From assembly GCA_019750135.1 (NCBI GenBank), contig JAIEOV010000058.1:59053-123052 (forward strand): a DNA stretch of 64,000 bases. The letters are read 5' to 3'. The notes under the pieces are model-generated. The model saw nothing but the letters and a program-made list of their open reading frames with translations. It was not told the origin of the DNA and searched no databases. The position numbers and the translations under genes were made by a program. Below are positions 1-64,000 of the stretch, one piece after another. How positions within the stretch are numbered: position 1 is the stretch's first letter; the number at the start of each line of letters is the position of its first letter. This DNA is from Reyranella sp. GTDB lineage: Bacteria > Pseudomonadota > Alphaproteobacteria > Reyranellales > Reyranellaceae.

Positions 1-65
1 CACACGGCGGCGGCGGCCAGGCAGGCGATCCAGACGCCCAGCAGCGCCTTCATCGTACGTGACAT
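1..65 (-). CDS. N-terminus of a secreted or membrane protein (partial, runs off the window)
   Basis: Reverse-strand ATG at 65 (alternative 53) reads MSRTMKALLGVWIACLAAAAV, a signal-peptide-like start; not in the ORF track because truncated. Confidence 0.5.
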   Translation of the reverse strand, partial: MSRTMKALLGVWIACLAAAAV

Positions 66-130
66 GCAGCGAAGATGGGCCGGACTGGCCGGCTCGACAA
101 GACAGGCGACTGGTCGCACAAGAGGAGTTG

Positions 131-673
131 ATGAGTACCGATCTGGTTCACTTGGCGCGCGCCGCCGACTACGCCGCCCGCCAGCACATCGCACAGCGGC
201 GCAAAGGTGAGCGCGCCGAGCCCTATATCAACCATCTGACCGAGGTGGCGGCGCTGCTCGCCGAGGCGACCGACGGCAGCGACGTCGTGCTGCTGATGGG
301 CGGCCTGCTGCACGACACACTCGAGGACACGGACGCCACCTATGAGGATCTCGTCGAGCGGTTCGGCCCCGAGGTCGCCGCCTTGGTGGCCGAGGTCACG
401 GACGACAAGTCCCTGCCCAAGGAAGAGCGCAAGCGCCTGCAGATCGAGAAGACCGCCGGCAAGTCGCGGCGCGCCAAGCTGCTCAAGCTTGCCGACAAGA
501 CCTCGAACCTGCGCAGCCTGATGGCGAGCCCTCCGGCCGGCTGGTCCCAGCAGAGGCTGCGTGACTATGTCGTGTGGGCGCACGATGTCGTACGGTCCTG
601 CCGCGGGCTGAACCCGCAGCTGGAGGCCGCCTTCGACGCGGCTCATGAACAAGCAAGCCGACATTTCGGCTGA
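131..673 (+). CDS. HD-domain phosphohydrolase (RelA/SpoT hydrolase or MESH1-like)
   Basis: MGGLLHDTLEDT HD motif and LKLADKTSNLRSL; likely start ATG at 131. Confidence 0.8.
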   Translation: MSTDLVHLARAADYAARQHIAQRRKGERAEPYINHLTEVAALLAEATDGSDVVLLMGGLLHDTLEDTDATYEDLVERFGPEVAALVAEVTDDKSLPKEERKRLQIEKTAGKSRRAKLLKLADKTSNLRSLMASPPAGWSQQRLRDYVVWAHDVVRSCRGLNPQLEAAFDAAHEQASRHFG

Positions 674-684
674 ATGAGGAAGTC

Positions 685-1320
685 ATGTTCTACGATGCCG
701 CCAAGCGCGATCATGGACTGCCGCAGGATCCGCTGAAGGCGCTGATCGTGCCGCGGCCGATCGGCTGGATCTCGACGGTCGACCGAGAGGGCCGCGTGAA
801 CCTGGCGCCCTACAGCTTCTACAATGCGGTGAGCGAGTTTCCGCCGGTGGTCTATTTCGCCATCACCGGCACCTACGGCAGCACGCCGACCAAGCACAGC
901 CGCATGAACGCCGAATCGACCGGCGAGTTCGTCGTCAACATGGTGAGCGAGAGCCTGAAGGAGCAGATGAACGTCACGACCAGCATGGTCGAGTTCGGCG
1001 TCGACGAGCTCAGGATGGCGGGCCTCACGCCGGAGCCCTCGACCTTGGTGAAGCCGCCGCGGGTCAAGGAATCGCCGGTGGCGCTGGAGTGCAAGTACTG
1101 GCGCACGATCGAGCTGCCGGTCGAGAAGGGCCACGAGAGCAAGCGCGGCTCGGTGGTGTTCGGCCAGGTGGTGGGCGTGCATATCGACGACAGCATCATC
1201 AAGGACGGCCGCATCGACACGCTGGCCTTCAAGCCGGTCGCGCGGCTCGGCTACAGCGAATACACCACGACCGACAATGTCTGGCGCATGAGACGGCCGG
1301 ACGACCCGAAGTATCAGTAG
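685..1320 (+). CDS. flavin reductase family protein (FMN-binding split-barrel)
   Basis: LIVPRPIGWISTVDREGRVNLAPYSFYNAVSEFPPVVYFAI is typical of the family. Confidence 0.85.
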   Translation: MFYDAAKRDHGLPQDPLKALIVPRPIGWISTVDREGRVNLAPYSFYNAVSEFPPVVYFAITGTYGSTPTKHSRMNAESTGEFVVNMVSESLKEQMNVTTSMVEFGVDELRMAGLTPEPSTLVKPPRVKESPVALECKYWRTIELPVEKGHESKRGSVVFGQVVGVHIDDSIIKDGRIDTLAFKPVARLGYSEYTTTDNVWRMRRPDDPKYQ

Positions 1321-1463
1321 GCTGGGGGCGCGCCACTCCAGTGGCGCGTCATATCATGCTCTTCCGGACCGCGCGCATCCTTGCGCGCTCATGGATCATG
1401 AGCGAGCTGGAAGCTCGCGGTCCGGAAGATCATGACGCGCCACTGGAGTGGCGCGCCCCCAGC
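1321..1463. repeat. family A palindromic element, copy A1, between convergent stop codons
   Basis: Perfect 32-bp inverted arms 1321-1352 and 1432-1463, plus nested inner arms CTTCCGGACCGCG / CGCGGTCCGGAAG. Confidence 0.9.
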
Positions 1464-2799
1464 TATGAGCCGCGAACGATGGGCGCCACGCTCCGCGCCA
1501 TCGCCAGCACGCGTTTGTCGGCCATCGCCTCGCCCATCAGCGAGAAGCCGACCGGCAGTTCGCCCGGGGCGTGGCAGGGCAGGCTGATGCCGCAGCGGTC
1601 CAGGAAGTTGCCGACCGTGGTGTTGCGCAGCAGCAGCATGTTCTTCTTGGTGAAGCCATCGGGCGTCGAGACTTCGTCGAGTGTCGGCGCGACGATGGCG
1701 CAGGTCGGCATGACGACGGCGTCGTAGTTCGACGTGATCGCCGAGACGCGCCTCTGCAGGTCGGCGCGGGCGGCCATCAGGTCGATGTAGTCGGCGGCGC
1801 TCATCTCCTTGCCGCGCATGATGCGCGGATAGACGAGCTGGTCGTAGTCCTTGCCGCGACGCTCGATCAGCGTGCGGTGCCAGGCATAGGCCTCGGAAGC
1901 GGCGAAGGTGCCGCGGGCGTTGATGGCGTTGAGCTCGTTCAGCTCGGGCAGGTCGATCTTCTCGATCTTTACGCCGATGCCGGATAATGCCTTCAGCGCC
2001 CGCTCGAAGGCAGCGGTGACGGTGGCATCGAGATCGTCCATCACAAAATGCATGGGCACGGCGAAGCGGAGGCCGGCGAGCGGCGCCGGCTGGGGCACCG
2101 AAATCGGCTCGCCCGCGAACACCGCATCGACGATGGCGCAGCATTCGACGGAGTTGGCCAGCGGTCCGATGGAATCGAGCGAGGTCGAGAGCGGCACGAC
2201 GCCGTCGATCGGCACGCGGCGCGCCGTCGGCTTGAAGCCGGTGATGCCGCAGACGGCGGCAGGAATGCGCACCGAGCCGCCGGTGTCGGTGCCCAGCGCC
2301 GCCACGGCCATGCCGTCGGCTACCGAGACCGCCGCGCCCGACGAGGAGCCGCCCGGCACGCGCTTGCGGTCGGCGGGATTGCCCGGTGTGCCGTAGTGCG
2401 GGTTGAAGCCGACGCCTGAAAAGGCGAACTCGCTCATGTTGGTGCTGCCGACGATCACCGCGCCGGCCGCGCGCAGGCGCGCTACCACGGGCGCATCGGC
2501 CTTGGCCGGCGGCGTGTCGTCGAGCGCCTTGGAGCCGGCGAGCGTGGTCTCGCCCGCGACGTTGCACAGGTTCTTGATCGAGACCGGGATGCCGGCGAGC
2601 GGCGAGGGCACGAGGCCTGCCTTGCGCTGGACGTCGCTGGCGTCGGCCGCGGCCAACGCCTGGTCGCGCCAGACCTTGATGAAGACGCGGCCGCCTTCAC
2701 CCTTGGGATCGGCGATGCGCGCCAGCGCCTGCTCGGTGAGCTGGCGCGAGGTGGTGCGGCCGGCGGCGAGGTCCGCGGCCAGTTGCAGGATGGTCGGGT

Positions 2800-2803
<4 letters not shown>
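1463..2803 (-). CDS. amidase (amidase signature family)
   Basis: [47 protein letters not shown] amidase signature; GTG start overlaps acs stop. Confidence 0.9.
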
Positions 2804-4737
<1,934 letters not shown>

Positions 4738-4822
4738 GGTTCCCTCCCATCGGCTTTTGCCGCGTATTCAGCGGGTTTTAGCCCGCTCGCAGCCGCCTCG
4801 GCAATTCGACTTTGGTGCCCGG

Positions 4823-5494
4823 TTACTCATGGATCCAGGTCGTGAAATCCTCGAGCGGGGCACGCTCTGTGATCAGGCTGTTCGGTACTTCGTCGGGATC
4901 GGCATAGCCCAGCGCCAGGCCGCAGATCACGACCTCGTCGTCGGGCACTTTCAGCTCGCGGCGCACGACATGCTGGTAGCGGCTGAAGGCGGCCTGCGGG
5001 CAGGTGTGCAGGCCTTTCTCGCGGGCCAGCAGCATGAGCTGGTCGAGGAAGATGCCGCAGTCGATCCACTGGCCGTTGCCCATGCGCCGCTCGACGCACA
5101 GGATCATGCCGACCGGCGCGTCGAAGAAATCGTAGTTCTTGCGGAACTGCTTCAGCATGCCGGCGGCGTCGCCGCGCGGCACGCCGAGCAGGGTGTAGAG
5201 CTGCTTGCCGACCAGCTTGCGACGCTGGTCGTAGACCGGCGTGAATTCCTTCGGATAGACGTTGTATTCGGCGCCCGGGCCGTTATCGCCCTCGTCCATC
5301 GCCTTGAGGATGGCGGCCGACAGCCGCTGCCGCGCCTTGCCCGTGGTGACGTAGAGCTTCCACGGCTGCAGGTTGCCGTTCGATGCGGCGCGGCCCGCCG
5401 TCGAGATGATCCATTCGATATCGGCCTGCGGCACGGGCTCGGGCTTGAACAGGCGCATCGAGCGGCGGGAGTTGATGGCTTCGGACACGCGCAT
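4823..5494 (-). CDS. nitroreductase family protein
   Basis: INSRRSMRLFKPEPVPQADIEWIISTAGRAASNGNLQPWKLYV. Confidence 0.9.
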   Translation of the reverse strand: MRVSEAINSRRSMRLFKPEPVPQADIEWIISTAGRAASNGNLQPWKLYVTTGKARQRLSAAILKAMDEGDNGPGAEYNVYPKEFTPVYDQRRKLVGKQLYTLLGVPRGDAAGMLKQFRKNYDFFDAPVGMILCVERRMGNGQWIDCGIFLDQLMLLAREKGLHTCPQAAFSRYQHVVRRELKVPDDEVVICGLALGYADPDEVPNSLITERAPLEDFTTWIHE

Positions 5495-5500
5495 GAAAGA

Positions 5501-6622
5501 TCAGCTCCGGTTCAGATGGCGGCGCAGGAAGTCGAACAGCTTACGCCGGGTGAGCGCGTTCTGCTGCTCCGTGAAGAAGTGCGTACCGCCTGGCACAATG
5601 AAGGTCTCGACCTCCTTGCCGTGGTTCTTCAACGCCTCGGCCATCGCCTGCACCTGGTCGACCGGCACGTTCTCGTCGTGATCGCCATGGACCAGCAGCA
5701 CCGGTGCGTCGATCTGCGCCACCCGCAGGATCGGCGAGCGCACCGGCAGGCCCTCCGGCCCACAGAGATCGTCGAGATAGTCGCGGATGTAGGGATTGGC
5801 CTCGCGCCAGCGCACCAGGTCGGTCGGGCCATAGAACGACGCGACGGCGCGGATCGGCGGCTTGTGCGCCGCCGCCAGCAAGGCCACCTGGCCGCCCATC
5901 GAGACGCCGATCAGGGCGATGCGGTCCTTGTCGACCAACGGTCGTTTGGCCAGCCAGTCGATCGCCGCCAGCACGTCGAGCGGCTGGCGCAGTCCCTGGT
6001 CGTTCTCGCCTTCCGAGCCCAGCCAGCCGCGCAGCGACAGGGCCAGCGCCACGTAGCCGTTGGCCGAGAAGGCGCGCGCCAGCCCCACCATGTTGTGGGC
6101 ATGGCCGGCGAAGCCGTGCAGCAGGATCACCGCGGGATAGGGTGGGTTGCCGGCCTGCGGCTTGAAGAAGTAGCCGCCCAGCGTGACGCCGTGACCGGGC
6201 ACCTGGACCTGCTCGGCGTCGCTGACGTCGGGCAGCTCGGTCCAGCGATGTGCCACCTCGATGGGCACACCGTCGGGATCGCGGAAGGCGACCGAGTAGT
6301 AGCCGGGCGCGAAGTAGTCGAGCTCCTTGGGCGACTGCAGGATTTCGGCGCCCGCCTCTTTGAGCTCGGCGAACACCTGGTCGACCTGGGCGCGGCTTTC
6401 GGCCGAGACGGCGAGCCACAGCGCGCCCGGGCCGTAGGAGATGCCCTCCTTGGCCTGGCGCATGACGAAGTGATCGTAGCCGCGCGACCACATCACGCGG
6501 TTGTCGCCTGCCCACACGCGCTGGAAGCCCAGCATCGGCAGCCACAGGCGATGGAACACCACCGAGCGGCCGAGGTCGCTCACTTCGATGGCGGCACCGG
6601 CAAAGGACGGACGTGGCCGCAT
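5501..6622 (-). CDS. VOC (glyoxalase-like) domain fused to an alpha/beta hydrolase (dienelactone-hydrolase-like)
   Basis: N-terminal AAIEVSDLGRSVVFH...FRDPDGVPIEVAH; C-terminal PAVILLHGFAGHAHN, IGVSMGGQVAL, LLVHGDHDENVPVDQ, PGGTHFF. Confidence 0.8.
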   Translation of the reverse strand: MRPRPSFAGAAIEVSDLGRSVVFHRLWLPMLGFQRVWAGDNRVMWSRGYDHFVMRQAKEGISYGPGALWLAVSAESRAQVDQVFAELKEAGAEILQSPKELDYFAPGYYSVAFRDPDGVPIEVAHRWTELPDVSDAEQVQVPGHGVTLGGYFFKPQAGNPPYPAVILLHGFAGHAHNMVGLARAFSANGYVALALSLRGWLGSEGENDQGLRQPLDVLAAIDWLAKRPLVDKDRIALIGVSMGGQVALLAAAHKPPIRAVASFYGPTDLVRWREANPYIRDYLDDLCGPEGLPVRSPILRVAQIDAPVLLVHGDHDENVPVDQVQAMAEALKNHGKEVETFIVPGGTHFFTEQQNALTRRKLFDFLRRHLNRS

Positions 6623-7179
6623 CAGCGTTGCGGCAGGCCGAGCAGCCGCTGCTCGTCGCGCCGCAGATCCTCTTCGCCGGCCAGGAAGAACTCGTCGAGC
6701 TGCGGCGGCTTCACCTTGGTGCTGCTCAACATGGCGTGCGCCTGGCCGCGATGATGGATCTGGTGCTGGAACAGATGTTCCAGGATCGAGGCGACGCTCG
6801 ACGGTGGTGGCGTGCGGTTGGGCCGCGGCAGGACCAGCCCCTCGGCAAGGCTTGCATCGGTCTGGCGCTCGCAGAAATCGATCAGCCGCCGGTCGCTCTT
6901 TCGCTGCGCCTCATAGAGCTGATGAGCGTCGGGAAAGTCCGGCGGCGGATCGTCGTAGCGTTTCAGCACCGTCGGATCACGATGCAACGCATCGATGTAA
7001 TAGATGTCGACCCACAGGATGTGGTTCAGCGTCGCCCGCAGCGATGGGAAGAAGCCCGTGCGGTGCTCGGCGAATTCGGCCGGGGTCAGCTCTTTGCAGG
7101 CCGTCAGCAGCCGGTGGTTCGACCAGGCATTGTTGCCGGCCATGGCGACGAAGTGACTGACCAGTCCCGTCGTCGCCAT
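6622..7179 (-). CDS. DinB family protein
   Basis: NNAWSNHRLL, SLRATLNHILWVDIYYID, LEHLFQHQIHHRGQAHAML metal-binding His pattern. Confidence 0.85.
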   Translation of the reverse strand: MATTGLVSHFVAMAGNNAWSNHRLLTACKELTPAEFAEHRTGFFPSLRATLNHILWVDIYYIDALHRDPTVLKRYDDPPPDFPDAHQLYEAQRKSDRRLIDFCERQTDASLAEGLVLPRPNRTPPPSSVASILEHLFQHQIHHRGQAHAMLSSTKVKPPQLDEFFLAGEEDLRRDEQRLLGLPQR

Positions 7180-7190
7180 GGCGTTGTCGC

Positions 7191-9878
<2,688 letters not shown>

Positions 9879-9990
9879 TGATGATACTCCTGACGGTCGA
9901 TCTCGTGCGGGCGGGTGGCAAAATAGGGGCACCGAAGGGCACAGGCAATCGGCGGATGCGGTTGCCGGTCCGTTGTGCCAGATTGCCCGA

Positions 9991-10989
9991 ATGCAGCCGA
10001 AAATAGCCCGGATTCTTGCGGCTTTTGCACTGCTCGTGACCGCTTGCAGCGAGGTCTCGGCGCAGCGCAATGCCGTCGAGGCCTGGGATCCCTCGGCGCG
10101 CGACTTCGGCCGACTGCCGGTCGAGCCCAGCATGCCGTCCGAGGCCCGGAATTCGACGCTCGAGGCGTTGGACAAGATCCTGGCGAGCTCCAAGCTCTCG
10201 GATTTCGACCGGTCGATCTATCTCAGCATCCGCGCCTATCAGCTCAACCGGGCCGGCCGCCAGACCGACAGCCAGAAGGATATCGCCGCGATGGGCAAGG
10301 TCCTGCCCACCGCCTGGCAGCTCGTGCTGTCGAGCACGCTGCCCGAGCTGGCGGGCGGAGGCGATCGCGCGGCGGCATTGCGCACCCTCGACAGCGCCCT
10401 GCAGCAGAAGCCGGGCGATTCCTGGCTGGTGATCGCCCAGGCCCGCGTCTACATGCAGCTCGCCGATTTCCCGCGCGCCCTCGCCCTGCTCGACGAGGCG
10501 CTGGCCCGCTCGACCTCGCCGGCCGACCGCCGTTCGGCGCTCTACTATCGCGGCCATGCGTATTTCGATCTTGGTCAGTACGCTCAGGCGGCGGACGATT
10601 TCGACGCCACCTTGGCCGGCCGCCCGTCCTTCCGGGCGCGATTGGGGCCGCTCCTGTGGCGCTACGCGGCGCAGGTCCGCGCCCGGCGCGATGCGCGCGC
10701 CCAGCTGGCCAAGGATGTCGGCAACGAGAACCTCAGCGAATGGCCGGCGCCGATCGCCAAGTTCCTGCTCGGCAAGATGTCTGCCGGTGAGCTCGAGGTC
10801 GCGGCCGAGACCGACGAGGCCGCCAGCCGCACCAACGGCAAGTGCGCCGCTGCCTTCTTCATCGGAATCGACGCCATCCGCCGCGGCGACAAGCAACGCG
10901 CCCGCGAGCAGCTCCAGCTGACCCAGGCCCGCTGCCCGACCGTGTCGGAGCTCAACTGGGCGGCGGCGAGCGAGCTGAAGCGTCTTTGA
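9991..10989 (+). CDS. TPR-repeat protein with signal/lipoprotein-like N-terminus
   Basis: MQPKIARILAAFALLVTACSEVSA then tandem TPR-like helices. Confidence 0.65.
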   Translation: MQPKIARILAAFALLVTACSEVSAQRNAVEAWDPSARDFGRLPVEPSMPSEARNSTLEALDKILASSKLSDFDRSIYLSIRAYQLNRAGRQTDSQKDIAAMGKVLPTAWQLVLSSTLPELAGGGDRAAALRTLDSALQQKPGDSWLVIAQARVYMQLADFPRALALLDEALARSTSPADRRSALYYRGHAYFDLGQYAQAADDFDATLAGRPSFRARLGPLLWRYAAQVRARRDARAQLAKDVGNENLSEWPAPIAKFLLGKMSAGELEVAAETDEAASRTNGKCAAAFFIGIDAIRRGDKQRAREQLQLTQARCPTVSELNWAAASELKRL

Positions 10990-10995
10990 TCTTCC

Positions 10996-11111
10996 GGAGC
11001 GCGGCTCTCCAGGTCCGCTCATAGTCTTTGTCTTCCGGACCGCGCGCGTCCTCGCGCGCTCATAGGCGCGCGGTCCGGAAGATCATGAGCGGACCTGGAG
11101 AGCCGCGCTCC
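10996..11111. repeat. family A palindromic element, copy A2, between convergent genes
   Basis: Perfect 27-bp inverted arms 10996-11022 and 11085-11111; inner TCTTCCGGACCGCGCGC arms shared with A1. Confidence 0.9.
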
Positions 11112-11113
11112 GC

Positions 11114-11914
11114 TCAGCCCACCAGCGCCAGCGGCGCGATGAACCTCGCGATCTCGGACAAGACATACGCCGGCTGCTGCAAATGAGGGCTGTGGCCGCA
11201 GTCGGGGACCAGGCGGGTTTCGCAGTAGCCGCCGACCTTGCCGGCGATGATGCCGAGCTGCAGTTCGCTGCCGTATTCGTCGTCCTCGCCCTGGATCGCC
11301 TGCACCGGCACGACGATGCCGGGCAGGCGGCCGTCGGCATCCATCGGCTCGAAGCCCGGCGCGACCCAGGCGTCGGACCACAGGCGAAAGGCGCCGTCGG
11401 TATTGTCGCCGTGATACCGCACCAGCCGCTGGCGCAGGTCGCCCGCGGCGAACGCCTCGCGCGCCTTGACGATGGCCGCCACGCACACCGGCTCGGTGAT
11501 GGCATGGGCGGCCAGGGTCACCACGGCGCGCAATGGCTCGGGATCGCGCGCCGCGTAGTTCAGCGCGATGGTGCCGCCGTCGCTGTGGCCGACCAGCACG
11601 CAATCCTCGATTCGCAGGGTCTGCAGCAGCCGCGGCAACACCTCGTCGGCCTCGATCTCCATGTACTTCAGGCCAGGATCGGCCGGCCACGGGCTCGAGC
11701 CGCCATAGCCCGTGCGGTCATAGACGATGCCGGCCGTGCGCGTGGCATCGCAGAGCTTCTGCGGAAAGTCGCGCCACATCTCGATGCAGCCCAGCCCCTC
11801 GTGCAGGAACACCAGGGTCGTGCGCTCGAGCCCGTCGGTCTGCTGCGGCGTCAGCCGGCGTATCCGCAGGCGACGGTCGCCGAGGTCCAGAAAGTCGTCT
11901 GATGATGACATCAT
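11114..11914 (-). CDS. alpha/beta hydrolase
   Basis: LVFLHEGLGCIEMWRDFP, LVGHSDGGTIALNYAARDPEPLRAVV, PDCGHSPHLQQP. Confidence 0.85.
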   Translation of the reverse strand: MMSSSDDFLDLGDRRLRIRRLTPQQTDGLERTTLVFLHEGLGCIEMWRDFPQKLCDATRTAGIVYDRTGYGGSSPWPADPGLKYMEIEADEVLPRLLQTLRIEDCVLVGHSDGGTIALNYAARDPEPLRAVVTLAAHAITEPVCVAAIVKAREAFAAGDLRQRLVRYHGDNTDGAFRLWSDAWVAPGFEPMDADGRLPGIVVPVQAIQGEDDEYGSELQLGIIAGKVGGYCETRLVPDCGHSPHLQQPAYVLSEIARFIAPLALVG

Positions 11915-12009
11915 CCCGTCAGATGTAGCCGCCGGCAGGCGTTGTGAGAAGGCAAGCCGTGCTAGGATCACGCCAGGGGTAATCAGAGGCGGAAAGGAGG
12001 ACCGCACCG

Positions 12010-12720
12010 ATGAGGGTCCTTCTCGTCGAGGACAGCATCGAGCTCGTCGCGTTGCTGAAGAAAGGTCTGGCGCAGGGCGGCTTCTCGGCCGATGCCGTGC
12101 GCACGGCCGCCGATGCCGCGCACGCGCTCGCCACCATGCGCTACGCCGCGATGGTGCTCGACCGCGGCCTGCCCGACGAAGACGGCCTCAACCTGCTGCG
12201 CGACATGCGCCGGCGCGGCGATTCCACGCCGGTCCTGGTGCTGACGGCGCGCGACGGCGTCACCGACCGCGTCGCCGGCCTGCGCGAGGGCGCCGACGAC
12301 TACATGGCGAAACCCTTCGCCATGGAAGAGCTCGTCGCTCGCCTGCAGGCCCTGCTGCGGCGCTCCGACAATCTGCTCGGCCGGAGACTGACCTTCGGCA
12401 ACGTGGCGCTCGACACCGAAGGCCGCCAGGTGATCATCAACGGCGTGGTCCGCGCCTTCCCGGCGCGCGAGACGGCGGTGCTGGAGATCCTGCTGCGGCG
12501 TAGCGGCAACGTCGCGCCCAAGCGACTGTTCGAGGACCATCTGTTCGGCCTGTCGGGCGATGTCGGCTCGAACGCCGTCGAGGTCTATGTCCATCGCCTG
12601 CGCAAGATGCTGGCCGACAACGGCGCCACGGTGAAGATCCACACGGTGCGCGGCGTCGGCTACCTGATGGCCGAGGAAAAGACCGGGATGACCAGCGGGG
12701 GCAGCGGGGGCAACGGGTGA
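12010..12720 (+). CDS. response regulator, OmpR/PhoB family
   Basis: MRVLLVEDSIELVALLKKGL receiver, MAKPFAMEEL, C-terminal winged helix. Confidence 0.93.
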   Translation: MRVLLVEDSIELVALLKKGLAQGGFSADAVRTAADAAHALATMRYAAMVLDRGLPDEDGLNLLRDMRRRGDSTPVLVLTARDGVTDRVAGLREGADDYMAKPFAMEELVARLQALLRRSDNLLGRRLTFGNVALDTEGRQVIINGVVRAFPARETAVLEILLRRSGNVAPKRLFEDHLFGLSGDVGSNAVEVYVHRLRKMLADNGATVKIHTVRGVGYLMAEEKTGMTSGGSGGNG

Positions 12721-14087
12721 CCCGCTTCCGCTCGATCCTCTCGCGCGTCGTGGCGCTGCACGTCGCCGCGATCGCGGTCATCTCGGTCGTGATGCCGCTG
12801 GCGCTCTACTGGCTGCTCAACGAGGCGGCCAACGGCCTGCATCGCGACGTCCTGCGCAGCCAGGCGGTGACCATCGGCGGCTTCCTGAGGCCGCTCGCGA
12901 ACGGCGTGGTGCTCGACATCCCGCCCGAGCTGGAGCCGCTCTATGCCGGCAGCTACGGCCTCTATTCCTACGCCGTGCTCGATTCCGCGGGCAAAGTCCT
13001 GTTCTCGTCGCGCAACGACGGCACCGCGCTGTTCCCGCTCAAGGAGACGCACAGCGGCGACTGGCAGATGCGCCGGCGCAGCACGGGCTCGGTGCTGTTC
13101 GGCGTCACCGTGGCGCGCACCATCGACGGCCGCACCTACCTGGTCCAGGTGGCGCAGGACCTGTCGCATCGCGACGTCATCATCGACGACATCGTCGCCT
13201 CGTTCTTCCCCAGCGTCGCCTGGATCACCTTTCCGTTGCTGCTGGCGCTGCTGCTGATCGACATCATGATCTTCCGCCGGGCGCTGAAGCCGGTGCGCGA
13301 GGCCTCGACGACGGCCGCCGCGATCGGCCCGACCAGCACCGACGTGCGCCTGCCCGAGGCGGCGATGCCGAGCGAGATCGTGCCGCTGGTCCACGCCGTC
13401 AACCAGGCGCTCGATCGCCTCGAGCGCGGGTTCCGCGCCCAGCGCGACTTCACCGGCGACATGGCGCACGAGCTGCGCACGCCGCTCACCATCATCCGCG
13501 CCCGCGTCGATTCGCTGGAGCCCGGCCCCCTGCGCGAGGAGCTGCGCAAGGATCTCGAGAACATGACGCACATCGTCAACCAGGTGCTCGACATCGCCGA
13601 GCTCGAAAGCTTCATCGTCGCCGGTGACGCCCGCGCCGACCTGCAAGCGGTCTGCGCCGAAGCCGTCGCCTTCATGGCACCCGTTGCCGTGGCCCAGTCC
13701 AAGAACATCGCGCTGGGCGGCAGCGAGGAGCCGGTCTGGGTGGTCGGCCATTCCGAGGCGCTGTTCCGGGCCGTGCGCAACCTGATCGAGAACGCCATCC
13801 GCCACGCGCCGACCGGCGGCTCGGTCGAGGTCGAGGTCTCGGCCGACGGCACGGTGCGCGTGCTCGACGACGGGCCGGGCGTCGCCGAGGCCGAGCGCGA
13901 GCGGATCTTCCGGCGCTTCTGGCGGCGCGACCGCACGAAGGCCGAAAGCCGTGGCCTGGGGCTGGCGATCGTGGCCCGCGTCGCCGAGACCCACGACGGC
14001 AGCGTCACGGTCGAGAACCGGCCGACCGGCGGCGCCGCCTTCACCTTGCGCCTGCGGCCGGCGGCCGGCTTGACCGGCGCGAAATGA
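12717..14087 (+). CDS. sensor histidine kinase
   Basis: FTGDMAHELRTPLTIIRARVDSL H-box, NLIENAIRHAP N-box, RGLGLAIV; 4-bp overlap with the response regulator. Confidence 0.93.
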   Translation: MTRFRSILSRVVALHVAAIAVISVVMPLALYWLLNEAANGLHRDVLRSQAVTIGGFLRPLANGVVLDIPPELEPLYAGSYGLYSYAVLDSAGKVLFSSRNDGTALFPLKETHSGDWQMRRRSTGSVLFGVTVARTIDGRTYLVQVAQDLSHRDVIIDDIVASFFPSVAWITFPLLLALLLIDIMIFRRALKPVREASTTAAAIGPTSTDVRLPEAAMPSEIVPLVHAVNQALDRLERGFRAQRDFTGDMAHELRTPLTIIRARVDSLEPGPLREELRKDLENMTHIVNQVLDIAELESFIVAGDARADLQAVCAEAVAFMAPVAVAQSKNIALGGSEEPVWVVGHSEALFRAVRNLIENAIRHAPTGGSVEVEVSADGTVRVLDDGPGVAEAERERIFRRFWRRDRTKAESRGLGLAIVARVAETHDGSVTVENRPTGGAAFTLRLRPAAGLTGAK

Positions 14088-14177
14088 CTGTGGCTATCTG
14101 CCTATCGGAACGCCGCAAAGGCCCAGAATAACAAGCGGGCAATCAAATGAAGGCGGTCCCAGGGAGTGGGAGCAGGG

Positions 14178-16157
14178 ATGACGACGGGAACGGCCGATAG
14201 CGCGACCGACGCTCGGGACACGTTTCCCAAGCTTTTGGCCGAGCGCGCCCGGATGAGCCCCGATCGGCCGGCCTATCGCGAAAAGGAATACGGCATCTGG
14301 CAGAGCCACAGCTGGGGCCATGTCGCGGCCGAGATCCGCCTGTTCGCCGCCGGCCTGGCCGATCTCGGCTTCCGCCGCGGCGATCGCCTGATCGTGGTCG
14401 GCGACAACCGTCCCTTGCTCTACTGGTCGATGTGCGCCGCACAGTCGCTGGGCGGCGTGCCGGTGCCGGTCTACCAGGATTCGGTGGCCGACGAGCTCGC
14501 CTACGTCGTTGAGCATGCCGGCGCGCGCTTCGCCCTGGCCGAGAACCAGGAGCAGGTCGACAAGCTGCTGGAGATCCAGAAGAAGGTGCCGACGCTCGAG
14601 GTCGTGATCTACCAGGACCCGCGCGGGCTCAGGCACTATACGGGCCTGCTGTCGACTGCCGAAGTGCAGGCACGCGGCGCCAAGCGGCTGGAGACGACGC
14701 CCGATCTCGTCTCTGCCGAGGTCGCTCGCGGCCGCGGCTCGGACGATGCCATCATGCTCTACACGTCGGGCACGACGGGCCGGCCCAAGGGCGCGGTCCT
14801 GAGCTACGACAACCTGATCTGGGCGGCCACGGCCGGCGCCGAATTCGACGGCCTGAAGGAAGGCGACGAGCTCCTGTCCTATCTGCCGATGGCGTGGGTC
14901 GGCGACCACATCTTCTCCTACGCCCAGTGCTACGTGGTCGGGCTGGTGGTGAACTGCCCCGAATCGGCGGCCACGGTGATGACCGACCTGCGCGAGATCG
15001 GCCCGACCTATTACTTTGCGCCGCCCCGCGTGCTGGAAAACCTGATCACCCAGGTGACGATCCGCATGGAGGATGCGGGCTTCATCAAGCGCCGGCTGTT
15101 CCAGTTCTTCATGGGCGTGGCGCGCAAGGTCGGGCCCAACCTGCTCGACGGCCGGCCGGTGTCGCTGCTCGATCGCCTGCTCTACGCCCTGGGCAACCTG
15201 CTGATCTACGGGCCGCTCAAGAACACGCTGGGCATGAGCCGCGTGCGCGTCGCCTATACGGCGGGCGAGGCGGTGGGGCCGGAGATCTTCAACTTCTATC
15301 GCGCGCTCGGCGTGAACATGAAGCAGCTCTACGGCCAGACCGAGGCCTCGGTGTTCGTCACCATCCATCCCAACGGCGAGGTCTTCCCTGATACGGTCGG
15401 CAAGCCGGTGGCCAATGTCGAGCTCAGGATCGCCGAGTCGGGCGAGGTGCTCTATCGCAGCCCCGGCGTGTTCAAGGAGTATTTCAAGAACCCGCAGGCG
15501 ACCAACGACACCAAGACCGAAGACGGCTGGGTCCATACCGGCGATGCGGGCTACCTCGACGACCGCGGGCATCTCCGCATCATCGATCGCGCCAAGGACG
15601 TCGGGAAGCTGAACGACGGCACGCTGTTCGCGCCCAAGTTCATCGAGAACAAGCTGAAGTTCTTCCCGCACATCAACGAGGCGGTGGCGTTCGGCCATGG
15701 TTGCGATTTCGTCGCGGTGTTCGTCAATATCGACATGACGGCGGTCGGCGACTGGGCCGAGCGGCGCAACCTCGCCTACGCGAGCTACCAGGAGCTGGCG
15801 GCGCGCAAGGAGGTCTACGACCTGGTGCAAAGCGAGATCGAGCGTGTCAACCGCGACCTCGCCGCCGATCCGCGCATGGCCGGCGCGCAGATCCGCCGAT
15901 TTCTTATTTTGCACAAGGCGCTCGATGCCGACGATGGCGAGCTCACGCGCACCAACAAGGTGCGCCGCGGTTTCATCGGCGAGCGCTACAAGCCCCTGGT
16001 CGACGCGCTCTACGGCAACGCCCGCTCGGCCAACATCAAGGTCGACGTCACTTTCGAGGACGGCCGCAAGGGCTCGATCGAGGGCGACGTCGAGATCCGC
16101 GACCTGGCGCCCCATCCTGGCGCTGGCGTCGCGCTGCCGCTCAGGAAGGCGAGCTGA
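14178..16157 (+). CDS. AMP-dependent synthetase / long-chain acyl-CoA ligase (FadD15-like)
   Basis: MLYTSGTTGRPKGAVLSYDN, QLYGQTEASVFV, HTGDAGYLDDRGHLRIIDRAKD. Confidence 0.9.
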   Translation: MTTGTADSATDARDTFPKLLAERARMSPDRPAYREKEYGIWQSHSWGHVAAEIRLFAAGLADLGFRRGDRLIVVGDNRPLLYWSMCAAQSLGGVPVPVYQDSVADELAYVVEHAGARFALAENQEQVDKLLEIQKKVPTLEVVIYQDPRGLRHYTGLLSTAEVQARGAKRLETTPDLVSAEVARGRGSDDAIMLYTSGTTGRPKGAVLSYDNLIWAATAGAEFDGLKEGDELLSYLPMAWVGDHIFSYAQCYVVGLVVNCPESAATVMTDLREIGPTYYFAPPRVLENLITQVTIRMEDAGFIKRRLFQFFMGVARKVGPNLLDGRPVSLLDRLLYALGNLLIYGPLKNTLGMSRVRVAYTAGEAVGPEIFNFYRALGVNMKQLYGQTEASVFVTIHPNGEVFPDTVGKPVANVELRIAESGEVLYRSPGVFKEYFKNPQATNDTKTEDGWVHTGDAGYLDDRGHLRIIDRAKDVGKLNDGTLFAPKFIENKLKFFPHINEAVAFGHGCDFVAVFVNIDMTAVGDWAERRNLAYASYQELAARKEVYDLVQSEIERVNRDLAADPRMAGAQIRRFLILHKALDADDGELTRTNKVRRGFIGERYKPLVDALYGNARSANIKVDVTFEDGRKGSIEGDVEIRDLAPHPGAGVALPLRKAS

Positions 16158-16162
16158 GCCCG

Positions 16163-16954
16163 ATGGCCCCGCGTACCCGTTTCTTCAACGAAGTGCTGCT
16201 GTCGGTCGAGAACATCAGCCTGTCGTTCGGCGGCGTGAAGGCATTGTCCGACATCAGTTTCGACATCGCCAGGGGCGAGATCCGCGCCATCATCGGGCCC
16301 AACGGCGCGGGCAAGTCGTCGATGCTGAACTGCATCAACGGCTTCTATCATCCGCAGCAAGGTGCCATCACCTACAAGGGCGTGCGCCGCAGCCAGATGC
16401 GCCCGCACGAGGCGGCCGAGCAGGGCATCGCCCGGACCTTCCAGAACATCGCGTTGTTCCGCGGCATGTCGACCCTCGACAACATCATGACCGGACGCAA
16501 CCTGCGCATGAAGACCGGCCTGTTCTGGCAGGCCTTGCGCATCGGACCGGCCGAGCGCGAGGAGATCGAGCACCGCCAGGCGGTCGAGAAGATCATCGAT
16601 TTCCTCGAGATCCAGCACATCCGCAAGGTGCCGGTCGGCCAGCTGCCCTACGGCCTGCAGAAGCGCGTCGAGCTCGGCCGCGCGCTCGCCGCCCAGCCCG
16701 AGCTGCTGCTGCTCGACGAGCCGATGGCCGGCATGAACATCGAGGAGAAGCAGGACATGTGCCGCTTCGTGCTCGACGTGAACGACGAGTTCGGCACGAC
16801 GATCTGCCTGATCGAGCACGACATGGGCGTCGTCATGGACATCTCCGACCGCGTCGTCGTCCTCGACTACGGCAAGAAGATCGGCGACGGCGTGCCCGAC
16901 GAGATCAAGAGCAACCAGGCGGTGATCGACGCCTATTTGGGAGTGTCGCACTGA
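16163..16954 (+). CDS. branched-chain amino acid-type ABC transporter ATP-binding protein (LivG-like)
   Basis: GPNGAGKSSMLNCINGFY Walker A, LLLLDEPMAGMN, IEHDMGVVM. Confidence 0.93.
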   Translation: MAPRTRFFNEVLLSVENISLSFGGVKALSDISFDIARGEIRAIIGPNGAGKSSMLNCINGFYHPQQGAITYKGVRRSQMRPHEAAEQGIARTFQNIALFRGMSTLDNIMTGRNLRMKTGLFWQALRIGPAEREEIEHRQAVEKIIDFLEIQHIRKVPVGQLPYGLQKRVELGRALAAQPELLLLDEPMAGMNIEEKQDMCRFVLDVNDEFGTTICLIEHDMGVVMDISDRVVVLDYGKKIGDGVPDEIKSNQAVIDAYLGVSH

Positions 16955-16970
16955 TGTTGCTCCGCGCACC

Positions 16971-17041
16971 CTGTCATCCCGAGCGTAGCGAGGGACCTTT
17001 CCTGTCGCCCCAAAGGTCCCTCGCTTCGCTCGGGATGACAG
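16971..17041. repeat. family B palindromic element, copy B1
   Basis: TGTCATCCCGAGCGTAGCGAGGGACCTTT ... AAAGGTCCCTCGCTTCGCTCGGGATGACA, 29-bp arms with one mismatch. Confidence 0.9.
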
Positions 17042-17069
17042 CGGGGCTGTCGAAAGGGAGTGCGCCTTA

Positions 17070-17996
17070 ATGGGTTTCTTCCTCGAGGTCCTGATCGGCG
17101 GGCTGCTGGCGGGCGTTCTCTACTCGCTGGTCGCCCTGGGCTTCGTGCTGATCTTCAAGGCGTCGGGCGTGTTCAACTTCGCCCAGGGCGCCATGGTGCT
17201 GACCGCGGCGCTGGCCCTGGTGCGCACGCTCGACATCGCCCAGAAGGAATGGCACTGGCCGTTCTGGCTCGCCTTGGTCGCGGGCTTCCTGTTCGCCGCC
17301 TGCGTCATGGCCGTCATCGCCTGGGCGTCGGAGCGGCTGGTGCTGCGCAAGCTGGTGAACCAGGAAGGCATCATCCTGTTCATGGCGACCATCGGCATGA
17401 CCTTCTTCATCGAGGGCCTTGCCCAGACCGTGTTCGGCGCCGACGTCTATCCCCTCAATATCGGCTTGCCCAAGGAGCCGATCTTCATCCTCGAATCGGT
17501 GTTCGACGGCGGCATCCTGGTGAACGAGCTCGACATCTGGGCCGCCGTCATCGCCGGCCTCCTGGTGGCGGGCCTGGCGCTGTTCTTCCAGAAGACGCGC
17601 ATCGGCCGCGCGCTGCGCGCCGTCGCCGACGATCACGCGGCCGCCCAGTCGGTCGGCATCCCACTCAACCAGATCTGGTTCATCGTCTGGCTGGTGGCGG
17701 GCCTCGTCGCCCTGGCCGCCGGCGCGGTGTGGGGCAGCAAGCTCGGCGTGCAGTTCTCGCTGACGCTGCTGGCGTTGAAGGCGCTGCCGGTGCTGATCCT
17801 GGGCGGCTTCACCTCGGTGCCGGGCGCCATCATCGGCGGGCTGATCATCGGCGCCGGCGAGAAGCTCGCCGAGGTCTTCCTCGGGCCGTCGATGGGCGGC
17901 GGCATCGAGATCTGGTTCGCTTACGTCCTGGCGCTTCTGTTCCTGCTGGTCAGGCCGCAGGGCCTGTTCGGCGAGCGCATCATCGAGCGCGTATAG
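17070..17996 (+). CDS. branched-chain amino acid-type ABC transporter permease (LivH-like)
   Basis: GGLLAGVLYSLVALGFVLIFKASGVFNFAQGAM. Confidence 0.93.
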   Translation: MGFFLEVLIGGLLAGVLYSLVALGFVLIFKASGVFNFAQGAMVLTAALALVRTLDIAQKEWHWPFWLALVAGFLFAACVMAVIAWASERLVLRKLVNQEGIILFMATIGMTFFIEGLAQTVFGADVYPLNIGLPKEPIFILESVFDGGILVNELDIWAAVIAGLLVAGLALFFQKTRIGRALRAVADDHAAAQSVGIPLNQIWFIVWLVAGLVALAAGAVWGSKLGVQFSLTLLALKALPVLILGGFTSVPGAIIGGLIIGAGEKLAEVFLGPSMGGGIEIWFAYVLALLFLLVRPQGLFGERIIERV

Positions 17997-18008
17997 GGGA
18001 GGCGGGTC

Positions 18009-19085
18009 GTGTTCTATCGCGAGGCCGGCCAGTTCAAGGTGAGCTACGAGGCGGACCAGGCGGTCTTCCCGATCGCGCAGGACCGCATCGCCATGCTGGC
18101 CCTGCTGCTGATCGCCTTCTTCGTCGTGCCGTTCGTGGCGAGCGAGTACGTCTATCGCGCGGTGCTGATCCCGGTCGTGATCCTGTCGCTGGCGGCGATC
18201 GGCCTGAACGTGCTGATGGGCTATTGCGGCCAGGTCTCCTTGGGTTCCGGCGCCTTCATGGCGGTCGGCGCCTATGCCGCCTACAACTTCGCCATCCGCC
18301 TGCCGTTCCTCAATCCGTTCGTCTGCATCCTGCTGGGCGGCTTCGTCGCGGCCGGAGTCGGCATCGCCTTCGGCGTGCCGAGTCTGCGCATCAAGGGTTT
18401 CTATCTCGCCTGCGCCACGCTCGCCGCGCAATTCTTCGCCGACTGGGCCTTCCTGCGCATCAAGTGGTTCACCAACTACACGCCGTCGGGCTCGATCAAC
18501 GCCCCGCCGCTGCAGGTGTTGGGCTTCGACCTGTCGTCGCCGACCGCCAACTATGTCGTCTGCCTGGTCTTCACCGTCGTGCTGGCGATCGCCACCAAGA
18601 ACATCGTGCGCGGCCATGTCGGCCGGCAATGGATGGCGATCCGCGACATGGACATCGCGGCCGAGATCATCGGCGTGCGGCCGATGTACGCCAAGCTGAC
18701 GGCCTTCGCCGTGTCGTCGTTCCTGATCGGCGTCGCCGGCGGCCTGTGGGCCTTCGTCTATCTCGGTTCGTGGGAGCCTGCCGCCTTCTCGATCGACCGC
18801 TCCTTCCAGCTCATGTTCATGATCATCATCGGCGGGCTGGGCTCGATCCTGGGCAGCGTGCTGGGCGCCGCCTTCATCGTGCTGCTGCCGATCTTCCTCA
18901 ACCAGGCACTGCCGCCGTTCGGCGCCGTGTTCGGCTGGCGGATAAGCACCGCCACGGTCTCGCACTTCGAGGCGATGATCTTCGGCGCCCTGATCGTGTT
19001 CTTTCTGATCGTCGAGCCGCACGGGCTCGCGCGATTGTGGTCGGTGGCGAAGGAGAAGCTTCGGTTGTGGCCCTTCCCGCACTGA
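18009..19085 (+). CDS. branched-chain amino acid-type ABC transporter permease (LivM-like)
   Basis: IGLNVLMGYCGQVSLGSGAFMAVGAYAAYN. Confidence 0.93.
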   Translation: MFYREAGQFKVSYEADQAVFPIAQDRIAMLALLLIAFFVVPFVASEYVYRAVLIPVVILSLAAIGLNVLMGYCGQVSLGSGAFMAVGAYAAYNFAIRLPFLNPFVCILLGGFVAAGVGIAFGVPSLRIKGFYLACATLAAQFFADWAFLRIKWFTNYTPSGSINAPPLQVLGFDLSSPTANYVVCLVFTVVLAIATKNIVRGHVGRQWMAIRDMDIAAEIIGVRPMYAKLTAFAVSSFLIGVAGGLWAFVYLGSWEPAAFSIDRSFQLMFMIIIGGLGSILGSVLGAAFIVLLPIFLNQALPPFGAVFGWRISTATVSHFEAMIFGALIVFFLIVEPHGLARLWSVAKEKLRLWPFPH

Positions 19086-19152
19086 GCGGGACGGTCTAGG
19101 TTTTGGACAAGGGCGGCCTTCAGGGACCGTTCAACCAGTGAGGAGGAAACGA

Positions 19153-20478
19153 ATGGGTCTTCGCAAACTCGCGCTGCTCGGCGCGGCAATCGCCTCGGCG
19201 GGCGTCATCGTCGCAACGACGGCTCAGGCTCAGAACGAGCAGTTCATCCCGGGTCTGGTCTACCGGACCGGCGCTTACGCCCCCAACGGCATTCCCTTCG
19301 CCGACGGCGTGCGCGACTACATCACCATGCTCAACGAGCGTGACGGCGGCATCAACGGCGTGAAGATCGCGTTCGAGGAGTGCGAGACGGGCTACGCCAC
19401 CGACCGCGGCGTCGAATGCTACGAGCGCCTCAAGGGCAAGGGCCCGACGGGCGCCGCCTACTTCAGCCCGCTCAGCACAGGCATCACCTTCGCGCTCACC
19501 GAGAAGGCGCCGGGCGACAAGGTGCCGCTGATCACCATGGGCTATGGCCGCTCGGAGAGCCGCGACGGCTCGGTGTTCGAATGGAACTTCCCGCTGCTCG
19601 GCACCTACTGGACCGCGGCCAACGTCGCTGTCCAGCATATCGCGAAGGAGATCGGCGGCGCCGACAAGCTCAAGGGCAAGAAGATCGCGCTGCTCTATCA
19701 CGATTCGCCCTACGGCAAGGAGCCGATCGCGGCGCTCGAGGCGATGTCCAAGAAGTACGGCTTCGAGTTCCTGCCGATCCCGGTGCCGGCGCCGGGCAGC
19801 GAGCAGAAGTCGCAATGGCTGCAGATCCGCCAGCAGCGGCCGGACTACGTGCTGCTGTGGGGCTGGGGCGTCATGAACTCGGCGGCCGTCACCGAGGCGG
19901 GCAACGTCAACTACCCGCGCGACAAGATGATCGGCGTGTGGTGGTCGGGCGCCGAGCCCGACGTCGTGCCGGCCGGCGACAAGGGCGCGGGCTACAAGGC
20001 GCTGATGCTGCAGCATCCCGCCGGCAAGGCGGCGGTCTATGCCGACCTCGAGAAGTACGTCATCGGGCCGGGCAAGTCGCTGGCCAAGCCCGACGAGATC
20101 GGCTCGGTGCTGTACAACCGCGGCCTGATCAACTCCATGCTGGGCACCGAGTCGATCCGCACCGCCATGGCCAAGTACGGCAACAAGCCGATGACCGGCG
20201 AGCAGGTGCGCTGGGGCATCGAGCATCTCGACCTCACCGCCGATCGCATCAAGCAGCTCGGCTTCGAGGGCATGATCGGACCGATCAAGGTCTCCTGTTC
20301 CGATCACGAAGGCACGCGCCTGAGCCGTGTCCACCAGTGGGACGGCAAGAAGTGGAACGTGATCTCCGACTGGTACACGGCCGATGACACGATCCTTGCC
20401 CCGATGGTCAAGGACACCGCGGCCAAGTACGCGACCGAGAAGAAGATCACGCCGCGCGACTGCTCGAAGGAGAGCTGA
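19153..20478 (+). CDS. ABC transporter substrate-binding protein (LivK/Peripla_BP_6-like)
   Basis: Signal peptide plus LVYRTGAYAPNGIPFADGVRDYITMLNERDGGINGVKI; AGGAGG upstream. Confidence 0.9.
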   Translation: MGLRKLALLGAAIASAGVIVATTAQAQNEQFIPGLVYRTGAYAPNGIPFADGVRDYITMLNERDGGINGVKIAFEECETGYATDRGVECYERLKGKGPTGAAYFSPLSTGITFALTEKAPGDKVPLITMGYGRSESRDGSVFEWNFPLLGTYWTAANVAVQHIAKEIGGADKLKGKKIALLYHDSPYGKEPIAALEAMSKKYGFEFLPIPVPAPGSEQKSQWLQIRQQRPDYVLLWGWGVMNSAAVTEAGNVNYPRDKMIGVWWSGAEPDVVPAGDKGAGYKALMLQHPAGKAAVYADLEKYVIGPGKSLAKPDEIGSVLYNRGLINSMLGTESIRTAMAKYGNKPMTGEQVRWGIEHLDLTADRIKQLGFEGMIGPIKVSCSDHEGTRLSRVHQWDGKKWNVISDWYTADDTILAPMVKDTAAKYATEKKITPRDCSKES

Positions 20479-20509
20479 GCATCGTGACAGCGACGAAGCG
20501 GGGGCGCGC

Positions 20510-21337
20510 GTGACCGCCCCCGCCCCCGCCCCGAATGCAGCCAACGTCATCGACGTGGCCAGCGTCGAGGTCATCTACAACCACGTCATCCTGGTGCTGA
20601 AGGGCGTGTCGCTCGCGGTGCCGGAAGGATCGATCGTGGCGCTGCTGGGCGCCAACGGCGCCGGCAAGTCGACGACGCTGAAGTCGATCTCCAACCTGCT
20701 CCTGGCCGAGCGCGGCGAGGTCACCAAGGGCCAGATCCATTGCCGCGGCGAGCGGGTCGACGGGCTGTCGCCCAACGATCTCGTGAAGCGCGGCGTCATC
20801 CAGGTGATGGAAGGCCGCCATTGCTTCGGCCATCTCACGGTCGAGGAGAACCTGCTGACCGGCGCGTTCATCCATGGCGGCAAGCGGCGTCAGATCGCCG
20901 ACGACCTGGAGAAGGTCTACCACTATTTCCCCCGGCTGAAGGTGCGGCGCTCGAGCCAGGCCGGCTACACCTCGGGCGGCGAGCAGCAGATGACGGCGAT
21001 CGGCCGCGCGCTGATGAGCCGGCCCAACACCATCCTGCTCGACGAGCCGTCGATGGGGCTGGCACCGCAGCTCGTCGAGGAGATCTTCGAGATCGTGAAG
21101 AACCTCAACGAGCAGGAAAGGGTTTCGATCCTGCTGGCCGAGCAGAACACCAACGTCGCCCTGCGCTACGCCCATTACGGCTACATCCTGGAGAACGGCC
21201 GCGTCGTGCTCGACGGCGACGCCGCCTCCCTGCGCGAGAACGAGGACGTGAAGGAGTTCTACCTCGGCATCGGCGGCGAGGGGCGCCGCTCGTTCCGCGA
21301 CGTCAAGCACTACCGGCGGCGCAAGCGCTGGCTTTAG
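20510..21337 (+). CDS. branched-chain amino acid-type ABC transporter ATP-binding protein (LivF-like)
   Basis: LLGANGAGKSTTLKSISNLL, GGEQQMTAIGRALMSRPNTILLDEPSMGLAP; GTG start. Confidence 0.92.
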   Translation: MTAPAPAPNAANVIDVASVEVIYNHVILVLKGVSLAVPEGSIVALLGANGAGKSTTLKSISNLLLAERGEVTKGQIHCRGERVDGLSPNDLVKRGVIQVMEGRHCFGHLTVEENLLTGAFIHGGKRRQIADDLEKVYHYFPRLKVRRSSQAGYTSGGEQQMTAIGRALMSRPNTILLDEPSMGLAPQLVEEIFEIVKNLNEQERVSILLAEQNTNVALRYAHYGYILENGRVVLDGDAASLRENEDVKEFYLGIGGEGRRSFRDVKHYRRRKRWL

Positions 21338-21389
21338 GGCTATCTCGCAGGTAATTGCCGCTCATGCGGGCACCGTCGATGCTCGCGGC

Positions 21390-21755
21390 ATGTGGACTGC
21401 TCTTGCCTTTGCCGTCGTCGGCGGCATTCATCTCATGCCGATCGCGCCGATATTCGTGCCCGAGACGCTGTCGCGCCTCTACGGCATTGCGCCCACCGAT
21501 TCGACGCTGCTGGTGCTGATGCGTCATCGCGCCGTGCTGCTGGCCCTGGTCGGCATCCTCTGTCTGTGGGCGGTCTGGTGGCCTGCGGTGCGACCGGCCG
21601 CTTTGCTGGCGGCCGCGATCAACACCGCAGGCTTCCTCGGTTTCTATGCGCTCTACGGCAATCCGGCGGGTGCCTTGCGCACCATCGCCATCGCCGACCT
21701 GATCGCACTGCCGCCGCTTGCCTTCGCCGCCTGGATGACGCTGCTGCGCGACTAG
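21390..21755 (+). CDS. small multi-pass membrane protein
   Basis: 121 aa, about four hydrophobic segments. Confidence 0.6.
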   Translation: MWTALAFAVVGGIHLMPIAPIFVPETLSRLYGIAPTDSTLLVLMRHRAVLLALVGILCLWAVWWPAVRPAALLAAAINTAGFLGFYALYGNPAGALRTIAIADLIALPPLAFAAWMTLLRD

Positions 21756-22075
21756 GCTGAATTGTCCGACAGCTTCATCAGGATGAGGCCGCTCACGATC
21801 AGTACGGCGGCCGCGATGCGTCCGAGGCTGGCCTGCTCCCCCAGGACGACGATGCCGAAGATGAAGGCGCCGGCGGCGCCGATGCCGGTCCACACCGAGT
21901 AGGCGGTGCCGAGCGGCAGCGTCTTCATCGAGATCGACAGCAGCACCATGCTGGCGACCATGCCGACAAGGCTGATGATGGTCGGCCAGAGCTTGGTGAA
22001 GCCCTCGGAATGCTTCATGGCCGAAGCCCACACGATCTCCAGCAGGCCCGCGATACCCAGATATACCCAAGCCAT
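21752..22075 (-). CDS. SMR-family transporter, SugE/Gdx-like (guanidinium exporter subtype)
   Basis: MAWVYLGIAGLLEIVWASAMKHSEGFTKLWP, PLGTAYSVWTGIGAAGAF. Confidence 0.9.
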   Translation of the reverse strand: MAWVYLGIAGLLEIVWASAMKHSEGFTKLWPTIISLVGMVASMVLLSISMKTLPLGTAYSVWTGIGAAGAFIFGIVVLGEQASLGRIAAAVLIVSGLILMKLSDNSA

Positions 22076-22165
22076 GTCGGCTCTCCTTGTCCAGAGCCGG
22101 GCCGTCCCGGACATGCACCCATTCGACTGGGGGAGGACGTGGCCTCGCGTCCGGCGATGTAGGCA
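22076..22165 (-). promoter_or_regulatory. structured 5' leader of the sugE-like gene, candidate guanidine-type riboswitch
   Basis: Minus-strand RNA: CCGGG-ACGG-CCCGG hairpin (22097-22110) and overlapping GGCTCT-GGACAAGG-AGAGCC hairpin (22079-22098) that sequesters AAGGAG. Confidence 0.35.
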
Positions 22166-22211
22166 GCCGGCGCGGCGGCTTCAACCAACCGTCGACCGGC
22201 CCTAGAAAAAG

Positions 22212-22694
22212 TCAGGCCGCCTTGCTCTCCGCCGACTTCTTCGGGATCGGCGGTGTAAAGCGGAAGGCGGCGCCCAGCCGGTTCCAGGCGTTGATGTTGG
22301 CGACCGCGACGCTGAGCGCGATCACCTCGTCCTCGCTGAAGTGCCGGCGCACGCTCTCATAGGCCTCGTCCGGCACGCTGCGGCCGTCGAGCCGCGTCAG
22401 CGTCTCGGCCCAGGCGAGCGCCGCGCACTCCTTGTCCGAGAAGATGCCGGCCTCGGGCCAGGTCGCCACCAGGTCGAGCTTCTCCTGCGGCAGGCCGAGC
22501 CGCCGCGACACGTTGAGATGGATTTGCAGGCAGAAGGCGCAGTTGTTGATCTGCGAGACGCGCAGCTTGGCAAGCTCGACGATCGTCTTGTCGAGGCCCG
22601 ACTCCTCGGTGCTCTTGCCCATGGCCAGCAGGGCGGCCTGCGCGGCGGGCGCGCTCTTCTGGAAGGTCTCGTAGGAGATGCGGACGTGCGACAT
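22212..22694 (-). CDS. carboxymuconolactone decarboxylase / AhpD-like alkylhydroperoxidase
   Basis: VELAKLRVSQINNCAFCLQIHLNVSRRLG, CxxC-x3-H motif. Confidence 0.9.
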   Translation of the reverse strand: MSHVRISYETFQKSAPAAQAALLAMGKSTEESGLDKTIVELAKLRVSQINNCAFCLQIHLNVSRRLGLPQEKLDLVATWPEAGIFSDKECAALAWAETLTRLDGRSVPDEAYESVRRHFSEDEVIALSVAVANINAWNRLGAAFRFTPPIPKKSAESKAA

Positions 22695-22813
22695 GAGCGG
22701 CTCCAGGATATTCGAACTCTGATATAGGAAAATCTGGCGTCCTGGCAAGGCTCAGCCTTTGCAACCATTGATAGATTGACTCGATAGGAATGCAGGCATA
22801 GATAGGAGGGGCG

Positions 22814-23038
22814 ATGACCGACAAGACGAGCGCTCTGATCCTCGAGCAACTGCGCGTCCTTCGCATGGACATGGGTGAGCTGCGCGCGGACGTGCGCGAC
22901 ATGAGGGGACGCCTGACCTCGCTCGAAGTGTCCGCGGCAAATCTGCACGGCGATTTTGCCGGCCAGTCCGAGCGAATCGACCGTCTCGAGGGCCGGCTGG
23001 AGCGGATCGAGCACCGACTGAGACTGCGCGACGCCTGA
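22814..23038 (+). CDS. small coiled-coil protein
   Basis: 74 aa heptad-rich; good upstream GGAGGG. Confidence 0.55.
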   Translation: MTDKTSALILEQLRVLRMDMGELRADVRDMRGRLTSLEVSAANLHGDFAGQSERIDRLEGRLERIEHRLRLRDA

Positions 23039-23104
23039 GGTGACGCTGCCTTGGCAAGAGGGCGGCGCGGCGGCTACCGTGCCGCAAAGCCAGAGGAAGC
23101 GCCC

Positions 23105-24340
23105 ATGTCCAAGCACTACGACACGCTGGAAACCCGCACGCCGGCCGAGCGCGAGAAGGCGCTGATGCAGGCCCTGCCGCAGCAGATCGCCCACGCCAAG
23201 GCCAACGCTCCGTTCTTCAAGGACTGGCTGAAGGATGTCGATGCCGCCGCGGTGACCTCGCGCGAGGCGCTGGCCAGGCTGCCGGTGCTGCGCAAGTCCA
23301 TGCTGGGCGAGGTGCAGAAGAAGAACCCGCCGATGGGCGGCCTGATCGCCGTGCCCATGAGCAAGGTGCGCCACGTCTTCATGTCGCCCGGCCCGATCTT
23401 CGAGGTCGACACCGACGAGCCCGACTATTTTCGCGGCGCGCGGGCGATGTACGCCGCGGGCTTCCGGCCGGGCCAGGTCGTCTACAACACCTTCTCCTAT
23501 CACCTGACGCCGGCCGGCATCATGATGGAATCGGCCCTGCGCGCGCTGGGCTGCGCCGTCGTCCCGGGCGGCGTCGGCAACACCGAACTGCAGCTCGACG
23601 CCATCGCCGGCATCCGGCCCGACTGCTACGTCGGCACGCCCTCGTTCCTGAAGATTCTGATCGAGAAGGCGGCGGAGCTGGGCAAGGACATCTCCTCGCT
23701 GAAGCATGCCTTCGTCGGCGCCGAGGCTCTGCCGCCGTCATTGCGCCAGATGTTCATCGACAAGGGCATGACCTGCCTGCAGAGCTACGGCACGGCCGAT
23801 GTGGGCACCATCGCCTACGAATCGGAGTCGATCCAGGGCATGACGGTCGACGAGGGCGTGATCGTCGAGATCGTGCGCCCCGGCACCGGCGATCCCGTGC
23901 CCGAAGGCGACGTCGGCGAGGTCGTGGTCACGACCTTCAACCGCGCCTATCCGCTGGTCCGCTTCGGCACCGGCGACATGTCGGCGGTGCTCGCGGGCCC
24001 GAGTCCCTGCGGGCGCACCAACATGCGCATAAAGGGCTGGATGGGACGCGCCGACCAGCGCACCAAGGTGCGCGGCATGTTCGTCGATCCCGAGCAAATC
24101 GCCGAGATCGCCAAGAAGCATCCGGGCATGGGCCGCCTGCGCCTGGTCATCGACTGGGTCAACCAGGCCGACACGATGACGCTCAAGGTCGAGGCGCCAC
24201 AGCCCTCCGCCGATCTCGAGAAGGCGATGGAAGGCACCATCCGCACCGTCTGCAAGGTCGGCGGCAAGGTCGAGTTCGCCCAGCCCGGCAGCCTGCCCAA
24301 CGACGGCAAGGTCATCGACGACGTCCGGAAATACACCTGA
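23105..24340 (+). CDS. phenylacetate--CoA ligase-like adenylate-forming enzyme
   Basis: LKHAFVGAEALPPSLRQMF, SYGTADVGTIAYES, RIKGWMGRADQRTKVRGMFVDPEQI. Confidence 0.85.
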   Translation: MSKHYDTLETRTPAEREKALMQALPQQIAHAKANAPFFKDWLKDVDAAAVTSREALARLPVLRKSMLGEVQKKNPPMGGLIAVPMSKVRHVFMSPGPIFEVDTDEPDYFRGARAMYAAGFRPGQVVYNTFSYHLTPAGIMMESALRALGCAVVPGGVGNTELQLDAIAGIRPDCYVGTPSFLKILIEKAAELGKDISSLKHAFVGAEALPPSLRQMFIDKGMTCLQSYGTADVGTIAYESESIQGMTVDEGVIVEIVRPGTGDPVPEGDVGEVVVTTFNRAYPLVRFGTGDMSAVLAGPSPCGRTNMRIKGWMGRADQRTKVRGMFVDPEQIAEIAKKHPGMGRLRLVIDWVNQADTMTLKVEAPQPSADLEKAMEGTIRTVCKVGGKVEFAQPGSLPNDGKVIDDVRKYT

Positions 24341-24366
24341 TCCACCTCGGTTTCTGAAAGAGCCTG

Positions 24367-24397
24367 TTGACCCGTCCCTTGGGGCCGGCCTCATAAG
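24367..24397 (+). promoter_or_regulatory. candidate MerR-type promoter/operator (19-bp spacer)
   Basis: TTGACC - 19 nt - CATAAG with an imperfect dyad centred on CCCTTGGG in the spacer, 29 bp before the MerR gene start. Confidence 0.45.
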
Positions 24398-24425
24398 GCT
24401 GCGGTCAGCAAGAACGAGGTGCGTT

Positions 24426-25466
24426 GTGAATGGCTCGACCGAATTCCTGAACCCGTCCGAGGCCGCCCGCCGGCTTGGCATCTCGACCAAGGCCCTGCGG
24501 CTCTACGAGCAGCGCGGCCTTCTTGCGCCTGTTCGCACCACCGCCGGATGGCGCGCCTACGGTCCTGACGAGATGAGCCGGGCCGCCGATATCGCGGCGC
24601 TGCGGGCGCTTGGTTTCAGCCTGGCGGAGATCGCGCGGATGCTGAAAGGCGACCGTGACATGCTCGCGCCGGCGCTGGCCGCCCATCAGGCCGGCCTCGA
24701 GACTTGGATCCGTGAGCTCGGCGCCACCGTGGAAAGGGTCCGCGGGCTCCGCGACGACCTCGAGCGCGGCCAGGCGCTGACGGCGGGCGATCTGGCGCGG
24801 CTGCTGGTATCGGCCGAGCCGCGCGTCGCTTTCGACCTGCCCTGGCCCTGGGGCGGCGAGCGGTTCGAGCTGCGCGACGTCCGGTCGTTGAACTACATCA
24901 CCGGCCCGCTGGGCAGCGGCAAGACACGGCTGGCGAAGTGCCTCGCGGAGGCGCTGCCGGGCGCTGTATTCCTTGGTCTCGATCGATCGGCGGACGGCGC
25001 GGACGCCAGCCTGAAGTCGCGGGTCGACCGCTCGCTCGCGGCCCTCGTCGAGGATGGCGCCACGGCATCGGCCGCCCTGGTCGCGCTGCTCGCCTGCCTG
25101 GAAGCCGAAGGTCCGTCCATGCAGGTCGTCGACATGCTGGAGCAGGGCCTCGACGAGGCCACCCAGGAGGCGCTGATCGCGCGGCTTCGCCGGCGTGGTC
25201 CCGGTGCGCGGCCGCTCTTCGTGCTGACGCGCTCCACCGCCATCCTCGACCTGGACGCCGTCGGCGCCGACGAAGCCATCCTCTATTGCCCCGCCAACCA
25301 CAGCGTTCCGCTCACCGTCGCGCCGTATCCCGGCTCACCGGGCTACGAGGCGCTTGCCTCCTGCCTGGCCTCGCCTGAAGTCCGGGCGCGGACGGAAGGC
25401 GTGATCGCGTGGCGACCGCCCGCGAAGGATCCTGCGCCGCCGGCACTGGGCCACCCGCCTCAGTGA
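24426..25466 (+). CDS. MerR-family regulator fused to a P-loop ATPase-like domain
   Basis: N-terminal LNPSEAARRLGISTKALRLYEQRGLLAPVRT HTH; C-terminal NYITGPLGSGKTRLAKCLAEALPGAVFLGLDR Walker A. Confidence 0.85.
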   Translation: MNGSTEFLNPSEAARRLGISTKALRLYEQRGLLAPVRTTAGWRAYGPDEMSRAADIAALRALGFSLAEIARMLKGDRDMLAPALAAHQAGLETWIRELGATVERVRGLRDDLERGQALTAGDLARLLVSAEPRVAFDLPWPWGGERFELRDVRSLNYITGPLGSGKTRLAKCLAEALPGAVFLGLDRSADGADASLKSRVDRSLAALVEDGATASAALVALLACLEAEGPSMQVVDMLEQGLDEATQEALIARLRRRGPGARPLFVLTRSTAILDLDAVGADEAILYCPANHSVPLTVAPYPGSPGYEALASCLASPEVRARTEGVIAWRPPAKDPAPPALGHPPQ

Positions 25467-25480
25467 AGGATGTGCCGTGA

Positions 25481-26485
25481 TCAGTTGACGTCGAGCTGCA
25501 GCCCTTCCTTGTCGATCACGCTCTTCCAGAGGGCGATCTGCGCGTTCACGAACTTGCCGAACTCCTCGGGCGTGCCATAGGCCGGGAAGCCCGCCATCTG
25601 CTCGAACTTCTCCTTGGTCTTGGGATCGTTCAGCCACGCCTTCATCTGGGCGTTGTATGACTCGATGATCGGCTTGGGCGTCGCCGCCGGCAGGAACACC
25701 CCAAACCAGGTCGAGACGTCGAAGGGCTTCAGCTCGGGCATGGTCTCGCAGATCGGCACCAGGTCGGGCGTCAGCGGATTGCGCTGCGCCGAAGTGATGC
25801 CGAGCGCCCGGAGCTTGCCGGCACGCACGAACTCGATGCTGCTGGTGAGGTTGTCGAAGAAGAACTGGGTCACCCCGGCCATCAGGTCCTGCAGGGCGGG
25901 CGCGGCGCCGCGATAGGGGATGTGCTCGGCCTTGGTGCCGGTGAGCTGGAGGAACCAGGCGCCCGACAGGTGCGGCGACTGACCGGTGCCGGACGAGGCG
26001 TAGGAGGCCTTGCCGTTCTGGGCCTTCAGCCAGGCGACGAATTCAGGGACCGTCTTGGCCGGCACCGAGGGATGGACCACCAGCACGTTGGGCGCGGTGA
26101 TGACGCAGGAAACCGGCGCGAGGCTCTGCGGCCCGTAGGGCATATTGCGGTAGAGCGAGTAGGCGATCGATTGCGGGCCGATATTGCCCATCAGGGCGGT
26201 GAGGCCGTCGGGCGCCGACTTCACGACTTCGTTGGAGCCGATGACGCCGCCTGCCCCCGACTTGTTGTCGGCCACGCAGGACTGGCCCCAGGCCTGCTGG
26301 AGGTACTGGGCCAGCAGGCGGGCGACGATGTCGGTGGTGCCGCCGGGGGCCGCCGGGACGACGATGCGGACTCCCTGGCTCGGCTTCCACGAGCCGTCGG
26401 CGGCGGCACCACGCGACAATAGATTGGCCACCGGCAGAATGGTCGCAGCGGCCAGGGCCGAGCGGCGGGAAAGCAAGCGTTTCAC
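25481..26485 (-). CDS. tripartite tricarboxylate transporter family substrate-binding protein (Bug/TctC-like)
   Basis: RIVVPAAPGGTTDIVARLLAQYLQQAWGQSCVADNKSGAGGVIGSNEV. Confidence 0.93.
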   Translation of the reverse strand: MKRLLSRRSALAAATILPVANLLSRGAAADGSWKPSQGVRIVVPAAPGGTTDIVARLLAQYLQQAWGQSCVADNKSGAGGVIGSNEVVKSAPDGLTALMGNIGPQSIAYSLYRNMPYGPQSLAPVSCVITAPNVLVVHPSVPAKTVPEFVAWLKAQNGKASYASSGTGQSPHLSGAWFLQLTGTKAEHIPYRGAAPALQDLMAGVTQFFFDNLTSSIEFVRAGKLRALGITSAQRNPLTPDLVPICETMPELKPFDVSTWFGVFLPAATPKPIIESYNAQMKAWLNDPKTKEKFEQMAGFPAYGTPEEFGKFVNAQIALWKSVIDKEGLQLDVN

Positions 26486-26633
26486 GGGTTTCCTCGTCGT
26501 TCATTAAATATCGTTTAGGTCTTCCCGTAACACGGGCGCACTGGCAAATCCGCCACATTTCCCGTATCAATTCGTTGTGCGGTTGCCCCGGATTCCCCTC
26601 CTTCAAATGGGGGCCGCGCCAAGGAGGATTATT

Positions 26634-27506
26634 TTGAAGAGACGCACCTTCGTCTCCGGCAGCGCGGCGCTGGCTGCCGCCGGTTTTGCATCGACGACCG
26701 CCCAGGCGGCGAGCATCAAGCCCTACAGCTGGGACCTCAATCCGCCGACCGACACGCGCGAGAACTTCATCGCCTGGGGCAAGTCCCGTGGCGAGGATCC
26801 CGTGTTCCTCGGTCAGCGCTGGGATCGCTTCCAGGCCCTGGTCCGCAACAAGGACATCTGGGGCCAGGCGACCATCCGCGCCTTCCTGCTGACGCCGCGC
26901 GAAGAGTTCTCGGCGATCAACCCGGCGATCCACAAGCGTGCTTACGAGCACGCCTTCCTCGACATCGGCTATGGCGTGACGATGTCCGGCCCGCACGTCC
27001 AGGGCCGCATGACCAACGTGATCGACGTCAAGCGCGGCGAGAAGGTGCTGGAGATCGGCACCGGGTCGGGCGTGCAGTCGGCCTATATCGCCAACCTGAC
27101 CGAGAACGCCTACACGATCGAGATCATCGCGCCGCTGGCGGCCCGCACCCGCGGCCTCTACGACAAGCTGATCGAGAAGGGCTACACCGAGTTCAAGCAC
27201 ATCAAGACCAAGGCGGCCGACGGCTACTACGGTTGGGAAGAGGCCGGCCCCTTCGACAAGATCATCGTGACCTGCGGCATCGACCACGTGCCGCCGCCGC
27301 TCCTGCAGCAGCTGAAGTCGGGCGGCCTGATGGTCATCCCGGTCGGCCCGCCGGGTGCGCAGCGCGTGCTCAAGGTGACCAAGACCCAGGGCGCCGACGG
27401 CTCGATCACGACGAGCCGCGAGGACATCTACGGCGGCAAGATCGTGCCGTTCGTGCCCTTCACCAAGCTTGAAGGCGACAAGATCGTCGGTACGCATAAC
27501 CGCTAG
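26634..27506 (+). CDS. protein-L-isoaspartate O-methyltransferase-like with Tat-like signal
   Basis: AAGGAGG then TTG start; LKRRTFVSGSAALAAAGFASTTAQA; VLEIGTGSGVQSAYIA, PFDKIIVTCGIDHVPPPLLQQLKSGGLMVIPVG. Confidence 0.85.
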   Translation: MKRRTFVSGSAALAAAGFASTTAQAASIKPYSWDLNPPTDTRENFIAWGKSRGEDPVFLGQRWDRFQALVRNKDIWGQATIRAFLLTPREEFSAINPAIHKRAYEHAFLDIGYGVTMSGPHVQGRMTNVIDVKRGEKVLEIGTGSGVQSAYIANLTENAYTIEIIAPLAARTRGLYDKLIEKGYTEFKHIKTKAADGYYGWEEAGPFDKIIVTCGIDHVPPPLLQQLKSGGLMVIPVGPPGAQRVLKVTKTQGADGSITTSREDIYGGKIVPFVPFTKLEGDKIVGTHNR

Positions 27507-27586
27507 GCGGGTGCGTTGAGGGGCTGCGCGCACTGCACGCGCAGCCCACCTCGGCCGCAACGACGGCCCAACAACGGAGTCCCCCC

Positions 27587-30259
27587 TTGACCGTCACGGT
27601 CGATCTCGACCATCGCCCGCCGCTTACCTTTTACCTGTCCGTAGGCCTCGTCGCCGGCAGCATCATTGCGCTGCAGATCGGCATCATGCGCGTGTTCTCC
27701 GTCGGCAGCTGGGCCCATTTCGGCTCGCTGGTGGTGAGCCTCGCCATGTTCGGCTTCGGCCTGACCAGCGCCGTGATGTGCGTCGGCAAGGGCTGGTTCG
27801 AACGCCACTGGGTAGGTGCGGTCAAGGGTGCCTTGCTGGCCTTCGGCCCGCTGATGGTGGTGTGCAACCTCGCCGCCCAGCAGGTGCCGTTCAACGCCAT
27901 CTTCCTGGTGTCGGATCCGATGCAGAAGTGGCGCCTCTTTGCCAACTTCGTGCTCTACTTTTTGCCATTCCTGGCGGGCGCCCTCTATCTCGGCGTCGTC
28001 TTCCTCAAGGCGCAGAAGTCCTTCAACCGCGTCTACTTCGCCGATCTCGTCGGCTCGGGCCTGTGCGGTCTCTCCGTGCTGCTCGCCATGTACTACTTCC
28101 GCCCCGACGACCTGATCATGGCGCCGCTGCTGCTGTGGCTGGCGGGCGGCATCCTGTGGTTCGTGGCGCTGGGCGACCGGCGCGGCATCCTGGCCATCGT
28201 GATCGTGGCCATCCTGTCGGCGGCGGTGCACTACACGGCGCCGGGCGTGCTCGGCATCCCCAAGCTCGCCGTGTCGGACTACAAGGGCGTCAGCTACGCC
28301 CGCAAGTTCCCCGACAACCAGCGCACCTACGAGCGCGCCTCGCCGTTCGGCTACCTCGAAATCTACTCGAGCTCGTACCTGCACTTCGCGCCGGGCCAGT
28401 CGGACAACGCGGCGTTCAACCTGCCGACCATGCCGAAGAACGCCTATCTCGGCCTCTACATCGACTCCGAGGGCCCGTCAGGCATCATCAAGGACCTGCC
28501 GGCGAACGAGACGGCGTACTTCAAGTACCTGTCGATGTACTACCCGTACATCCTGAAGCAGAACCCGGACACCTTCGTCGTGCAGTTCGGCGGCGGCATC
28601 TCGACCGCGGTGGCGCTGAAAGCGGGCTCGGCCCATGTCACGGTCGCCGAGGGCAATCCCGCGATCCTGACGGCGTTCCGTGAGGACAAGGGGCTGCGCG
28701 ACTTCACCGGCGACATCCTCAACAACCCCAAGGTCTCCGTCATCGACTATGACGGCCGCCTCTACGTCGCCCATACCAAGAACCGTTACGACGTCATCGA
28801 TCTGTCGCTGGCCGATTCAGCCGGCCTGTCGAGTCCCGGCGGCTTCTCCATCGTCGAGAAGTATTCCTATACCCGCGAGGCGATGAGCGCCTACATGCGG
28901 GCGCTGAAGCCGGGCGGCATCCTCTCGGTCACGCTGTGGAACAAGGAAGAGCCGCCCAAGTCGGTGCTGAAGCTCTACGCCACCATGGTGGCCGCGGCGC
29001 GCGATGTTGAAGGCGCCGACGTCGCCAAGGATTTCTACGTCGCGTCGTCCTATCTCTCGACGGCGACGGTCCTGTTCAAGCGCGGCGGCTTCACGCCGGA
29101 GGAGATCGCCCAGCTCAACGCCCACACCAAGGCGATGTCGTTCGACGCAATCTACTATCCCGGCATCAAGGTCGACACGGCCGACCTGAAGCAGATCCTG
29201 CAGGACTACCACGACCAGTTCTTCTTCGAGGGCGCGCCGGCCGATCCGACGGCCCCGTCGGAAGAAAAGGAGCCCAACGACAAGCCGCCGCCCGGCATGA
29301 CCACGACCGGCACCGACGGCAAGACCGATGCCAAGGATGACGAGTCTGCCGGGCCGCGTGTGCCCGCCACTGTGCTCGGTCGGCTGGCGTGGCACTACCT
29401 GATCAACGGCGGCTGGGACAAGGTGGCGGACGAGTATGTCTTCGACACCCGCGTGCTCACCAATCACCAGCCGTACTTCGCCGCCTACATCAAGGTGAAG
29501 GACCTCTTGAACTTCACCGACCGGCTCGAGCTGGTGCAGGACGAGTGGGGCTATCTGCTCTTGTGGGCGACGCTCGGCATCGCCGCCATCTTCGCCTTCA
29601 CCCTGGTGCTGTTCCCCCTGATCTTCGGCTGGCGCACCATCTTCAGCCGCTATCCCGGCAAGTTCGGGACGATGATCTATTTCCTCTGCCTGGGGCTGGG
29701 CTACATCATCGTCGAGGTGGGCATGATCTCCCACTTCATCCTGGCGCTCTCCAACGCCACGGTGTCGGCGTCGGTGCTGATCACCGGCATGCTGGTCTTC
29801 TCCGGCATCGGCAGCTTCTTCTCCGAGCGTTACCTCGATCGCGCGCGTAGCGTGATGCCCAGGATCTTCCTGGCGATCTTCGCGATCCTGGCCTTCTACG
29901 CCTTCACTATCGACTACGCGCTCGATTGGATCGGCACGCTGCCCTATGCGCTGCGCATCGTGCTCTGCCTGCTGCTGATCCTGCCGCCGGCGTTCCTGAT
30001 GGGTTTCCCCATGCCGACGGCGATGACCACGCTGGGCCGGCTGGGCAAGGACCACATGTTCCTGTGGGCCTGGGGCATCAATGGCTGCTTCTCGGTGATC
30101 GGCGCCGCGCTGGTGCCGATCGTGGCAACGAGCTTCGGCTTGCCCGCCGTGGTGCTGGTCGGCGCCTTCGCCTATCTCGTGGCCCTGCCGGCGTTCTTCT
30201 CCGTGCTGATGCCGCTCAAGCCCCAGATGGTGGGGGCGGGGCGGCCTGCGGCCGCGTGA
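27587..30259 (+). CDS. large polytopic membrane protein with internal spermidine-synthase-like (SAM-fold) domain
   Basis: N- and C-terminal transmembrane clusters; internal FVVQFGGGISTAVALKAGSAHVTVAEGNPAIL ... YDVIDLSLADS; TTG start. Confidence 0.75.
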   Translation: MTVTVDLDHRPPLTFYLSVGLVAGSIIALQIGIMRVFSVGSWAHFGSLVVSLAMFGFGLTSAVMCVGKGWFERHWVGAVKGALLAFGPLMVVCNLAAQQVPFNAIFLVSDPMQKWRLFANFVLYFLPFLAGALYLGVVFLKAQKSFNRVYFADLVGSGLCGLSVLLAMYYFRPDDLIMAPLLLWLAGGILWFVALGDRRGILAIVIVAILSAAVHYTAPGVLGIPKLAVSDYKGVSYARKFPDNQRTYERASPFGYLEIYSSSYLHFAPGQSDNAAFNLPTMPKNAYLGLYIDSEGPSGIIKDLPANETAYFKYLSMYYPYILKQNPDTFVVQFGGGISTAVALKAGSAHVTVAEGNPAILTAFREDKGLRDFTGDILNNPKVSVIDYDGRLYVAHTKNRYDVIDLSLADSAGLSSPGGFSIVEKYSYTREAMSAYMRALKPGGILSVTLWNKEEPPKSVLKLYATMVAAARDVEGADVAKDFYVASSYLSTATVLFKRGGFTPEEIAQLNAHTKAMSFDAIYYPGIKVDTADLKQILQDYHDQFFFEGAPADPTAPSEEKEPNDKPPPGMTTTGTDGKTDAKDDESAGPRVPATVLGRLAWHYLINGGWDKVADEYVFDTRVLTNHQPYFAAYIKVKDLLNFTDRLELVQDEWGYLLLWATLGIAAIFAFTLVLFPLIFGWRTIFSRYPGKFGTMIYFLCLGLGYIIVEVGMISHFILALSNATVSASVLITGMLVFSGIGSFFSERYLDRARSVMPRIFLAIFAILAFYAFTIDYALDWIGTLPYALRIVLCLLLILPPAFLMGFPMPTAMTTLGRLGKDHMFLWAWGINGCFSVIGAALVPIVATSFGLPAVVLVGAFAYLVALPAFFSVLMPLKPQMVGAGRPAAA

Positions 30260-31284
30260 AGCGGCGGGCGCTGCTGCTGGGGGCCCTGTTGATGCCGACC
30301 GCCGCGCATGCCCGCCCGTCAAAGAAGAAGCCGAGCAAGCAGGCGCCTGCGAAAGCGGCGACGACGCCCAAACCCTTCGGCCCGCAGCCGCTGAAAGACG
30401 GCAAGACGCAGCTCGTCGCCTTCAACGCCTCGGCGTTCCCCTATCGCAGTGCCGTTCCCGGCAGCAACAAGCCCTTCCTCGACGCCAAGAACGGCAGGCA
30501 GCGCGGCCATACCAGCCTGGGCGGCACCGTCTATTGGGAGCAGCCGACCTACAACGATCGCCGTTCGCTGCTCTATCTCCCGCCGGGCTTCGATCCGCAA
30601 CGGCCGGTGCTGATCGTGCTCTATTTCCACGGCCAGGGCGCAACGCTGGAACGTGACGTGATGGTGCGCCAGGCGGTGCCGCGCCAGATCGCCGAGTCGG
30701 GCCAGAACATCGCCCTGGTGGCGCCGCAGCTCGCGGTCGATGCCGCCGATTCCAGCGCCGGCAATTTCTGGAAGCCCGGCCACTTCGCCGCCTATGTCGA
30801 CGAGGCGGCCGAGCGGCTGATGCGGCTCTACGGCGATCGCGCCGCCGGGCGCCAGCTCAACCTCGCGCCGGTGGTGGTCGTGGCTTACAGCGGCGGCTAC
30901 CTGTCGGCGGCCTATGCCCTGGACCGCGGCGGCGCCAGCCACCGGATCAAGGGCGCGATCCTGCTCGATGCGCTCTATGGGGACGAGGACAAGTACGCCG
31001 CCTGGATGGCGGCGCGCCGGCGGCAGGCCTTCCTGCTGAGCGCCTACACCGAGTCGACCAAGGACGAGAACGCAGCCCTGCAGGGCATGCTCGATAAGAA
31101 GCGCGTGCCTTACGCCAAGGCCGTGCCGGCGACGCTCAATCCCGGCACCGTGGCTTTCGTGCCGTGCGGCGGACTCGACATGCATGGCGATTTTGTTACG
31201 CGCGCGTGGCGGCCCGATCCCCTGAAAGCCGCACTGGCAATGATTCCCGGTTATGAGCTGGTTCGTGATAAGAAGAGCGCATGA
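30256..31284 (+). CDS. secreted alpha/beta-hydrolase-like protein
   Basis: VKRRALLLGALLMPTAAHA signal; LIVLYFHGQGATLERDVM, VVVVAYSGGYLSAAYAL; GTGA overlap with previous gene. Confidence 0.7.
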   Translation: MKRRALLLGALLMPTAAHARPSKKKPSKQAPAKAATTPKPFGPQPLKDGKTQLVAFNASAFPYRSAVPGSNKPFLDAKNGRQRGHTSLGGTVYWEQPTYNDRRSLLYLPPGFDPQRPVLIVLYFHGQGATLERDVMVRQAVPRQIAESGQNIALVAPQLAVDAADSSAGNFWKPGHFAAYVDEAAERLMRLYGDRAAGRQLNLAPVVVVAYSGGYLSAAYALDRGGASHRIKGAILLDALYGDEDKYAAWMAARRRQAFLLSAYTESTKDENAALQGMLDKKRVPYAKAVPATLNPGTVAFVPCGGLDMHGDFVTRAWRPDPLKAALAMIPGYELVRDKKSA

Positions 31285-31886
31285 GCGATCCTCTGCGCCA
31301 GGAACTTTTGAATATCTTCACCGGCCGCGCCACCAAGCGCTATGGCCTGAGCGCCATCAACCAGCTTCAGCACGCGCTGCAGTCCGCGGCCCATGCCGAG
31401 GCCGACGACGCGCCGCCCGCCACCGTGCTCGCCTCGCTGCTGCACGATGTCGGCCACATGATCCATAAGCTCGGCGAGGATCCCGCCTCGCGCGGCGTCG
31501 ACGACGTGCACGAGGAGCTGGGGGCGAAGTGGCTGGCCGAGCGCTTCGGTCCTGCCGTCAGCGAGCCGGTCCGCCTGCATGTCGCGGCCAAGCGCTATCT
31601 CTGCACGATCGAGTCCGACTACTTCGGCAAGCTCGCGCCCGATTCGGTCAGAAGCCTGAAGCTGCAGGGCGGGCTGATGTCGGCCGACGAGATCGAAGCC
31701 TTCCGCGCCAACCCGTACCATGCCGAGGCCGTCCGCCTGCGCCGCTACGACGAGGCCGCCAAGGACCCGCGCGCCACAACGCCGGACTTCGACCACTACC
31801 TGCGCCACGTTCCGGCCTGCCGTCTGGCTGTCATCCCGAGCGAAGCGAGGGATCTTTCCGGCAGCCTCAAAGATCCCTCGGCCTGA
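31281..31886 (+). CDS. HD-domain protein resembling PhnZ-type oxygenases; C-terminus encoded by a repeat
   Basis: INQLQHALQSAAHAE, ASLLHDVGHMIHK, VDDVHEELGAKWL, VRLHVAAKRYLC; tail VIPSEARDLSGSLKDPSA from family B repeat. Confidence 0.75.
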   Translation: MSDPLRQELLNIFTGRATKRYGLSAINQLQHALQSAAHAEADDAPPATVLASLLHDVGHMIHKLGEDPASRGVDDVHEELGAKWLAERFGPAVSEPVRLHVAAKRYLCTIESDYFGKLAPDSVRSLKLQGGLMSADEIEAFRANPYHAEAVRLRRYDEAAKDPRATTPDFDHYLRHVPACRLAVIPSEARDLSGSLKDPSA

Positions 31887-31902
31887 GGCCTCGGGATGAC
31901 AG
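31828..31902. repeat. family B palindromic element, copy B2, spanning a stop codon and the next start codon
   Basis: CTGTCATCCCGAGCGAAGCGAGGGATCTTT ... AAAGATCCCTCGGCCTGAGGCCTCGGGATGACAG. Confidence 0.88.
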
Positions 31903-32819
31903 CTCGCAAAGACGTCGAGGCTGCGTGGAGCCTCATCCGACCGCATGTTCGCCGCACGCCGGTGATCGAACTGCCGGCCGGATCGCTCGGCCTCGGCTCG
32001 GCCTTGGCGCTGAAGCTCGAATCGCTGCAAGTGAGCGGCACGTTCAAGGGCCGCGGCGCCTTCCACAAGCTCCTGGCCTCCAAGGTGCCGGCGGCCGGCA
32101 TCATCGCGGCGTCGGGCGGCAATCACGGAGTCGCGGCGGCCTATGCCGCGCGAGCGCTCGGCCACAAGGCCGAGATCTTCGTGCCGACCATCTCATCGCC
32201 CGCCAAGGTGGCGCGCCTGAAAAGCTACGGCGCCATCGTCCACCAGATCGGCGCTGTCTATGCCGAAGCACGAGCGGCATCGGAGAAGCGCGCGGCTGAG
32301 ACCGGCGCGCTCATGGTGCAGGCCTACGAGGATCCCGTGGTGTTTGCCGGCGCCGGCAGCGTCGCCCTCGAATTCGCCGAGCAGGCGGCGTTCGACACCC
32401 TTCTTGTCGCAGTCGGCGGCGGCGGATTGATCGCCGGCTGCGCCGCCGCGATCGGAGAGGGCACGAAGGTCGTTGCTGTCGAGACCGAAGGCACACCGAC
32501 GTTGCACGAGGCGTTGCGCGCAGGTCGTCCGGTCGAGGTGAAGATCTCAGGCATCGCCGCCGATGCGCTGGGCGCGAGCCGCATCGGCGTGCCGAACTTT
32601 GAGGTCGCCCGCAAGCTGGTTCGCGAATCGGTTCTGGTCAATGACGATGCCGTGCGCAAAGCGCAGCGTGCCTTGTGGGAAGACCTGCACGTGGTCGCCG
32701 AGCCGTCCGGCGCTACCGGCCTCGCCGCGTTGATGGCCGGTGCCTATCGTCCTGCATCCGGCGAGCGCGTCGCCACATTGATCTGTGGCGCCAACACCGA
32801 GCCGGGGTCGGTAGCTTAG
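31896..32819 (+). CDS. threonine/serine dehydratase-like PLP enzyme
   Basis: LKLESLQVSGTFKGRGAFHKL, AASGGNHGVAAAYAA, LLVAVGGGGLIAGCAAAI. Confidence 0.88.
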   Translation: MTARKDVEAAWSLIRPHVRRTPVIELPAGSLGLGSALALKLESLQVSGTFKGRGAFHKLLASKVPAAGIIAASGGNHGVAAAYAARALGHKAEIFVPTISSPAKVARLKSYGAIVHQIGAVYAEARAASEKRAAETGALMVQAYEDPVVFAGAGSVALEFAEQAAFDTLLVAVGGGGLIAGCAAAIGEGTKVVAVETEGTPTLHEALRAGRPVEVKISGIAADALGASRIGVPNFEVARKLVRESVLVNDDAVRKAQRALWEDLHVVAEPSGATGLAALMAGAYRPASGERVATLICGANTEPGSVA

Positions 32820-32825
32820 GTCCCG

Positions 32826-33269
32826 ATGCGCCGGCGACTGTCCGCCCGGTTTCTGATCCTCGACCATGCGGGCCGGGTCCTGCTGTTCCGCTTCATCTAC
32901 AAGCGCGGCCCGCTCGCCGGACAGGACTTCTGGGGCACGCCGGGCGGTGGCGTCGAGGACGGCGAGACCCTGGAGCAGGCGGCTTTGCGCGAGCTGGTCG
33001 AGGAGACCGGCCTGCGGCGCGACAGCGTCGGTCCGGCGGTCGCGCGCCGCGAGGTGGCGCTTCAGCTGCCCGACGGCGAGCACGTCGTGCAGGACGAACG
33101 CTTCTTCGTGATTCGCGTCACCGACAATGCCTTGTCGAAGGACGACTGGACCGACCTGGAGCGCGAGGTCATGGTCGAGCACCGCTGGTGGTCGCTCGAC
33201 GAGCTGTCGCAGACCGAGGCGACGGTGTGGCCTGAGAACCTGCGGGCGATGATCGAGGCGCTGTGTTGA
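32826..33269 (+). CDS. NUDIX hydrolase
   Basis: GTPGGGVEDGETLEQAALRELVEETGL Nudix box. Confidence 0.92.
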   Translation: MRRRLSARFLILDHAGRVLLFRFIYKRGPLAGQDFWGTPGGGVEDGETLEQAALRELVEETGLRRDSVGPAVARREVALQLPDGEHVVQDERFFVIRVTDNALSKDDWTDLEREVMVEHRWWSLDELSQTEATVWPENLRAMIEALC

Positions 33270-33362
33270 GGGAGATTGTCAGCACTGCTTGCATGGGTGA
33301 TCGACCTCAACGACTTTTTGCGTTCTTTGGCCGCTTATGGGACGCAAAAATTAGCACTCTAG

Positions 33363-33391
33363 TTGACTAGAATGGACACCAGAGTTATATA
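33363..33391 (+). promoter_or_regulatory. candidate sigma70-type promoter with no recognisable downstream gene
   Basis: TTGACT - 17 nt - TATATA. Confidence 0.4.
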
Positions 33392-33622
33392 CGGTATGTG
33401 TCGCCTTCCGGCGGCTCTGCTCTTTGCATCGTTCATCCGATATCCATCGCGCCCGGCCGCTGCCGCGCTGGCCCGGGCGGCCGAGTCAAAAACCGGTAGC
33501 GATAATTGCGGAAATGTCCGAATTGGCCGACAGGCCCTATTGATAGTGGGTCGGCTTCCGGGGCAACGCTACGACCTCTCGCCGAAACCTCGGGAACCTC
33601 GGAAACCTCCGCCAACAAAGAG

Positions 33623-34174
33623 TTAGCGCGTGACGCTGGTTACCACGGCTCGGTTGGCGCGGCTGCCGTCGCTGTAGTCGTAGCGGATGGCGAACTTGTC
33701 GGCGGGCGAGATCCACCAGCGCGAGACCGAGCGCTGGCCGGCGGGTCCTTGCTCCTGCATCTCGATCAGGAAGGTGTCGATCATGGCGTCGCCGGGTCCG
33801 GTACGCTTTTCGGCACGCACCACGCTCAGGATGTAGTGCCAGGTCTTGCCGCCGCTGGTGAAGTCGGCCTCGATCTTCTTGCCCGCGGCGAGCGGCCATA
33901 GCCGTTCCGGCTTCAGGGCGTTGATGTAGGCGGTGGTGTCGCTGCCGTCGGGCGAGGGATTGTCGAACAGGAGCGCGCGCAGCTTGTAGGGCTTGCCGCC
34001 GACGATCTCCATGGTGCAGTCCATGCCGTCGCGGCCCTTGGCCACGACCTTGGTGCCGCTGTCATAGGTGAAGGTCGTGCCCGGGTCGGGGCAGGCGAAG
34101 TCCATGGTCTGGGCATTGGCCGCGGCCGAGGAGAGAAGGGCGGCTGCAAGAGCCGCGGCGAAGCGTCGTGTCAT
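33623..34174 (-). CDS. hypothetical secreted protein
   Basis: MTRRFAAALAAALLSSAAANAQ signal peptide; two Cys; coding to stop. Confidence 0.65.
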   Translation of the reverse strand: MTRRFAAALAAALLSSAAANAQTMDFACPDPGTTFTYDSGTKVVAKGRDGMDCTMEIVGGKPYKLRALLFDNPSPDGSDTTAYINALKPERLWPLAAGKKIEADFTSGGKTWHYILSVVRAEKRTGPGDAMIDTFLIEMQEQGPAGQRSVSRWWISPADKFAIRYDYSDGSRANRAVVTSVTR

Positions 34175-34199
34175 TCGCCGGCATCATAGCCGACGGTCC

Positions 34200-35807
34200 T
34201 CAGCTTGCCAGCCAGACGTCGTGCCAACTGGCGGCCAGGAAGTTGGGGTCGTTGGAGTGGTCCTGCACCCGGGTGCTGGCCACGGTGATCGACTCGAGCT
34301 CGACCAGCGGCAGGTTGGGGCATTCCTGCGTCACGGTCTTCTGGAACTCGGCGACCAGGGCCTTGCGCCGGCCGGGATCGGTCTCGACCTTGATCTTCTC
34401 GACCAGGGCGTCGACCTCGTCGGTATGGAAGCCCGAGGCGTTGCGGAAGGGCACGCCCTTCCTGATGCCGTCCGAGGTGAAGTACTGGGTGGTCGCCGGC
34501 ACCGGCTCCGACGGATTGGCCTGGTTGGAGATCGCCAGGTCGAAATCGTAGTCGGTGTAGATGCGCTTGAGCGAGGCCTGCCGGTCGGGGACGGTGAGGG
34601 TGACGTCGACACCGATGTCCTCGAGTCCCTGCTCGACGATGGCGCCGATCCTGGCGTTCTCGGCGAACCAGCCGGCTGCCACCAGGTTCAGCTTGAAGCG
34701 TTTTGCGCCAGCCTTCTTCGGATAGCCCGCCGAGTCCAGGAGCGCGGCCGCTTTCTTCGGATCGAACCCGGTCTTGAAGATGTCGGCCGTGAAGTACTCC
34801 TTGTTGGGCGAGTAGATCGGGCTCGTGCCCGGCCGCGCATGGCCGTAGTAGACGGTCTTGGCGATCAAGTCGCGGTCGACCGCAAAGAACATCGCCTGTC
34901 GCACCTCGCGCTTGGCGAAGACCGGGTTGCGCATGTTGCATTCCAGGGTGGCCGACCAAACCGCTTCGTCGTAGCCCTTGGTCGTGGTGACGAACCTGGT
35001 CGTCGCGGTGAGCCGCCTGATCTCTGCCAGCGGCACCGGATTGAGCACGCCGATATGGATCTCGCCGGCCTCGAGGGCGGCGGTGCGGCCGGCCGGGTCG
35101 CGGATGTAGCGAATGATCAGCCGGTCGAGGTAGGGCGTGTCGCGGCGCCAGTAGCTCTCGTTCCTGACGAACCGGATGTGGTTGCCGCGCACCCACTCCT
35201 TGAATTTCCACGGGCCGGTGCCGACCGGCGCGTCGTTGGCCGGGTTGGCGAGGGGATCGCTGCCGGCATAGACGTGCTTGGGAAGGATGTAGTTCGCCGG
35301 GCCGCAGAGCAGGGAGGCGAAGAAGAATTCCGGCACGGGTTTGTTGAAGGTCAGCACGACGGTATCGGCGTCCGGCGCGGCAACGCCCGCGAATTCGGTG
35401 AGCGCAGCGGCCGCGGCGTGCTTCTTCCAGATCTCGTCGATCGAGTAGACGACGTCGGCCGTGGTCATGTCCTTGCCGTCGTGGAATTTCACGCCCTTGC
35501 GGATCTTGACCGCGTAGGACTTGAAGTCGGCCGCCGGCTTCCACGCCTCGGCCAGCTCGCCCTGGAACACGCCATCCATGCGGCGGCCGGCCAGGCGCTC
35601 GAGCAGCTTGGACGAAGAGAAGGTGGGCGATGGGCCGCCGCCCGAGGGGACGTAGCAGGCCTGTGGCTCGCCGCCGCCCCAGGTCGCGACCAGCGTGCCG
35701 CCGCGTCTTGGCGTTTCCTGCGCGAAGGCAGTCTTAGCGACAAGGCCGGCCGTCAAGAGGCCGGCCCCGAACGCGCGACGTGAAACCCTGGTCACCGTGG
35801 CTGCCAT
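34200..35807 (-). CDS. ABC transporter substrate-binding protein, peptide/nickel family (SBP_bac_5)
   Basis: RRAFGAGLLTAGLVAKTAFAQETPRRGGTLVATW; VGTGPWKFKEWVRGNHIRFVRNESYW. Confidence 0.92.
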   Translation of the reverse strand: MAATVTRVSRRAFGAGLLTAGLVAKTAFAQETPRRGGTLVATWGGGEPQACYVPSGGGPSPTFSSSKLLERLAGRRMDGVFQGELAEAWKPAADFKSYAVKIRKGVKFHDGKDMTTADVVYSIDEIWKKHAAAAALTEFAGVAAPDADTVVLTFNKPVPEFFFASLLCGPANYILPKHVYAGSDPLANPANDAPVGTGPWKFKEWVRGNHIRFVRNESYWRRDTPYLDRLIIRYIRDPAGRTAALEAGEIHIGVLNPVPLAEIRRLTATTRFVTTTKGYDEAVWSATLECNMRNPVFAKREVRQAMFFAVDRDLIAKTVYYGHARPGTSPIYSPNKEYFTADIFKTGFDPKKAAALLDSAGYPKKAGAKRFKLNLVAAGWFAENARIGAIVEQGLEDIGVDVTLTVPDRQASLKRIYTDYDFDLAISNQANPSEPVPATTQYFTSDGIRKGVPFRNASGFHTDEVDALVEKIKVETDPGRRKALVAEFQKTVTQECPNLPLVELESITVASTRVQDHSNDPNFLAASWHDVWLAS

Positions 35808-35837
35808 AGCCCGGATAGAGACCCCAGGGCTGTGGCT

Positions 35838-36266
35838 TTATGCGGGCAGCGTCGAATAGGTCGCGCGGCCGACAGCCAGAAGGGCCTTCTGCTCGTTGAA
35901 CACGTCGACATCGACCACGCCGACGCTCTTGCCGGCGCGCCGTACCTTGGCCGTGATGACCAGGCCGGTCTTGATGGCCGGGCGCAGATAGTCGACGCGG
36001 AAGTTGATGGTCGGCAGGCCGCGGCGCAGCGCCATGATCAGCGCGTAGTCGCCGACCGTGTCGATGATCGCCGCCAGCGGGCCGCCGTGCCATTGGCCGG
36101 TGCCCTTGCCGCGCTCGAATTCCGGCCGCATGGCGCAGGTCATGGTGATCTGCTCGTTGGCGGGATCGGCCTCGGTCACCTTCAGGCCGAGGAAGGCGAT
36201 GAAGGGCGAGTTGTCGAGCATCGTCTGAAGCTCGTCGGCGGTTAGGGGAACCACTTTGTCACTCAC
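35838..36266 (-). CDS. PaaI-family hotdog thioesterase
   Basis: PFIAFLGLKVTEAD, GTGQWHGGPLAAIIDTVGDYALI, LPTINFRVDYLRPA. Confidence 0.88.
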   Translation of the reverse strand: MSDKVVPLTADELQTMLDNSPFIAFLGLKVTEADPANEQITMTCAMRPEFERGKGTGQWHGGPLAAIIDTVGDYALIMALRRGLPTINFRVDYLRPAIKTGLVITAKVRRAGKSVGVVDVDVFNEQKALLAVGRATYSTLPA

Positions 36267-37276
36267 GGCGCCACCACGACCTTGCCGAACACTTCACGAT
36301 CCTCGATGACGCGCAACGCTTCGCGAGCCTCCGTCAGAGGGAAGACCTTGTCGATCAACACTTTCAGCTTGCCCGCCTGCACCAGCTTCAGGAGCTCCTC
36401 GATGTCCGAGCGCATCCAGCCGTTGGAGCCCAGCACTTTCAATTCGAAGGTCCAGATGAAGCGGATGTCCTCCTTGGGATCGAAACCCGCGGTAGCGCCG
36501 CAGGTCAGCAGGCGGCCGCCGACCTTCAGCACCTTCAGCGACTTCACCCAGGTGTCTCCGCCGGTGTAGTTCACCACCACGTCGATGCCGCGGTCGGTGC
36601 CGGCGCCGCGCCGCGTCGGCTTGCCGTAGAGCTCGTAGACCTCCTTCTGGAAGTCGTGGGTGATGTAGTTGATGGTCTTGTCGGCGCCGAGCTCCATCAG
36701 GCGCTTGGCCTTGGCGTCGGTGCCGGCGCAGGCGATGACCTCCGCACCGGCGAGCTTGGCGAGCTGCAGGCAGCACACGCCGACGCCGCCCGAGGCGCCC
36801 AGGATCAGCACCTTCTCGCCCTTGGCCACGTGGCCGTTGGTGGTCATCATGCGCAGGGCCGTGCCGTAGGCCACAGGCAGCGCCGCGGCATCGGCGAAGC
36901 TCACGCCATCGGGGATCCTGACGAGCTGGTGTGCGCGCGCCTTGCAGAGCTCGGCCAGGCCGCCATGCACCGTCTCGCCCATCAGGCCGCCTTCGACGCG
37001 GTTGATGGGGTCGACCAGCACGCGGTCGCCTTTCTTCCAGCCGGTGACGCCCGGCCCGACCTCGGCGATCTCGCCCGCGACGTCCAGGCCCATGATGGCC
37101 GGCATCGGCACCTTGATGCCGGGCATGCCGCGGCGGGTGAAAACGTCGTGGTAGTTCAGTGACGAAGCCTTGACCGCCACGATCACGTCGCCTTCGCCGG
37201 GCTTCGGATCGGGAAAGTCGGTCTCGTAGGTCAGACGGTCGGGAGCGCCATGCTCACGGACGACGGCGGCTTTCAT
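36263..37276 (-). CDS. zinc-binding alcohol dehydrogenase / quinone oxidoreductase family
   Basis: MKAAVVREHGAPDRLTYETDFPDPKPGEGDVIVAVKASSLNYHDVF; VLILGASGGVGVCCLQLAKLAGAEVIACAGTDAKA. Confidence 0.9.
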   Translation of the reverse strand: MKAAVVREHGAPDRLTYETDFPDPKPGEGDVIVAVKASSLNYHDVFTRRGMPGIKVPMPAIMGLDVAGEIAEVGPGVTGWKKGDRVLVDPINRVEGGLMGETVHGGLAELCKARAHQLVRIPDGVSFADAAALPVAYGTALRMMTTNGHVAKGEKVLILGASGGVGVCCLQLAKLAGAEVIACAGTDAKAKRLMELGADKTINYITHDFQKEVYELYGKPTRRGAGTDRGIDVVVNYTGGDTWVKSLKVLKVGGRLLTCGATAGFDPKEDIRFIWTFELKVLGSNGWMRSDIEELLKLVQAGKLKVLIDKVFPLTEAREALRVIEDREVFGKVVVAP

Positions 37277-37278
37277 TT

Positions 37279-38781
37279 TTAGGATTCTCCTCCGGTGGGA
37301 ATCTGTTTGGCGAGCTGGCGCTTGTCGATCTTGTTGGTGCCGGCAAGCGGCATCTCATCGATGAAGATGACCTGGCGCGGATGCTGGTAGGCCGGCGCGT
37401 GTGCGAGCGCGTAGCTCTTGACCGCCTGCTCGTCGAGGTCGGCACCGCCCGTCCGCACGACGAAGGCGATGGGCTTGTGGCCCTTCAGCTCGTCGGGGAT
37501 CGGGATGACTGCTGCCTGATGGATGGCGGGATGGCGCTCCAGCATCTTCTCCACCTCGCCGGGATAGATGTTCTCGCCGCCGCACACGAACATGTCGTCG
37601 ACGCGGCCGACGAAGTAGAAGAAGCCGTTGTCGTCGCGGCGGAACACATCGTTAGTCCGGTAATAGCCGTCCGGCGTCATCGCCTTGGCCGTGGCTTCGG
37701 GCAGCTTGTGGTAATGCGTCATCAGCGCGCCGCACTTCATTTCGAGCGCACCTTCGTCCTGCACTTCTTGGCCGTCGCGCACGAGACGCAGCTCCACCTC
37801 GGGATGCGGATAGCCGGTCGACAGCTCGGGCTGCGGGATGCCGTCGGGATGCGGACCGAACACGACGGGCCCGGCCTCGGTGGTGCCGTACCCGTTGCCG
37901 ATCTGGGCTTTGGGGAACACGCCGCGCACCTGGTCGATCAGCGACTGGGTGATCGGCGCCGAGCCCATGCGTACCGCCTCGACGGCCGAGAGATCGTTGG
38001 TCGCCAAGAGCTCCTTCTCGCGCAGCATCATGGCGATCATGGTCGGCACCGAGGTCAGGAACTGCACGCGATGGCGCGCGGCCGCCTCGATGTAGCCGCG
38101 GGTCGTGAACTGCGGTAGCAGCACGATCGTGTCGCCCTGGTTGAGCGTGGTCTGGCACATGGCGAGACCGTTCATGTGATAGAGTGGAGCGGCGACCAGT
38201 GAGCGCTGGCCCTGCGGCACCGGCCGGCGCACGCGCTGGCTGATCGCCCAGAGGTGCGAATAGTGCGACAGCACCACGCCCTTGGGCCGCCCGGTCGAAC
38301 CCGACGTGTAGAGGAACATCGCCGGTTCCTCGGGCTGCATCGCGAGCGGCGTGAACGGACCTTCGTCGAGGAGCGATACGAAGTCCCTGTCGAACGAGAC
38401 CTTGGGCACGCTGTCAGGCGCGAGCTTCAACCGCGTGTCGTCACCGATGACCAGCTTGGCGTCGCAGTCGTCGACGATGTAGGCGACCGTTTCGGCCGGC
38501 AGCTTATAATTCACCGGCACCGAGACCAGGCCGGCCTGCATGGTGCCGAGGAAGGTCAGCAGGAACTCGGCGCGGTTGGCCGAAAGGATGGCGACGCGAT
38601 CGCCACGCTTCAGTCCGCGCTTCAGCAGGCCGCGCGCAACGGCGCCGCTCAGGCGGAAAATGTCGTCGTAGGTGTAGGAGCGCTCGCTGCCGTTTCCGCC
38701 GGCGTCGATCAGCGCCAGCGAATCGCGCGGCACGTCGCGCGAGATCGCGTCGCCCTGGTTATCTTGCGTGATGCTTACCAT
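37279..38781 (-). CDS. class I adenylate-forming acyl-CoA ligase
   Basis: [70 protein letters not shown]. Confidence 0.92.
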   Translation of the reverse strand: MVSITQDNQGDAISRDVPRDSLALIDAGGNGSERSYTYDDIFRLSGAVARGLLKRGLKRGDRVAILSANRAEFLLTFLGTMQAGLVSVPVNYKLPAETVAYIVDDCDAKLVIGDDTRLKLAPDSVPKVSFDRDFVSLLDEGPFTPLAMQPEEPAMFLYTSGSTGRPKGVVLSHYSHLWAISQRVRRPVPQGQRSLVAAPLYHMNGLAMCQTTLNQGDTIVLLPQFTTRGYIEAAARHRVQFLTSVPTMIAMMLREKELLATNDLSAVEAVRMGSAPITQSLIDQVRGVFPKAQIGNGYGTTEAGPVVFGPHPDGIPQPELSTGYPHPEVELRLVRDGQEVQDEGALEMKCGALMTHYHKLPEATAKAMTPDGYYRTNDVFRRDDNGFFYFVGRVDDMFVCGGENIYPGEVEKMLERHPAIHQAAVIPIPDELKGHKPIAFVVRTGGADLDEQAVKSYALAHAPAYQHPRQVIFIDEMPLAGTNKIDKRQLAKQIPTGGES

Positions 38782-38787
38782 GGCGAC

Positions 38788-39630
38788 CTATTCGATGAAC
38801 TCCAGCACGGCGTTCATTGCCTGCTTTGCCGGCACGACCAGTCGTCCCGACGTCTGGACAACGCCCTCGATCTTGCCTTGCTGCAAGGCCTGCGCCGCCT
38901 TGGCGACGGAGACGGTCCGGAAGGTGAGGCCGGCCATGTAGGCCTTGCGGCCTTCTGCATCGGGCACGGCATCGCCGAATTGGGATTTCAGCTCGGCCTC
39001 GGTGACGATGTCGAAGCGCGAATTGGCGACCACGACGCTCTTGCCGCCCTTGATGTCGCGTATCGCCTCGACGCCGAACATGTCGGCATAGAGCTTGGCG
39101 CCGGCCGCCGGATCGGGCTCGACGATCAGGGCACGCACGACGGCGACCGTGCCGTTGGCGTGATGGCGCCACTCGTCGCGCCACACCAGGTCGCGCGTGA
39201 AGTGGTGGCAGTAGTAGATCCGGCCATAGGGCACGACGCCCGCCTTCATGCGCACGGTGCGGAAGCGCGCATCGTGCTCCTTGCCCGCGACCTTCACGGG
39301 CCGCGTGAACTCCACTGGCGGATCGAAGGGCAGGCCGACCTTGGCGAGCGATTCGTAGGTGACGGTCGAGTCCTCCGAGCCGAAGACCAGCCCGTTCAGA
39401 CCGGCCGCATAGTCGAGCAAGTCCAGGCGACCGGTCGTGGCGCCCTTCGGTACGGCAATGAGCTCGAGATAGTCGGTGCCGAACATGGCGAGATGGTTGA
39501 TCGAGCCGAGCGAATGATAGCCACGCTCGGTGAGCGTGAAACCGAGCCGCCGATAGATGTCCGCCGCGCGATCCATGTCGTCGCGCGCATTGATGACCAC
39601 GTGGTCGAGCGTTGCCGCAGGCAATGTCAT
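38788..39630 (-). CDS. VOC family protein (glyoxalase-like)
   Basis: TLDHVVINARDDMDRAADIYRRLGFTLTERGYHSLGSINHLAMFGTDYLELI. Confidence 0.88.
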   Translation of the reverse strand: MTLPAATLDHVVINARDDMDRAADIYRRLGFTLTERGYHSLGSINHLAMFGTDYLELIAVPKGATTGRLDLLDYAAGLNGLVFGSEDSTVTYESLAKVGLPFDPPVEFTRPVKVAGKEHDARFRTVRMKAGVVPYGRIYYCHHFTRDLVWRDEWRHHANGTVAVVRALIVEPDPAAGAKLYADMFGVEAIRDIKGGKSVVVANSRFDIVTEAELKSQFGDAVPDAEGRKAYMAGLTFRTVSVAKAAQALQQGKIEGVVQTSGRLVVPAKQAMNAVLEFIE

Positions 39631-39860
39631 CTAAGAACCCCTCTCGCCGCCTATCTTCGCACGTCGCGCATGTCGTGAATTCTCTTATTTCGACGAGGCC
39701 GCCGCATCTCCGGAAATCATTTCCAATATTCCCAGGATCGCGAGAATGAAACTCCAAGATCGCAGCTCCATTCAATATGCATCTCTGCTGGCCTGCATTT
39801 TGCTGCATCGTTATTGCCTGGGCGCGCTAGGCTCCCCTTGGGTATGGACAGGACGACGAC

Positions 39861-41462
39861 ATGACAGCGAAATTCCGCACGACGCGCCGCGCCGCCTTGG
39901 CCGGCGTATCCGCTTTGGCGCTTGCGGGCGGCCGGGCGTGGGCGCAGACGCCGACACCCAAGAAGGGCGGCACGCTCACCTTCTTGCAGAACAGCGAGCC
40001 GCAGACCCTGGTGGCGCTGACCACGGTGGCGACGCCCGCGCTCACTGTCAGCGCCAAGGTCACCGAAGGGCTGCTGGAGTACGACTACGACATCAAGCCG
40101 CGCCCGCAGCTTGCGACGGAATGGTCGATCAGTCCCGACGGCAAGACCTATACGTTCAAACTGCGGCCGAACGTGAAGTTCCACGACGGCAAGCCGTTCA
40201 CGTCGGCCGACGTCGCCTATTCGATCCAGCTCCTGAAGACCGTTCATCCGCGCGGCCGCAACACCTTCGCCAACGTCACCGAGGTCAAGACGCCCGATCC
40301 GCTGACCGCCGTCATCGAGCTTTCCAAGCCCGCGCCTTACCTGATCAAGGCATTGACGGCGGCCGAGGCGCCGATGATGCCGCGGCACATCTACGAAGGC
40401 ACCGATCCGCTTGCCAATCCCAACGGCAACGCGCCGATCGGGACGGGCCCCTACAAGTTCAAGGAGTGGGTGCGCGGCAGCCACATCATCTACGAACGCA
40501 ATCCCGACTACTGGGATGCGCCCAAGCCCTACATCGACCGCATGGTCTGCAAGTTCCTGCCCGATCCGGGGGCACGCTCGATCGCTTTCGAGAACGGCTC
40601 GGCCGACATCGGCTACCGCACGCCGGTGGCGCTGTCCGACCTCGAGCGCCTGAAGAAGATCCCGACTTTGCGTTTCGAGACCAAGGGCACGAGCTATTCG
40701 TATAATGTGTCTACGCTGCAGTTCAATCTCGACAGCCAGTTCTTCAAGAACCTCAAGGTGCGCCAGGCGGTGGCGCACACGATCGACCGCGAGCTGCTGA
40801 TCAAGACCGTGGCCTTCGGCTACGGCACGGTGTGCTACTCGCCGATCGCGCCGGGCCTCAAGGAGTTCCACGACCCGACGCCCAGCCCCTACAAGCTCGA
40901 CCTCAAGAAGGCCGAGGCGCTGCTCGACGAGGCGGGCTTCCCACGCGGCGCCAACAAGGTGCGGTTCAAGGTGCCGCTCGACTACAATCCGATCGGCGAC
41001 GAGAGCCGGCGCGCCTGCGAGTTCCTGCGCGCCGCGCTCGGCCGCATCGGCATCGCAGTCGAGGTGCGCGCCGCCGATCCGTCGGCGTTCGTGAAGCGCG
41101 TCTACACCGACCGCGAGTTCGACTTCACCTTCAACGGCCATTCCAACCTGTTCGATCCGACGGTCGGGGTGCAGCGCATCTACTGGTCGAAGAACTTCAA
41201 GAAGGGCGTGCCGTTCTCCAACGGCTCACACTACGACAATCCCAAGGTCGATGCCCTGCTCGAGGGCGCCGCTGTCGAGAACGATCCAGTCAAGCGCAAG
41301 CAGATGTTCATCGACTTCCAGCGCATCATCGCCGAGGAAGTGCCGGACATCCCGCTCTACTCGCCGCTCTACCTCACCATCCACAATGTCCGCGTGCACG
41401 ACCATTCGCTGACCGCCGACGGCGTCGAGGCCAACATGGCCGCGGTGTGGCTGGATGCGTAA
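39861..41462 (+). CDS. ABC transporter substrate-binding protein, peptide family (SBP_bac_5)
   Basis: RRAALAGVSALALAGGRAWAQTPTPKKGGTLTFLQNSEP; IGTGPYKFKEWVRGSHIIYERNPDYW. Confidence 0.93.
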   Translation: MTAKFRTTRRAALAGVSALALAGGRAWAQTPTPKKGGTLTFLQNSEPQTLVALTTVATPALTVSAKVTEGLLEYDYDIKPRPQLATEWSISPDGKTYTFKLRPNVKFHDGKPFTSADVAYSIQLLKTVHPRGRNTFANVTEVKTPDPLTAVIELSKPAPYLIKALTAAEAPMMPRHIYEGTDPLANPNGNAPIGTGPYKFKEWVRGSHIIYERNPDYWDAPKPYIDRMVCKFLPDPGARSIAFENGSADIGYRTPVALSDLERLKKIPTLRFETKGTSYSYNVSTLQFNLDSQFFKNLKVRQAVAHTIDRELLIKTVAFGYGTVCYSPIAPGLKEFHDPTPSPYKLDLKKAEALLDEAGFPRGANKVRFKVPLDYNPIGDESRRACEFLRAALGRIGIAVEVRAADPSAFVKRVYTDREFDFTFNGHSNLFDPTVGVQRIYWSKNFKKGVPFSNGSHYDNPKVDALLEGAAVENDPVKRKQMFIDFQRIIAEEVPDIPLYSPLYLTIHNVRVHDHSLTADGVEANMAAVWLDA

Positions 41463-41464
41463 CC

Positions 41465-41583
41465 GTCATCCCGAGCGAAGCCGCCCGCAGGGCGGCGTAG
41501 TCGAGGGACCTGTTTTTGTCGATGCCTCAACAAAACAGGTCCCTCCACTCCGCCTCGCTACGCTCGGCTCCGGTCGGGATGAC
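41465..41583. repeat. family B palindromic element, copy B3
   Basis: GTCATCCCGAGCGAAG ... TCGAGGGACCTGTTTT ... AAAACAGGTCCCTC ... CGGGATGAC; extra short insert in each arm. Confidence 0.85.
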
Positions 41584-41608
41584 GGAATTTGGGAAAGGCC
41601 GTCCTGAC

Positions 41609-42595
41609 ATGAGGATGGGCCGCCGCGTCCTCACGACCCTCCGTCGGACCGCCATCCATGCCGGTCCGACGGTGCTCGGCATCATCGTGCTCGACTTTCT
41701 CCTGTTGCAGCTGATGCCGGGCGATGCGGCCGACGTCATCGCCTCGGAGTCGGGCGTCGCCACGGCCGAGACCATGGCGGCGCTGCGCCAGCGTTTCGGG
41801 CTCGATCAGCCGGTGCTGACCCAGCTCGTCAATTTCCTCAGCCACCTGGCGCAGTTCGATCTGGGGTTCTCGCCGCGCTACAACATGCCGGTCCTCGACA
41901 TGATCATGACCCGCCTGCCCGGCACCCTGCTGCTGATGGTGACGGCGCTGTCGCTTGCCCTGGTGCTGGGCATCGTCGTCGGCTCGGTGATGGCGGCCTG
42001 GGCGGGACGCTGGCCCGATCGCGCTCTCTCCGTCGTCGTCCTGCTGTTCTATTCCATGCCGGGCTTCTGGGTCGGCCTGATGGCGATCGTGCTGTTCTCG
42101 GTGAAGCTCGGCTGGCTGCCCAGCGACGGCAGCATGACGGTCGGCGCCGATCTCTCGGGCTGGGCGTTCGTGGTCGATCGCGCCAAGCACCTGATCCTGC
42201 CCGCCCTGGCGCTCGCCTCGTTCTTCGTCGCCGTCTACGCCCGGCTGGTGCGGGCCTCGATGTTGGAAGTGCAGCGCCAGGACTTCATGCGCACCGCCCA
42301 GGCCAAGGGCCTGCATCCGTTCTTCATCCAGCTGCGCCACGCGCTGCGCAACGCCTTGATCCCGGTCACCACCGTGGCCGGCATGCATCTCGGCAACCTG
42401 CTGGGTGGCGCCGTGGTGGTCGAGACGTTGTTCGGCTGGCCGGGCATGGGCCGGTTGGCCTTGGAGGCCGTGCTGGCGCGTGACTTCTCCGTCCTGCTGG
42501 GTGTGCTGCTGCTGTCGTCGCTGCTGGTCATCATCGCCAACATGGTGATCGACCTGCTGCACGCGTGGCTCGATCCGCGCATCGGGTCGGCCTGA
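41609..42595 (+). CDS. ABC transporter permease (DppB/OppB-like)
   Basis: LLQLMPGDAADVIASESGVATAETMAALRQRFGLDQPV; HALRNALIPVTTVAGMHLGNLLGGAVVVETLFGWPGMG. Confidence 0.93.
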   Translation: MRMGRRVLTTLRRTAIHAGPTVLGIIVLDFLLLQLMPGDAADVIASESGVATAETMAALRQRFGLDQPVLTQLVNFLSHLAQFDLGFSPRYNMPVLDMIMTRLPGTLLLMVTALSLALVLGIVVGSVMAAWAGRWPDRALSVVVLLFYSMPGFWVGLMAIVLFSVKLGWLPSDGSMTVGADLSGWAFVVDRAKHLILPALALASFFVAVYARLVRASMLEVQRQDFMRTAQAKGLHPFFIQLRHALRNALIPVTTVAGMHLGNLLGGAVVVETLFGWPGMGRLALEAVLARDFSVLLGVLLLSSLLVIIANMVIDLLHAWLDPRIGSA

Positions 42596-43494
42596 TGAGC
42601 GTGCAGGCCGAAAAGTTGGCCCCCAAGGCCATCGACGTCGGCAACCGCGCCGCCATCCCGCGCAAAGGCCGGCGGTTGCGCGCCTTCATGCGCAACCCGA
42701 CCTTCGTGGCCGGCGTGATCATCCTGTCCTTCTTCGTGCTGCTGGCGCTGTTCGCGGACGTCCTGTTCCCCGGCGATCCGCTCGACATGGTCGGGCCGCC
42801 CGTGCTGTGGCCGGGCGAGAACCCCGAGTTCCCGCTCGGCACCGATTCGCTGGGCCGCGACGTGCTGGCGGGGCTTGTTCACGGCGCGCGCGCCTCTCTG
42901 CTGGTCGGCCTGTCGGCCGCCGCCATCGGCCTTGCCATCGGCATGGTGGTGGGCGCCGCGGCCGGCTTCTTCGGCGGCTGGGTCGACACGCTGCTGATGC
43001 GCGTCGTCGAGCTGTTCCAGACCACGCCCACCTTCCTGCTGGTCGTGGTCATCGTGGCGATCGGCGAGCCGACCATGCAGACCATCGCGCTCGCGATCGG
43101 CATCGCTTCGTGGCCGACCGTGGCGCGGCTGGTGCGCGCCCAGTTCCGCTCCCTGCGCGAGGCCGATTTCGTGATGGCTGCGCGCAGCCTCGGCTATTCC
43201 AGCCTGCGCATCATCGCCCAGGAGATCCTGCCCAACGCCCTGCCGCCGGTGATCGTCGCGGCCTCGGTCATGATCGCCAACGCGATCCTCACCGAGGCAG
43301 GCCTCTCCTTCCTCAACATGCGCGATCCCAACCTGGTGAGCTGGGGCGGCATGATCGGCGCCGGCCGCGACCTTTTGCGCACCGCCTGGTTTCTGACGGC
43401 GCTGCCGGGCGTGGCGATCGCCGCCGCCGTGCTGTCGCTGAACCTGGTGGGCGATGGGCTGAACGAGATCCTGAACCCGCGGTCCGAGCCATGA
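42595..43494 (+). CDS. ABC transporter permease (DppC/OppC-like)
   Basis: FPLGTDSLGRDVLAGLVHGARASLLVGL; ILPNALPPVIVAASVMIANAILTEAGLSFL. Confidence 0.93.
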   Translation: MSVQAEKLAPKAIDVGNRAAIPRKGRRLRAFMRNPTFVAGVIILSFFVLLALFADVLFPGDPLDMVGPPVLWPGENPEFPLGTDSLGRDVLAGLVHGARASLLVGLSAAAIGLAIGMVVGAAAGFFGGWVDTLLMRVVELFQTTPTFLLVVVIVAIGEPTMQTIALAIGIASWPTVARLVRAQFRSLREADFVMAARSLGYSSLRIIAQEILPNALPPVIVAASVMIANAILTEAGLSFLNMRDPNLVSWGGMIGAGRDLLRTAWFLTALPGVAIAAAVLSLNLVGDGLNEILNPRSEP

Positions 43495-44465
43495 GTCTGC
43501 TCGCGGTCGAAAACCTCTCCGTCGCCTTCCCGGGTCACGTCGCGGTGCGCGAGGTGAGCTTCGCCATCGAGCCCGGCGAGACCTTGGCGCTGGTGGGCGA
43601 GTCGGGTTGCGGCAAGTCGGTAACGGCCTTCTCGGTGATGCGCCTGCTGCCGCCCAACGCCCGGGTGGTCTCGGGCCGCATCCTGCTCGAGGGCGCCGAC
43701 CTCATGGCGGCGTCGCCCGCGGAGATGCGCGAGGTGCGCGGCAAGAAGATCTCGCTGATCCAGCAGGAGCCGATGACCTCGCTCAATCCGGTGCTGTCGA
43801 TCGGCACGCAGATCGGTGAAGTGATCCGCCGTCACGAGAAGGTGTCGCGCCGCGCCGCGCGTTCCCGGTGCATCGAGCTGCTCGACCTGGTCAGCATCCC
43901 CGACGCGCACCGCCGCATCGACGACTATCCGCACAATCTCAGCGGCGGCATGCGCCAGCGCGTCATGATTGCCATGGCGGTGGCCTGCGGCCCGAAGCTG
44001 CTGATCGCCGACGAGCCGACCACGGCGCTCGACGTGACGACCCAGGCGCAGGTCCTCGACCTGCTCGACGACCTGCGGCGGCGCCTGTCGATGGCCGTGC
44101 TGCTGATCACCCACGATCTCGGCGTCGTGGCGCAGTGGGCCGACCGCATCAACGTCATGTATGCCGGCCGCATCGTCGAGCAGGCCGCCATCCGGCCGTT
44201 CTTCGCCCGGCCGATGCACCCCTATTCGCGCGGGCTTTTGGGCGCGCGTGTCGATGTCGATGCCGACGAGCATTATTCGGCGAGCCGGCTGAGCGAGATC
44301 CCGGGCAGCGTCGGCTCGGCCGCCGGAGAGTCCGGTTGCCCGTTCGCGCCGCGTTGCCCGATGGTCGAGACGGCGTGCCGCGCCGCGCCACCATCCTTGC
44401 TGGCTTTCGAGGCCGAACGCCGCGTGGCCTGTCCGGTGACCCTGGAGGCGTCGCGCCATGGCTGA
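43491..44465 (+). CDS. ABC transporter ATP-binding protein (DppD-like)
   Basis: [59 protein letters not shown]. Confidence 0.93.
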
Positions 44466-45396
44466 GCCGCTGCTCTCGGTGCGCGACCTCCATACGCGCT
44501 ACGCCGTCGGCAAGCAGGTGCTGCGCGCAGTCGATGGCGTCTCCTTCGAGGTCGGGCGCGGCGAGACCGTCGGCTTGGTGGGTGAATCGGGCTGCGGCAA
44601 GAGCACGCTCGGCAAGACCGTGCTGCGCCTGGTGCCCTCGGCCGAGGGCGCGATCGTGCTCGACGGCGCCGACATCACCCGGCTCGGCGATTCGGCCATG
44701 GCCGAACACCGCCGGCGCATGCAGATGATCTTCCAGGATCCGTTCGGCTCGCTCAATCCGCGCCAGACGATCCGCACGGTGCTCGACACGGCGCTCAAGG
44801 TGCATCGCCAGGGCAACCGGGCCGAGCGCGAGCGGCGCATGGCGGAGATCGTCGAGCGCGTCGGCCTGCCGGCCGATGCCCTCGACCGCTATCCGCACGA
44901 GTTCTCCGGCGGCCAGCGCCAGCGTATCGGCATCGCCCGCGCCCTCGTGCTGCGGCCGGCGCTGATCGTGTGCGACGAGCCGGTGTCGGCGCTCGACGTG
45001 TCGATCCAGGCGCAGATCCTCAACCTGCTGGTCGACCTCAAGCGCGATCTCGGCCTGTCGTACCTGTTCATCTCCCATGACCTGTCGGTCGTGCGCTATT
45101 TTGCCGACCGCGTGCTGGTGATGTATCTCGGCCGCATCGTCGAGAGCGCCTCGCACGCCACGCTTTGGCGCGATCCGCGCCATCCCTACACCAAGGCCCT
45201 GTTCGCGGCCGTGCCCTCGACCGATCCGACGCACAAGCGCGGCGCGCCGCCCATCAAGGGCGAGCTCACCACCGACCTGTCGTCGGGCTGCCGTTTCTAT
45301 TCGCGCTGCCCGGCCGCGACCGATCGCTGCCGCAGCGAGGAGCCCCAATTGCGTTCCGTTGGAGAAGGACATCATGCCGCCTGCCACTTCGCCTGA
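44458..45396 (+). CDS. ABC transporter ATP-binding protein (DppF-like)
   Basis: [58 protein letters not shown]. Confidence 0.93.
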   Translation: MAEPLLSVRDLHTRYAVGKQVLRAVDGVSFEVGRGETVGLVGESGCGKSTLGKTVLRLVPSAEGAIVLDGADITRLGDSAMAEHRRRMQMIFQDPFGSLNPRQTIRTVLDTALKVHRQGNRAERERRMAEIVERVGLPADALDRYPHEFSGGQRQRIGIARALVLRPALIVCDEPVSALDVSIQAQILNLLVDLKRDLGLSYLFISHDLSVVRYFADRVLVMYLGRIVESASHATLWRDPRHPYTKALFAAVPSTDPTHKRGAPPIKGELTTDLSSGCRFYSRCPAATDRCRSEEPQLRSVGEGHHAACHFA

Positions 45397-47512
45397 AGCC
45401 ATCCGCCTCGCGGTGGATATCGGCGGGACCTTCACCGACGTGGTGCTGGAGACGCCGGAGGCGCGCTACTCCGCCAAGGTGCTGACCACCAAGGCGGCGC
45501 CCGAGGCCGGCGTGCTCGACGGCATGCTGCGCGCGCTCGAGCTCGCGAACATGGCGCCGTCCGCGGTCGGCCTGATCGTGCACGGCACGACGCTCGCCAC
45601 CAACGCCATCATCGAGCGCAAGGGCGCCCGGACCGCGCTGGTCACCACCAAGGGCTTCCGCGATTCCATCGAGATGGCGCAGGAGAACCGGTTCGAGCAG
45701 TACGACATCTTCATCGAGAAGCCCGAGCCCCTGGTGCCCCGCACCTTGCGCTTCACCGTGCCGGAGCGCGTCGACGCCAAGGGCGCGGTGCGGCTGGCGC
45801 TCGATGAGACGGCCGTGGCCGAGCTCGCCGCGACGCTCAAGGCCCAGGGCGTCGAGGCGGTCGCCGTCGGCTTCCTGCACAGCTACGCCAATCCCGCGCA
45901 CGAGCGGCGCGCCGGCGAGATCCTGGCGGCGGCGCTGCCCGGCGTGCGCGTCTCGCTGTCCTGCGAGGTCTGTCCGGAGGTGCGCGAGTACGAGCGCTTC
46001 TCGACGACCTGCGCCAACGCCTATGTGCAGCCCCTGATGGCGCGCTACCTCGAGAACCTGCGCAAGCGCATCGCCGCGGCGGGCTTCGGCTGCCCCGTGC
46101 TGCTGATGACCTCGGGCGGTGGGTTGACGACGCTGGAGACGGCAGCGCGCTTTCCCGTCCGGCTGGTCGAATCCGGGCCGGCGGGCGGCGTCATCCTGTC
46201 GACCTGGATCGCCGAGCGCTTCGGCATCGACCGCATCCTCTCCTTCGACATGGGCGGCACCACGGCCAAGATCTGCATCATCGACGACGGCAAGCCGATG
46301 GCCTCGCGCAGCTTCGAGGTCGATCGCCGCTATCGCTTCATGAAAGGCAGCGGCTTGCCGGTGCGCATCCCGGTGATCGAGATGGTCGAGATCGGCGCCG
46401 GGGGCGGCTCGCTGGCCGGTGTCGACGAGATGAAGCGCATCACCGTCGGCCCCGAGAGTGCCGGGTCCGATCCCGGCCCGGCCTGCTACCGCCTGGGCGG
46501 TGCGCGGCCGGCGGTCACCGACGCCAACGTCGTGCTGGGCCGCATCGATCCCGACCGCTTCGCCGGCGGCTCGATCACGCTCGATGCCGGGCTGAGCCGC
46601 GGCGCCGTCGATGCCCATGTCGGCACGCCGCTCGAGCTCGACACCACACTCGCGGCCTTCGGCATCTCCGAGGTGGTCGAGGAGAACATGGCCAATGCCG
46701 CCCGCGTGCACGCCGTCGAGCGCGGCGCCGAGCTCGAGGGCCGCACCCTGATCGCCTTCGGCGGCGGTGCGCCGTTGCATGCGGCGCGGCTCGCCGAGAA
46801 GCTCGGCATCGCCGACGTGCTGATCCCGGCCAGCGCCGGCGTCGGCTCGGCCGTCGGCTTCCTGCGCGCGCCGATCGCCTTCGAGGTGGTGCGCAGCCGC
46901 TTCGTGCGGCTGGGCAGCTTCGATGCCGCCTCGGTCAACGCCATGTTCGCCGAGATGGAGAAGGAGGCGACCGACGTCGTGAAGCTCGGCGCCGCGGCGG
47001 GCGCCAAGATCTCGATCAGTCGCAGCGCCGACATGCGCTATGCCGGCCAGGGCCATGAGATCCTGGTCGAACTGCCCGACGGGCCGTTCACGGCGGCGTC
47101 GGTCGCCGAGCTGCGCAAGCGCTTCGAGGCCGGCTACCGCACCCTGTTCAGCCGAGTCGTGCCGGGCGTCGATGTCGAGGTCACCGGCTGGATCCTGAAG
47201 GCGGAAACGCCGGCGCCGGGGCGCCAGGATCAAGCGGAGCGCGGACCTCCAGGTCCGCTCATGAGCGGAGCTGGAGCTCCGCGCTCCGATGAGACCCGCA
47301 ACCTCTTCGATCCGATGCTGCGCGACTACACGTCGGTGCCGGTCTACCAGCGCAAGACACTGAAACCGGGCCAGACCCTGCAAGGCCCCGCCGTCATCGC
47401 CGAGGACGAGACCACGACCATCGTCACCTCGGGCTTCATCGCCAACCTCGATCCGTCGGGGGCCATCCGTCTCACCGCCAAATCCGCCGCCCTTCAGGAG
47501 GCCGCCCAATGA
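45374..47512 (+). CDS. hydantoinase/oxoprolinase family protein, A subunit (HyuA-like)
   Basis: LAVDIGGTFTDVVLE, HGTTLATNAIIERKG, LSFDMGGTTAKICIID; overlaps dppF-like and hyuB-like genes. Confidence 0.93.
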   Translation: MPPATSPEAIRLAVDIGGTFTDVVLETPEARYSAKVLTTKAAPEAGVLDGMLRALELANMAPSAVGLIVHGTTLATNAIIERKGARTALVTTKGFRDSIEMAQENRFEQYDIFIEKPEPLVPRTLRFTVPERVDAKGAVRLALDETAVAELAATLKAQGVEAVAVGFLHSYANPAHERRAGEILAAALPGVRVSLSCEVCPEVREYERFSTTCANAYVQPLMARYLENLRKRIAAAGFGCPVLLMTSGGGLTTLETAARFPVRLVESGPAGGVILSTWIAERFGIDRILSFDMGGTTAKICIIDDGKPMASRSFEVDRRYRFMKGSGLPVRIPVIEMVEIGAGGGSLAGVDEMKRITVGPESAGSDPGPACYRLGGARPAVTDANVVLGRIDPDRFAGGSITLDAGLSRGAVDAHVGTPLELDTTLAAFGISEVVEENMANAARVHAVERGAELEGRTLIAFGGGAPLHAARLAEKLGIADVLIPASAGVGSAVGFLRAPIAFEVVRSRFVRLGSFDAASVNAMFAEMEKEATDVVKLGAAAGAKISISRSADMRYAGQGHEILVELPDGPFTAASVAELRKRFEAGYRTLFSRVVPGVDVEVTGWILKAETPAPGRQDQAERGPPGPLMSGAGAPRSDETRNLFDPMLRDYTSVPVYQRKTLKPGQTLQGPAVIAEDETTTIVTSGFIANLDPSGAIRLTAKSAALQEAAQ
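47235..47288. repeat. family A palindromic element, copy A3, in frame inside hyuA-like CDS
   Basis: CGGAGCGCGGACCTCCAGGTCCGCTCATGAGCGGAGCTGGAGCTCCGCGCTCCG, 54 bp, near self-complementary. Confidence 0.85.
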
Positions 47513-49251
47513 GAGCCAACCATCCGCTGAGCCGCATCGAATACCAGGTGATGTGGAACCGCCTGATCTCTGTCGTCGAGGAGCAGGCACAGACCCTGGT
47601 GCGCACCGCCTTCGGCACGGCCACGCGCGAGGCGGGCGACCTGTCGGCCGGTGTCTACGACACCCAGGGCCGCATGCTGGCCCAGGCCGTCACCGGCACG
47701 CCCGGTCACGTCAACTCGATGGCGATGAGCGTGGGCTACGTGCTCGACAAGGTGCCGCTCGCCAAGATGAACGACGGCGACGCCTTCATCGTCAACGATC
47801 CCTGGCAGGGCACGGGCCATCTCAACGACATCGTCATCGTCACGCCGACCTTCCGGCGCGGAACGGCGGTCGGCCTGTTCGCCTGCACCCTGCACGTGGT
47901 CGATATCGGCGGCCGCGGCATCATGGGCGCGGCGCAGCAGGTCTACGAGGAGGGGCTCTATCTTCCGATCACCAAGATCGTCGATCGCGGCGAGATGAAC
48001 CAGTGGCTGATCGACATCATCGCCGCCAACGTGCGCGAGCCGGTGCAGGTGATCGGTGACATCTACTCGGAGATCTCCAGCAACGAGGTCGGCGGCAAGC
48101 GCCTGGTCGCGATGATGGATGAGTTCGGGCTGGAGCATCTCGACGATCTCGCCAAGCACATCCTCGATCATTCGCGCGAGGCGAGCCTGGCCGCCATCAA
48201 CCGCCTGCCGCACGGCACCTACCACAACGCCATGATGGTCGACGGCATCAACGGCAAGTCGATGGAGATCAAGGCCAAGCTCACCATCGGGCCGGACGGC
48301 ATCGACGTCGATTTCGCGGGCTCGCCCGGCATGGTGCAGTTGGGCATCAACGTGCCGCTTTGCTACACCGAGGCCTACACCTCGTTCGGCGTGAAGTGCA
48401 TCGTGGCGCCGCACGTGCCCAACAATGCCGCCTCGCTCGCCACCATCCGCGTGACGGCGCCCGAGGGCTGCATCCTGAACGCCAAGCATCCCGCGCCGGT
48501 CGCGGCGCGCAGCATCATCGGCCAGATGCTGCCCGACGTCGTGTTCGGCTGCCTGCAGCAGGCGTTGCCCGACGGCGTGCCGGCCGAGGGTACGTCGTGC
48601 CTGTGGAACGTGCGCCTGATGGGCGGCATGGGCCGGGTCGACGGCGATCCAGCGGTGCTGCAGAAGGCGACGCCCTTCAACGTCACCTCGTTCCATTCCG
48701 GCGGCACCGGCGCGCGGCCCAAGCTCGACGGGCTGTCGGCCACCGCCTTCCCGAGCGGCGTGCGCAACGTGCCGATCGAGATTACCGAGACCATCGCCCC
48801 GGTACTGGTGTGGTCCAAGGAATACCGCACCGATTCCGGCGGCGCCGGCGAGTATCGCGGCGGGCTGGGCCAGATCATGGAGGTCGAGAGCGCCGAGGAC
48901 ATGCCGTTCGGCATCTCGACCAGCTTCGACCGCGTCGTCTATCCGCCGCGCGGCCGCGCCGGTGGCCTGGCCGGCATGACTGGCCGCGTCGAGCTGGCCT
49001 CGGGCAAGACCCTGCCGCCCAAGGCCCACTCCTCCATCCCGGTCGGCGAGCGGCTACGCGTCAGCATGCCGGGCGGCGGGGGCTACGGCGATCCCCGGAA
49101 GCGTCCGGCGGCGAAGGTCGCCGACGACGTGGCCCGCGGCCTGGTCTCCGTCGAAAAGGCGCGCGAGCTCTATGGGGTGGCGGTCACGCCGGCCTTCGAG
49201 GTCGACGAAGCGGAGACGGCTAAGCTCAGGGTCGCTGTCGCGGCGGAGTAG
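47509..49251 (+). CDS. hydantoinase B family protein (HyuB-like)
   Basis: IEYQVMWNRLISVVEEQAQTLVRTAFGTATREAGDLSAGVYD; GGGGYGDPRKR. Confidence 0.93.
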   Translation: MRANHPLSRIEYQVMWNRLISVVEEQAQTLVRTAFGTATREAGDLSAGVYDTQGRMLAQAVTGTPGHVNSMAMSVGYVLDKVPLAKMNDGDAFIVNDPWQGTGHLNDIVIVTPTFRRGTAVGLFACTLHVVDIGGRGIMGAAQQVYEEGLYLPITKIVDRGEMNQWLIDIIAANVREPVQVIGDIYSEISSNEVGGKRLVAMMDEFGLEHLDDLAKHILDHSREASLAAINRLPHGTYHNAMMVDGINGKSMEIKAKLTIGPDGIDVDFAGSPGMVQLGINVPLCYTEAYTSFGVKCIVAPHVPNNAASLATIRVTAPEGCILNAKHPAPVAARSIIGQMLPDVVFGCLQQALPDGVPAEGTSCLWNVRLMGGMGRVDGDPAVLQKATPFNVTSFHSGGTGARPKLDGLSATAFPSGVRNVPIEITETIAPVLVWSKEYRTDSGGAGEYRGGLGQIMEVESAEDMPFGISTSFDRVVYPPRGRAGGLAGMTGRVELASGKTLPPKAHSSIPVGERLRVSMPGGGGYGDPRKRPAAKVADDVARGLVSVEKARELYGVAVTPAFEVDEAETAKLRVAVAAE

Positions 49252-50223
49252 CTATTCGGGCTTGATGCCCTTCTCGCGGATGAGGACGCCCCAGCGCACC
49301 GACTCCGACTTAACGAAGGCGGCGAACGTCGCTTGGCGGTTGCCGATCGGCTCGGCGCCCAGCGCCGCCATCTGCTCCTCGACCGGCTTGGACCGCAGCA
49401 CGGCGGTGAGGGCGGCGTGCAGCTTGGCGCCTATGTCACTGGGCACGCCCTTGGGCAGGAACACGCCGTTCCAGCCGACCATCTCGTAGTCCGGCACGCC
49501 CGCCTCCGCCACGGTCGGCAGCTCGGGGATCAGCGGCGACCGCTTGCGGCTGGTGATGGCGAGGGCGCGCAGCTTGCCGTCCTTCACCAACGGCAAAGTG
49601 CCGGGCACGTTCTCGATCATGAAGGAGAGCTGGCCGGCCACCAGGTCGGCCAGCGCCGGCGCGCCGCCCTTGTAGGGCACGTGCACGGCATTGATGCCGG
49701 TCATCGACTTCAAGAGCTCGGTCGCCAGGAAGGGCGTGGTGCCGACGCCGCCCGAGCCGTAGTTCAGCTTGCCGGGATGGGCCTTGGCGTAGAACAGGAA
49801 TTCCGTCACCGACTTCGCCGGCAATGAGGGATGCACCACCAGCATCAGCGGCGCGGAGTTCACCATCGTCACCGGCACGAGGTCGACGAGCGGGTCGAAC
49901 GTCATCTTGGCGTAGAGATAGGGGGCCACCGTCAGCGCGGTGTTGGCCATCAGCATGGTGTAGCCGTCGGGCGCCGCCTTGGCGACGATCTCGGCGCCGA
50001 CATTGCCGCCGGCGCCCGGCTTGTTGTCGACCACCACCTGCTGGTCGATCTTCTCGCTGAGGCGCTGGGCGACGATGCGCGCCATGATGTCCAGCACGCC
50101 CGCGCCCGCCGCGAACGGCACGACATAGCGGATCGGACGGGAGGGCCAAGTCTGGGCGAGAGCCGGCGTCGCTGCCAGCAGCGAGCCGAGAAGTGCACCG
50201 CGGCGGGTAAGGATGCCGGTCAT
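49252..50223 (-). CDS. tripartite tricarboxylate transporter family substrate-binding protein (Bug-like)
   Basis: RPIRYVVPFAAGAGVLDIMARIVAQRLSEKIDQQVVVDNKPGAGGNVGAEIVAKAAPDGYT. Confidence 0.93.
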   Translation of the reverse strand: MTGILTRRGALLGSLLAATPALAQTWPSRPIRYVVPFAAGAGVLDIMARIVAQRLSEKIDQQVVVDNKPGAGGNVGAEIVAKAAPDGYTMLMANTALTVAPYLYAKMTFDPLVDLVPVTMVNSAPLMLVVHPSLPAKSVTEFLFYAKAHPGKLNYGSGGVGTTPFLATELLKSMTGINAVHVPYKGGAPALADLVAGQLSFMIENVPGTLPLVKDGKLRALAITSRKRSPLIPELPTVAEAGVPDYEMVGWNGVFLPKGVPSDIGAKLHAALTAVLRSKPVEEQMAALGAEPIGNRQATFAAFVKSESVRWGVLIREKGIKPE

Positions 50224-50232
50224 GGCAGACTC

Positions 50233-50715
50233 TTACTTGCCGTCGTTGAGCTCGGCAACGCGCGCCAGCAGGACCTCGCCGGAGCGTTCGAAGAAGTCGA
50301 GCAGGGTCGCGAGCTCCTCGCGGCTGTAGCCCGCCAGGATCGCCCCGATGGACTTCTCCAGCGGTGAGAACAACGCGCCGATCGGCCCAATCTTGTCCCC
50401 GCGCACGCGCACCAGCACCTTGCGCCGGTCGTTGGCGTCGGCCATGCGCTCGACCAGGCTGAGCCGCTCCAGCCGGTCGATCAGGCCGGTGACGGCGCCG
50501 CTGGTCAGCCCGGTGCGGCGCGCGATCTCGCCTGCTGTCGATGGACCGTTCAGCAGGATGAGGTCGAGGCACTCGAGGTCGCTGGAATTGACCCCGACCT
50601 TCCTAGCAATCGCCTGGCCGTGCAGCACGCCCGCCGCCGAGGAGCGGCGCATCGCCGGCATCAGGCGGCCGACCAGGGCTTGCTTGCCCTCTTGACTCGC
50701 TTTCTTGGTCGCCAT
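50233..50715 (-). CDS. MarR-family transcriptional regulator
   Basis: ILLNGPSTAGEIARRTGLTSGAVTGLIDRLERLSLVERMADANDRRKVLVRV. Confidence 0.9.
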   Translation of the reverse strand: MATKKASQEGKQALVGRLMPAMRRSSAAGVLHGQAIARKVGVNSSDLECLDLILLNGPSTAGEIARRTGLTSGAVTGLIDRLERLSLVERMADANDRRKVLVRVRGDKIGPIGALFSPLEKSIGAILAGYSREELATLLDFFERSGEVLLARVAELNDGK

Positions 50716-50739
50716 ATTTCTCATTTACTAAGATAAATA

Positions 50740-50756
50740 GCCATCAAGATAATGGC
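50740..50756. promoter_or_regulatory. candidate MarR operator in divergent promoter region
   Basis: GCCAT-caagata-ATGGC inverted repeat in an AT-rich intergenic. Confidence 0.35.
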
Positions 50757-50788
50757 ATATCGTCACCCGTCTTCCAAGGAGCAAGCCA

Positions 50789-50950
50789 ATGAGCCTCACG
50801 ACGCCTTCCTCCCATGAATCCTTCGACCGCCACGCCGCCGAGGCGGTCATGGCCTGGCACGGTTGGGGGTCGCCGATCGGCCTCAGCATCGCCCTGATTG
50901 CCGTCGGCATCACCGGCGTCCTGATCCGGTTCGCGGTGTTCGGGTTGTAG
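50789..50950 (+). CDS. 53-aa single-pass membrane protein (not in the supplied ORF track)
   Basis: AAGGAG upstream; MSLTTPSSHESFDRHAAEAVMAWHGWGSPIGLSIALIAVGITGVLIRFAVFGL*. Confidence 0.65.
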   Translation: MSLTTPSSHESFDRHAAEAVMAWHGWGSPIGLSIALIAVGITGVLIRFAVFGL

Positions 50951-50990
50951 GACGTTCCGGGCGCGGGCCGTCGGTCCGCGCCCGAAGACG

Positions 50991-52214
50991 TCAGCTGCTC
51001 TCGTTCGACAGCACGTCGCCGAACAGCTTCCAGGTCTCGCCGTCGAAGCGGGCGAGCTGGACGGCCTGGATGGGATAGAAATCCGTCGGGCTGGTGTTGA
51101 TCTTGATGCCCGGCAGCAGGATCGGCACCACGAGGTTCTTCATGCTGGCCGCCTGCTTCATCAGGTTCGCGCGCGTGAGCTCGTCGCCGCAGGCGGTGAG
51201 GCAGTGCCGCATCGTCGACGACACCGAGTAGGCGTAGGTGTAGGAGGCATCCGCCATGTTGCCTTGCGGGATGTACTTCTCCATCCATGCCTTCCACTCG
51301 AGGAAATCCGGCGCATTGGCCCATTGCGGATCGGTCGGATCCTTGAGGTAGGCCGCCGTGATGATGTCCTTGCTGTTCTCCAGCCCGGCCGGCTTCAAGG
51401 TCGAGGCCACCGAGGCCGCGACGTTGGCGAGGTAGTGCTTGGGCTTCCAGGCGAGGTCGGCCACCTTGCGGATCGCCTGGGCCGCGGCCTTGGGGGCGGC
51501 GTGGTTGAAGAACACGTCGGCGCCGGAATCCTTCAGCTGGATGATCTGGCTGTCGACCGTGGGGTCGGTGACCTCGTAGCTCACCGTCTTGATCAGGAAC
51601 TTGTCCTTGTCCTTGCCGAAGCCCGCCTGGAAGCCGTGCAGGTAGTCCTTACCGGAATCGTCGTTCTGGTAGAGCATGGCCACCTTGGCATTGGGATGGT
51701 TGGCCATGATGTGCTTGGCGTAGATCGCCGCTTCGGTGGCGTAGTCGGGCTGCCAGCCCATGGTCCACGGGAATTCCTTGGGCATGCCCCACTTCGACGC
51801 GCCGGTAGCGACGAAGAGCTGCGGCACCTTCTTCTGGTTCAGGTACTTCTGCACCACCGTGTTGGTCGGCGTGCCGAGCAGCTGGTAGATCGCGAAGACC
51901 TGGTCGTCCTCCACGAGCTTGCGCACCATCTCGACGGTCTTGGGCGGCTGGAAGCCGTCGTCGTAGGTGATGAAGTTGATCTTGCGGCCGTTGATGCCGC
52001 CCTGGTCGTTGACCATCTGCCAGTAGGCGGTGATGCCCTTGCCGATCACGCCATAGGCCGAGAGCGGTCCCGAGTAGGGATTGGTGTGGCCGAGCTTGAT
52101 CTCCTTGTCGGTGACGCCGGGATCGTATTTCTTCTGCGCCCGCACGATGCTCGGCGTCGCCAGCGCGAATGCCGATGCGGACGCGACGAGCGTCCGACGA
52201 TTGATCTTCGCCAT
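50991..52214 (-). CDS. ABC transporter substrate-binding protein (branched-chain amino acid type)
   Basis: [64 protein letters not shown]. Confidence 0.93.
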
Positions 52215-52268
52215 TGATTTCCTCCTCGACCGCTCCGTTGCTCGGAGTCGTGCCGGGAGTGTAGCGGC

Positions 52269-53375
52269 TCAGAACGCTTCGGGCGACGTGAAGGGCAAAC
52301 CGAGCGCCTCGGCCACCGGGCGGCAGGTCACCTTGCCCTCGTGCACGTTGAGGCCGTTGCGCAAATGCGCATCGTCTGCAATCGCCTTGCGCCAGCCCTT
52401 GTCGGCCAGCGCCAGCGCGAATGGGAGGGTGGCGTTGTTCAACGCGAAGGTCGACGTCCGCGCCACCGCGCCCGGCATGTTGGTGACGCAGTAATGGATC
52501 ACGCCTTCCTCGACATAGGTCGGGTCGGAGTGCGAGGTCGGCTTCGACGTTTCGCAACAGCCGCCCTGGTCGATGGCGATGTCGACGATGACGCTGTTGG
52601 GCTTCATCGAGGCGACCATTTCGCGGGTTACCAGTTTTGGTGCAGCAGCCCCTGGTACGAGCACCGCGCCGACTAAGAGGTCGGCGCGACGCAGGATGGC
52701 TGAAAGCGCATCGCGGGTGGAGAAGATGGTGCGGAGGCCGGGAAACTGTGCCGCCAGGCGACGCAGCACGTCGGCCGACCGGTCGACCACGAACACCGTG
52801 GCGCCCATGCCGAGCGCGATGGTCGCGGCATGCGTTCCCGAGACGCCGCCGCCCAGCACGACGACTTCGGCCGGCGGAACGCCCGGCACGCCGCCGAGAA
52901 GCACACCGCGGCCGCCCGCGGTGCGCTCGAGGTAATGCGCGCCGACCTGCGGCGCCAGCCGGCCCGCGATCTCCGACATCGGCGTGAGAAGAGGCAAGGT
53001 GCCGCTAGGCGAGGTGACGGTCTCGTAGGCGATGGCCGTGACGCCGCTCTCCAGCAGGTCCTCGGTCTGCGTGCGATCAGGCGCGAGGTGCAGGTAGGTG
53101 AACAGCACCTGGCCGCGGCGCAGTCGCTTGCGCTCGATCGCCAGCGGCTCCTTCACCTTCACGATCATCTCGCTCTCGGCGAAGACCGCTTCGGCGCTGT
53201 CGACGATGCGCGCGCCTGCACCGACGTACTGCTCGTCGCCCAGGCCTGAGCCTGCTCCGGCGCCCCGCTCGACCAGGACCTCGTGGCCGTGATGCACCAA
53301 CTCGGCGACCGACGACGGCACCAGCCCGACGCGGTCTTCGTGGTCCTTGATTTCCCTGGGGACGCCGACTCGCAT
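52269..53375 (-). CDS. ald: alanine dehydrogenase
   Basis: [80 protein letters not shown]. Confidence 0.95.
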
Positions 53376-53382
53376 GATCGGA

Positions 53383-54546
53383 TCAGAGCAGGTGACCGGC
53401 GCGCTCGGCCTTGGTGCGCAGGTAGTTCTCGTTGTGCCCGTTGGCCGGGAAGGAGTGGGCCACTCGCTCCGCCACCTCGATGCCGTAGCGCTCGAGCTGG
53501 CTGATCTTCTGCGGGTTGTTGGTCATCAGCCGCACGCGCTTGATGCCCATGCGCGACAGCATGGTGGCGGCCGGCGCATAGATGCGCTCGTCGGCGTCGA
53601 AGCCCAGCTGCTCGTTGGCGTCGATTGTGTCGAAGCCATCGTCCTGCAGCTCGTAGGCGCGCAGCTTGTTCACCAGGCCGATGCCGCGGCCTTCCTGCGC
53701 GAGATAGAGCAGCACGCCCGAGCCCTGCTTGGAGATCTCGGCGATGGCGCCGCGCAGCTGCACGCCGCAGTCGCAGCGCAGCGAGCCCAGAAGGTCGCCG
53801 GTGAAGCATTCGGAATGGAGCCGGATCAGCACCGGCTCGGTCGGATCGATCTCGCCGACGACGATGGCGAGATGCTCCTTGCCGCCGTCGCTCGGACGCC
53901 AGGCGAGGATGCGCGCGTTCTCCGCGCCCTCCAGCGGCACGTTGGCCTGCGCCACCTGCTGTAGATTGCGCGCGGCGCTCTCCTCGTAGGTCAGGACGTC
54001 GACGGCATCGACGTAGATCAGGTCCTGGTCACGCGCCCACTCGCGGCGCTTGTTCTTGGGATCGCTGGTCAGCGGTCCCAGCACGACGGCCGGCAGCAGG
54101 CGGGCGAGCTTGGCGAGCTCGATCGCAGTCTCGGCGATGCGCGGCGCGTGGCTGGCGACCGGCCGCGACAGGTAGCGCAGCGCGGCATGGCGGCCGGCTT
54201 CCTCGGTCTCATTCGGCTGCAGGATCACGTCGGCCGGCACGCCCTCGGGCAGGTCGAGGGTGATCGGCTTGTTGGTCTCGCCCATGCCGCCCGCTATGTG
54301 CGGCGGGATCTCCATGCCGATGGCCTCGGCCCTTCGGCGCGTCGTGACCAGCACAGGGGCCTGCTGGGCCAGGCCCTGCAGGCGCTGCAGGGCGCGCGGG
54401 CCACAGGCTTCGGCGGCGATCACAAGGCCGCCACCGCCGTCGTCGTCGCGCAGGACTACAATGCCGCCGCGCCGCAACTCGGCCAGGGCGCGCTCGACGG
54501 CGGCCAGGGCGGTGGCGGTACGGGAATGAACTTGACCCGGAATCAT
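53383..54546 (-). CDS. ribA: GTP cyclohydrolase II with divergent RibB-like N-terminal region
   Basis: RLHSECFTGDLLGSLRCDCGVQLRGAI, LYLAQEGRGIGLVNKLRAYELQD, MTNNPQKI. Confidence 0.92.
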   Translation of the reverse strand: MIPGQVHSRTATALAAVERALAELRRGGIVVLRDDDGGGGLVIAAEACGPRALQRLQGLAQQAPVLVTTRRRAEAIGMEIPPHIAGGMGETNKPITLDLPEGVPADVILQPNETEEAGRHAALRYLSRPVASHAPRIAETAIELAKLARLLPAVVLGPLTSDPKNKRREWARDQDLIYVDAVDVLTYEESAARNLQQVAQANVPLEGAENARILAWRPSDGGKEHLAIVVGEIDPTEPVLIRLHSECFTGDLLGSLRCDCGVQLRGAIAEISKQGSGVLLYLAQEGRGIGLVNKLRAYELQDDGFDTIDANEQLGFDADERIYAPAATMLSRMGIKRVRLMTNNPQKISQLERYGIEVAERVAHSFPANGHNENYLRTKAERAGHLL

Positions 54547-54661
54547 GCTCTACCTTGCGCCATCCTTAGCACGGCGCGGGCCCTTTTGCCGAAGTGAACC
54601 GCTTTTGCCATCTTTTCGTACCAGATAGAGTGTTTCCAGGTCGCCAGCAGGTAGCAGCAGC

Positions 54662-55360
54662 ATGTCTGTAAACAATCGCGGCAAGAAAATTCTGCTGGTC
54701 GACGACGACCAGGGCCTGCGCACGGTGCTCGCCGAGCAGCTCGACCTCTATGACGGGTTCACCACCATCCAGGTCGGCACGGCGGCGGAGGGCATGGAGA
54801 AGGCCAAGCTCGCCCATTACGACGCCATCCTGCTCGATATCGGCCTGCCCGACATGGATGGCCGCGAGCTCTGCAAGCTGATGCGCCGTCAGGGCGTGCG
54901 CGCACCCGTGATCATGCTGACGGCGGCCGATTCCGACGCCGATACCATCCTGGGCCTGGAATCGGGCGCCAACGACTACGTCACCAAGCCGTTCCGCATC
55001 AACGTCCTGCTGGCCCGGCTGCGCGCCCATCTGCGCCAGCATGAGCGCAGCGAGGATGCGGTGATGACCATCGGCCCCTACGAGTTCCATCCTGCGGCCA
55101 AGATGCTGATGGAGAAGGCCGGCAAGAAGAAGATCCGGCTGACCGACAAGGAAGCCTCGATCCTGAAGTACCTGTTCCGTGCCGGCGACCGGCCGGTGGC
55201 GCGCGACGTGCTGCTGAACGAGGTCTGGGGCTACAACGCCGGGGTCACCACCCACACGCTGGAAACGCATATCTACCGCCTGCGCCAGAAGATCGAGCGC
55301 GATCCGGCCAGTGCCGCCATCCTGATCACCGATCGCGGCGGCTACCGGCTGCAGCCCTGA
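54662..55360 (+). CDS. response regulator, OmpR family, no adjacent kinase
   Basis: KKILLVDDDQGLRTVLAEQL, DAILLDIGLPDMDGRELC, NDYVTKPFRI, winged-helix C-terminus. Confidence 0.92.
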   Translation: MSVNNRGKKILLVDDDQGLRTVLAEQLDLYDGFTTIQVGTAAEGMEKAKLAHYDAILLDIGLPDMDGRELCKLMRRQGVRAPVIMLTAADSDADTILGLESGANDYVTKPFRINVLLARLRAHLRQHERSEDAVMTIGPYEFHPAAKMLMEKAGKKKIRLTDKEASILKYLFRAGDRPVARDVLLNEVWGYNAGVTTHTLETHIYRLRQKIERDPASAAILITDRGGYRLQP

Positions 55361-55440
55361 GGTGGGGTGCTTGCCAAAAGGTGACCAAAGCGTCATCTTT
55401 TTCATAACCTGAGAAAAATGCACCCCGGGAGGGCCCTCTC

Positions 55441-56508
55441 ATGAGCACGCAGCGCATCTACGCCCTGCCCGTCGAGACCACCGAGTGGAAGTTCGACGGC
55501 GCTACCGAGATCCAGTTCAACTGGGAGTACGACGACGGCTCGGACGCGCTGCTCGAGCTCTACGACAAGGGCAAGAAGCAGCAGTGGGACGCCAGCACCC
55601 GGCTCGACTGGTCGCTCGAGCTCAACCCTGAGAATCCGATGGAGCTCAAGGACGAGGCGCTGACGATCTACAACACCGACTACTGGCGCAAGATGACCGA
55701 CAAGGAGAAGGGTTGGCTGCGCCAGAACCTGCAGGCCAACCAGATCTCCCAGTTCATGCACGGCGAGCAGGGCGCGCTGATCGCCACCGCCAAGATCGTC
55801 GGCACCGTTCCCGACATGAACGCCAAGTTCTATGCCGCCACGCAGGTGATGGACGAGGCGCGCCACGTCGAGGCCTACAAGCGCCTGTTGCACGAGAAGT
55901 TCGATCTCGCCTATCCGATCAATCCCTCGCTGAAGACGCTCCTGGAGCAGACGCTGACTGACCGGCGTTGGGACATGACCTATCTCGGCATGCAGGTGCT
56001 GATCGAGGGCCTGGCGCTGGCTGCTTTCCAGTCGATTCGCGACAAGGCCGGCAACACGCTGGCCAGCGCGGTCAACGCCTACGTCATGCAGGACGAGGCG
56101 CGGCACGTCTCGTTCGGCCGTCTGGCGCTGCGCGAGTATTATCCGCATCTCTCCGCCGCCGAGCGCGACGAGCGCGAGCAGTTCGTGGTCGAGGCGCTCT
56201 ATTTCATGCGCGACCGTTTCAACAATTCGGAAGTGTGGGAGCGGCTCGGCCTGCCGGCCGATGCGCTGAACGAGCTGACCTACAATTCCAAGCAGATGGC
56301 CTCGTTCCGCGGCCGCCTGTTCAGCCGCATCGTGCCCACGGTCAAGGATATCGGCCTGTGGGGCGAGCGCGTGCAGAAGGCCTTCGCCGAGATGGGTGTG
56401 ATGGACTACGCCAAGATCGACGTCACCGAGCAGCTCGAGAATGACGGCAAGGTCGCCGAGGACTTCGACAAGAAGATGTTCATCGAGAAGGCGATCGCGG
56501 CTGAATAG
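55441..56508 (+). CDS. ferritin-like diiron protein (RNR R2 / bacterial multicomponent monooxygenase-type motif), paralogue 1
   Basis: Two motifs: HGE-X28-DEARH and EGL...E-X28-DEARH; paralogue of 61450-62517. Confidence 0.85.
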   Translation: MSTQRIYALPVETTEWKFDGATEIQFNWEYDDGSDALLELYDKGKKQQWDASTRLDWSLELNPENPMELKDEALTIYNTDYWRKMTDKEKGWLRQNLQANQISQFMHGEQGALIATAKIVGTVPDMNAKFYAATQVMDEARHVEAYKRLLHEKFDLAYPINPSLKTLLEQTLTDRRWDMTYLGMQVLIEGLALAAFQSIRDKAGNTLASAVNAYVMQDEARHVSFGRLALREYYPHLSAAERDEREQFVVEALYFMRDRFNNSEVWERLGLPADALNELTYNSKQMASFRGRLFSRIVPTVKDIGLWGERVQKAFAEMGVMDYAKIDVTEQLENDGKVAEDFDKKMFIEKAIAAE

Positions 56509-56672
56509 TACCTACACTTTCGCTCGACCCCATCTACTGTTCGGATGGTTATGAGATCGAACATTGATTCGGCGCACGAACCGCTCAATAGCCAATAAGC
56601 TTTCCGCGACCTGAACCGCCAACCTCACGGGTTGTATTTCTTTGCCGGTACATATTCTATAATTCTAGCAAT

Positions 56673-58889
56673 ATGTACGACTTTCGAACACTTTCGCCGC
56701 TCGACTTCGAGGAATTGGTTCGGGACCTGTTGCAGGCGGAGCTGAGAATTCGAATGGAAAGCTTTGGCTCTGGTCGAGATTTGGGAATCGACTTCCGCTT
56801 CTCTCTTGGTGGCAACAAGGCGGTTGTGCAAGCGAAACACTATGTCGAAAGTGGTATCAATGGCCTCATCCGAACGGCCCGCAAAGAAAATACCAAAGTC
56901 GGCAAGCTATCTCCGATTCGATATATACTTGCGACATCCGTTTCTTTGACCCCCTCTCAGAAATCTCGGCTGCAGACGGCGATGCCCGAGGCACCGTTGG
57001 CAGACGAAGACGTCTTTGGTCAGAAGGATCTCAATAACCTCTTGAGTCGACATCCTGAGGTGGAGCGAAAACACTTCAAGTTATGGTTAGGTAGTACGCA
57101 CGTTCTCGAGCGTATCCTGCACAGCGGCATTTACAATCGGTCACAAACCGAAATGGAGATCATTCGCAACTCAATTCCTAAGTTCGTGCAAAACGACAGT
57201 GTGCCTGCTGCTGAGTCTATTCTTGCCAAGTCTGGCGCACTAATAATTGCAGGTGAGCCAGGAGTTGGAAAAACGACTTTGGCCCGCATGCTCGTTTGGT
57301 TGCATGCTGAAGAAGGCTGGCAAATCTCCGTTATCGACGACATTAAGGAGGCCTTCGAAATTGCGACCGATGGTGCGAAGCGGCTGATTTTCTTTGATGA
57401 CTTCTTGGGCCAAATTCGTCTCTCGACAGACGTGATTCGAGGGGTCGACCAAAAGCTATCGCCGCTCTTGCATAAGGTTCGTCTTAATAAGGATGTCCGC
57501 TTCATACTAACAACGCGAGATTACATCCTGCGCCAAGCTCAAACGTACTCCGCTCGCTTGGCAAGCCCTGAGTTGAATGCGAGCGAATTCACTCTTCATG
57601 TTGGTCATTACACGAGAGCGGCTAGAGCAAAGATCGTATACAACCATCTGTACTTCTCAGCGTTGAGCCACGCTGAACGGCAGTCACTTTTGAAAGATGA
57701 CTTTTATCTTACGATGATTGATCATCGAAACTTCAGTCCTCGGCTCATCGATCTTCTTACAAACGCTGAATATCTTTCGATGTTGAAGAAGCCAATTCGG
57801 CGTGCTGTCGAAACAGTATTGGAACATCCGCAAGAGCTTTGGGAGAAGCCCTACCGAACGCAGATTAGCGAAGAGGGCCGAGCGTTGATGTTGGCTCTCT
57901 TCTTCAATTCGGCAACAGTTGCGCTCCCTGCCCTGCAGGATTCGTTCAATCGAATTGTTGATGCAATGGGTTTCACAATCCCTACGGCAGATCGGGCGAC
58001 CAGATTTCGCACTGCCCTCAAGGAGCTAGAAGGATCTGTACTTTCTATCCAGAACCGGAAAGCGCAGTTCTCCAACCCTGGGGTAAGGGACTTCCTTCTG
58101 ACGGCTGTCAAAGAAGACGGACTTCTACCTGCCGTTGTTGGCGTTGCAACGGAATATCAAGAGCTGAGGCAATCTTGGAACTTGTTTTGCAGCCTGGAGC
58201 CAGATCAACCCATCGGCGCAGCGATGAGAGAAAAGTGGATACGCGCTGCTAAACGTTTGAATGACGCTGACACTGGGACAGCCCTCGAACGGCTTCAGCT
58301 GGTACTCGACATGTACGACCGCATAGGAGGCGAAGAGCTTGTTGTGGACGTACAGTTTGTTGCTGGTGATCTGGAGGCTAACGGGATCGAAGGAGACGAA
58401 GTAGAGCTGTCGCAGTCCGTGCTGGAGCAACTTGCCGGGTCAGCGCTGCCGCAAAATGCACTCGAGGAAGTTCGAGTTATCATGATCGAGGCGGTGGGTA
58501 ATATGCTCTCTGAGACGGGCGGACATATGATGCTTGAGGAAATCGAAGCGACCGCAAATTCTATGAAGCAGTGCGGTGCCGATGAGGACAGCGTTTCCGA
58601 GGCAGTTGGTGGGGCTTTGCGCGCTTTCGTCAAAGAGACCGATTGGTCCGACGTCTGGACGTTTGACGAACTTGATGACCTGGAAGGCGAGCTAAGATCC
58701 GTCATGAATGAATTTGGAGTTGAAGATAGGCGCGTTGAAGGCGCGCTTGAACGAAAACGCGACGATCTTAGCGAACAGGGGGAGCGGCATCGTAGCGGCG
58801 GATATGGAAGGCGGAGCATGCCTTCACTACAGTCAGAAACCACTGACGATGAGATTCGCTCCATGTTTGATGGTCTTCGCCAGAGCTAG
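56673..58889 (+). CDS. PD-(D/E)xK (Mrr-like) nuclease domain plus nSTAND3-like NTPase, putative anti-phage protein
   Basis: LDFEELVRDLL...GIDFRFSLGGNKAVVQAKHY; IIAGEPGVGKTTLARMLVW; RLIFFDDFLGQ; RFILTTRDYIL; lower GC than flanks. Confidence 0.8.
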   Translation: MYDFRTLSPLDFEELVRDLLQAELRIRMESFGSGRDLGIDFRFSLGGNKAVVQAKHYVESGINGLIRTARKENTKVGKLSPIRYILATSVSLTPSQKSRLQTAMPEAPLADEDVFGQKDLNNLLSRHPEVERKHFKLWLGSTHVLERILHSGIYNRSQTEMEIIRNSIPKFVQNDSVPAAESILAKSGALIIAGEPGVGKTTLARMLVWLHAEEGWQISVIDDIKEAFEIATDGAKRLIFFDDFLGQIRLSTDVIRGVDQKLSPLLHKVRLNKDVRFILTTRDYILRQAQTYSARLASPELNASEFTLHVGHYTRAARAKIVYNHLYFSALSHAERQSLLKDDFYLTMIDHRNFSPRLIDLLTNAEYLSMLKKPIRRAVETVLEHPQELWEKPYRTQISEEGRALMLALFFNSATVALPALQDSFNRIVDAMGFTIPTADRATRFRTALKELEGSVLSIQNRKAQFSNPGVRDFLLTAVKEDGLLPAVVGVATEYQELRQSWNLFCSLEPDQPIGAAMREKWIRAAKRLNDADTGTALERLQLVLDMYDRIGGEELVVDVQFVAGDLEANGIEGDEVELSQSVLEQLAGSALPQNALEEVRVIMIEAVGNMLSETGGHMMLEEIEATANSMKQCGADEDSVSEAVGGALRAFVKETDWSDVWTFDELDDLEGELRSVMNEFGVEDRRVEGALERKRDDLSEQGERHRSGGYGRRSMPSLQSETTDDEIRSMFDGLRQS

Positions 58890-59047
58890 GTGGCCTCAAA
58901 TCGGCGCATTGGCCAATTCAGCGGACCGAAAGGATGAAGGACCTTGATGGCACCGTACAGCCGCACTTGTCACAGTGATCACTGGGGAGTGATCTCCTGA
59001 AATGACCACGATGCGCTAGCGTGCGCTCCTCATCGAAGGAGCCACCC

Positions 59048-59650
59048 ATGCTGCGACGCGCGCTTTTGGTCTTCACAGCCGCTGCGATCTGCTCGACGCC
59101 GCTTTGGGCGCAGGAAACGCGGCGCGTCCGGGCCACCATCGAGAAAGTCGACGGCTCGACCTTCTACGCCAAGACGGCCGACGGCGAGGAGCTGAAGATC
59201 ACGGTCGCCGACAAGCCGGTCTACATGGCGATCATTCCGGCAACGCTGGCCGATCTCAAGCCCGGCACCTTCGTCGGCTCGGGCGCCACGCCGGGACCTG
59301 ACGGCAAACTGATCGCGATGGAAGTGCACATCTTCCCGGAGGCCATGCGCGGCACGGGCGAAGGGCATCGGCCGATGGAAGGACCGCCTCAGGCCACCAT
59401 GACCAATGCCAATGTCGACGTGTCGGTCGCCGGCGTCGATGGCCAGGTGCTGACGCTGAAATACAAGGACGGCGAGAAGAAGCTTCTGGTCACGCCCAAG
59501 ACCGCCATCGTCGCTTATACGCCGGGCGATCTCGGCGAGCTGAAGCCCGGCATCAAGATCTTCATTGCTTCTGCCCAGAAGCAACCCGACGGCTCGCTGA
59601 AGGCCGCGCGGATTTCCTACGGCCGCAACGGACTCACGCCGCCGATGTAG
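59048..59650 (+). CDS. secreted protein with repeated beta-rich (DUF5666-like) modules
   Basis: MLRRALLVFTAAAICSTPLWAQ signal; two similar modules (ATIEKVDGSTFYAKTADGEELKI and VSVAGVDGQVLTLKYKDGEKKLLV). Confidence 0.65.
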   Translation: MLRRALLVFTAAAICSTPLWAQETRRVRATIEKVDGSTFYAKTADGEELKITVADKPVYMAIIPATLADLKPGTFVGSGATPGPDGKLIAMEVHIFPEAMRGTGEGHRPMEGPPQATMTNANVDVSVAGVDGQVLTLKYKDGEKKLLVTPKTAIVAYTPGDLGELKPGIKIFIASAQKQPDGSLKAARISYGRNGLTPPM

Positions 59651-59662
59651 GAATCTTTGCTG

Positions 59663-60289
59663 TCAAAGCAGGACGACGATCACCAGCAGGACGGCCGGCA
59701 CGATCAGCGGCCAGGCGACCAGGTGCAGCAGCAGGCCGCCCGCGACCGCGCCCACCAAGTAGCCGAGCCAGGTCAGCATCAGCAGGCGCGGGGTGGTGAC
59801 GGCGGGCAGCGGCGCCACTTCGGCCGGCCACAGCCGGTCGAGCGCCGCGTCGGCGGTGCGGGCGAGCGTGCTGGTCACCACGACCGTGCTCACCGAGACG
59901 CCGCCGAACTGGGTGATGGCCGAGGCCTGCAGCCCCATGGCGAAAGCCAGGATCAGGACCGCGGTTTCCGAAGCAAGCGGCAGGAAGCCCATGGCGCCGA
60001 TGATCGCCGCCTCCAGCAGGATCGGGATCATGGGCCTGGCCCAGAGCCGCAGCAGCAGGCGCGCCAGCATGGCGCCGATGAAGAAGGCGACCAGCGGCGC
60101 GAGATGCCGGCCGGCGTCGGGATAGCGGCTCTCGGAAAGCGCGATGCCCGCCAGCACCGTGTTGCCGGTCATGTTGGCGGCGAACACGCCGCCCATGGTG
60201 ATGTAGCCCACCGCGTCGGCGATGCCGGCGATGACGGTGAGCAGGGTCGCCTGTATCTGCGGCCGGACGATCGCTACACCACGTCGTAG
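59663..60289 (-). CDS. YoaK/DUF1275-like membrane protein (start uncertain)
   Basis: LLTVIAGIADAVGYITMGGVFAANMTGNTVLAGIAL; no conventional start between the reductase stop and the conserved N-terminus. Confidence 0.75.
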   Translation of the reverse strand, partial: LRRGVAIVRPQIQATLLTVIAGIADAVGYITMGGVFAANMTGNTVLAGIALSESRYPDAGRHLAPLVAFFIGAMLARLLLRLWARPMIPILLEAAIIGAMGFLPLASETAVLILAFAMGLQASAITQFGGVSVSTVVVTSTLARTADAALDRLWPAEVAPLPAVTTPRLLMLTWLGYLVGAVAGGLLLHLVAWPLIVPAVLLVIVVLL

Positions 60290-61299
60290 GTGATCTCGAC
60301 CTCGGCGCCGAAGCAATGGCCCTGGCAGGTCAGGATCCAGTTGTTGGCGAGGTCGTCGGGCGTGTAGATGTCGTTCTTGGCCAGAAGCACCTTGCCCTTG
60401 ATACGCTTGGCCGCGCACGAAGCGCAGAAGCCTTCTTCGCACGACGACAGGGGATTGAGCCCCGCATCACGCGCCGCCTCGAGGATGGTCTTGCCCTTCG
60501 AGTAGGGCACCTTGTGGGTCTTGCCCTCGAAATGGATGACGATGTGGTCGGGGATGACGTCGCCCTCTTCGCTGGGCTCGATCGGGATGGCATCGTTGCC
60601 CGAGGCCTCGAAGCGCTCGATGCGCACGCGGTCGTGGGCCATGCCGTGCTCGAACAGCGTCTCCTCGACCAGCGACATGAACGGGCCGGGCCCGCAGAGA
60701 TAGGCGTCGCCCGCCTCGAAACCCTTCATTGCCGCCACGATCTCCTCGGGCTTGGTGATGCCCTGCGTGGCGTCGAGATGGTGGATGACCTCCAGGCGCC
60801 CGGGATGGGCCTTCACCAGGGCCTCGAACTCGGCGTCGAAGATCACCGATTGCTTGTCGCGGTTGGCGTAGAACAGCCGGATCTGCCGCTTGGTGTTTTT
60901 GAGCGCCGACTTGATCAGCGACATCATGGGCGTGATGCCGCTGCCGCCGCCGAACAGCAGCAGCGTTCCGGCGCTGCCGTCGTTCAGCACGAAGCGGCCG
61001 GCCGGCGGCAGCACCTCCAGGGTGCCGCCTTCCTTCAGGGCGTCATGGAACCAGTTGGAGCCCTTGCCGCCGGTGACGCGCTTCACCGTGACCTTGGGCA
61101 GGCCGTCGGTCTCGGGTGCGCTCGACAGCGAGTAGCAGCGGTTGAAGGCGCCGTCGGGGTGACCCACCTTGAAGGTCAGGAACTGACCGGCGCGATAGCG
61201 GTACTTGTCGGCGAGGTCGGCGGGGACATCTAGGACGAAAGAGCGCGCATCGGGGGTCTCTTGGATGATCTTGGCGATGCGCAACTTGTTGTAGGACAT
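60274..61299 (-). CDS. FAD/NAD(P) oxidoreductase with C-terminal plant-type 2Fe-2S ferredoxin domain (PaaE/KshB-like)
   Basis: YRAGQFLTFKV, RCYSLSSAPE, GGGSGITPMMSLIKS, NPLSSCEEGFCASCAAKRIKGKV...LTCQG. Confidence 0.92.
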   Translation of the reverse strand: MSYNKLRIAKIIQETPDARSFVLDVPADLADKYRYRAGQFLTFKVGHPDGAFNRCYSLSSAPETDGLPKVTVKRVTGGKGSNWFHDALKEGGTLEVLPPAGRFVLNDGSAGTLLLFGGGSGITPMMSLIKSALKNTKRQIRLFYANRDKQSVIFDAEFEALVKAHPGRLEVIHHLDATQGITKPEEIVAAMKGFEAGDAYLCGPGPFMSLVEETLFEHGMAHDRVRIERFEASGNDAIPIEPSEEGDVIPDHIVIHFEGKTHKVPYSKGKTILEAARDAGLNPLSSCEEGFCASCAAKRIKGKVLLAKNDIYTPDDLANNWILTCQGHCFGAEVEITYDVV

Positions 61300-61347
61300 T
61301 CGGCAAACCAACGTTCAGGGATCATGCAATTTCCGGACGGGACTCCA

Positions 61348-61364
61348 CTAGCAGACTGTGCTAG
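61348..61364. promoter_or_regulatory. candidate operator in divergent region between reductase and diiron paralogue 2
   Basis: CTAGCA-gactg-TGCTAG perfect inverted repeat. Confidence 0.35.
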
Positions 61365-61449
61365 CTTCCGCTCGAAAAATGAACGGAGCGTCATCTTTGC
61401 CGCTCCGTCTTGGGATGGGACCGTGTAACGCGGCAGGAGGCAAGAGCCA

Positions 61450-62517
61450 ATGACGACGCAGAAGATCTATCAGCTCCCCGTGGAGGTCACGAACTGGAAG
61501 TTCGATGGCGCCACCGAGATTGCGTTCAACTGGGAATACGACGCCGGCTCGGCCGACCTGTTGAATCTCTATGAGAAGGGCAAACAGCAGCAGTGGGACA
61601 CCAGCACCCGGCTGGACTGGAGCCAGGAGCTGTTCGAGGAGAACCCGATGGGGATGGCCGACGAGTCCATCCCGATCTACGGCACGCCCTTCTGGGAAAA
61701 GATGACGGAGAAGGAGAAGAACTGGCTGCGCTTCAACCTGCAGTGCCATTCGATCTGCCAGTTCATGCACGGCGAGCAGGGCGCGCTGATCGCGACGGCC
61801 AAGATCGTCAACACCGTGCCCGACATGAACGCCAAGTTCTATGCCGCGACCCAGGTGATGGACGAGGCGCGCCACGTCGAGACCTACAAGCGGCTGATCC
61901 ACGAGAAGTTCAAGGCGGCCTATCCCATCACCGATTCGCTCAAGAACCTGCTCGAGCAGACGCTGAGCGACCGGCGCTGGGACATGACCTATCTCGGCAT
62001 GCAGGTGCTGATCGAGGGCCTGGCGCTGGCCGCCTTCCAGCGTATCCGCGACACCGCGACGAACAACCTCGCCGGTGCGGTGAACGCCTACGTCATGCAG
62101 GACGAGGCGCGTCACGTCACCTTCGGCCGCATGGCGCTGCGCGAGTACTATCCGCACCTCACCGACGCCGAGCGCGCGCAGCGCGAGGAATTCACGGTCG
62201 AGGCGCTCTATTTCATGCGCGACCGCTTCAACCAGGCCGAGGTCTGGATGCGTTCGGGCCTGCCGGTCAAGGAGATGCTGGAGCACGCCTACCACTCGGG
62301 CGCCATGCAGCAGTTCCGCAGCCGCTTGTTCACCCGCATCGTGCCGATCCTCAAGGAGATCGGCCTGTTCGGGCCCAAGGTGCAGAAGGCGTTGGGCGAC
62401 ATGGGCGTCATGGGCTACGCCGAGGTCGACGTCGAGCAGCTGATCGCCAACGACCTCAAGGTCGCCGACGACTTCGACGCCAAGAAGTTCGTCAACGAAG
62501 CGATCGCGGCGGAATAG
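61450..62517 (+). CDS. ferritin-like diiron protein, paralogue 2
   Basis: Same length and motifs as paralogue 1: HGEQGALIATAKIVNTVPDMNAKFYAATQVMDEARHVE and ...NAYVMQDEARHVTFGR. Confidence 0.85.
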   Translation: MTTQKIYQLPVEVTNWKFDGATEIAFNWEYDAGSADLLNLYEKGKQQQWDTSTRLDWSQELFEENPMGMADESIPIYGTPFWEKMTEKEKNWLRFNLQCHSICQFMHGEQGALIATAKIVNTVPDMNAKFYAATQVMDEARHVETYKRLIHEKFKAAYPITDSLKNLLEQTLSDRRWDMTYLGMQVLIEGLALAAFQRIRDTATNNLAGAVNAYVMQDEARHVTFGRMALREYYPHLTDAERAQREEFTVEALYFMRDRFNQAEVWMRSGLPVKEMLEHAYHSGAMQQFRSRLFTRIVPILKEIGLFGPKVQKALGDMGVMGYAEVDVEQLIANDLKVADDFDAKKFVNEAIAAE

Positions 62518-62542
62518 TCCTGGATCGGATGACCGAATCGAA

Positions 62543-62569
62543 AGGGGGCCGAGAGGCCCCCTTTTTTTG
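62543..62569 (+). terminator. Rho-independent terminator
   Basis: AGGGGGCC-gaga-GGCCCCCTTTTTTT directly after the diiron gene. Confidence 0.9.
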
Positions 62570-62595
62570 TTCGGGTGTCGCGCTGACGACGCTCC

Positions 62596-62960
62596 TCAGG
62601 ATGCGCTTTCATTCGTATCGACGACCACAAACTTGTTGTCTCTTAGGTCAACGAACTTGTGGCCATCTGCTCCGAAGACGTCGTCAGGTGCGTATTGAAA
62701 GACCGCAACGTCCTCCCCTTCGCATTCCATGACACGTGAAGGATTAACGAGATCACGCTTCTCAAAGCACAAGGCGAACTGCGGAACAAAATGAGGATGT
62801 AAGCGATGTCCTCTCTGCCACACGAGCACCGCTACATATCCGGGTCCATGTGCTGCCTCGAGTTGCTTCGTTCACCGAGGCATTTGAGACACACATCGCG
62901 GACGTGTGCGACCAACCAACGCGTGCATCGACCGCTTATCGGATGCGGGCGTACGTCGAA
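62596..62960 (-). pseudogene. degenerate tandem copy of the 62967-63293 gene (frameshifted N-terminal part)
   Basis: FVPQFALCFEKRDLVNPSRVMECEGEDVAVFQYAPDDVFGADGHKFVDLRDNKFVVVDTNESAS aligns with the neighbour; upstream homology continues in another frame. Confidence 0.55.
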
Positions 62961-62966
62961 GTCACG

Positions 62967-63293
62967 TCAGGACGCGCTACTATTGCCATCAACAATGACA
63001 AGGATGCTGTCTTTCACGTCGACGAACTTTTGCCCATCCGTCCCTAACATGTCGTCTGGTACATCCTGAAAGATCTCAACGTCCCGTCCGTCGCATTCCA
63101 TGATGCGCGAACGATCAACGGCATCGCGCTTGCCAAAAGCGAGCGTGAGCTGAGGAACGAAGCTGGGGTTTGACGTGTCCCCGGCCTGCCACACGATCAC
63201 GGGCACATATCCGGGTCCTTGTTGTGTTTCGAACCACTTTGCGTATTCGTCGACAAGACTGACTGCGCGTGTGGTGATCCGCACTTTCTTCAT
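62967..63293 (-). CDS. small protein of unknown function
   Basis: MKKVRITTRAVSLVDEYAKWFETQQGPGYVPVIVWQ...; duplicated downstream. Confidence 0.6.
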   Translation of the reverse strand: MKKVRITTRAVSLVDEYAKWFETQQGPGYVPVIVWQAGDTSNPSFVPQLTLAFGKRDAVDRSRIMECDGRDVEIFQDVPDDMLGTDGQKFVDVKDSILVIVDGNSSAS

Positions 63294-63312
63294 GCAGCCC
63301 TCTCGCTGGAAG

Positions 63313-63717
63313 TCACTGCCCCCCTCCCCAGGGGCGAGTCCCATGGCCAGGAACTATGAATGGTTGGCACATGCCGGCATACGGAGCTGGATAATATACC
63401 CATCGAGTAGGCGAGCATTGATACACGCAATTTGGGCCTACTCGACCAAACAGCGGGCACGCCTCTGGCCGTCCGTCAGACGCTGGCACTGTAGCAGGAG
63501 CGCCATCGGGAAAGCCGAACGAGTTGCCTCCGACATCAGGATCGGGCCACGCCGTGGGCACCGCGGGTTGGCGTATTGGGCCATCGACGTTGATGCGAAA
63601 TCCAGGCACTTCCTCGGCAGGCGCCTTGAAGTTGTGCAGACCGGGAAAATCGACCTCGGGCGGTTTGAAGTTGTGCAGGCCGGGCAGATCCCAGTCTGGC
63701 CGGACATTGAACATCAT
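63313..63717 (-). CDS. hypothetical protein with repeated PGLHNFK/PGFRI motifs
   Basis: LPGLHNFKPPEVDFPGLHNFKAPAEEVPGFRINVDG; 20 bp upstream of the 63293 start, same strand. Confidence 0.5.
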   Translation of the reverse strand: MMFNVRPDWDLPGLHNFKPPEVDFPGLHNFKAPAEEVPGFRINVDGPIRQPAVPTAWPDPDVGGNSFGFPDGAPATVPASDGRPEACPLFGRVGPNCVYQCSPTRWVYYPAPYAGMCQPFIVPGHGTRPWGGGQ

Positions 63718-63892
63718 GCCACTCCTTGCAGATTGTGCTGCGGGTAGGCCCTTGCAGGTCGGCTACGTCGAAACCGACGGCAGTGCGCACACTAGGCAAG
63801 AATAGGGGAGGCCCGACTGTTTGTCAATAACGGTAGTATATATAAAATACGTCCGTTATACCTTGCGGACAGTGACGTCACCTCGGACTGGC

Positions 63893-64000
63893 TTAGTATG
63901 GCCTGTCCCCCTTGATCGTCACGCGGTGCCCGTGACGCACGTGCGGATGATAGTCGAACGTGGCGCGGTGCATGGCGCAGCGGTTGTCCCAGAAGGCGAC
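63893..64000 (-). CDS. TauD/TfdA-family dioxygenase, C-terminus (partial, runs off the window)
   Basis: Reverse-strand translation VAFWDNRCAMHRATFDYHPHVRHGHRVTIKGDRPY* matches the C-terminal WDNR...H...R pattern; not in ORF track. Confidence 0.75.
   Translation of the reverse strand, partial: VAFWDNRCAMHRATFDYHPHVRHGHRVTIKGDRPY

Follow-up and report, generated by a model that had tools for sequence, protein, structure and literature searches.

Two paralogous putative diiron oxygenases of Reyranella, their neighbouring reductase, and a shared operator-like dyad

A 64,000-nucleotide stretch of the genome of a Reyranella soil bacterium (the window) encodes two closely similar proteins with motifs of a diiron site and a reductase with flavin and iron-sulfur motifs, which raises the question of what reaction the two proteins catalyze and whether the reductase serves them. 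The alignment of copy 1 (c1) with copy 2 (c2) was gap-free over the whole length, with 258 of 355 residues identical, and exactly two E-X28-DEARH motifs were found in each copy (E109 leading to E139/H142 and E189 to E219/H222). The initial annotation had described two whole-length 355-aa paralogues, each with two exact motifs of this kind, and between them a reductase with FAD, NAD, and plant-type 2Fe-2S motifs divergent from c2, and all of these features were recovered, the last by motifs, Pfam domains, and location on the minus strand.

The features of the locus are listed in Table 1. The ~3.8 kb between c1 and the reductase gene contains an Mrr-nSTAND3 gene, a periplasmic-type ORF, and a DUF1275 gene. 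The Mrr-nSTAND3 gene scored 460 bits against PDC-S73, a candidate defence family of PADLOC, and was found in this genome only, among the genomes compared; since near relatives such as G014, G004, and G022 keep the gene order without it, it is a recent insertion, a foreign defence-like insert that parts c1 from the reductase and c2. The OmpR-type response regulator directly upstream of c1 shows 94-100% conservation in most genomes of the genus and stays beside c1; in relative G223, it lies near the reductase and the copy-2-type gene.

Table 1. Features of the diiron protein locus, numbered from the first nucleotide of the window
Feature	Position	Strand	Description
OmpR-type response regulator	54662-55360	+	
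Operator-like dyad upstream of c1	55378-55400	+	AAGGTGACCAAAGCGTCATCTTT
Copy 1 (c1)	55441-56508	+	355-aa AurF-superfamily diiron protein (predicted), two EX28DEARH motifs
Mrr-type nuclease + nSTAND3 NTPase gene	56673-58889	+	GC 0.51 vs. ~0.64
PaaE/KshB-type reductase	60274-61299	-	Domains for FAD, NAD, and, at the C-terminus, plant-type 2Fe-2S; divergent from c2
Operator-like dyad in the reductase-c2 intergenic region	61376-61398	+	AAAATGAACGGAGCGTCATCTTT
Copy 2 (c2)	61450-62517	+	355-aa paralogue, 73% identical to c1

Family, fold, and predicted metal site

In the profile search, Pfam AurF (PF11583) was the sole family whose gathering cut-off (29.6 bits) was exceeded by c1 and c2 (62.9 and 66.5 bits, respectively), and it was matched at E≤0.001 by all 47 relatives, which span Proteobacteria, Actinomycetota, Acidobacteriota, Chloroflexi, and other phyla. 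The RNR R2 family (PF00268) gave 24.3 and 25.0 bits against a cut-off of 33.6, the DUF455 profile also scored below its cut-off, and the NCBIfam R2lox equivalog/subfamily models gave 25.4 vs. 194 and 18.7 vs. 274 bits with c1 and no match with c2. Phenol_Hydrox (PF02332) matched neither copy, and no genes for the beta or regulatory subunits of bacterial multicomponent monooxygenases (BMM) were present among the flanking ORFs searched. The profiles of Phenol_Hydrox and of the cyanobacterial aldehyde-deformylating oxygenase (ADO) gave weak matches to few relatives (11 of the 47 for ADO).

The AlphaFold2 model of c1 was a helix bundle with a pLDDT of 85 and a pTM of 0.84. The best matches of this model in a Foldseek search of the PDB were CmlI, ADO, human RNR R2, and R2lox, with a probability of 1.00 and TM-scores of only ~0.4-0.5 relative to the query, indicating membership of the same superfamily in the absence of a close structural relative. 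Judged from the predicted structure, c1 and c2 are ferritin-like diiron carboxylate proteins, as the initial annotation had led us to expect. Its wider claim of kinship with RNR R2, BMM, and AurF-like proteins held for the AurF family, whose cut-off was exceeded, and for RNR R2 and BMM at the superfamily level only.

E109, E139, H142, E189, E219, and H222 were invariant in the 47 relatives, and the ligands of the putative bimetal site were assigned from this conservation. In AurF, the third His ligand precedes the Glu of the second ExxH motif by four residues; this column is occupied by Val215 in c1 and c2, nearly invariantly across the 47 relatives, and by His in the true AurF neighbour from Streptomyces. 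The Val in place of the third His, together with the six invariant ligands, sets these proteins apart as a six-ligand branch of their own within the AurF superfamily. By sequence comparison, c1 and c2 are thus assigned to a distant branch of this superfamily that would lack the third metal-binding histidine, and not to RNR R2, R2lox, or the BMM hydroxylases. Members of the family were found in at least 573 genome loci of many phyla; no characterised member of the branch was found in the literature or the PDB searched.

The likeness to AurF and CmlI invites the interpretation that c1 and c2 are AurF-type N-oxygenases, which convert an amine to a hydroxylamine, nitroso, or nitro compound. Pfam AurF alone passes its cut-off, CmlI is the top fold match, two ExxH motifs lie in the helix bundle, and a homologue stands beside a true AurF-type gene in 19 Streptomyces/Actinomadura-type loci; however, one such AurF-type gene scored 310 bits against 63-66 for c1 and c2, the third His is replaced by Val215, the Reyranella proteins are paired with a reductase, and the regulon partners described below are genes for C-H oxidation and electron transfer, so that N-oxygenation appears quite improbable.

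The R2-like ligand-binding oxidase GkR2loxI was reported to be an alkane monooxygenase (PMC10867098). R2lox shares its fold with c1 and c2, was the best though weak match in sequence among solved structures (E=8.7e-05 to an R2lox homologue with the profile of the 47 relatives), and offers a reported link to alkanes; c1 and c2 differ from it in falling below its family cut-offs (25 vs. 194 bits), and they are called diiron by homology. ADO likewise shares the fold and a weak profile similarity, and differs in that its Pfam model weakly matches the 11 relatives mentioned above and that the ADO chains in the PDB have ~220-265 aa. It is unlikely that c1 and c2 are R2lox- or ADO-like proteins acting on bound fatty acids or aldehydes by self-oxidation or deformylation rather than on free alkanes: the cut-offs of NCBIfam R2lox and the Pfam RNR small chain are far from reached and few members match ADO, even though, in sequence, the best of the weak matches are to R2lox and ADO, which also rank among the best fold matches, and crotonase and acyl-CoA synthetase genes recur near homologues in some lineages.

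Pairing with the reductase and history of the copies

The ORF of the reductase opens at 61311 with TTG, and the ATG at 61299 is probably the start. The protein contains the motifs RCYSL, GGSGITP, and C-X4-C-X2-C...C, and the domains FAD_binding_6, NAD_binding_1, and a C-terminal Fer2, in that order and each above its Pfam cut-off, which is the architecture of PaaE/KshB-type reductases. The best match was the model of PaaE from phenylacetyl-CoA epoxidase (TIGR02160), with which it shares the FAD-NAD-2Fe-2S order over the full length (E=1.3e-64); it differs from PaaE in its score of 218.2 bits against the equivalog cut-off of 420.8, and no paaABCD homologues were seen among the flanking ORFs searched.

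Across Reyranella, c1, c2, and the reductase gene are conserved, with a full-length c1 in 35 of the 37 genomes of the genus and a c2 also in 35, so the observation is not due to chance. In every c2 locus of Reyranellaceae with upstream sequence, the reductase was divergent from c2 at a distance of less than 400 bp. In the closed genome G016, c1 lies 0.49 Mb from c2 and the reductase, which remain together, and relative G223 has the reductase with one copy-2-type gene and lacks c1. These two genomes make an obligate heterodimer of c1 and c2 unlikely, and the heterodimer, an option in the initial annotation, was not favoured. A second apparent case of separated copies, G024, was set aside because a contig break is more likely.

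Outside Reyranellaceae, the divergent pair of reductase and diiron genes recurs in a lake alphaproteobacterium (G080/L116, reductase 55%) and in Burkholderiaceae bacterium 16 (reductase 44%), and in G078 a 30% identical reductase precedes a 39% diiron homologue. In 387 sampled genomes of the class, a reductase with at least 55% identity was found only in a subset with a close diiron homologue. The genome scan found the reductase next door in 2 of ~64 loci outside Reyranellaceae, among the matches listed; the rarity of this neighbour indicates that the dedicated reductase is a trait of some lineages and not of the family. The earlier proposal of oxygenases with their own reductase was thereby narrowed: the pairing with c2 is present at each Reyranellaceae locus where it could be assessed and appears again in two other lineages, but most other homologues have no reductase nearby and the three genes are not a fixed trait of the family.

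The persistence of the c2 neighbourhood even where c1 lies elsewhere, together with its recurrence in two other lineages, argues against the possibility that the reductase serves another oxygenase, such as the single CYP153 of the genome, and stands beside c2 by chance or through shared regulation. That possibility would account for the many diiron homologues without a reductase and for homologous reductases that adjoin unrelated genes, and we regard it as distinctly unlikely. The pairing of the diiron copies with the reductase is well supported. The reductase search of the bacterium's own genome returned one match at E≤1e-55, and as the only close reductase of its kind it is probably shared by all paralogues.

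A third paralogue, ~82% identical to c2, was present in several Reyranella genomes, and the reductase adjoins none of its solitary loci. In a tree built by a quick method, with SH-aLRT support and no bootstrap, c1 formed one clade (99) and c2, the third paralogue, and the sequences from G223 and G037 another (97), which dates the duplication to at least the age of the genus. The two copies differ by fixed residues at 26 sites, including positions 99, 100, and 103 (before E109) and 224 (after H222) near the metal site in sequence, and at several of the fixed sites near the metal site c1 retains the commonest state of the outside relatives. The fixed differences suggest that the copies differ in substrate range, rather than forming a single heteromeric enzyme.

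A shared operator-like dyad and its regulon partners

A dyad with the consensus TGA[AC]C-N3-GCGTCAT was found upstream of c1, c2, and the third paralogue. In upstream alignments, it lies, as TGA[AC]CGNNGCGTCAT, 35-80 bp before these genes in most Reyranella genomes and ~112 bp before the single copy of G223; no match was detected in four c1 upstream regions of the genus. The exact pattern TGAMCNNNGCGTCAT occurred five times in the 8.46-Mb genome, three times in the promoters of c1, c2, and the third paralogue and twice inside coding ORFs, and the reversed pattern, used as a control, gave 0 matches. A variant of the dyad was located ~40 bp before the probable start of a fourth paralogue (contig C154) and near the starts of its orthologues in G036 and G395. 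The wider motif search of five Reyranella genomes added only this type of paralogue; its remaining matches were scattered, with no common gene seen. None of the dyads found lies near the single CYP153 gene of Reyranella. The adjacent OmpR-type regulator was considered as the binding protein and is a less likely candidate, because the dyad also occurs at the third and fourth paralogues far away and the palindrome fits a TetR dimer better.

In other Alphaproteobacteria, the palindromic form TGACGC-N2-GCGTCA precedes 35-38% homologues in G040, G046, and G264; the form before the G220 homologue is nearly palindromic. In G046, it was found before the diiron gene, between a 2Fe-2S ferredoxin gene and the divergent TetR gene adjoining that ferredoxin gene (L033:8782-9399), and before genes for a ferredoxin reductase, a GMC oxidoreductase, and a P450 that is closest, among solved structures, to CYP153 alkane hydroxylases. 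This TetR gene has a Reyranella homologue (G000:C65:14525-14932). The dyad in G220 precedes another CYP153, a ferredoxin reductase, and a Rieske oxygenase; the P450s of both genomes matched CYP153A7 at E≤3e-143. In G041, a run on one strand (L262:7217-13920, contig C14) comprises diiron, ferredoxin, CYP153, CYP153, GDSL lipase, and diiron genes, the two flanking diiron genes being of the AurF type. Palindromic operator and gene clusters are thus common to CYP153 systems and distant diiron relatives, although CYP153 is a heme P450 with no homology to the diiron proteins. By these links, distant superfamily members are placed in a regulon for alkyl oxidation. The homologues of 52-69% similarity are mostly without a clear dyad, so that the link to CYP153 through regulation connects the extremes of the family and not its middle.

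The shared dyad implies that the Reyranella copies may act on similar compounds, and it suggests that c1 and c2 attack oily, hydrocarbon-like molecules. An oxygenase chemistry is well supported as a prediction for both proteins; the electron flow, the identity of the repressor, and the substrate are what we infer. Each copy would probably be a soluble homo-oligomer that activates O2 at the six-ligand site (E109, E139, H142, E189, E219, and H222 in c1), with electrons passing from NADH through the FAD and 2Fe-2S centers of the reductase to c1 and c2, and likely to all paralogues. A TetR-type repressor would probably occupy the TGAMC-N3-GCGTCAT dyads and be freed when a lipophilic aliphatic compound is present, and c1 and c2 would then hydroxylate, or desaturate, this compound or its product. 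We give about an even chance to this reading as a whole, in which c1 and c2 are paralogous diiron oxygenases, probably homomers, that act on lipophilic aliphatic substrates, are fed from NADH via the reductase, and are under TetR-type control. A non-oxygenase role, such as the removal of O2 or H2O2 or the handling of metal, is very improbable given the dedicated reductase, the R2/AurF-type fold, and the CYP153-linked regulon, even if the ferritin-like fold and the many homologues that stand alone accord with it.

More tentatively, and less likely than not, the family may represent an unrecognised class of soluble diiron alkane or alkyl-chain hydroxylases that operate alongside CYP153 within a TetR regulon conserved in Alphaproteobacteria, and Reyranella would possess four paralogues of this class with one shared reductase. 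If the alkyl-oxidation reading is true, a further soluble class would stand beside AlkB, CYP153, LadA, AlmA, and R2lox in aerobic hydrocarbon and lipid oxidation. The operator offers a direct handle on the inducer and partners of the family, and the Reyranella reductase is a ready electron source for assays.

Homologues in other genomic settings

No consistent partner gene was found outside Reyranellaceae, where crotonases, PKS/NRPS, TetR, MerR, and true AurF vary by lineage, and a fixed operon function read from these neighbours was rejected because the partners differ among lineages. The occurrence of homologues in PKS/NRPS clusters or beside true AurF indicates that substrates may vary widely.

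In Streptomyces (L123, L126, L130, L142, L145, and others), the homologue lies beside a true AurF-type gene and is divergent with a TetR gene, and in Actinomadura (L104, L128, L131, and others) an SDR gene separates the two; two different AurF-superfamily proteins are a recurrent pair in these genera. On plasmid p1 of Burkholderia gladioli (L049:10001-11122), a 52% homologue is located within a PKS/NRPS cluster that also contains genes for aminotransferase and peptide exporter, which suggests a tailoring role. In the Reyranella genome itself, a 27% identical AurF-superfamily protein (L037:7626-8597, contig C150) has genes for sulfite reductase, sirohaem synthase, and DUF934 as neighbours, which would fit a part in sulfur assimilation.
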